From assembly GCA_903824965.1 (NCBI GenBank), contig CAIJYR010000138.1, positions 1 through 33,744 of the forward strand: a stretch of DNA of 33,744 nucleotides, written 5' to 3'. The position numbers and the translations under genes are program-made. The notes under the pieces were generated by a model. It worked only from the letters and a program-made list of their open reading frames with translations. It was not told the origin of the DNA and did not search any database. Below are positions 1 to 33,744 of the stretch, piece after piece. The DNA comes from an uncultured Thiotrichales bacterium (GTDB taxonomy: Bacteria > Pseudomonadota > Gammaproteobacteria > CAIRSR01). Within the stretch, counting starts at the first letter, position 1. Each line of letters starts with the position of its first letter.

Positions 1-42
1 ATCTCGTCCATTTTACTTCCCCATCGGCAACCAATAGATTGA

Positions 43-187
43 TTACTATAAGGCTACATTAATCCATTACCTCTTGGAAGGATTCTGATGGTGGTCATAG
101 GTGGCAACTTGGGTTACTATAAGGCTACATTAATCCATTACCTCTTGGAAGGATTCTGATGGTGGTCATAGGTGGCAACTTGGGTTA
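43..187. repeat. 71-bp tandem duplication (two copies) across a gene start
   Basis: Bases 43-113 are repeated immediately at 114-184, and identity continues to 187, so this is a perfect direct repeat with a 71-nt period. The second copy contains the GTG start and first five codons of the DUF262 gene. In the first copy the same GTG (101) runs into a TAA after ten codons. The period is not a multiple of three, so the copies cannot be read through in one frame. Nothing recognisable lies in bases 1-42. Confidence 0.95.
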
Positions 188-1197
188 GAGAGTATCCTGT
201 GGAGGTGCTGGTCAGTAAGTTTTCAAAGAAAGGAAAGAAAGGAGAGGAGGCAGACGAAGGTGACTTTTTTATTCCAGATTATCAGCGTGAGTTCAGATGG
301 CCACGGGAACGGCAGTCGCGCTTTATCGAATCAGTTCTGATTGGATTACCCGTTCCGTTGTTGTTTGTGGCGGATGTGGCAGGGCAGGATGGGAAGGCAG
401 AGGTTGTAGATGGTGTGCAGAGGATGAGTACCCTGGCCGATTTTATGAACAATGAACTAACGCTCATCGGCCTTGAGATGCTTGATAGCCTGAATGGTTT
501 TACCTTTGCCGACCTCCCAGTAGTTCGCCAACGGCGTTTTGGTCGCCAGACAATTCGGATGATTGAGCTAAGGGAAGGAGTGGACGACGAGGTGCGTCGC
601 AATATTTTTAAGCGTCTTAATAGTGGTGGGCTGAGTCTTAACGATATGGAAATACGCTGGGGAGGATGGGATGGCCCGTTTCTAAGGTTCATCCGTACAT
701 GCTCTGAAAATGACTTGTTTAAGAAACTTGCGCCGATGACAGAGAGCGCAAAGAAACTGCGTGAACCTCAAGAACTAGTCCTTCGGTTCTTCGCCTATTT
801 GAATCGTTATCAGAAGTTTAATCGTAGTGTGATGGATTTTCTGAATGGTTATCTTGAGGATATGGAGAAATTGTTTTGTGGTGAGAGCGGAAAGAAAGTG
901 GAGGAAGAATTGCGGTTAGAATTCGAGCGCATGTTGGTATTTGTTGATCGGTATATCCGCACAGGATTTTCTCAGAGGGTGGGATATACACGAACTCCCC
1001 GTATTCGCTTTGAGGCGATGGCGGTTGGTACTGCACTCGCCTTGCGTGCCAAGCCTGATTTGGTTCCTGTATCTCTGGATTGGTTGGCATCGGATGATTT
1101 CAAGGGTGTTATACGGCCTGACTCAAGTAATTCCGCACAGAAAGTGGCACGCCGTCTTGAGTTTGTTCGTGACAAGCTGCTTGGAACGACGAAATGA
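172..1197 (+). CDS. DUF262 domain protein (ParB/Srx-like, GmrS-type N-terminal domain)
   Basis: This is a 341-residue protein of the DUF262 family. The N-terminal half carries family features: a YPVEVLV start, the FIPDYQREFRW segment (about residues 32-42) and DGVQR followed by MSTLADF (about 80-90), the counterpart of the usual DGQQR nucleotide-binding/nuclease motif. FKRLNSGG (about 145-152) is another conserved block. DUF262 proteins are nucleases or NTPases found in GmrSD-type restriction and other defence islands; the function here is inferred. The GTG at 172 is chosen because TAG sits immediately upstream in frame (169-171) and the protein starts just before the conserved YPVEVLV block. 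The stop overlaps the next gene's ATG by four bases, so the two are probably translated together. The start lies in a 71-bp duplication. Confidence 0.85.
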   Translation: MATWVREYPVEVLVSKFSKKGKKGEEADEGDFFIPDYQREFRWPRERQSRFIESVLIGLPVPLLFVADVAGQDGKAEVVDGVQRMSTLADFMNNELTLIGLEMLDSLNGFTFADLPVVRQRRFGRQTIRMIELREGVDDEVRRNIFKRLNSGGLSLNDMEIRWGGWDGPFLRFIRTCSENDLFKKLAPMTESAKKLREPQELVLRFFAYLNRYQKFNRSVMDFLNGYLEDMEKLFCGESGKKVEEELRLEFERMLVFVDRYIRTGFSQRVGYTRTPRIRFEAMAVGTALALRAKPDLVPVSLDWLASDDFKGVIRPDSSNSAQKVARRLEFVRDKLLGTTK

Positions 1198-1910
1198 CGG
1201 ATGCTCTTCGCATTTTTCGTGAACGGGTGGCCGAAATGGAGGCGTATTGTGCTTTTATTCAAGATGTTGAGAAAGGATGTATATTGCTGCACGACAAGGA
1301 TGGTGTACTTGCGTATACTACTGCAGATCAGAGCAGTCTGCTGATTACCTCCAAGGCCCATCTCTTTCTGTTGTTGTATAACCTAATGGAATCTAGTGTA
1401 GACAATGGGATCAGAGAAATTCTCGATCAGTTGATTGACCGACGTGTTGCTTTTGATAAGTGCTGCGATAATATCCGTCGCTTTCTCGTTTTCTGTCTTG
1501 GGAAGCAGAATCTTGGAAAGAGGGACCGCCTAGAAAAAGTCATCTTGGGAGATCATGAAATTACTCGTGACGTAATTTATTGTGACGTAATTTATAAACG
1601 TTCCAAGAATGCTAACAAGTGGATAACCAACATTCCAATATCTTCTGGAAATGTAACGAAAGAAACAATAGTAAAGCTTTCAGATAATTACGGATTTTCT
1701 GCTCCAGGTGTAGACGGACAATATCTAAGTACTGTGACGGATATTCGGAATGACCTCGCTCACGGGAATAGATCATTCTCGGAAGTAGGGCGAGACTACA
1801 CCATAGAACGAATTTTTGAAATAAAGGCAAATGTCATTGCATATCTCGATGCACTGCTGACCAATATTGCCAAGTATATTCAGGAACAACAATATCTTGC
1901 TACACCATAG
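1194..1910 (+). CDS. HEPN-like nuclease, MAE_28990/MAE_18760 type, partner of the DUF262 gene
   Basis: A 238-residue all-helical protein. Near the C-terminus (about residues 183-190) it carries RNDLAHG, which fits the R-x4-6-H motif that forms the RNase active site of HEPN domains. The preceding region has helices typical of this family (HLFLLLYNLMESSV at about 55-70). HEPN proteins of this group are often encoded next to DUF262 proteins in defence or toxin-antitoxin-like modules. The gene starts at the ATG of an ATGA overlap with the DUF262 stop, which indicates one operon and probably a two-component complex. Internally it is AT-richer than the nearby housekeeping genes, consistent with horizontal transfer. 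The nuclease assignment rests on the motif and the neighbour; the target is unknown. Confidence 0.75.
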   Translation: MTDALRIFRERVAEMEAYCAFIQDVEKGCILLHDKDGVLAYTTADQSSLLITSKAHLFLLLYNLMESSVDNGIREILDQLIDRRVAFDKCCDNIRRFLVFCLGKQNLGKRDRLEKVILGDHEITRDVIYCDVIYKRSKNANKWITNIPISSGNVTKETIVKLSDNYGFSAPGVDGQYLSTVTDIRNDLAHGNRSFSEVGRDYTIERIFEIKANVIAYLDALLTNIAKYIQEQQYLATP

Positions 1911-1984
1911 GACTGTTTTTTCCGACTCCGCGTACTGCTTCCCTGATAATTCCGCTGCCCATTGCCATGGGGAGGTTTAGTGCG

Positions 1985-2345
1985 GCACCGTGCAATTGCC
2001 CAAGGGGATGACAGGAGACGGTTGTGGATAGCCGTCTTTTCGTCCGTATTAAAGCTGCCGATCTTTCCAGGCTTATCAGCCCTTACGGGCCTAGTGACAC
2101 ACACCGTTCAGTTGTGATCGGTGTGGTTCCCCTCGCTGCCATGTTGCAACGCAGCGTATTGCAGCAAACCGTTTCGTAGTTACCCGAACCTTGTCTGTGC
2201 CTCTGCCGCCCTCAGCACGTGGAGTTGAGGAAGTGCCCCAAGGGACAAGTTTTGTACTTCGTTGTAACGTAGCCACGATGCTCTGTGGCTTAGGCTGGTC
2301 AACCCCATGGATCAGTCTCACAGCACCACCCGCCTGAAGGCGGGG
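1985..2345 (-). ncRNA. Candidate structured RNA, HEARO/omega-RNA-like element remnant
   Basis: No gene is supported between 1911 and 2376, but the minus strand is unusually rich in short hairpins. They are CCCGCC/GGCGGG (2329-2344), AGCCAC/GTGGCT (2271-2290), CCTCA/TGAGG (2210-2230), TGCAA/TTGCA (2145-2163), CACACCG/CGGTGTG (2100-2125), GCCC-GTAA-GGGC (2079-2090) and AGACGG/CCGTCT (2016-2037). The last 110 nt (about 2108 down to 1998) match 6984-7085 on the plus strand, with pairing kept in the last two hairpins. The size, the multi-hairpin layout and the terminal CATCCCC resemble RNAs of IscB/TnpB (IS200/IS605-type) elements; that identification is an inference from memory of the family. No iscB or tnpB reading frame follows it, so it would be a solitary copy. 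Bases 1911-1984 show nothing recognisable. Confidence 0.45.
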
Positions 2346-2376
2346 TGGGTGACGGTCTGCTTGCACGTCGCTCGGA

Positions 2377-2718
2377 TCATCGAGCCGACTCACCACCCGT
2401 CAGTGCATTGAGGTTGCGCATCACCAATTCTTGCCCAAACACCCCGCCCAGCACAGCACTCAAAAGGGTCAGCGGCAGCGACAGTCCAGCACCGCTCTCC
2501 ATGGCATCTGCAAAGGCCGCACCCTCGTACATCATGCTGCTAGCGGACAGCACCCCAATGGCACCACTCGCCAACACAACCCCAAGTAAGCCACCGCCTA
2601 CCATGGACAATGTTTTGTGCAGATCAGGATTCTCACCACTTTCTCTGGCGGTGGTAGCACCCAATGCAGGCAGGCTGCACACCAAACCCAATACGATGAT
2701 CGCAAGCATTTTTTTCAT
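2377..2718 (-). CDS. Small exported or membrane protein, glycine-rich, unknown function
   Basis: A 113-residue protein starting MKKMLAII with a clear signal peptide (hydrophobic core to about residue 18, cleavage likely after ALGA). GGGLLGVVLASGAIGVLS (about 38-55) is a glycine-spaced hydrophobic segment, and a second hydrophobic stretch (LSLPLTLLSAVLGGVFG) lies near residues 79-95, so the mature protein may span or pack into a membrane. The ATG at 2718 is preceded by GGGAGA five to six bases upstream, which favours it over the longer frame starting at 2775. It is divergent from the PP0621-like gene. I do not recognise the family. Confidence 0.6.
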   Translation of the reverse strand: MKKMLAIIVLGLVCSLPALGATTARESGENPDLHKTLSMVGGGLLGVVLASGAIGVLSASSMMYEGAAFADAMESGAGLSLPLTLLSAVLGGVFGQELVMRNLNALTGGESAR

Positions 2719-2751
2719 ACGGTCTCCCGGAGTTTTTTTGTGTACGTATGG

Positions 2752-2808
2752 TTGGTTTTTCGGTTCAAATTCCAATACAGTATCCTACGATGATGGACTT
2801 GTCGTAGG
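2752..2808 (+). promoter_or_regulatory. Possible promoter with adjacent inverted repeat between divergent genes
   Basis: TTGGTT (2752-2757) and TACAGT (2776-2781) are separated by 18 nt and form a weak sigma70-like pair pointing toward the PP0621/pilS genes. Directly downstream, CCTACGA (2784-2790) and TCGTAGG (2802-2808) form a perfect 7-bp inverted repeat with an 11-nt spacer. It is placed where an operator over the transcription start would lie, or it could form a leader hairpin. There is no experimental or comparative support. Confidence 0.25.
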
Positions 2809-2897
2809 CGATGTGTCAAGTCCTACCTTGTATGTCAACTTCTACTGCCCCACACGACCCAACAGACCGTGCCTGGGTGTTTGTGCTGCCTGGTGCA

Positions 2898-3122
2898 ATG
2901 ACTCTACTACGTCTATTGATTTTGATAGTGGCTGGATGGCTGGTGTGGCGGTTGGTGCGGGGTTGGTTACGCAGCAAACGCCACCGTCCACCCTCCCCGC
3001 CCTTCACCCACATGGTACGCTGTATTCACTGCGGAATGCACCTGCCACAACGGGATGCTTTGAAAAAAGGGGATCTTTGGTACTGCAGTCGTGCGCACCG
3101 AGATGCACAAAACGATGACTGA
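2898..3122 (+). CDS. PP0621-like small membrane protein with zinc-ribbon-like Cys/His motif
   Basis: A 74-residue protein: one N-terminal transmembrane helix (LLRLLILIVAGWLVWRLV), a basic stretch, then CIHCGMHLP with a distal YCSRAHRD. This Cys-x2-Cys plus Cys-x3-His arrangement probably binds zinc. Small proteins of this type (PP0621 family) are known from gammaproteobacteria, and I place it there by motif. I chose the ATG at 2898 because the helix follows immediately, as in the family. Upstream in-frame ATGs at 2811 and 2832 would add up to 29 residues and cannot be excluded. The stop overlaps the start of the PilS-like kinase (ATGACTGA at 3115-3122), so the two genes are coupled. Function is unknown. 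Confidence 0.65.
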   Translation: MTLLRLLILIVAGWLVWRLVRGWLRSKRHRPPSPPFTHMVRCIHCGMHLPQRDALKKGDLWYCSRAHRDAQNDD

Positions 3123-4740
3123 CGGTAGGACGGAAACAAGGCAGCAGACCCAGGCATGGCGTGCATTGCGCTTTTTTAATTACTACCGCATCACCTTGTC
3201 CATTTTTCTTACCATTCTTGGTGCTTCGCCTTACCCCACACAGACCATTGGAAGCGACAATCCGTTGCTGTTCCTGCTGGTCAGTAGTGGCTATCTACTC
3301 TTCTCCTTCGCAAGTGCGTTTACGCTGTATCGACAGCGACCTACGATCACAAGCCAGGTACAACTACAATCTCTAGGCGATGTGGTTGCACTTACCCTTT
3401 TGATACACGCAAGCGGTGGGCTTTCGAGTGGCCTAGGGATTTTGTTGGCGGTCGCGGTCGCGGGAGATGCCCTCCTCATGGAGGGACGGTTGGCCTATCT
3501 ACTCGCCGCAAGTGCGACCTTAGCCGTGCTCACCGAGCAAAGCATCCGTGAACTGATGGGATTCGTGAAGGGATCCAGCTACACAGAAGCCGGATTGCTC
3601 GGCACGGGGCTTTTTGCGACGGCTGTACTGGCCCGCTTGCTTGCCCAGCGGGTGCTGGAAAGCGAGGCTTTGGCACATCGCCGTGGGATCGATCTGGCCG
3701 ATCTCACTGAGCTCAACGCACACATCATCCAGCAAATGGATGCGGGTGTGATGGTCGTGACGGCGAGTGGCCATGTGCGCCTTCTGAACACGGCGGCCTG
3801 GAATCTCTTGGGCATGCCCGTGCACACCACCCAACGAAATCTCTACTACTTGTGTCCCGAACTCGCACAACAAGTGAAACGTTGGCACACCGATCCTGGC
3901 ATGGAACCCGTTGTTTTTCGACCTATTCCCGAGGGCAACGAGGTGCTGCCACGTTTTTCTGCTTTGATCCAAACCGCTGGCACAGAGCTCTTGATCACCC
4001 TAGAAGATGCCTCCGCCCTCGCAGAACAGGCACAACAGATGAAACTCGCTGCGTTGGGGCGGCTAACGGCCAGTATCGCCCACGAAATACGCAATCCCTT
4101 GGGTGCAGTAAGCCACGCGGCGCAGTTGTTGGAGGAAGCACACGAATTAGAGGATGCCAACCGTCGTCTCACCCGCATCATTTGCGATCAAACACGGCGA
4201 CTGAACAGTATCATTGAAAATGTTCTGTTTCTCTCACGACGAGAACTGGCCTGCTTGGAAAACATTCCGCTCGCACCTCTCCTTGAAGAAACCGTGGCAA
4301 GCCTGCGATCTTCACCAGGTTTCGCAAGCAGCACCATCATCACTGTTTCCATCGTACCTCAGGGTCTCACGGTTCGTTTTGACATGTTGCAAATTCGCCA
4401 AGTGCTCGACAACCTCTGTCATAATGCACTGCGCCACGCCCATCGCAACGATACGACACTCCACCTCCGCCTAGAAGCGGCCACCACCCCAGAGGGTGCC
4501 TGGCTGGATGTGTCCGACAATGGGCCTGGGGTACCCAGAGAGGCAGTACACCAGATTTTTGAGCCATTTTTTACCACCCGACGCGATGGCACCGGATTGG
4601 GCCTGTACCTGGCACGCGAACTGTGTGAGGCCAACTTAGCACGCCTTACGTATTTGACCCTCCCAGACGGGGGGAGTCGTTTCCGCATCCGGTTTGCACG
4701 GAACCTTGGCAAAGGCATCACACTTGCGTCTGAAACGTGA
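3115..4740 (+). CDS. pilS: PilS-like two-component sensor histidine kinase
   Basis: A 541-residue membrane histidine kinase. Residues of about 15-180 contain several hydrophobic segments, matching the multi-helix membrane domain of PilS. A PAS-like region follows (about 200-290; MDAGVMVVTASGHVRLLN). Next is a HisKA domain with phospho-acceptor His323 in SIAHEIRNPLG, then an HATPase_c domain with the N box (LDNLCHNALRHA), DNGPGVP, the F box FEPFFTT and the GTGLGLYLAREL G box. All catalytic motifs are intact. PilS normally senses pilin levels in the inner membrane and phosphorylates PilR to control sigma54-dependent pilA. No pilR follows here; the next gene is a LysM protein, so the partner regulator is elsewhere. 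Starts at GTG 3091 or ATG 3103 are possible alternatives; 3115 overlaps the upstream stop. Confidence 0.85.
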   Translation: MTDGRTETRQQTQAWRALRFFNYYRITLSIFLTILGASPYPTQTIGSDNPLLFLLVSSGYLLFSFASAFTLYRQRPTITSQVQLQSLGDVVALTLLIHASGGLSSGLGILLAVAVAGDALLMEGRLAYLLAASATLAVLTEQSIRELMGFVKGSSYTEAGLLGTGLFATAVLARLLAQRVLESEALAHRRGIDLADLTELNAHIIQQMDAGVMVVTASGHVRLLNTAAWNLLGMPVHTTQRNLYYLCPELAQQVKRWHTDPGMEPVVFRPIPEGNEVLPRFSALIQTAGTELLITLEDASALAEQAQQMKLAALGRLTASIAHEIRNPLGAVSHAAQLLEEAHELEDANRRLTRIICDQTRRLNSIIENVLFLSRRELACLENIPLAPLLEETVASLRSSPGFASSTIITVSIVPQGLTVRFDMLQIRQVLDNLCHNALRHAHRNDTTLHLRLEAATTPEGAWLDVSDNGPGVPREAVHQIFEPFFTTRRDGTGLGLYLARELCEANLARLTYLTLPDGGSRFRIRFARNLGKGITLASET

Positions 4741-4775
4741 TATTTTCTCTGCAATGGCCACTCATGGGATTCACG

Positions 4776-5831
4776 ATGTTCACACGACTGATCGGCATCC
4801 TCCTCTTGACCACCCTGCTTATGCCCGCATCAGCCGAGGTGGAACTCAACCCACAACGCCCTGAACGCTACGTGGTGGTATCGGGTGACACGCTCTGGGA
4901 CATCGCGGGAAAATTCATTACCTATCCTTGGTTGTGGACGGAGCTGTGGCATGCCAATCCGCAGATCGAAAACCCCAATTTTATTTATCCAGGAGATATC
5001 ATTACCCTTCGGATAGTCAATGGCCAACCCCTGCCAGAGATCACGCGTGGCGGTGCCGTGACCAAGATATCCCCTGTGGGAGTCGTAAAACTCTGGCCAA
5101 CCATCCGAAAGAGTCCCTTGGTCGAACCCGTTCCGACGATTCCGCTGGATGCCATTCAGTCCTTTTTGTCCCAAACACGGGTCTCTTCGGTAGACGAGCT
5201 AGAACATGCAGCCTATGTCATTGGCCAAACCGACCACCGTCTTGCCTCGGTCACAGGGGATTCCATTTATGTACGCGGTCTCACGTCTAGCACCGTCACC
5301 CACTATGGCGTCTATCGAGCAGGACGTACCTATGAACGCCCCCTCAACGACAAGCCACCCGTACTGTTGGGGATGGAAGCGACCTTTATCGGAGAGGTGG
5401 AGTTGCAACATGCGGGTGATCCGGCCACCTTGTTGGTCACACGTTCCGTGACCGAAATGCTCGCAGGAGATCGTCTGCTGCCCAATGCGTTGGCGTCCTT
5501 TAATAGCAATTTTATGCCCCATCTGCCTTCGACCCCCATAGAAGGGCACATCATCCAGGTACTAGGGGGAGTCTCTAACGTCACGCGCCTCCAGTCGGTT
5601 GTGATCGATCGGGGAAAAGAAGATGGCTTGGAGGTGGGTCATGTGCTGGTGATCGATCACGCAGGGGGTACGGTGGACGATCCCTTCGCGCACAAAACGA
5701 CTGTGCTACCACCAGAGGTTGCTGGAACCCTCATGATCTTTAGAGTTTTTGATCGGGTCAGTTATGCGTTGGTGTTAGAGGAACGAAAGGCCATGTCTGT
5801 GCTCGACGTCGTACACACCCCCAAGCCCTAA
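4776..5831 (+). CDS. Exported LysM peptidoglycan-binding protein
   Basis: A 351-residue protein with an N-terminal signal peptide (MFTRLIGILLLTTLLMPASA) and one LysM domain at about residues 30-85: YVVVSGDTLWDIAGKF, then WHANPQIENPNFIYPGDIITL. The remaining 250 residues have no domain I recognise. LysM domains bind peptidoglycan, so the protein should sit in the periplasm. A LysM gene next to dprA, smg and topA is a common gammaproteobacterial arrangement. A GTG at 4737 overlaps the kinase stop (GTGA) and would add 13 residues before the signal peptide. I chose 4776 because it gives a normal signal-peptide n-region. dprA begins 17 bp downstream, so they may be co-transcribed. Confidence 0.85.
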   Translation: MFTRLIGILLLTTLLMPASAEVELNPQRPERYVVVSGDTLWDIAGKFITYPWLWTELWHANPQIENPNFIYPGDIITLRIVNGQPLPEITRGGAVTKISPVGVVKLWPTIRKSPLVEPVPTIPLDAIQSFLSQTRVSSVDELEHAAYVIGQTDHRLASVTGDSIYVRGLTSSTVTHYGVYRAGRTYERPLNDKPPVLLGMEATFIGEVELQHAGDPATLLVTRSVTEMLAGDRLLPNALASFNSNFMPHLPSTPIEGHIIQVLGGVSNVTRLQSVVIDRGKEDGLEVGHVLVIDHAGGTVDDPFAHKTTVLPPEVAGTLMIFRVFDRVSYALVLEERKAMSVLDVVHTPKP

Positions 5832-5848
5832 CCGAGCGCATTCACGAC

Positions 5849-6985
5849 ATGCTGCCACCGATGCCGGAGGATGAGTTGCGTTGTGCATTGGTTTTGCACA
5901 GGACTTCTGGCATTGGGCCTGTATTGTACAAGGAACTCATGGCGCATTTTGGTACAGCGGAGGCGGTTCTTGCCGCTGCACCGAGCTTAAGGCCAAGAGG
6001 ACGTTTGACAGCGGCTATCCTTGCATCCCTCACAGCGCCCACATGGAGTGCAGTGGATGCCGATATTGCTTGGGGAGCGCGGCCAGGGTACGCGGTGATG
6101 GAACTTCGTGATCCTCGGTATCCATATCGCCTTGCCCAAATCCCCGATCCGCCGCCGATTCTCTTTGTACGCGGTGATTGTGCCATCCTCAATCGCCGCC
6201 AAATCGCCATTGTAGGCAGCCGTAATCCGAGTACGACGGGACGCGATACCGCACGGATGTTGGCGCGAGACTTGGCAGCACAAGGGGTAGTGATCACGAG
6301 TGGGCTTGCGTATGGCATTGACAGCGCAGGACATGAAGGCGCACTGGAAGCAGAGAATGGGGTTACGGTGGCGGTGGCGGCGACGGGTCTTGACCGTGTG
6401 TACCCTCCTCAACATCGCGAACTCGCACACCGCATCTTAGAGCGAGGTGCGCTGGTCTCGGAGTACCCCCCCGGAACAGCACCTTTGGCTGCCCATTTTC
6501 TACGCCGCAACCGCATCATCAGTGGATTGAGTCTGGGAACCTTGGTTGTAGAAGCGGCACTGGATAGCGGGAGTCTTACGACTGCACAGTGTGCTTTGGA
6601 TCAAAACCGAGACGTGTTTTCTGTCCCGGGGTCGATCTACAACCCTCTGGCACGAGGATGCCACGCGCTTTTGCGGCAAGGAGCCTTTTTGGTGGAAACC
6701 AGCCAGGATATCTTGCGGCACATCACGCCACACGGCACGGGGACGACTGTAGGCAGTGTCATCAAAACAGAAGATAGTTTGGACAGCGATTACCAAAAAC
6801 TGCTGGCGTGCTTTGGGTACGATCCAGTGCCTATTGATGCTTTGGTGGAACAGAGCGGATTGACGCCAGCTGTGGTTTCCTCCATGCTCACCATCTTGGA
6901 ACTTCGGGGACTGGTTGTTGGTCAACCAGGGGGTCTCTACACACGTGCCACGTCAACCCCCCCCACCTTGGGCAGGAATATTTGA
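5849..6985 (+). CDS. dprA: DNA-processing protein DprA (Smf)
   Basis: DprA loads RecA onto incoming single-stranded DNA during natural transformation and protects it in the cytoplasm. The 378-residue protein has the expected order. An N-terminal helical (SAM-like) region comes first. The Rossmann-like core follows with IAIVGSRNPSTTGRDTA (about 115-131), SGLAYGIDSAGHEGAL (about 151-166), SEYPPGT, FLRRNRIISGLS and the conserved VVEAALDSGSLTTA. A C-terminal winged-helix region (about 310-365) ends LRGLVVGQPGGLYTR. A 12-residue tail follows, and the stop codon falls exactly where the 6984-7115 repeat element begins, so the 3' end of the gene may have been set by that insertion. All conserved core motifs are present and the gene should be functional. 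Confidence 0.95.
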   Translation: MLPPMPEDELRCALVLHRTSGIGPVLYKELMAHFGTAEAVLAAAPSLRPRGRLTAAILASLTAPTWSAVDADIAWGARPGYAVMELRDPRYPYRLAQIPDPPPILFVRGDCAILNRRQIAIVGSRNPSTTGRDTARMLARDLAAQGVVITSGLAYGIDSAGHEGALEAENGVTVAVAATGLDRVYPPQHRELAHRILERGALVSEYPPGTAPLAAHFLRRNRIISGLSLGTLVVEAALDSGSLTTAQCALDQNRDVFSVPGSIYNPLARGCHALLRQGAFLVETSQDILRHITPHGTGTTVGSVIKTEDSLDSDYQKLLACFGYDPVPIDALVEQSGLTPAVVSSMLTILELRGLVVGQPGGLYTRATSTPPTLGRNI

Positions 6986-7115
6986 TCGGTGTGCATCACT
7001 TGGGCTTGTAAGGGCTGATAGCCGGGAAAGACCGGTACCTTTAAACAGATAAACAGACGGCTACCTAAAACCGTTTCCTTTCATCCCCATCCTGAAGGGC
7101 AGAGTTTCTCGGAGA
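6984..7115 (+). ncRNA. Second, shorter copy of the structured element (3' part), between dprA and smg
   Basis: The 135-bp gap between dprA and smg is almost filled by a sequence that aligns over about 100 nt with the reverse complement of about 1998-2108. Shared blocks include AAGGGCTGATA, GAAAGA, AGACGGCTA and TTTCATCCCC/GTCATCCCC. Hairpins are retained despite substitutions: GCTT-GTAA-GGGC (7004-7015) pairs by G-U wobble where the other copy has GCCC-GTAA-GGGC, and AGACGG/CCGTTT (7055-7076) keeps pairing with one G-U. It ends just before the smg Shine-Dalgarno (GGAG), so it would also be part of the smg leader. It may be a mobile-element end, an omega-RNA remnant or a small RNA; the identity is inferred. 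Confidence 0.45.
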
Positions 7116-7120
7116 CACTG

Positions 7121-7591
7121 ATGAAAGAGACAGTCCTGGATGTGCTCATGTACCTTTTTGACAATTATATGGAATCGGATATAGAACTAAGTGCGGATGA
7201 GGAATCCTTGCAGAGACAGCTTATGGAGGCGGGTTTTTCCGAAATCGAGATCGGAAAAGCCTTTTCGTGGCTTGAGGGCCTTGCTGAGCAACAGGGTGCT
7301 TTACCCATCGATCCGAATTGCTCCTTGCGCGTTTACACGAACCGTGAGCTAGAGCGTTTGAGCGTGGAGGGTCGCGGGTTTCTGTTGTTCTTGGAACAGA
7401 TCGGGGTACTCGATCCAGCCACCCGAGAGTTGACCATTGATCGGGTGATGGCACTGGAGACCGATGACATTGACCTAGATCACTTAAAATGGGTGGTGCT
7501 CATGGTCTTGTTCAACCAACCAGGACACGAAGCAGCCCTCGCGTGGATGGAAGATCTCGTGTTTAATACCGCTCAGGAATATCTCCATTGA
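7121..7591 (+). CDS. smg: Smg family protein (DUF494)
   Basis: A 156-residue cytoplasmic protein of the Smg/DUF494 family, recognised by the N-terminal block VLDVLMYLFDNYM, the central LEGLAEQQG segment and its position between dprA and topA. The family is widespread in beta- and gammaproteobacteria; its molecular function is not established. The ATG at 7121 has GGAG six bases upstream. The length is normal for the family. The leader upstream contains the repeat element described at 6984-7115. Confidence 0.92.
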   Translation: MKETVLDVLMYLFDNYMESDIELSADEESLQRQLMEAGFSEIEIGKAFSWLEGLAEQQGALPIDPNCSLRVYTNRELERLSVEGRGFLLFLEQIGVLDPATRELTIDRVMALETDDIDLDHLKWVVLMVLFNQPGHEAALAWMEDLVFNTAQEYLH

Positions 7592-7667
7592 TGGCCCCAT
7601 GCCTGCCTTCGGTGGGCCTGTGCGTGCTATAAACCACTCGTCATTTTTTCTCTTTCCAAAAAGATCA

Positions 7668-9965
7668 ATGGACAAAAACCTCGTTATCGTCGAATCTCCT
7701 GCGAAAGCCAAGACCATTAAGAAATACCTGGGTGCTGGTTTCGAAGTACTCGCTTCCTATGGTCATGTGCGTGACCTGCTTCCAAAAAGCGGTGCGGTGG
7801 ATACTGCCAATGGCTTTTTGATGAAATATCATATCAGCGATCGCCACAAAAAGTACATTGATCTCATTGTCAAAGCTACGCAGGATGCTACCGCCATTTA
7901 CCTTGCGACCGATCCAGACCGCGAAGGAGAAGCCATCTCTTGGCACATCCAAGAAATCCTGCGTGAGAAAGGTTTACTGAAGGATAAGCTGATAAAGCGA
8001 GTCGTCTTTCACGAAATCACTAAGAACGCGGTTGCCGAAGCCATGGCCAAACCGCGTGATCTCTCCATGGATTTGGTCAATGCCCAGCAAGCACGCCGTG
8101 CACTGGATTATCTGGTAGGGTTCACCCTGTCGCCGTTGCTGTGGAAAAAGATCCGTGGTCGATTGTCGGCGGGTCGTGTCCAGAGTCCGGCACTACGCCT
8201 CATCGTAGAGCGCGACAACGAAATTGAAAGATTTCAACCACGCGAACATTGGACCATTGAGGCTGATTGCCTCAATACACCAGCGACCTTTGTGGCCAAA
8301 CTGAATCAATACCAACAGGCGGCTGTTGGCCAGTTCACCATTACCCAAGCGGAAGAGGCACATGCCATCCGTGACGCTTTGCGAACACAGGCATGCGGTA
8401 AGCTACGGGTTGTCCATGTAAAAAAGACGACGCGCAAACGTAATCCATCCCCGCCTTTTATTACCTCTACCCTGCAACAGGAAGCGGCACGTAAACTCAG
8501 TTTTACCACCAGTCGCACCATGATGGTTGCACAGCATCTCTATGAGGGTATGAACATTGGTAGTGGCTTGGTGGGGCTCATTACCTACATGCGTACCGAT
8601 TCTACTCATTTGGCGGCGGAAGCACTCACAGAGATTCGCACCTTTATCGAAGGACGATACGGTGTAGAAAACCTCTCGGACAAACCGCGTATTTACCGCA
8701 CAACTGCCAAGAATGCTCAAGAAGCCCACGAAGCCATTCGGCCAACCGATGTAAATCGCCTTCCTGAGCAGTTAAAAGACATTCTCAAACCAGAACAATG
8801 GAAATTGTATGATCTGATCTGGAAACGCACCGTCGCTTGTCAGATGATCCACGCAACCATTCACGCGGTAGCGGTTGATTTGGCGCCTAGCGATGGAAAT
8901 GATCATCTCTTCAGGGCCACGGGATCGACGATTGCCAATCCTGGCTATATCTCAGTTTACCAGGAGGGGGTAGACGACGTCAGTGAAGAAAAAGAATCTG
9001 TGCTTCCGCCCCTCAAGACAGGAGGACAGGTGACATTGGTTGATCTTCGTGCGGAGCAGCATTTTACGATCCCACCGCCCTCTTATAACGAAGCAACTCT
9101 GGTCAAATCCCTAGAAGAGTTGGGGATCGGTCGTCCGTCCACCTATGCGTCCATCATTGCGACCCTTCAGCAACGTGAATACGTTGTGCTAGAAAGCAAG
9201 CGATTCAAACCAACCGACGTCGGTAAAGTAGTCAACCGTTTCCTTACGGAGCATTTTACTCGCTATGTGGACTATGGCTTTACCGCCGACCTAGAAGACA
9301 AACTGGACGCCGTTGCTCGCGGAGAGCAAGATTGGATACCGATTATGGATGCATTCTGGGAACCCTTTCGTACGTTGGTACAGTTCAAAGAAAAAAGTGT
9401 CAAGCGTGAAGATGTCACCCACGAAGCGTTAGACGAGGCGTGTCCCAAGTGTGGGAAACCGCTTTCGATTCGTTTGGGTCGTCGTGGGCGTTTTGTGAGT
9501 TGTACCACGTATCCAACGTGTGACTATGCCCGCAATCTAGGTGACAACGCAGAAGAAAATACAATACCCAGCATCGTCGAAGGGCGTACTTGCCCCCTGT
9601 GTGAGGCAGAGCTTCATAATAAGCAAGGACGCTACGGTGCCTTCATCGGCTGCAGTCGGTATCCGAAGTGTAAGTTCATTGAACCGTTGGAGAAACCAAG
9701 GGACACACAGGTTTCTTGCCCAAAATGTCACAAAGGCACGTTGCTACAGCGCAAATCGCGTTTTGGTAAGGTATTCTTTTCATGCGCCACTTACCCCACC
9801 TGTGATTATGCAGTATGGAATGAACCCGTGACAGAACCTTGTCCAAAATGCAACTGGCCACTCATGACCATCAAAACCACCAAGCGCCGTGGCACAGAAA
9901 AAGTGTGTCCCGTCAAAGAGTGCAGCCATGCGATACCCATGACCGATCCGTCCTGTGAGTCCTAG
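7668..9965 (+). CDS. topA: DNA topoisomerase I (type IA)
   Basis: TopA relaxes negatively supercoiled DNA through a single-strand break and a 5'-phosphotyrosine intermediate. The 765-residue protein starts with the TOPRIM domain (NLVIVESPAKAKTIKKYLG; acidic DPDREGEA at about 82-89). The central domain carries the active-site Tyr307 in GLITYMRTDST. Four C-terminal zinc-ribbon-like repeats begin at about residue 590: three C4 units (CPKCGKP...CDY, CPLCEAE...CKF, CPKCHKG...CDY) and a fourth, looser one (CPKCNWP...CPVKEC). I chose ATG 7668 rather than the frame opening at 7599 because MDKNLVIVESPAK is the canonical N-terminus. The gene ends 16 bp before a convergent gene. Confidence 0.96.
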   Translation: MDKNLVIVESPAKAKTIKKYLGAGFEVLASYGHVRDLLPKSGAVDTANGFLMKYHISDRHKKYIDLIVKATQDATAIYLATDPDREGEAISWHIQEILREKGLLKDKLIKRVVFHEITKNAVAEAMAKPRDLSMDLVNAQQARRALDYLVGFTLSPLLWKKIRGRLSAGRVQSPALRLIVERDNEIERFQPREHWTIEADCLNTPATFVAKLNQYQQAAVGQFTITQAEEAHAIRDALRTQACGKLRVVHVKKTTRKRNPSPPFITSTLQQEAARKLSFTTSRTMMVAQHLYEGMNIGSGLVGLITYMRTDSTHLAAEALTEIRTFIEGRYGVENLSDKPRIYRTTAKNAQEAHEAIRPTDVNRLPEQLKDILKPEQWKLYDLIWKRTVACQMIHATIHAVAVDLAPSDGNDHLFRATGSTIANPGYISVYQEGVDDVSEEKESVLPPLKTGGQVTLVDLRAEQHFTIPPPSYNEATLVKSLEELGIGRPSTYASIIATLQQREYVVLESKRFKPTDVGKVVNRFLTEHFTRYVDYGFTADLEDKLDAVARGEQDWIPIMDAFWEPFRTLVQFKEKSVKREDVTHEALDEACPKCGKPLSIRLGRRGRFVSCTTYPTCDYARNLGDNAEENTIPSIVEGRTCPLCEAELHNKQGRYGAFIGCSRYPKCKFIEPLEKPRDTQVSCPKCHKGTLLQRKSRFGKVFFSCATYPTCDYAVWNEPVTEPCPKCNWPLMTIKTTKRRGTEKVCPVKECSHAIPMTDPSCES

Positions 9966-9981
9966 AGTTGGCTGTCCCTTG

Positions 9982-10797
9982 TTACAGGAGACCTTCTTCG
10001 CATACGACGATACCAGAGTTCAGTAGTTTTAGCTCCATGAGCGATAAAACATAGATGATTTCTCGGCTGAGCTTCAATGTTTTTGTATAACTTTTCTGGG
10101 CGGCATTTTCACTTCTGCGCTGTAGAAACATAATCGTTTCACCCGCTTGTGTGTGAAACTTCTTATGGACGGCGCTTAGATAATTAATCTCAATGTGTTT
10201 CTTTTTTAGGGATGCACCGGTAGTCCGTAGCCAATCCCCAAGCATACAATTTTCTGCTGATTCAAGGTGTGCATCCTGCCCCCATCCACGAAAAGCTTTT
10301 GTTAAACCACGCGCCCAGTTCAGATGTAGCAATCTCGCATAGCTCACATTGAGAGGGCCGTGATCGTCTGGTAACGCATGGTGGGGGCCATTAAAAATCC
10401 GGTTGAACAAACTGCTAACCGGATGTGCAATCACCTGCTTCTTGTGTCTTAGCTCCAAGGAATCTAGCTCTAGCTCTGTCAGAAAATAAATAATATCTCG
10501 ACTCAACGTGAGCAAATCACCCAAGGACTGTTTGATCGTTGTATTATCACCCAGTTTGTTTTCTAGGACGGCATGAGCCACTTCATGAAAGTTTTTATGT
10601 GTTCTGACCAGTAAGTGCATAGCATCAAAGTTGCCATACGCATGGATACCGGTATGATGAATCCAACGACCCAACTCACAATTTTTGTGTGATTCTATTT
10701 CTATCGTATCTTGAGGATTTGCAACGATGGCTTCTATCGCCAATGTCCATTTGAGATGGGCAATTCTTGCAATACCAACATTGATTGTATTGTTCAT
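9982..10797 (-). CDS. Tandem CZB (chemoreceptor zinc-binding) domain protein
   Basis: A 271-residue soluble protein made of two CZB domains and little else. The first (about residues 10-80) has the full set of zinc ligands: His14 in HLKW, Cys40 in CELGRWI, His67 and His71 in HKNFH. The second (about 145-225) repeats the pattern with HLNW, CMLGDWL and HKKFH. CZB domains bind zinc and usually regulate chemoreceptors or diguanylate cyclases. Here there is no receptor, GGDEF or transmembrane segment, so the protein is a standalone sensor, buffer or adaptor. It is the last gene of the purM-purN-DUF3108 run, 55 bp downstream of DUF3108. The domain assignment is firm; the role is not known. Confidence 0.85.
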   Translation of the reverse strand: MNNTINVGIARIAHLKWTLAIEAIVANPQDTIEIESHKNCELGRWIHHTGIHAYGNFDAMHLLVRTHKNFHEVAHAVLENKLGDNTTIKQSLGDLLTLSRDIIYFLTELELDSLELRHKKQVIAHPVSSLFNRIFNGPHHALPDDHGPLNVSYARLLHLNWARGLTKAFRGWGQDAHLESAENCMLGDWLRTTGASLKKKHIEINYLSAVHKKFHTQAGETIMFLQRRSENAAQKSYTKTLKLSREIIYVLSLMELKLLNSGIVVCEEGLL

Positions 10798-10852
10798 TTC
10801 AGTGCTATCCTATGAGACTTCTTCGTGTACGAGTGTGCCTAGGGGTTGTGCA

Positions 10853-11557
10853 TTACCGAGCCATGCCCGCAATGGTACGTAATACCATAGCATAGCGATT
10901 TCCAGAATCCAAATGTTCTACTTGTACGGGTAGGTAAGCAAGTGCTGGCGCACACCATAGGATGGTGTAGCGTTTATCGGAGTCTTGTACCAGCTCTACA
11001 CGCACCGTATCAAACGGGCCTGCAAGCGTTGGAATAGATGCTTGAGCCACTGCCCGAAACTGATAGGGTTTTATTTTGGCATCCTCTGCAATGAGATAAT
11101 TCATGATTCGTTTCCCTTTTGCCAGATCCATCATGATGGCCAACTGATAACTCAGCGGGTCGTGGAATGTCTCTTGTAGAGGAGCATTCCAGGGAACATC
11201 GTTCCAGGTACCGGAGACAACCCCCGCTTTCCAGTCAAAATGCAGTAGACCCTCGCGGGTTTTTCCACGAAGGCCGTCGTGCTCTTGGAATTCTAAAGGA
11301 CGCGGTGATCCTTCGTGGATGCTCACAAGACTGTACTCTCGACGACTGCGGTTGCTGCCTAATAAAAGCCCGATGCCTGTCGGATGGGTCTCATCGGTGT
11401 AGATCCAATGACCGTCTGCGTCGGGGGACAATGACACGACTGTTGCACCGACTACTATGCCATTGACACGAAATTCATAATTGGCACGAAAAGGCGTAAG
11501 ATCAGCAGCAAGGGCGTTCGAGGCAAAGCAAAATAGCAAAAGGATTCGTATGTACAT
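10853..11557 (-). CDS. DUF3108 family exported protein
   Basis: A 234-residue protein with an N-terminal signal peptide (MYIRILLLFCFASNALA) and a body typical of DUF3108: FRANYEFRVNGIVVGATVVSL near the start, a central DPLSYQLAIMMDL block (about 134-146) and a C-terminal YLPVQVEHLDSG. These proteins are probably periplasmic beta-rich proteins of unknown function. DUF3108 genes commonly sit beside purN and purM in gammaproteobacteria, as here, but no link to purine synthesis is known. The gap to purN (11558-11790) carries a palindromic repeat element, so it may not share the purMN transcript. Confidence 0.85.
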   Translation of the reverse strand: MYIRILLLFCFASNALAADLTPFRANYEFRVNGIVVGATVVSLSPDADGHWIYTDETHPTGIGLLLGSNRSRREYSLVSIHEGSPRPLEFQEHDGLRGKTREGLLHFDWKAGVVSGTWNDVPWNAPLQETFHDPLSYQLAIMMDLAKGKRIMNYLIAEDAKIKPYQFRAVAQASIPTLAGPFDTVRVELVQDSDKRYTILWCAPALAYLPVQVEHLDSGNRYAMVLRTIAGMAR

Positions 11558-11594
11558 GGGGTCTCGCTCTAGTAATCAGTTGATTTGCAACTTG

Positions 11595-11762
11595 CCCCTC
11601 TCCTGAAAGGAGAGGGGTTGGGGAGAGGTAATCTGCTGGGTTTGACTTTCTTGATTGGTCTTATTATTTACATAATCATTAAAATATTAAAAATAAAAGA
11701 TTAAAGATAAAAGATTAAAGATCAACCCCTCCCCCAGCCCCTCCCCGAAGAGTCGGGGAGGG
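11595..11762. repeat. Pair of inverted GC-rich hairpin repeats flanking an AT-rich core
   Basis: CCCCTCTCC-TGAAA-GGAGAGGGG (11595-11617) followed by TTGGGGAGAGG, and at the other end CCTCCCCCAGCC then CCCTCCCCG-AAGAGT-CGGGGAGGG (11739-11762). The second end is a diverged reverse complement of the first, so the whole unit is a 170-bp inverted repeat with a core of AAAAGATTAAAGAT direct repeats. This resembles REP/MITE-type intergenic elements. It could also act as a bidirectional terminator between purN and the DUF3108 gene. A third hairpin of the same type occurs at 21255-21275. Confidence 0.8.
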
Positions 11763-11790
11763 ATTGAATCCTCAAGTCAAAAGCATTGCA

Positions 11791-12474
11791 TCACTCCACC
11801 GAGGGTGAAACGCCCTGCGGAGGAATGGGTAGATCGTCAAACCAAGCACTGTGCTCCTCCGAAAGACGTAACCGACCTTTTGCAAACCAAGACACCACAC
11901 GAGGATACAGAATATGCTCTTGTCTTAACACGCGTGCTGCAAGGGTTTCTTCAGTATCCCCTGGCAATACCGGAACGCGAGTTTGTGCAATTACCGGCCC
12001 CCCATCCAATTCTTCGGTGACAAAATGCACACTGGCACCGTGCTCTTTGACGCCAGAAGCCAGCGCCCGAGTATGAGTATGCAAACCCCGAAAGGCAGGC
12101 AACAGCGCAGGATGAATATTCAGCATCCTGCCACGAAAGCGACCCACAAAGACGGGCGTTAAGATACGCATGAATCCCGCCAACAACACCAACCCTGGTT
12201 GATAACGCTCCACTCGGTTGGCCAACGCTGCGTCATAGTCCTCTCGACTGCCGAGAAAATCACGGTGGCACAACACTTCGGTTGTGATCAGCGCCTGACG
12301 CGCACGGTGCAAAGCATAGGCAGCGGGATCATTGCTCACCACCGCACGGATCTGTGCAGGTAGACGACCCTCGGCACAAGCGTCGATCAGTGCCTGAAGA
12401 TTGCTGCCGTTGCCGGATACAAGCACCACCAAAGACAAAAGAGTAGGATCAGGAGAAGGAGAAGAATCAGTCAT
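11791..12474 (-). CDS. purN: Phosphoribosylglycinamide formyltransferase
   Basis: PurN transfers a formyl group from 10-formyl-THF to GAR in step 3 of purine biosynthesis. The 227-residue protein has the phosphate loop [16 protein letters not shown] (about 17-32), the catalytic [10 protein letters not shown] block (about 119-128; Asn and His of the active site) and [19 protein letters not shown], which holds the conserved Asp. I chose ATG 12474 because it overlaps the purM stop in an ATGA, showing translational coupling; a longer frame (to 12540) would run into purM. The first 12 residues ([12 protein letters not shown]) are an unconserved Ser/Pro-rich extension. The C-terminus extends about 15 residues past the core. 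Confidence 0.94.
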
Positions 12475-13520
12475 CGGCGCTGTAACAAAAGAACGCTTGG
12501 TGTTGGATCGTCGCTGGCTTCTACACGCCCCACAACCCACGCGACCTCTCCCGCTTGCATGAGTGTAGCCAGTGCAGTATCGACTTGTTCGGCGGGGAGA
12601 CAGACCACCATCCCAATTCCACAGTTAAACGTGCGGTACATTTCCTCGTCGAGCACAGGGCCGCGCTGTTGTAGCCAATCAAAAAGAGGTGGTCGAGGCC
12701 AAGCGTTCGTATCAATGACGGCACGGGTACCAGGTGGCAATACACGAGGCGGGTTCTCAAGTAACCCGCCGCCCGTGATGTGGGCCATGGCATGAACGTC
12801 TACCGAGCTGAGTAGCGCCAAGAGCGGTTTTACGTAAATCCGTGTAGGTGCCAACAGCACTTCCCCAAGGGGTCGCCCATGAAAATCGGCGGTTAGATCC
12901 ACACCATGGGTGGCAAGGATATGCCGAACCAAAGAGTAACCGTTCGAGTGGAGTCCAGAAGACGCGATGCCGAGGATCGCATCTCCAGGAGAAACGCGGC
13001 GACCATCCACAAGGTTCGCTTTTTCGACAACACCGACCGCAAAACCGGCCAAGTCGTAGTCACCCTCGTGGTACATACCTGGCATTTCAGCGGTTTCTCC
13101 GCCGACGAGGGCAGCACCAGCCTGGCGACAGCCTTCCGCAATACCCGCGATAATGGTCGTCGCCATTTCTACGTTCAGCCGACCCGTAGCATAATAATCT
13201 AAGAAAAACAGAGGCTCTGCTCCCTGAACGACCAAATCATTGACACACATCGCCACCAAATCAATGCCGATGGTATCGTGTCGGTTCTGTTCGATGGCGA
13301 GCCGTAATTTTGTGCCTACGCCATCGGTGGTCGAGACCAAAACAGGCTCCCGATAGCGTCCCGTCGGCAGTTCAAACAGGGCACCAAAGCCACCGAGTCC
13401 CCCAAGGACTCCAGGACGGGTGGTACGTTTTGCGTGGGGCTTGATGCGTTCCACAAGACGATTGCCAGCGTCGATATCGACACCAGCAGCACGGTAGGTA
13501 ACAGGCGCGTTCGAAGACAA
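12471..13520 (-). CDS. purM: Phosphoribosylformylglycinamidine cyclo-ligase (AIR synthetase)
   Basis: PurM closes FGAM to AIR with ATP in step 5 of purine biosynthesis. The 349-residue protein shows the family N-terminus [20 protein letters not shown], the glycine-rich [49 protein letters not shown] and the [11 protein letters not shown] loop, then [16 protein letters not shown]. The start is a TTG at 13520: the frame upstream closes at a TAG with no ATG or GTG between, and there is no clear Shine-Dalgarno. It is divergent from lolC across a 164-bp gap in which I see no convincing promoter pair. purN overlaps its stop. Confidence 0.94.
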
Positions 13521-13684
13521 GGGATGGTTTCCAGCAGTAGAGAATCCAGGGTGCTCAAGATGCTAATGGTAGTCCTGCCTTGGCAATGTCGCAACGAACA
13601 ACCGAACAACAGCGTTCGAGCGATGTGGCACCGACTGTGGTTTAATATCGGCGCGTACAGGCCCACCATAAAAAAGCCCACACC

Positions 13685-14935
13685 ATGTTCCACCCCCTAG
13701 CACTCTTCATTGGGTTACGTTACACGCGTGCCAAGCGGCGTAGCCGATTTATTTCTTTCATCAGTGTAAGCTCGATGCTTGGTGTTGCATTAGGGGTGAC
13801 GGCGCTCATCACGGTTTTGTCGGTGATGAATGGCTTTGAACAAGAACTGCGCCAGCGTATCCTTGGCATGGTAGCCCACGCAATCGTCACTGGCCCTGCC
13901 GACCGTCTCCTGGACTGGCCCACCACCGCCGCCATGGTTGCCCGTGATCCGCAAGTAGCCGCACTCGCTCCCTACGTCGAAGGGCAAGGCATGTTGGTAG
14001 AAGGCCCCATCGTAACTGGCATCACGGTGCGTGGGGTACTGCCTACACAAGAGGCGTTGGTTTCTACCCTCCCCACCCACGTCCGAGACGGAAAACTCAG
14101 CGACCTTGTCCCAGGAGCATTTGGGATTCTCCTCGGACAGGATCTGGCGAACCATTTGGGCGTCGGCGTCGGCGACAAAGTAACCCTAGTCACACCACAA
14201 GCCATGGTGACACCCGTGGGGCTCTTGCCACGGCTTAAACGTTTTACGGTCGTCGGGATTTTTCGCGTGGGCATGTACGAATACGACAGTACGTTGGCCG
14301 TTACCCACCTGCAAGATGCGGCTCGTTTGTTCCGGTTTGCGCCGCAGGAGGTGAGCGGCCTGCGTCTTGCTCTCACCAACCTTGACGAGGCACCCCTCAT
14401 CACCCATCGGCTTGCAAAAGAACTCCCCCCCTCGACCCGTCTCTCGGATTTGACGACCGACCACGCGAGTTTTTTTCACGCCATCCATACCGAACAAACC
14501 GTTATGTTCCTTATTTTGACGCTTGTGGTCGCGGTGGCTGCTTTTAACATCGTTGCCATGTTGGTCATGGTCGTGACCGATAAAGAACCAGACATTGCCA
14601 TTTTGCGAACCCTCGGGATGACACCTCGCACTGTGTTGTGGATTTTTGTGGTGCAAGGAACCATCATCGGCACGGTGGGTACGATCTTGGGGCTTCTGGG
14701 CGGTATCGAGTTGGCTCTCCATGTCAGTAGCTGGGTTTCGGCCTTGGAGCGGTTTTTTGGCGTCCATCTGCTGTCCCCTGAGGTGTATTACATCACCCAA
14801 CTGCCCTCTGTGATGCGCACTACAGATATCATGCAGATTGGCAGCACGGCCTTTGTCTTGTGCCTCTTGGCAACCCTGTATCCGGCTTGGCGGGCATCCC
14901 GTGTCCAACCAGCGGCCGCCCTCCGCTACGAATGA
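13685..14935 (+). CDS. lolC: Lipoprotein-releasing ABC transporter permease (LolC/LolE/LolF type)
   Basis: The inner-membrane permease of the Lol system extracts outer-membrane lipoproteins and passes them to LolA. At 416 residues it has the family layout. An N-terminal helix follows the signature [46 protein letters not shown] leads into a large periplasmic MacB-like domain (about 45-265); three C-terminal helices follow (about 275-300, 315-350, 375-405), ending in [17 protein letters not shown]. Only one permease gene is present beside lolD. Either the partner lolE is elsewhere or this is a homodimeric LolF-type permease. The symbol lolC is therefore tentative; the family is certain. Confidence 0.9.
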
Positions 14936-15681
14936 AGCCCCCGATGATCACAGACAACCACACAATGCCAAACAACCACACAACCCTTCCAGCAAGTCCC
15001 GCAAAGAACGGCGCTGTGGTCGTATGCCGTGGCTTGGCGAAGACCTTCGCAGAGGGCGATCTACGGGTCGAGGTCTTGCACCAGGTCGATCTGACCGTAG
15101 CACCCAATGAACGCCTGGCCATCGTGGGAACGTCTGGCTCCGGCAAAAGCACTTTATTGCATCTGTTGGGGGGGTTGGATGTACCGAGTGCGGGCGAGGT
15201 GTGGGTGGACGGCGAAGATCTGCTGCGTTTGAGCGAAGCAGCCCGTGGTCGCTTGCGTAATCGGGCGCTTGGTTTTATCTACCAATTTCACCATTTGCTT
15301 CCCGAATTCACTGCCCTAGAAAACGTCGCGATGCCCCTTTTGATCCGAGGCGTTTCGCCCCGCGTGGCGACAGAGCAAGCGCGGAGTTTGCTCGATCGGG
15401 TGGGCCTCAAGGAACGGCTGCGCCACAAACCCGGCGAGCTTTCTGGGGGGGAACGCCAACGGGCTGCCGTAGCCCGCGCCATCATTACCCGACCCCGCTG
15501 CGTACTCGCCGATGAACCCACGGGCAACCTCGATCAGGGGACTGCGATGCAGGTACTTGCGTTGATGCTGGAACTCAACCAAGATTTTGGTACAAGCTTG
15601 GTGATCGTGACCCATGACACCGGCTTGGCCAAACGCATGGATCGGGTTCTCACTTTGATCGATGGACGGTTACAAGACTAG
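14932..15681 (+). CDS. lolD: Lipoprotein-releasing ABC transporter ATPase LolD
   Basis: The cytoplasmic ATPase that powers lipoprotein release with the permease just upstream. The 249-residue protein has Walker [10 protein letters not shown] (about residues 64-72), a Q-loop region [18 protein letters not shown] typical of LolD/MacB ATPases, signature LSGGERQR, Walker B CVLADEPT followed by GNLD, and the switch His in VIVTHD. It starts at an ATGA overlapping the lolC stop. Another ATG lies at 14944. The first 25 or so residues (Asn/Pro/Thr-rich) are an unconserved extension. Its TAG stop shares three bases with the stop of the convergent DUF697 gene. Confidence 0.93.
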
Positions 15682-16164
15682 CGTTTTGCGTGCTGTGCGA
15701 TCTGTTCCTGCACAATCGCCTTTCCTTCTTCTAGCAGTTCGTTGTATTGCTCTTTTGCGTTGGCGGGGTCGATTTTCGAGAGTTCGAGTCCTTGTTCTAG
15801 GTGCTTCAGAAAAGTACGACCAATGGCATACGTAGACGCTCCAGCAAACACAGCCAAACCCACCGCACCCCCAACCCCAGCCGGAGACACTTTGCTCATG
15901 CTAAGACCCACCGTAGCCGCAGCACTAGCCCCCCCCAGTCAGGGCAAGAATAAAAGCACGGGATTGACGGCGATCAAACCGGATACCGTATTCCACGCAA
16001 ATTTCACGCATCATTTTGAGCTGCAGAGAAAGCATAAACAGTAGGTCAATCAACGGAATCGGTACAATCCCAGCCCATACGCCCCAAAAAACATGATCGA
16101 GGACAATGTTCTGGGCACGCATATGGTGCTCTTCGTGGGCCTTTATTACATCGGGTGGTGCCAT
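15678..16164 (-). pseudogene. DUF697 (YcjF-like) membrane protein interrupted by a +1 frameshift in a run of eight G
   Basis: Two frames together make one DUF697 protein. The first (from ATG 16164, AGGAG seven bases upstream) reads MAPPDVIKAHEEHHMRAQNI, then GIVPIPLIDLLFMLSLQLKMM and ALTGGG before TAG. The second continues with GGAVGLAVFAGASTYAIGRTF (second membrane helix) to a normal end at 15678. The join lies at a run of eight C on the plus strand (15929-15936). Removing one base gives an uninterrupted 161-residue protein with both expected helices. The cause could be a sequencing error, slippage-based on/off switching or true decay. It lies 8 bp downstream of the outer-membrane factor gene, so the pair is one transcript. 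DUF697 proteins are inner-membrane proteins of unknown role. Confidence 0.8.
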
Positions 16165-16172
16165 GGTTTCTC

Positions 16173-17615
16173 CTAGTCTACGGTTGGCTGTTGGGGCTTC
16201 ACAGGTATCGTGTCTTGGTTCAAGTCCCAACCACCCCCCAGGGCTTTCAAGAGGGCTACGCTCGCAGTCAGACGACGGCCCAAAAGGGTGTTGAGGGTGT
16301 TCTCTGCGGACAAAAGGGTGGCCTGGGTGGTTACGACATTCAGGTAACTGACCGTGCCGAGTTTATACTGGTTGATCGTCAAACGTACCGACTCGCGGGC
16401 TGCTACAACCGCCTGTTCTTGGACAGATGCCTCGCGTGCCAGGGTAGACCATGCTGCAAGGTTGTCCTCTACTTCTTGGAAGGCGGTCAACACGGTTTGG
16501 CGATAGGTGGCAACCGTTGCTTCAAAGGTGGCGATGGCATTCTCGGTTTTGGCACTGCGTAGCCCACCATCCAAGAGAGTCGCCGCAAGGTTCGGCCCCA
16601 ACGCCCAAAAACGATTGGCCACGGTCAGCCACTGAGACAGGTGCTCGCTCCGGAATCCCCCGTTCCCTGTGAGGGTGAGGGTCGGAAAGAAAGCAGCCTT
16701 CGCAACCCCGATCTGTGCATTGGCCGCTGCAACCCGCCGCTCCGCTCCCGCAATGTCAGGACGCCGCTCCAAGAGCATGGAGGGGACAGCCACCGGAATA
16801 CTTGGGATCGTGAGGGGCTTGTGCTCCACAGGCAACGAAAAATCGCTCGGCGGTTGCCCAATCAGCACCGCAATGGCATGTTCTAACGTGGCACGCTGAA
16901 CCCCCACATCAATGGCCTGTGCGCGGGTGATCTCCAGTTGGGTTTGGGCTTGCACCACAGTGACGCGGGTGACAATGCCATAGTCGTATTGGTTTTGGGT
17001 CAGCCGTAGCGCGTTTTGATACGCCTGAACAGTATCGTTGAGCAGCTTTTGTTGAAGATCAGACACGCGCAACTGAAAATAGTCTTGCGCCAACGTCGCC
17101 TGTACGCTCAAGCGTACATTGGCAAGGTCTGCGGTACTTGCGGCCACGGTGTCTGTGCCAGACTCTATGGAATGCCCTACCCTGCCCCACAGATCCGCTT
17201 CCCAACTGGCCTGGAGCGTGAGGTTGTCGGTGGTTGCAACGCTTGGGCCGTTTGCCGTATTGGACTGTGCACGGCTGGAGGAGGCATTCGCAGTGACGGT
17301 GGGCCACCTAGCCGCCTGTGCCTCTTGCAAGAGTGTACGGGCTTGGTGCAGTTGTGCGAGTGCACCCTGGACGCTCTGGTTGGCGGTTGCCGCCTGTTCC
17401 TCCAGTGCGTCCAATGCCGGATCGCCGTAGAGCTTCCACCACGATCCGCGAGGCATAGCATCGCTTGGTTCTGCGGATTTCCACTCGCCTGCTTCTTTGA
17501 ATGCTGGGGGTATTTCCACCGTGGGACGCACGTATGCGGGGCCAACGGTGCAAGCACCCATCAGTATCGCCGCAAGAAGGGCGGGAAAAACGCGCACAAA
17601 GACCATCTTTTTCAT
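16173..17615 (-). CDS. Outer-membrane factor lipoprotein (NodT/OprM family, TolC-like)
   Basis: A 480-residue outer-membrane channel for tripartite export. It has a lipoprotein signal peptide ending LMGAC (lipobox Cys at about residue 20), the opening TVGPAYVRPTVEIPPAF, and two tandem OEP repeats of long helices typical of NodT-type factors. Recognisable blocks are LDALEEQAATANQSVQGALAQLHQARTLLQEA (shown in part), ASWEADLWGRV in the first half, and LLERRPDIAGAERRVAAANAQIGVAKAAFFPTLTLTG in the second, each a family hallmark. The ATG at 17615 is chosen because the signal peptide follows directly; the frame stays open upstream to 17864 but would overlap the divergent gene. It faces the adaptor and ABC genes across 124 bp, so it most likely supplies their outer-membrane exit duct. 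Confidence 0.92.
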   Translation of the reverse strand: MKKMVFVRVFPALLAAILMGACTVGPAYVRPTVEIPPAFKEAGEWKSAEPSDAMPRGSWWKLYGDPALDALEEQAATANQSVQGALAQLHQARTLLQEAQAARWPTVTANASSSRAQSNTANGPSVATTDNLTLQASWEADLWGRVGHSIESGTDTVAASTADLANVRLSVQATLAQDYFQLRVSDLQQKLLNDTVQAYQNALRLTQNQYDYGIVTRVTVVQAQTQLEITRAQAIDVGVQRATLEHAIAVLIGQPPSDFSLPVEHKPLTIPSIPVAVPSMLLERRPDIAGAERRVAAANAQIGVAKAAFFPTLTLTGNGGFRSEHLSQWLTVANRFWALGPNLAATLLDGGLRSAKTENAIATFEATVATYRQTVLTAFQEVEDNLAAWSTLAREASVQEQAVVAARESVRLTINQYKLGTVSYLNVVTTQATLLSAENTLNTLLGRRLTASVALLKALGGGWDLNQDTIPVKPQQPTVD

Positions 17616-17739
17616 AAGGGGAACTCGGAAAACCAGGGTGTCGTACAGGTCATGTGCAATCCCAGAGAGGTGATACAATGACGAACTGCTGGCGCATAAC
17701 AGTCGCGTACGCAGGAGCACCTGATTGGACGAATCGACC

Positions 17740-18318
17740 ATGGCTACCCCCTTTCCCTGTACCATCCGTTCTCTGGATCTTGATCGTGCTGACAGTGAGG
17801 TTGCACGAATCGGATTGTTGGTTGCAATATTGCTTTGTTTTCTGTGGGGTCTCTGGTTTCTCACGGCACCCGTACTTTCTTACCAGGTCACACGCGCAGT
17901 CAGTGTAACCCAAGAGGAAGACACCATCGTTCGCACGCCCCAGGAGGGAGGAGGCGCGATTCGCCCACAGCTTTTTCGGCGACGAGGAATTCTAGCAACC
18001 TTTCCCACCGAGGCCACGCAAAACATACAACTCGGTCAAGCGGCCTTTTTGCGTCTAGCAGGGGCAGGACAGGCAAGGGGGGCGATTCCTGCGGTGGTGG
18101 CTGAGATCAAGCCTTCCACCACCCCCGGCAAAATCACGGTGAAATTATACACCCTGCAAGAAGGAAATCACCCGTACCCCTTTACCGGAAACGAACTGGG
18201 CGAAGTGACGATTGAACGGCCCAGCGATATCCCAATCGGCCTTGTCTTCCGTGCCTTAGGCGTATCGACGGAAACACCTCCTGTATCGCTCAGTCCCGCA
18301 CCGCATACGCCCCCATGA
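17740..18318 (+). CDS. Miniature HlyD-like membrane-fusion protein
   Basis: A 192-residue protein with one N-terminal transmembrane helix (about residues 23-47, IGLLVAILLCFLWGLWFL) and a periplasmic part. The segment ATFPTEATQNIQLGQAAFLRL, followed by VVAEIKPSTTPGKITVKLYTL, resembles the beta-barrel domain of HlyD adaptors. The long helical hairpin and lipoyl halves seen in 350-450-residue adaptors are missing. The stop overlaps the next ABC gene (ATGA), so the two are co-translated. It is probably the periplasmic link between the ABC transporter and the TolC-like factor; that role is inferred from the operon and the weak barrel similarity. The C-terminus (about 20 residues) is Pro/Thr/Ser-rich. 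Confidence 0.65.
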   Translation: MATPFPCTIRSLDLDRADSEVARIGLLVAILLCFLWGLWFLTAPVLSYQVTRAVSVTQEEDTIVRTPQEGGGAIRPQLFRRRGILATFPTEATQNIQLGQAAFLRLAGAGQARGAIPAVVAEIKPSTTPGKITVKLYTLQEGNHPYPFTGNELGEVTIERPSDIPIGLVFRALGVSTETPPVSLSPAPHTPP

Positions 18319-21005
18319 TTTTTAACAACGCGCCCCCACAACGGCGGTTTTTTGTGCCTGAGGTGGTACAAACCTCTGCGATGGACTGTGGGCCTGCTGC
18401 GCTCAAGGCATTGCTGGAGGGTTTTGGGATTCGTGTCCATTATGGACGACTCCGCGAGGTTTGCCAGACCAGTGTAGACGGTACTTCCATTGACACCCTG
18501 GAGGTGGTTGCGAACCAATTAGGGCTGGTTGCATCCCAGATCATGGTGCCGATCGATCATCTCTTTTTGGAGAATACCCCTGTACTGCCAGCACTGACGG
18601 TGATACGTTTGCCGAATGGTCTGACGCATTTTGTCATTATATGGCGGAACCATGGACGGTTTGTGCAAGTGATGGATCCTGGTATAGGCAGACGTTGGGT
18701 AACCAGAAAACAACTGCTGGAAGAATTGTATATTCACAACCAGGTGGTTCCGGCTGATGCGTGGTACGCATGGGCCTGTTCGGAGGATTTCTGTGCCCCA
18801 CTGCGCCAACGCCTGGCAGAGCTGGAAGTGCCAGAATCCACGCAGGAGTCGTTTCTTCGGAACGCTTTGGCGAGTGGACACTGGAAAACCTTGGCGACCT
18901 TGGATGCAGCCATTCGCATGACGGCCACACTGGTACGCACAGGGGGATTACAAGCGGGCACGGAAGCGAGCGATGTTTTGACGCGGTTCTTGGTCTCGGA
19001 CAGTCTGACGATTCCCACCTCCTTTTGGTCTGTGTGTGCGCTGCCGGAGGAGGATACCCAATTGTTATTCCAAGCACCGGTGCTCATTCAGGTCTCAGGT
19101 CTCCGAGAAACACCCGCCCCAGAGGACATGGTTCAGGCGCTCCCTCCCGAATGGGTGAGTGCTCTTGCTGAGTCAGGCCAATCTCCCGAACAGTATCTGT
19201 GGGAATTATTAAAAAAAGATGGGTTCCTGACGCAGACGATTGTACTAGTGGCATTGTTGTTTGCGACCCTTGGGGTTACGCTTTTGCCTTTGTTGTTTCG
19301 GTTTCTATTGGAAATGGGCCAACATTTGGATTTGGTAGGGGAACGAATCAACGCTATTGAGGCACTGATCGCCTTTCTGGTTGTTTTGCTGTCGTTACAA
19401 GTACCCATCGCTGCTATGGGCGTCTGGATGGGCAGGCGATTAGAAACACATTTACGCCTTGCCTTTCTCGGAAAGATACCCCGTTTGGGGGATCATTATT
19501 TCCGCAGTCGCCTGGCCTCAGACATGACCGAGCGTGCCTACGGACTCATGGTCATCAATCAATTGCCACCACTCGTCACCCATTTCTTACAGTTGCTCTT
19601 GACGATGGTATTGACAGCGGTCGGTATTGCTATGCTAAGCCCCGAAAGTTCCTGGCTCGCAGTGGCAGCCACGGTGATGAGCATCTGCATGTCCCTCGTG
19701 GCACAACCGGTACTCACCGAACAAGATATGCGTTTCCGTACCCATGAGGCAGCACTCAGTCGTTTCTACCTCGATGCACTGCTTGGATTGATCCCCATTC
19801 GCACGCATGGTGCTGCACATGCCTTTCGGAGTGAACAGGAAAGTTTGTTGGTACAGTGGTCAAAGAGCGGCATAGACTTTGCAGAAATACGATTGTTGGT
19901 CATTGCCCTCAGCTTGTTCATGAATACCGGTTTTGTAGTCTGGATTGTCCTACGTTATGTGGAAGAAGGCGGTAGCGCCAGTGGTGTCTTGGTGCTCTTG
20001 TATTGGGCGCTGCGTCTACCCGATTTGGGTATGCAAATGGCGAACCTCACCCAACAATACCCTATGTTGAGAAACCGTATTCTCCGTTTATTAGAACCGT
20101 TGCATGCACCCGAAGAGACAGAGATGTGGTATTCGGGACAACCGGAAACAGGGATTTCTCCCACGGTGGCTGACACTGGGGGTGTTGCGATTGACCTGCA
20201 AGGGGTCACTGTACAAACCGCAGGGCATTCTATTTTACGGGAGATTTCAGTAGCCATTGCAGCGGGTGCACACCTTGCCATTGTCGGTTCTTCTGGGGCT
20301 GGAAAATCAAGTCTGGTTGGGTTGTTGTTGGGTTGGTATCACCCATCCGAAGGGGTTGTTCGGGTAGACGGCGCGTTATTACAAGGTGAACGTCTGCAGC
20401 GTTTGCGTCAAGAAACTGCTTGGGTCGACCCTTCGATACAAGTGTGGAATCGTTCGTTGCAGGACAATTTGTATTATGGTACCCACGGTGTGGCCGAACC
20501 TTTCCAGACGGTGCTTGATCAGGCCGATCTAGTGTCCGTTCTGGAAAGGCTACCCGACGCTGAGCAGACCGTGCTAGGGGAAGGGGGCGGTTTGGTGTCG
20601 GGTGGTGAAGGACAACGAGTACGCCTAGGGCGTGCTATGCTGCGGTCTGGGGTGAAACTGGTCATCCTGGATGAGCCGTTTCGGGGACTCGACAGAGAGA
20701 AACGTCGGCAATTGTTAGACCGCGCCCGTCGCTATTGGGCATCAGCGACGCTGATCTTTATTTCCCACGATGTGGGGGATACGCAAAGCTTTCAGCGGGT
20801 CTTGGTGGTAGAAGAAGGACGTGTAACCGAGGACAATCCCCCTACCGTACTTTTGGAACAGCCAAACTCGCGCTACCGTCAATTATTGACGGCAGAGAAA
20901 GCAGTACGTCAAGAACTATGGGAAGGCAAGGAGTGGCAGCATTGGTGGTTAGAAGGGGGAGAATTGCGAGCAGACGGGCCGGAAAGGACACCGCCTACCC
21001 CATAG
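18315..21005 (+). CDS. Peptidase C39-containing ABC exporter (bacteriocin/microcin type)
   Basis: An 896-residue fusion. Residues of about 10-150 form a C39 cysteine peptidase with the catalytic set intact: Cys25 in MDCGPAALKALL, His105 in GLTHFVII and Asp121 in VMDPG. Such domains cut double-glycine leaders during export. Residues of about 150-295 are an extra region of unknown fold not found in standard C39 exporters. About 300-575 is a six-helix exporter membrane domain. About 625-870 is the ATPase with Walker A GSSGAGKSS, signature VSGGEGQR, Walker B LVILDEPFRGLD and switch His in FISHD. It is co-translated with the mini-adaptor upstream and followed by a second ABC gene, resembling NHLM-type bacteriocin export loci. 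The substrate is not evident in the window. Confidence 0.9.
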   Translation: MIFNNAPPQRRFFVPEVVQTSAMDCGPAALKALLEGFGIRVHYGRLREVCQTSVDGTSIDTLEVVANQLGLVASQIMVPIDHLFLENTPVLPALTVIRLPNGLTHFVIIWRNHGRFVQVMDPGIGRRWVTRKQLLEELYIHNQVVPADAWYAWACSEDFCAPLRQRLAELEVPESTQESFLRNALASGHWKTLATLDAAIRMTATLVRTGGLQAGTEASDVLTRFLVSDSLTIPTSFWSVCALPEEDTQLLFQAPVLIQVSGLRETPAPEDMVQALPPEWVSALAESGQSPEQYLWELLKKDGFLTQTIVLVALLFATLGVTLLPLLFRFLLEMGQHLDLVGERINAIEALIAFLVVLLSLQVPIAAMGVWMGRRLETHLRLAFLGKIPRLGDHYFRSRLASDMTERAYGLMVINQLPPLVTHFLQLLLTMVLTAVGIAMLSPESSWLAVAATVMSICMSLVAQPVLTEQDMRFRTHEAALSRFYLDALLGLIPIRTHGAAHAFRSEQESLLVQWSKSGIDFAEIRLLVIALSLFMNTGFVVWIVLRYVEEGGSASGVLVLLYWALRLPDLGMQMANLTQQYPMLRNRILRLLEPLHAPEETEMWYSGQPETGISPTVADTGGVAIDLQGVTVQTAGHSILREISVAIAAGAHLAIVGSSGAGKSSLVGLLLGWYHPSEGVVRVDGALLQGERLQRLRQETAWVDPSIQVWNRSLQDNLYYGTHGVAEPFQTVLDQADLVSVLERLPDAEQTVLGEGGGLVSGGEGQRVRLGRAMLRSGVKLVILDEPFRGLDREKRRQLLDRARRYWASATLIFISHDVGDTQSFQRVLVVEEGRVTEDNPPTVLLEQPNSRYRQLLTAEKAVRQELWEGKEWQHWWLEGGELRADGPERTPPTP

Positions 21006-21037
21006 ATTGTGATCTGATTATGATCTGATTGTGATCT
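21005..21037. repeat. Three tandem 11-bp repeats (GATTRTGATCT) after the ABC gene
   Basis: GATTGTGATCT, GATTATGATCT and GATTGTGATCT follow one another without a gap, the first base being the last base of the upstream stop codon. An 11-bp period puts the repeats on one face of the helix, so a protein-binding site is possible. No function is known. Confidence 0.7.
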
Positions 21038-21397
21038 GTTTCACGACACACAACCTACGTAGGATGTTTTAGTTTTTTGCTGGTTTATTGCCGCCAGCTT
21101 TTACGCCCGTTTTTACGACCATTTGTCTCTCCTCAATAATGTTTTTGGTATAGTGGAATGCAACAGCAAGATTAGGCTAACATACGTTCTACGAGGTTGT
21201 AAAGTTTCCAATGTGCCGTTCTTGATCCTACAGATGCTTGTAGCCTTTGATAAACCCCTTCCCTGGGGGAAGGGGCTTGGGGATAGGGTTTTTGATCTTG
21301 ATCTTGATCTTGATAAAACCAATTCAAAACCAGCCCCATTTCTTTTTTTATCACAAAGTCAAAATCTTGTACGCTGATTGATGAGCAGTTACCTAAA
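21038..21397. other. Gene-free gap between two ABC transporter genes, with a palindromic repeat
   Basis: I find no convincing gene here and no candidate precursor peptide with a Gly-Gly leader. The contents are a hairpin CCCCTTCCC-TGG-GGGAAGGGG (21255-21275) followed by CTTGGGGATAGGG, the same family as the repeats at 11595-11762, and 3.8 units of TTGATC (21292-21314). An 84-codon frame (21123-21377) runs through both repeats and looks accidental. The hairpin could act as a processing or termination site separating expression of the two transporters. Confidence 0.7.
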
Positions 21398-23539
21398 ATG
21401 AACCACACGATTGATTGGAACAGCGCAACCTGGCACGCCTCACAATTACACGAAGCCATGATCTTGTTGGCCAGGAAAGCACGCCTGTTGTCTCAATCAC
21501 CCGACACCTTGGAAATGTCAGGATATACTGGCCCCGCCCAGGAAGAGCGTATTCATGCCTGGATGACGGTCATGGCACAATCCATCGGCATTGAAACAGA
21601 AGCCGTAGACCTGCCGTATGCCGACCTGCAACGCAGCCTACAAAAAATCGGGCCTGCCTTGATTCGCTTTCCCGATGGCAAATCCCTGCGCTTCTTGGCA
21701 ATTATAAAAAGCACCGACAAACGAATACAGATCATCACCCCAAATCGCACGATTCAATCTATTGCACCCTCGCAATTGCGTAACGTATTGGCTGATGGAC
21801 TAGAAACCCCCCTCCTCCCTACGATACAAACCCTCTTGTCAGAAACCCATATTCCGGCAGAACGGCATATCACCACACAGACCGCATTGTTACGCGAACA
21901 ACTGGGTTCTACACCCATTGGTGGTTGTTGGTTGCTACGCTTTTCCCCAGGCGATGGGTTTCTCAAACAGTGTGTTCACTCAGGAGTATCCGTCACTATC
22001 ATCACCATCCTTGGCACCAGCCTCCTCGCACAGATCTTAATATTATTTGGTTGGTGGGTCATTGGTGAGGGTGCACTCTCTGGGCATTTTGAATGGACTT
22101 GGTTGATGGCTTGGGTGCTTTTATTGTTCACAGCAGTGCCTCTACAATCTGCCATGACTTGGAAACAAAGTTTATTTTCCCTAGCATTGGGGCGATTGTT
22201 CAAACAGCGATTATTGTATGGTATTTTGCAACTAGCACCAGAAGAGATTCGCCATCAAGGGGCGGGTCAGTTTATGGGGATTGTGCTAGAGACAGAGTCA
22301 TTAGAATCTCTCGCCCTGTCCGGTGGTGTGATGGTTCCCTTTGCGCTCTTGAAAATCTTCATCCTGATGGGTGTGTTAGCATTGTGTGCGGGCGGTTTTT
22401 TGCTTGTTCTTCTGCTCTGCGGTTGGATAATAGTGAGTGGAATACTCATTGGGTACAACTACCAACGTATGAATGCTTGGATGGCTGTTTATCGAGAGAT
22501 GACCAACGACTTGGTAGAACGCATGGTAGGACACCGAACACGTCTTGCACAAGAGACCCCATCCCATTGGCACGACGAAGAAGATGCCCTACTGGATCGG
22601 TATGTGCAATCTTCCAAACGAAAGGATCAGTTGAACGTCTTGGTTTCTTCTGTGGTTGAATACGGCTGGTTGGTGCTGGGCGTGGCAGGGATTGCCTATC
22701 CCTTTGTGACCAATCCCAACGAATCCTCTACGCTGGCCATAGCGTTTGGGTGTATTTTATTGGTTTCGCAATCGCTCAACGAATTGGTCACCGGAACAGC
22801 CAGTTTTCTGGGAGCGATGGTTACGTGGAAACAAGTTGGGCCTTTGTTTCAAGCAGCGGCACGTGGTGAACGTCGTGAAAGGGAACAATCCGCAATGGAT
22901 ATGACGGTTCCACTCACATCGACCAATACTCCGATGATCACGGCGCACGATGTAAGTTTTCGGTACCGACGTGTGGCCAAACCTGCCTTGCAGCACTGTA
23001 CGCTCAGGATTGATCAGGGAGAACGTATTTTGTTGGAAGGCCCGTCAGGGGGTGGCAAGTCTACGTTGGCGGCATTGCTCGCAGGACTGCGTTTGCCAGG
23101 CGAAGGGCAATTGTCCTTGTGGGATGTGCCACAAGCAACATTGGGCATAGAAACGTGGCGGCGTCGTATCGTCACGGCGCCCCAGTTCCATGAGAACCAT
23201 GTCTTTGTCGAGACTTTTGCGTTTAATCTATTGATGGGGCGACGGTGGCCACCCTTGCCAGAGGACTTGAGAGATGCCGAGATCCTATGCCGAGAATTGG
23301 GTCTAGGGGAGTTGCTAGAACGCATGCCGTCTGGATTCCAACAAATGGTTGGAGAGAGTGGATGGCAACTTTCGCATGGGGAACGCAGCCGATTATACAT
23401 CGCACGCGCTCTCCTTCAGTCTGCGGATTTCATGATTCTTGATGAGAGTTTCGCAGCTCTGGATCCAGAAAACCTCAAACATGCCTTGCAATGCGTACTA
23501 CGCCGTGCCCCTACTTTGTTGGTCATTGCGCATCCGTAG
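21398..23539 (+). CDS. Second ABC exporter with a degenerate C39-like N-terminal domain
   Basis: A 713-residue protein. The first 190 residues parallel the C39 domain of the upstream exporter (ALIRFPDGKSLRFLAIIK against ALTVIRLPNGLTHFVIIW), but the catalytic Cys, His and Asp are absent. It is therefore probably a non-cleaving leader- or cargo-binding domain. Membrane helices follow from about residue 195 to 470. The ATPase has Walker A GPSGGGKST (about 548), signature LSHGERSR (His for the usual second-position Gly), Walker B FMILDESFAALD and switch His in LLVIAHP. The protein stops directly after that His, lacking the usual 40-60-residue tail. It pairs with the C39 exporter, probably as the second half of the export machine, as ABC1/ABC2 do in NHLM systems. 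Confidence 0.85.
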   Translation: MNHTIDWNSATWHASQLHEAMILLARKARLLSQSPDTLEMSGYTGPAQEERIHAWMTVMAQSIGIETEAVDLPYADLQRSLQKIGPALIRFPDGKSLRFLAIIKSTDKRIQIITPNRTIQSIAPSQLRNVLADGLETPLLPTIQTLLSETHIPAERHITTQTALLREQLGSTPIGGCWLLRFSPGDGFLKQCVHSGVSVTIITILGTSLLAQILILFGWWVIGEGALSGHFEWTWLMAWVLLLFTAVPLQSAMTWKQSLFSLALGRLFKQRLLYGILQLAPEEIRHQGAGQFMGIVLETESLESLALSGGVMVPFALLKIFILMGVLALCAGGFLLVLLLCGWIIVSGILIGYNYQRMNAWMAVYREMTNDLVERMVGHRTRLAQETPSHWHDEEDALLDRYVQSSKRKDQLNVLVSSVVEYGWLVLGVAGIAYPFVTNPNESSTLAIAFGCILLVSQSLNELVTGTASFLGAMVTWKQVGPLFQAAARGERREREQSAMDMTVPLTSTNTPMITAHDVSFRYRRVAKPALQHCTLRIDQGERILLEGPSGGGKSTLAALLAGLRLPGEGQLSLWDVPQATLGIETWRRRIVTAPQFHENHVFVETFAFNLLMGRRWPPLPEDLRDAEILCRELGLGELLERMPSGFQQMVGESGWQLSHGERSRLYIARALLQSADFMILDESFAALDPENLKHALQCVLRRAPTLLVIAHP

Positions 23540-23545
23540 CATCAC

Positions 23546-24016
23546 TCAAAGCATCGCGAGGATTTTCCCATCCATGAGACGAAGGCGCTGGCTCAGGGTT
23601 TTGCCGAGTTTGAGAAGCAGCTTGGCACCAAGGGCAGGGTCGTCCTTGATGAGCTGAAGAAGACTTTCTTTTGTCAGGCGTAGCACCGTAGTGATTTCTG
23701 AGGCAACCACCGTCGCTGATCGTGGTTCACCGTCCAACAACGACATCTCCCCAAAGGATTTACCCTTGCCAAGAGAGCTTAGCGTCTTCTTTTTGTTATA
23801 ATCATCGTCCTTGAGAATATTGACTCTACCTACAATAATGATACACATGAATGCTTCACGTGTACCCTCTTTGAGAATCGTCTCTCCTTGCGGATACACT
23901 TGAAATTTCAAGTAACCGGCAAATTTCTTTCTTTCCTCCAAAGACAATCCATCCGCCCATGTGGTGACCGAAAAGACTTCCAGGATGGTTTCTACGTCTG
24001 TGTTGCTCTGATTCAT
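23546..24016 (-). CDS. Cyclic-nucleotide-binding domain protein
   Basis: A 156-residue cytoplasmic protein consisting essentially of one cNMP-binding (CRP-like) beta-roll, with FQVYPQGETILKEG (about 39-52), VGRVNIL and the phosphate-binding cassette SFGEMSLLDGEPRSATVVA (about 91-109), whose Glu and Arg match cAMP/cGMP binders. There is no DNA-binding domain, so it is not a transcription factor. It may sense a cyclic nucleotide and act through a partner. It converges on the second ABC gene with a 6-bp gap and lies 25 bp downstream of the SirB2-family gene on the same strand. A tie to the export system is suggested only by position. Confidence 0.85.
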   Translation of the reverse strand: MNQSNTDVETILEVFSVTTWADGLSLEERKKFAGYLKFQVYPQGETILKEGTREAFMCIIIVGRVNILKDDDYNKKKTLSSLGKGKSFGEMSLLDGEPRSATVVASEITTVLRLTKESLLQLIKDDPALGAKLLLKLGKTLSQRLRLMDGKILAML

Positions 24017-24041
24017 CTGCGGTTCTCAATGCAATAATTCT

Positions 24042-24419
24042 TCAGAAGATCCAGGGGTCTTTCATCACCGCAACCAAAATGATATAGGCAAAAACCAGCA
24101 GCGCCAGCAACCAAGCTGTTACACGCACCCACTTCGGTCGCCCGGGGCGCAGGGCTAGACTCCCAAGGGCAATGTAGAGCAACAGCGCGATCAACTTGGC
24201 CGTGAGCCATCCATCAGTGAGGGGATGCCAACGACCCAGTACAGTCAATGCAATGGCGGCAATCAGCAGCACTGTATCGTTGACATGGGGTACGACCCGA
24301 ACCCAGTGTCGGACGAGCATCGGCGAATCGATGATCATCCAGTACCCACGCACCACAAAAAGGGCGAAGGTAAGATTCACTGTCGCAATATGCAGGTGTT
24401 TCAACAGCTCGTAGAGCAT
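24042..24419 (-). CDS. SirB2 family membrane protein
   Basis: A 125-residue integral membrane protein with four predicted helices. The family is recognised by HLHIATVNLTFALFVVRGYWM (His and Trp/Met pattern at the first helix), HVNDTVLLIAAIAL in the second and KLIALLLYIALGSLAL in the third. SirB2-family proteins are small inner-membrane proteins of unknown biochemical function, originally linked to Salmonella invasion regulation but common in non-pathogens. The length is normal. It is followed 25 bp later by the cyclic-nucleotide-binding gene. Confidence 0.85.
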   Translation of the reverse strand: MLYELLKHLHIATVNLTFALFVVRGYWMIIDSPMLVRHWVRVVPHVNDTVLLIAAIALTVLGRWHPLTDGWLTAKLIALLLYIALGSLALRPGRPKWVRVTAWLLALLVFAYIILVAVMKDPWIF

Positions 24420-24505
24420 GTTCGATCACCACAAGTAGAGAGGTGCAGTAAACCCAGCGCTCGTCAAGACGCCCGACCAGCGCCGGATGTAGAATCAGCA
24501 ACCAA

Positions 24506-25090
24506 CTAAGGTTCGACGGTCGCTTTGACAATCACTACAGGGGTTGCCGGAACATCACTTTGGAAGGGGCCGCCTCGTCCCGTGGGTACGGAACGGATTT
24601 GATCCACAACCTCCATACCCTCTACGACCTTGCCAAACACTGCGTACCCCCAGCCTTGCGGAGTCTTGCTCTTAAAATCCAAAAAGTCGTTGTCGACTAC
24701 GTTGATGAAAAATTGTGCCGTGGCCGATCCAGGATCCGAAGTACGTGCCATGGCAATGGTGCCACGATCATTATGCAGTCCATTGTCGGCTTCGTTTGGG
24801 ATGGGGGCGCGGGTGGGTGCCTGTTCATACGTAGCATTGTAGCCCCCTCCTTGAATCATAAAATTCTTGATAACGCGATGGAAAATAGTCCCGTTATAAT
24901 GACCGCTGGTCACATAAGCCAGAAAATTCTCCACCGTCTTTGGGGCTTTGGCGGCGTCTAGCGCCAAAACGATAGTACCTTCTGTGGTCTGAAGACGAAC
25001 CCGTGGCGAGGTGTCGGTCACTGTTGCTGCTCCGGTAAGGGTAGTTAGGGTACACAAAAAAACCGTCAATAACATGCGTAACAATGGCAC
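24506..25090 (-). CDS. Exported cyclophilin-type peptidyl-prolyl isomerase
   Basis: A 194-residue cyclophilin with a signal peptide ([17 protein letters not shown]), hence periplasmic, where it would speed prolyl isomerisation during protein folding. The catalytic region is complete: [18 protein letters not shown] (about 70-87, catalytic Arg), [22 protein letters not shown] (about 110-131) and [17 protein letters not shown]. The start is GTG at 25090, with AGGAG eight bases upstream. It lies 36 bp downstream of purL on the same strand. PpiA and PpiB are the nearest E. coli relatives; I leave the symbol open. Confidence 0.93.
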
Positions 25091-25126
25091 AGAATTTCTC
25101 CTAATGCGAGATCATGGGTAAAAAAC

Positions 25127-28100
25127 CTAACCAATCCACGCCCGAGCATTACGGAACACACGCAACCAAGGCCCATCGTCGTTCCAATCGTTGGGGTGCC
25201 AAGAATATTGCTTGGTCAAGAACATGCGCTCCGGGTGTGGCATCATGATGGTGAAACGACCATCGGGCGTGGTAAAACCCGTCACCCCAGCGGGAGACCC
25301 ATTGGGGTTGTACGGATAGCGTTCGACAGGACGACCATGGCCATCGACGTAGGCTAGCGCGACGATACCGACTTCTTGGGCACGGATCAAACCGTCTGCT
25401 TCTGCAAAAACAGCACGTCCCTCGCCGTGGGCTACTGCAATGGGTAGGCGTGTGCCTGCCATGTCCTTCAGGAACAATGAGGGAGAGTCGTAGACCTCGA
25501 CCAAGGACAGCCGTGCCTCAAATTGCTCCGAGGTGTTGCGTACAAACTGGGGCCACCGATCGGCACCTGGGATGATCGAGCGGAGTTGCGCCATCATCTG
25601 GCAACCATTGCACACGCCCAAGGCAAAAGTATCGAGACGCGCAAAAAAAGCGGCCAACTCGTCCCGTGCACGAGGATTAAAGAGAATGGATTTGGCCCAC
25701 CCCCCCCCCGCGCCTAGAATATCGCCGTAGGAGAACCCCCCGCAAGCCGCGACGCCCTGGAAATCAGACAAGGCAATACGACCCGCAATCAGGTCGCTCG
25801 TATGGACGTCAATGGCCTCAAAGCCCGCACGATCAAAAGCGGCGGCCATCTCCACCTGGCCATTGCTGCCTTGTTCGCGCAGAATCGCAACACGCGGACG
25901 TGCCCCTCGGAGAACGGTGTAATCAACGACCGTGTCATCCGGGTCAAACGGCAATACAACGGTCAACCCTGGATCGGTCATGTCTTTTAGGTTGTCGTAT
26001 TCCTCCTGTGCGCAAAGAGGATTGTCCCGCAAGGTCTGTATGCGCCAACTGGTTTCGGCCCAAACACGCTCCAACGCAACCCGTGGTTCATCCAAAAAAG
26101 CACGTCCTTCAAAACGAGTTACGATGTGATCCTGCTCGTTCAAGGTGCCCAACACGTAGGTATGGTGCCCCAAACCCGCCGCATAAAAGGCCGCCAAGAC
26201 CTCTTCGGTGTCATCGTGACGCACCTGGATTACCGCCCCTAGTTCTTCAACGAACAGGGTGGTCAGGGGATCATCCCCAAGGTCATCCAGGTCTACCGTG
26301 AGACCGACATGGCCCGCAAACGCCATCTCGCAGAGAGTGACAAATAACCCACCATCGGATCGATCGTGGTACGCAAGCAACTGGCCAGCACCATTGAGCA
26401 TCTGAATGGTGTGGAAAAAATCTTTGATGGCCTGCGGATCGTCGAGATCGGGGCCGTGGCTACCGACCTGCTCATACACCTGTGCCAAGGCCGATGCACC
26501 CAGGCGTGCCCGTCCTTTGCCGAGATCGATCAAAATGAGGTCGGTATCACCGCAGTCTGTGCACAACTGCGGCGTGAGCGAACGGCGCGTATCTGCAACC
26601 CGCGCAAAAGCAGTGATAATCACCGAGAGCGGTGCGATCATCACCTGGTCATCCCCACCCCCACGCCAGGCGGTTTTCATGGACAAAGAATCTTTGCCAA
26701 CGGGAATGGTCAATCCAAGCGTTGGGCAGAGTTCCATCCCCAAGGCGTGCACCGTATCGTAGAGGTTCGCGTCTTCGCCAGGATAGCCCGCTGCGGCCAT
26801 CCAGTTTGCAGAAAGTTTGATGTCCGAAAGCGTTCCGATGAAGGCACCCGCAAGGTTGGTAATGGCCTCTCCAACCGCCAATCGACCCGCAGCGGGCGCG
26901 TCAATCAGGGAGACTGGCGCACGCTCCCCGATGGCCATGGCTTCGCCGGTATGCCCATAAAAATCGCTCGCCGTCACAGCGCAATCGGCAACCGGTACCT
27001 GCCACGGCCCCACCATTTGGTCACGCACCGACAAACCGCCGACCGTGCGATCCCCAATGGTGATCAAAAACTTCTTGCTCGCCACGACCGGCAGACGCAG
27101 CACGCGGTAGGCCGCCTCACGCAACAAAATACCTGAGAAATCCAACCATGGCTTTGGAAAGGTCTGGCGGTGAACATGACGCAACATCTTGGGCGGCTTA
27201 CCAAAGAGCAACCCCATCGGCATGTCAACAGGCGTTTCATCCAACAGCGCATCGCCGAGTAGGAGGTCACGTTCGGTTGTTACCTCGCCAATGACCGCGA
27301 CCGGACAGCGTTCTCGCTCGCACAGGGCTTGGAACGCTTCCAGCGCATCATGGCGTACCGCGAGTACATAACGTTCTTGGGCTTCGTTGCACCAGATTTG
27401 CATCGGTGACATGCCTGGATCAGCGTTCGGAATGGCACGCAGTTCAAAACGTCCGCCGCGTCCAGCACCCGCGACCAGTTCAGGGCAGGTGTTCGACAAC
27501 CCCCCCGCGCCGACATCGTGGATCGAGAGGATGGGATTGTTCTCCCCGCTCGCCCAGCAACGATCGATGACCTCTTGAGCACGTCGCTGCATTTCTGGAT
27601 TGCCGCGTTGAACCGACGCAAAATCGAGCGACTCACTGCTGGCACCGCTGGCTTGGCTCGATGCAGCACCCCCACCGAGTCCGATGAGCATCGCTGGCCC
27701 TCCTATGACAACAAGGGGGGTACCTGGTGGCAGGTTGTGTTTTTCGACGTGCTCGGTACGGATATTGCCCATCCCACCGGCGAGCATAATAGGCTTGTGG
27801 TAGCCGCGCAGTTCGATACCGTTTGGGCCGGGGACGTCGCTCTCAAAGGTACGAAAATACCCACACAGCGTGGGACGGCCAAACTCATTGCTGAAAGCAG
27901 CGGCACCGAGGGGCGCATCGATCATCAGGCTCAACGCAGAGGCAATGCGTCGAGGACGACCGTGTTCGTGCTCCCAGGGCTGGAGGGCACCCGGAAGGCG
28001 CAGATTAGAAACCGAGAAACCGGCCAAGCCCGCCTTAGATTTGGCACCGCACCCGGTGGCGGCTTCGTCGCGGATCTCGCCACCGACCCCCGTGGCGGCC

Positions 28101-29065
28101 CCCGGAAAAGGGGCGATCGCGGTTGGGTGGTTGTGGGTTTCTACTTTCATGACGATTGCGATCTCTTCGGCATGAGCACCGTAGTGACCCGTCACTGGAT
28201 CGGCAAAGAATCGCCGACCTGGCCAGCCTGTCATCACGGCCGCATTGTCACGGTAGGCCGAGAGAACGTGCTCTGGGGATTTCCAGTGGGTGTTGCGGAT
28301 CATCGCAAAGAGCGAATGTTCGGCGGGATGTCCATCGACTATCCAATCGGCGTTGAACACTTTATGGCGGCAGTGTTCCGAGTTCGCCTGTGCAAACATC
28401 ATGAGTTCAACATCGGTGGGATTGCGCCCTAGCGTTGTGAAGCTATCGAGCAGGTAATCGATTTCATCATGCGAGAGTGCCAAACCCAGGTCTAGATTGG
28501 CTTGTACGATGGCAGAACGTCCTCCCCCCAGCATGTCCACGAGGGACAGAGGTACCGGGCTTGCTTTGAGAAAGAGACCATCGGCTTCTTCCAGGCTATA
28601 AAGCACGGTTTCTGTCATGGGGTCGTGGAGATGGGCAACTGCAAACGACAGTGCGCCCTCGGAGAGGTGCGACGTCTTTGTGGACAATGCAGGATCCAAT
28701 CCTGTTTCGGCGACATCGAGCGAGTAGGCAATGCCTCGTTCGATGCGACGCACCGAGAGCAGTCCGCAGCGATGGGCGATTTCGGTCGCACGACTCGACC
28801 AGGGCGAGAGGGTTCCGAGTCTGGGTACCACCCAGAGTACTTCGCCCGGGGGAGGTACCGGGGGTGGGGTCGCACCATAACCCAGCAACTGATCCAACAC
28901 GCCTCGTTCGACGTCTGTCAGACGTTGCCCTAGATCCACAAAGTGAACAAATTCCGCGTGCAAGCCTCGCAACCCGGGGATTCCGGTCGCAAGGAGTGTG
29001 TGCAGTTTGTCCCGTCTGAAAGCAGAGAGTGCGGAGTCTCCACGCAATCGCAACACGCTCGACAT
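25127..29065 (-). CDS. purL: Phosphoribosylformylglycinamidine synthase (single-chain FGAM synthase)
   Basis: PurL converts FGAR to FGAM using glutamine and ATP in step 4 of purine biosynthesis. At 1,312 residues it is the large fused form typical of gammaproteobacteria. It has an N-terminal PurS-like domain, a linker, two AIR-synthetase-like halves ([19 protein letters not shown] and [21 protein letters not shown], each shown in part, in the first half; [10 protein letters not shown] in the second) and a C-terminal class I glutaminase. The glutaminase has nucleophile Cys1152 in GVCNGCQMM and His1277/Glu1279 in PHPERMF. All catalytic residues are present. The ATG at 29065 matches the family start. 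It is separate from purM/purN in the window but belongs to the same pathway. Confidence 0.97.
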
Positions 29066-29532
29066 GGCATTACCCTAAAGGTATGGTTGGTTCAACACCT
29101 AGAACGCGCACAGGCATCTTCCGAACACCGAAAAACGAGCATGATACCGGAAAGACAACGACAGTAGCGTGCGTTCTGCATTCTGCCAATACACATGTCT
29201 CGCGCATGGGTATTGGTGGGTGAGTGTTTTTGTCAGGCACGCAACCAGCGAAAAAGTTCAGCGTAGCGAGCTAGGCGATGGACGGACGTCCCGTGAGAAG
29301 ATGTGGCGTCCAAGGGACGAGGCGTAGTGATTGATGACTGAGTAGCGACGCTCCAAGCGCATCCATTCCGGAAATGTCAAGCCTCTCTATGTCGCGTTTC
29401 ATGACAGGATAACCCTTGACATCTAGCATTCTGAGAGGCATCGTGTGCGGCAGATCCCGCTCGCAGGGCGCTCTTGTAGAGAGATGTTGGTCGCGCGTAT
29501 TCGTTTGTGTCACTATCAGATCGAGGGAAAAA
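29066..29532. other. Gene-free gap upstream of purL and of the membrane-protein gene
   Basis: This divergent gap holds no gene I can support. There is an inverted repeat CGTCCC/GGGACG (29287-29319) with a nested GGACG/CGTCC, and a TTGACA at 29414 with no matching -10 at 16-18 nt. A minus-strand frame of 93 codons (29271-29552) overlaps the next gene's start and resembles nothing I know. The purL promoter must lie in this gap but I cannot place it. Confidence 0.5.
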
Positions 29533-30282
29533 ATGACACCGGACTCAGCCAAGTGGCTACTTAAATACAGTGCTGCTGTTTACGAAGCAGAAAGAGAAAA
29601 TTCTCATAAAATGAGAGAAAGAGCGAACCTTATTCTCAGTCTGCACATTACTCCATACTTTGGTATAGCAGGGTACTTGGCTATCAATGCAAGAGGTGAA
29701 TTATTTCCGCTGCCCGGTTTCGATATGCTTCTCTGGATACCATTACTATTTTCGGTATTCACTGCGGTGGCTGCTTTCGCTTTTGTGGCTTATATGTTAG
29801 TCAGGAGGTTTGATTACTTTGCACCCCCATCTCCCTCCAAGATCATGGCCTATCTTGAACAACACCCAGATCCGACAGTCGAACTCCAAGAAGCACAGCA
29901 TGGCTTATTAGTGGAATACGCAGCGTCCGTAGAGTATAACCTCAAGACAAATAGGAGTAAAACTGCGAACCTCATATATGCACAGAGGTTGGCGCTTCTT
30001 GCGTTCGTTCTACTGGGACTATGTATGCCTGAATGGTGGTATAATTTCTCTCACAATCCGCCAAAAATACAATCAGTAAGCATCGGCTCAACAGTACCCG
30101 CCCAACTATTGTCCGGTACAACCGCTTTAGAACAACCAACAGACGGTGGAGCTGTGTATACTTTTCCAAATACCCCTGCGGGCCGTAAGGCTTACGATGA
30201 GGCAAAACTTCCACCAGGAACCGAGGTGCGTATTGGAGATAAGATGTTCACCGTCACAGCAAAGGGGTTGGTGCCTAAATGA
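29533..30282 (+). CDS. Membrane protein of unknown function (three predicted helices)
   Basis: A 249-residue protein I cannot assign to a family. An N-terminal helix rich in Glu/Arg/Lys (about residues 5-35, ending KMRERANLIL) leads into a hydrophobic pair at about 38-55 and 65-95 and a third helix near 150-168 (RLALLAFVLLGLCM). A periplasmic-looking C-terminal region of about 75 residues ends in TPAGRKAYDEAKLPPGTEVRIGD. The charged helix followed by paired transmembrane helices is loosely reminiscent of SLATT- or Pycsar-type effectors; this is only a resemblance of layout. The ATG at 29533 is preceded by GAGGGA. It is less GC-rich than the flanking housekeeping genes. The small Pro/Gln-rich gene follows 73 bp later. 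Confidence 0.7.
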   Translation: MTPDSAKWLLKYSAAVYEAERENSHKMRERANLILSLHITPYFGIAGYLAINARGELFPLPGFDMLLWIPLLFSVFTAVAAFAFVAYMLVRRFDYFAPPSPSKIMAYLEQHPDPTVELQEAQHGLLVEYAASVEYNLKTNRSKTANLIYAQRLALLAFVLLGLCMPEWWYNFSHNPPKIQSVSIGSTVPAQLLSGTTALEQPTDGGAVYTFPNTPAGRKAYDEAKLPPGTEVRIGDKMFTVTAKGLVPK

Positions 30283-30355
30283 GCGGCGCCAACACCAACA
30301 GTCAAGCCAACCTCCGCCCAGCCATTACCCAGCTCAACCACCCCAGGAGCAACCA

Positions 30356-30598
30356 ATGCCAACTCCAACAGCAAATAATTCTTCCTCAAATGATGTCACA
30401 AAAGACAAAGCGGCAACACCAGCACCACAAGCACCACAAGCTGCTACTACACAAGCAAAGATATCACAAACACAAGCGAAACCTATATTTCCTGGAAGCG
30501 GACCTGATTACTCACTGCAACTGAGCACACCTGCATTCCCGAAGAGGGAAAAGTTCTCGGAATCGCACGACCCATTCAAAGACAAATCAGGAAAATAG
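30356..30598 (+). CDS. Small Pro/Gln/Thr/Lys-rich protein, unknown
   Basis: An 80-residue, probably disordered protein (MPTPTANNSSSNDVTKDK, then AATPAPQAPQAATTQAK, ending HDPFKDKSGK). The ATG at 30356 has AGGAG six bases upstream. The same frame is open upstream to the end of the membrane-protein gene and is also Pro/Gln-rich (SSQPPPSHYPAQPPQEQP). That upstream stretch might once have been a tail of that gene, or a longer start exists. A competing frame starting at the ATGA overlap (30279-30524) gives an implausible His/Lys/Gln-rich peptide. Function unknown; existence is moderately supported. Confidence 0.45.
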   Translation: MPTPTANNSSSNDVTKDKAATPAPQAPQAATTQAKISQTQAKPIFPGSGPDYSLQLSTPAFPKREKFSESHDPFKDKSGK

Positions 30599-30779
30599 CG
30601 CCACGCAACACAACGGTTTCTGAACCAGCCCGTCCGCGCTCGGTATCGCTGTAAGTTCCTATAGGCGATCGGAGTGTGGATAGGTGGTTGGTCTGCGCCT
30701 TGCGGTCATGCGGCCTTCTGAGCGTATGTGACTTCTGCTATAGTCCAGCATCGGAAACGTACCATCAGGAGTTGACATC

Positions 30780-31184
30780 ATGCGCATTGCCGTCACAAGC
30801 CAAAATTTTCGTACTGTCACCGGACATGCGGGACGTGCCCGCCGTTTTATTGTTTTTGAGGGAGAGAGCAACACGCCGCCACAAGAGCTGGAGCGCCTTG
30901 ACCTAGCACCTAACATGTCCATGCATGACTTCGATGCAAACGCAAGCCACCCCTTGGATGCAATGGCGGTGGTGATTACTGCTGGGGCAGGTGAGGGTTT
31001 TGTGCGTCGTCTTGCTGCGCGTGGCGTGCGGGTTGTTGCAACCGACGAAAGCGAACCGCATCAAGCGGTCGAAGCCTTTCTTGCGGGTCGCTTCCGTGCA
31101 GCAACGGTAGGCCATCCGCACAGCACTGTAGTAGAAGAAGTGAGGGTGTCCCTCCCCAGCCGGAAAAAACCCGCAGGCGAGTGA
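30780..31184 (+). CDS. NifX/NifB C-terminal-type domain protein (dinitrogenase Fe-Mo cofactor biosynthesis family)
   Basis: A 134-residue cytoplasmic protein with the NifX/NafY-like fold: MRIAVTSQNFRTVTGHAGRARRF at the start (shown in part; the TGHAGRARRF block is characteristic), HPLDAMAVVITAGAGEGFVRRL and a C-terminal GVRVVATDESEPHQAVEAFLAG. Members bind or carry metal clusters, and many occur outside nitrogen fixation. No nif gene is present here, so a general metal-cluster role is more likely. The ATG at 30780 has AGGAG nine bases upstream. A TATAGT lies about 40 bp upstream (near 30740) without a clear -35. I see nothing else in 30599-30779. Confidence 0.85.
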   Translation: MRIAVTSQNFRTVTGHAGRARRFIVFEGESNTPPQELERLDLAPNMSMHDFDANASHPLDAMAVVITAGAGEGFVRRLAARGVRVVATDESEPHQAVEAFLAGRFRAATVGHPHSTVVEEVRVSLPSRKKPAGE

Positions 31185-31222
31185 GAGTGATCGTGTATTT
31201 CTGCAATCCGTCGTTTTAGGGC

Positions 31223-31720
31223 CTAGGACTGCCTGTTCTGGGCGAGACGCAGCTGTTTTCCCTTTGTGCTTTGTAAGGATTCGAGAAGGGCTTGCGCGAT
31301 GGCATGGCCTTTGGCGGCGGCGTGCGTCAGCCATACCAAGCCCGCTTCCTCGTTTGTGCGCACTCCTTCGCCGGACAAACAACAACGCGCCAAATAGCAC
31401 ATAGCGGTTGGATCTGCCTGTTTTGCCGCCAACTCCAGCCAGAACACAGCGTCTGTCGCACGTCCCGCATTGAGAAACAACAATCCAAGGTCACACTGTG
31501 CTTCGGCGTTACCGCTGTCTGCTTCTAGAATCAGAGCACTGTCTTCTGGTTCCAGCGGAATACAAGACAAGGCCAACACCTCTTCCATGTGTACCCGCGT
31601 TCTTTCCCCTGAGGTGCCTGCACTGACGGCAGAGAGGCGACCGCTCTTGATGTGACGCCATAGCGTGCGCTTGGTGAGTCCGGTGATGGACATGGCGGTG
31701 TTCAGGTAGATCAGGTTCAT
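31223..31720 (-). CDS. HTH (MerR/excisionase-like) protein with Sel1-type repeats
   Basis: A 165-residue protein. Residues 1-55 form a helix-turn-helix module (YLNTAMSITGLTKRTLWRHI, then SGRLSAV), typical of MerR/Xis-like DNA-binding domains. Residues of about 65-150 hold Sel1-like helical repeats (SGNAEAQCDLGLLFLNAG, then ADPTAMCYLARCCLSGEGV and KGHAIAQALLES). It begins three bases after the stop of the giant octapeptide-repeat gene on the same strand, so the two are probably co-transcribed. Sel1 repeats mediate protein contacts, and the HTH suggests it may regulate its own operon. The combination is uncommon but each part is clear. Confidence 0.8.
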   Translation of the reverse strand: MNLIYLNTAMSITGLTKRTLWRHIKSGRLSAVSAGTSGERTRVHMEEVLALSCIPLEPEDSALILEADSGNAEAQCDLGLLFLNAGRATDAVFWLELAAKQADPTAMCYLARCCLSGEGVRTNEEAGLVWLTHAAAKGHAIAQALLESLQSTKGKQLRLAQNRQS

Positions 31721-31723
31721 GGG

Positions 31724-33744
31724 TTATTTTAGCTCCCTACCTGAGGTGAGAAAGCCGTTTCTAAAAGGATCGCCCCCCCCCGGCAAGCGAACACTCTGTT
31801 GATGGCTGCTCAGCGAAAGGGTTCGATTCATCAGAGCACCATTTGCATCAAACTGTCCCAATACCTGCACCATTTGGCTGATTGTCACCCCCAGCGAGGC
31901 ATCCACGAGCTGCACCCCCTGCAAATCCATTTCTTTTCTTTGAGGCCCTCTCATCACCCCACCCCAGTTTCCAACCTGCGTCATAGACCGAAGCGCAAGC
32001 GTCGCCGTGCTCACCCCTGGAATCGAGGTAAGACTTGCCACTTGCTTGCTGGTTAAAGCACACAATTGTGTGCTGGTCAGCGCATTGGCTTGAGCAGCAG
32101 TCATGGCCCTGAGCTGGAGAGTGCTCAAAGCCGCCACCGCTGTCGTGCTCAGCGCAGCAATAGCCGTGGTCGTCAGAAACGGCACATCTGTTGTAGTGAG
32201 CGCCCGTGCCTGTGACGCAAGCATTGCCGCCACTTGAACAGAGGTCAATGCTGCCACCTGATCGGTGGTGAGTACCCTGATTTGGCTTGTTTTCAGAACA
32301 CCCATCTGGGCGAGACTCAACGCAGCTATCTGATCTGTCGTCAGCACGCTAATCTGGGCCGTGCTCAACACACCTATCTGTGCAGTCGTCAAAGCGGAAA
32401 TCTTTTCTGGCCAAATCGCGCTCAGTTGCGTTGTGGTCACTGCTGCCCATTGTGATGTTTTGAGTGCTTGGAGTTGTTCAAAGCTGAATACCATCATCTG
32501 ATCCGTCGTCAGGGATCCGATTTGGGCTGTGCTCAGAGCAGCCACCGCCGCTGTGGTCAGGGCGTGGATCTCCCATCCCAGGGCTAGCACCGCTGTGGTG
32601 GTCAGTGCCATCGCCTGCGAAGCCGTGATCACACTTACCTGATTCTGATCGAGTGCGGCTACCTGATCCGTCGTGAGTGCACTGATTTGGTTTGTTTTTA
32701 AGTACCCTACCTGTTTTGTACTCAACCACGAGATCTGATCCGGCGTTAATGCACGGATCTGCAAGGTACTCAAAGCGCCTACCGCCAGGCTCGACAACCA
32801 GGGCATATCTCCTTCCCATAGTGCGGATATTCCCTGATTGGTCAGTGCCATGACCTGTGTGCTCGTGAGTACGCTTACTTGATCCCAGGTGAGTACCATC
32901 ACCTGATCCGTCGTCAGTGCGCTTATCTGGGATGCATTCAACGCTGCAATCACCGCTGTGCTCATGCCCTGCACTCTCCAATCGAGTGCGACCACATTCG
33001 TGGCGGTCAACGCAGCACCCTGCGTGCTGCTCAACGCTCCCACCTGATCCACGCTCAAGGCTGCCACCTGATCGGTGGTGAGTGCCCTAATTTGGGTTGT
33101 TTTCAGGGCGGCCATCTGCGTAGTACCGAACTGCACTACTTGATCGGTGTTCAGTACACGCACCTGGAAGGTGGTCAAGGCAGCGATCTGCACAGAGGTC
33201 AATGCAGCGATCTGATCCGAAGTCAGTGCGCCGATTTGGGTGGTGGTCAAGGCGGCGATCACAGCGGTGCTGAAGGCAGAGAGGTTCGTCGTTCGTATCG
33301 CTGCGACATCCGAGGTGTTCAGAGCACCGATCTGCGTGCTTCTCAGGGCAGCTGTCTGCAACGAGGTCAATGCAGCGATCTGATCCGAAGTCAGTGCGCC
33401 GATTTGCGTGCTTCTCAGGGCAGCTGTCTGCAACGAGGTCAATGCAGCGATCTGCTCAGTGCTCAGTACACCCATCTGGGTTGTCGTCAAGGCGGCGATC
33501 ACAGCGGTGCTGAAGGCAGAGAGGTTCGTCGTTCGTATCGCTGCGACATCCGAGGTGTTCAGAGCACCGATCTGCGTGCTTCTCAGGGCAGCCGTCTGCA
33601 ACGAGGTCAATGCAGCGATCTGGTCAGTGCTCAGTACACCCATCTGGGTTGTCGTCAAGGCGGCGATCACAGCGGTGCTGAAGGCAGAGAGGTTCGTCGT
33701 TCGTATCGCTGCGACATCCGAGGTGTTCAGAGCACCGATCTGCG
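31724..33744 (-). CDS. Giant octapeptide-repeat protein, C-terminal part (gene continues beyond the window)
   Basis: The frame is open from the window edge to a TAA at 31724, giving 673 residues of a longer protein. Nearly all of it (about 70 units) is an 8-residue repeat of the form L-[ST]-x-x-Q-[IVT]-x-A, with variants such as LTSDQIAA, LRSTQIGA and LTTDQVAA. The regular Leu/Gln/Ile spacing suggests a solenoid or beta-helix. The last 100 or so residues (from TSIPGVSTATLALRS) are not repetitive and end in GGGDPFRNGFLTSGRELK, a possible secretion or anchoring tail. The beginning is outside the window, so the start and any signal peptide are unseen. It is transcribed ahead of the HTH-Sel1 gene. 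I know of similar repeat proteins in proteobacteria but of no established function. Confidence 0.85.
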   Translation of the reverse strand, partial: QIGALNTSDVAAIRTTNLSAFSTAVIAALTTTQMGVLSTDQIAALTSLQTAALRSTQIGALNTSDVAAIRTTNLSAFSTAVIAALTTTQMGVLSTEQIAALTSLQTAALRSTQIGALTSDQIAALTSLQTAALRSTQIGALNTSDVAAIRTTNLSAFSTAVIAALTTTQIGALTSDQIAALTSVQIAALTTFQVRVLNTDQVVQFGTTQMAALKTTQIRALTTDQVAALSVDQVGALSSTQGAALTATNVVALDWRVQGMSTAVIAALNASQISALTTDQVMVLTWDQVSVLTSTQVMALTNQGISALWEGDMPWLSSLAVGALSTLQIRALTPDQISWLSTKQVGYLKTNQISALTTDQVAALDQNQVSVITASQAMALTTTAVLALGWEIHALTTAAVAALSTAQIGSLTTDQMMVFSFEQLQALKTSQWAAVTTTQLSAIWPEKISALTTAQIGVLSTAQISVLTTDQIAALSLAQMGVLKTSQIRVLTTDQVAALTSVQVAAMLASQARALTTTDVPFLTTTAIAALSTTAVAALSTLQLRAMTAAQANALTSTQLCALTSKQVASLTSIPGVSTATLALRSMTQVGNWGGVMRGPQRKEMDLQGVQLVDASLGVTISQMVQVLGQFDANGALMNRTLSLSSHQQSVRLPGGGDPFRNGFLTSGRELK
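33251..33744. repeat. Higher-order 168/240-bp direct repeats inside the octapeptide-repeat gene
   Basis: A block beginning GGCGGCGATCACAGCGGTGC occurs at 33251, 33491 and 33659, spaced 240 and 168 bp, that is ten and seven 24-bp repeat units. The copies at 33251 and 33491 are nearly identical at the DNA level for about 130 bp (one visible C/T change near 33591). This indicates recent unequal recombination or slippage. The third copy is cut by the window edge. Confidence 0.9.

What the first reader, a model, noticed from the sequence alone, without database searches (positions are those of the whole stretch)
16173..24016. Complete-looking trans-envelope peptide export locus with no visible substrate
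The locus combines an active C39-ABC exporter, a second ABC with a degenerate C39 domain, a mini-adaptor, a TolC-like lipoprotein, DUF697 and a cNMP-binding protein. It resembles NHLM bacteriocin export but differs in adaptor size and in the added region of the first ABC. No Gly-Gly-leader peptide is visible between or beside the genes, so the cargo is encoded elsewhere or is of a new kind. This is the best candidate here for an undescribed system.
Basis: partly seen in the sequence, partly recalled or inferred. Interest (0 to 1): 0.65.

Follow-up and report, generated by a model that had tools for sequence, protein, structure and literature searches.

The report
Peptide exporter with tiny-leader precursors
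This stretch encodes a two-transporter machine that probably cuts and exports very short ribosomal peptides, and its 'missing' cargo turns out to be a new family of tiny genes with a constant start (…T-x-V-K-A-G) and a changing tail, one of which sits unseen on the opposite strand between the two transporter genes.

Summary
The exporter is real. ABC1 (18315-21005) has an intact C39 protease domain; ABC2 (21398-23539) has a decayed C39-like N-terminus and ends at its H-loop; the mini-adaptor (17740-18318) is a HlyD protein without lipoyl domain and hairpin; a NodT outer-membrane lipoprotein is divergent. The ABC pair recurs in eight other genomes plus a Piscinibacter plasmid, where it lies inside a YcaO/MNIO RiPP cluster. 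It fails the curated NHLM cut-offs by a wide margin. The claim 'no substrate' is wrong: a 17-codon gene with a good ribosome-binding site at 21069-21122 (minus strand) encodes MVVKTGVKAG|GNKPAKN. Related peptides (constant leader ending T-x-[IVT]-[KR]-A-G, hypervariable tail) were found in all nine exporter genomes; one has six in tandem. In 369 genomes of the class a tight leader pattern hit only the two that carry ABC1. No family model or paper found describes the leader. Cleavage after Ala-Gly, product and activity are inferred, not shown. A second module (SPFH, DUF697, periplasmic-binding protein) accompanies the mini-adaptor form and elsewhere sits beside NRPS/PKS clusters.

The parts
17740..18318 (+). 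mini-adaptor: N-terminal TM helix plus HlyD-type beta-barrel domain, no lipoyl domain or alpha-hairpin (start at the conserved MATPF...)
18315..21005 (+). ABC1: active C39 protease + ~160-aa insert + membrane domain + NBD (Q-loop Gln replaced by Asp, WVDP)
21069..21122 (-). micropeptide precursor gene MVVKTGVKAG|GNKPAKN, SD GAGGAG
21398..23539 (+). ABC2: degenerate C39-like N-terminus, membrane domain, NBD that stops at the H-loop (...VIAHP*)
16173..17615 (-). NodT-family outer-membrane factor, lipoprotein (divergently transcribed)
15678..16164 (-). DUF697 protein in line with the OMF gene; reading frame broken at the C8 run near 15930
23546..24016 (-). cNMP-binding domain protein; membership in the system not shown

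Best explanation
The locus is a type I-like, two-ABC maturation and export machine for very short ribosomal peptides. The precursors carry a constant leader of about 10 residues (M-x-V-x-T-x-[IV]-[KR]-A-G; in some relatives a longer leader ending GLSxxTx[IT]RAG) followed by a hypervariable tail of 4 to about 30 residues. ABC1's C39 domain recognises the leader and cuts after Ala-Gly; ABC1 with ABC2 (whose dead C39-like domain may hold leader or core) moves the tail through the inner membrane; the hairpin-less adaptor and the NodT factor pass it through the envelope. Shown: gene anatomy, conservation of the set, existence and co-distribution of the peptide family, conserved leader with variable tail. 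Inferred: cleavage site, export, the pairing of ABC1 with ABC2 and the envelope path. Not known: whether tails are modified, and whether they are signals or antimicrobials.
For: ABC1 and ABC2 recur together, ABC1 42-65% identical, in 8 other genomes, with an adaptor wherever the contig reaches far enough. C39 catalytic Gln/Cys/His/Asp invariant. Small ORFs with the shared leader found beside the exporter or DUF697 gene in L020, L021, L022, L029, L031, L032 and in the window. Window pattern hit: 1 vs 0.00 expected in shuffles. Tight leader pattern in 369 class genomes: hits only in G000 (3) and G432 (1), the only two with ABC1 (Fisher p 1.5e-5); G432 was not used to derive the pattern, and it has six tandem genes MKVKTD[IV][KRH]AG with tails RTHVKIA, FIKF, DLPWLR, DLPMF, RTHVKITSSSPYGPSSPY, MKLPT. 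Leader vs tail identity: 0.89 vs 0.10 in G432, 0.49 vs 0.12 in G401. A P-type ATPase beside the G432 array is also beside the exporter in G116 and G167. Piscinibacter plasmid member lies with YcaO, TfuA, MNIO, ThiF and a 57-aa ORF.
Against: No expression, proteomic or biochemical data. The leader is shorter than the ~13 residues with hydrophobics at -4, -7, -12 and Gly-Gly/Ala/Ser that known C39 domains read (PMC6363468), so a C39 cut after Ala-Gly is extrapolated. The window tail GNKPAKN is only 7 residues. Most G000 peptides and the G432 array are not next to the exporter. In L029 the ORF lacks a clear SD in my scan. Only nine genomes; many are draft MAGs.
Confidence: 0.74

Rival explanations
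1. It is an NHLM (NHLP/Nif11 RiPP) export operon, diverged; the cargo is an ordinary Gly-Gly RiPP precursor elsewhere.
For: ABC1's best NCBIfam model is NHLM_micro_ABC1; same three-part make-up HlyD + C39-ABC + ABC (PMC2887384). Piscinibacter relative is in a RiPP cluster.
Against: 174 vs 853 bits for ABC1, 101 vs 709 for ABC2, full HlyD relatives 36-52 vs 156; ABC2's best model is CydC; the leader family found matches no NHLP or Nif11 model.
Confidence: 0.1
2. The exporter is real but the short ORFs are regulatory or structural leftovers (uORFs, translational leaders, repeats), not its cargo.
For: Very short (14-40 codons), often far from the exporter, two G000 copies share an upstream repeat.
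Against: Protein-level conservation of the leader with synonymous changes in DNA, hypervariable tails, SD in front of most, tandem multiplication, genome-level co-distribution with ABC1.
Confidence: 0.1
3. The machine mainly exports an NRPS/PKS product handled together with the SPFH-DUF697-PBP module; the peptides are accessory.
For: SPFH-PBP(-DUF697) sits beside NRPS/PKS genes in ABC1-negative genomes and beside a FAAL-PKS in this genome; PKS near the G432 peptide array.
Against: An active C39 protease implies a ribosomal leader; the window locus has no NRPS/PKS; full-HlyD members G125 and G403 lack the SPFH protein in the search.
Confidence: 0.06

Closest known systems
NHLM bacteriocin export (TIGR03794/TIGR03796/TIGR03797)
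   Same: HlyD-like protein plus C39-ABC plus second ABC lacking a working protease; multi-copy precursors with conserved leader and hypervariable core
   Different: Scores far below curated cut-offs; adaptor lost hairpin; ABC1 insert; ABC2 ends at H-loop; leader about 10 residues ending Ala-Gly instead of 70-80 residues ending Gly-Gly
PCAT/AMS bacteriocin and pheromone exporters (PCAT1, ComA, LahT)
   Same: C39 domain with the same catalytic residues; closest solved structures are PCAT1 4ry2 and relatives
   Different: Two different ABC chains, atypical Q-loop, very short leader
Class II microcin type I secretion (CvaAB-TolC; from own knowledge)
   Same: C39-ABC + HlyD adaptor + outer-membrane factor in Gram-negatives
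   Different: Single ABC, full adaptor, about 15-20 aa Gly-Gly leaders
BesA, hairpin-less adaptor of Borrelia (PMC3807786)
   Same: Top adaptor in the fold search (weak, E 5e-3); lacks the alpha-hairpin
   Different: Belongs to an RND pump; here the lipoyl part appears to be gone too

Membership tests
NHLM export system | ABC1 above TIGR03796 cut-off (853 bits) | tested here: not met
   174 bits
NHLM export system | ABC2 above TIGR03797 cut-off (709 bits) | tested here: not met
   101 bits
NHLM export system | HlyD above TIGR03794 cut-off (156 bits) | tested here: not met
   window adaptor no match; full-length relatives 36 and 52 bits
NHLM export system | NHLP or Nif11 precursors | tested here: inconclusive
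   candidate precursors match no NCBIfam or Pfam family; a genome-wide NHLP/Nif11 model search was not run
C39 peptidase-containing ABC exporter | catalytic Gln, Cys, His, Asp | tested here: met
   Q19, C25, H105, D121 invariant in 9 sequences
C39 peptidase-containing ABC exporter | double-glycine-type leader substrate | tested here: inconclusive
   leader ends Ala-Gly with hydrophobic at -4; no Gly-Gly, no -7/-12 pattern
C39 peptidase-containing ABC exporter | cleavage of the leader during export | not testable with these tools
   needs enzyme assay or mass spectrometry
HlyD/MFP periplasmic adaptor | TM helix, beta-barrel domain, lipoyl domain, alpha-hairpin | tested here: inconclusive
   TM helix and beta-barrel homology present; lipoyl and hairpin absent
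NodT/TolC outer-membrane factor | above TIGR01845 cut-off | tested here: met
   438 vs 210 bits

The most novel reading that the evidence does not exclude
A minimal peptide signalling (pheromone-like) system of Gram-negatives: families of 4- to 30-residue peptides released from a 10-residue leader, exported by a two-ABC/C39 machine with a hairpin-less adaptor, and perceived or gated by a membrane platform of SPFH protein, DUF697 protein and a lipoprotein that joins a periplasmic-binding domain to a peptidoglycan-binding OmpA domain; the same platform is shared with NRPS/PKS products.
Probability: 0.22. Interest if true: 0.85.

Novelty: new variant of a known kind. Interest (0 to 1): 0.66.

Why it matters
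It turns an orphan exporter into a testable exporter-cargo pair and adds a family of precursors so short (14-70 codons, leader as short as 10) that the Pfam and NCBIfam libraries have no model for them. A C39 protease that reads a 10-residue Ala-Gly leader would change the accepted minimum for substrate recognition, and gives a simple sequence rule for finding more such peptides. The link between this exporter, a hairpin-less adaptor and an SPFH/DUF697/binding-protein module that also accompanies NRPS/PKS clusters points to a shared envelope platform for peptide products for which I found no description.

Tried and rejected
Classic Gly-Gly leader scan of the window and relatives: nothing conserved. 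Filing under NHLM: rejected on all three curated cut-offs. Other C39 ABC loci of the genome as the cargo source: C94 is a separate cNMP-C39-ABC/HlyD locus with NRPS nearby, C118 and C182 encode C39-like proteins of other types. The loose 17-base DNA pattern was not enriched over its control (37 vs 49); only versions anchored on ATG and Val are informative. The C213, C80 and C150 pattern hits are not convincing genes. Structure prediction of C39 plus insert failed (pLDDT 42), so the insert's fold is unknown. Viral contigs: no relative; phage records: only general ABC similarity. Paper searches for the motif or for SPFH with DUF697 in NRPS clusters found nothing relevant.

Full report
Observation. 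The window (contig C138 of a 3.2 Mb draft genome) holds, on the plus strand, a mini-adaptor (17740-18318), ABC1 (18315-21005, overlapping start) and ABC2 (21398-23539). Divergent from them lie a NodT-family outer-membrane lipoprotein (16173-17615) and a DUF697 gene (15678-16164) that is split by a frameshift at a run of eight C; downstream on the minus strand are a cNMP-binding protein and SirB2. The flanking genes are housekeeping: LolC/E-LolD and purM/purN upstream, cyclophilin and purL downstream.

ABC1 has a C39 domain with Gln19, Cys25, His105 and Asp121, all invariant in nine sequences, about 160 residues of insert without a known family, and an NBD in which the Q-loop glutamine is Asp in every member inspected (WVDP). 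ABC2 has a region that hhalign matches to the C39 profile (83%, E 8.6e-6), but the His and Asp positions are not kept; its NBD keeps Walker A/B and signature and always ends at the H-loop (...[AT]HP/S stop). The mini-adaptor matches the last third of full-length HlyD relatives (E 3.5e-10), is predicted as a TM helix plus a beta domain (pLDDT 59) and its best adaptor hits in the PDB are BesA, the hairpin-less adaptor, and EmrA (weak, E 5e-3; PMC3807786).

Relatives. One scan of 85,000 species genomes found the set in a gammaproteobacterial MAG, Candidatus Parabeggiatoa and a Syntrophobacterales MAG. Profile searches found five more: G116, G125, G167, G198 and G432; none in the three other genomes of the window's own family. 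So the set is rare and patchy: 5 of 398 phylum genomes, 2 of 369 class genomes. Two members (L022, L030) keep a full HlyD of 396-414 residues; five others besides the window have the 170-215-residue mini form; the G432 contig ends before any adaptor gene. The mini-adaptor is thus a reduced HlyD.

Cargo. Scanning small ORFs near the relatives showed peptides that share G-[LMI]-x-x-x-T-x-[ITV]-[KR]-[AV]-G and then diverge: seven in L020, three in L021, one each in L029, L031, L032, usually next to DUF697 or between adaptor, ABC1 and ABC2. A profile search found further copies in G401 and one in G432. In the window's genome the short form appears: a pattern search hit 21094-21110 on the minus strand between ABC1 and ABC2; the ORF at 21069-21122 reads MVVKTGVKAGGNKPAKN after TTGAGGAGAGACAA. 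Dinucleotide shuffles of the window give no such hit. Further copies: C85 twice (MKVQTGIKAG...), C136 (MKVSTNVKAG...), C142 (...GLPVKTNVKAG...). L022 has MKVKTGIKAGG... upstream of its HlyD gene; G125 has MSVETDIQAGPQVAYEPEC.

Test of association. The tight pattern for MKVxTx[IV][KRQ]AG was run over the same 369 genomes that had been searched for ABC1: it hits G000 and G432 only, the two ABC1 carriers, with no control hits (p 1.5e-5). G432 had not been used to make the pattern. Reading its contig revealed six tandem genes, each with an AGG-type site, leaders 89% identical and tails 10% identical. Beside them is a P-type ATPase of the heavy-metal class, in which the usual CPC motif reads TAP in the G116 copy, that also flanks the exporter in G116 and G167, tying the array to the system although the exporter is on another contig. 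Caveat: only two positives, and the regular expression behind the 20-versus-0 count was derived from the positive loci.

Second module. In G116, G167 and G198 the exporter neighbours an SPFH/Band 7 protein, DUF697 and a lipoprotein with a periplasmic-binding domain, in two of them with TSP3 repeats and OmpA. All six mini-adaptor genomes have the SPFH protein, the two full-HlyD genomes do not (small numbers, p 0.036). In the phylum sample SPFH presence and ABC1 presence overlap more than chance (4 of 5 vs 13 of 393, p 1e-5). But the SPFH-DUF697-PBP trio also occurs without ABC1, then next to NRPS/PKS genes in most cases looked at (L102-L110), and in this genome SPFH-PBP sits between a phosphopantetheinyl transferase and a FAAL-PKS on C199. 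I take it as an envelope platform used with several peptide products; its role is unknown.

Independent support for the RiPP reading. A Piscinibacter gummiphilus plasmid carries the same exporter anatomy (ABC1 34% identical over C39 plus insert; ABC2 ending at the H-loop; an HlyD-like frame upstream) in a cluster with ThiF, an MNIO enzyme (MbnB/TglH/ChrH family), a carbamoyltransferase-YcaO protein, TfuA and a 57-residue ORF ending ...KVNVKLG|PIPFIAGLSNKARQKPW (the split point is my guess). No modification enzyme was seen beside the window's peptides, so they may be exported unmodified.

Comparison with the known. NHLM export has the same three parts (PMC2887384) but all three curated cut-offs are missed by a factor of three or more. 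Known C39 domains need about 13 leader residues with hydrophobics at -4, -7 and -12 and a Gly-Gly/Ala/Ser end (PMC6363468); here there are 10 residues, a hydrophobic at -4, Thr at -6 and Ala-Gly. No Pfam or NCBIfam family matches the peptides, and no paper in the library prints the motif. I therefore call it a new variant of a known kind: works like a PCAT/NHLM exporter, not a member of NHLM.

Noticed in passing
window 15678-16164 (minus): DUF697 gene broken by a frameshift at a run of eight C near 15930; assembly error or real pseudogenisation not resolved.
   Followed up: partly
L036 (own contig C199) 400-11897: PPTase, CAAX protease, SPFH, binding-protein gene and a FAAL-PKS in a row; the SPFH-PBP module is paired with a polyketide gene here.
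   Followed up: partly
L102-L110 (G060, G076, G048, G140, G056, G080, G283, G285, G360): SPFH-DUF697-PBP trio repeatedly beside NRPS/PKS megasynthases in genomes without ABC1; no description found in the paper library.
   Followed up: partly
L156 (Piscinibacter gummiphilus plasmid NZ_CP136338.1): RiPP cluster with MNIO, YcaO-carbamoyltransferase, TfuA and ThiF together with this exporter type; product unknown.
   Followed up: partly
L029 2234-4339, L053 408-2237, L153 1-1460 and 8934-10940: P1B-like ATPase, apparently without the CPC metal-binding motif, recurrent neighbour of the exporter or the peptide array.
   Followed up: partly
L037 (own contig C94): Separate cNMP-C39-ABC protein (1059 aa) with HlyD, three outer-membrane-efflux-like genes, FHA protein, sigma-54 regulator and an adenylation-domain (NRPS-like) gene.
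   Followed up: partly
window 31724-33670 (minus): 648-aa protein with 16 ALTTAQ repeats (PF20080).
   Followed up: no
L029 13545-13709, L032 15463-15621, L050 2947-3222: Small conserved membrane protein (LGRxRKMGFWGYFFGSxxLTPxxGL) next to the SPFH gene in several loci.
   Followed up: no
window 172-1910: GmrSD N-terminal domain protein followed by a HEPN (MAE_28990-like) protein, a possible defence pair.
   Followed up: no
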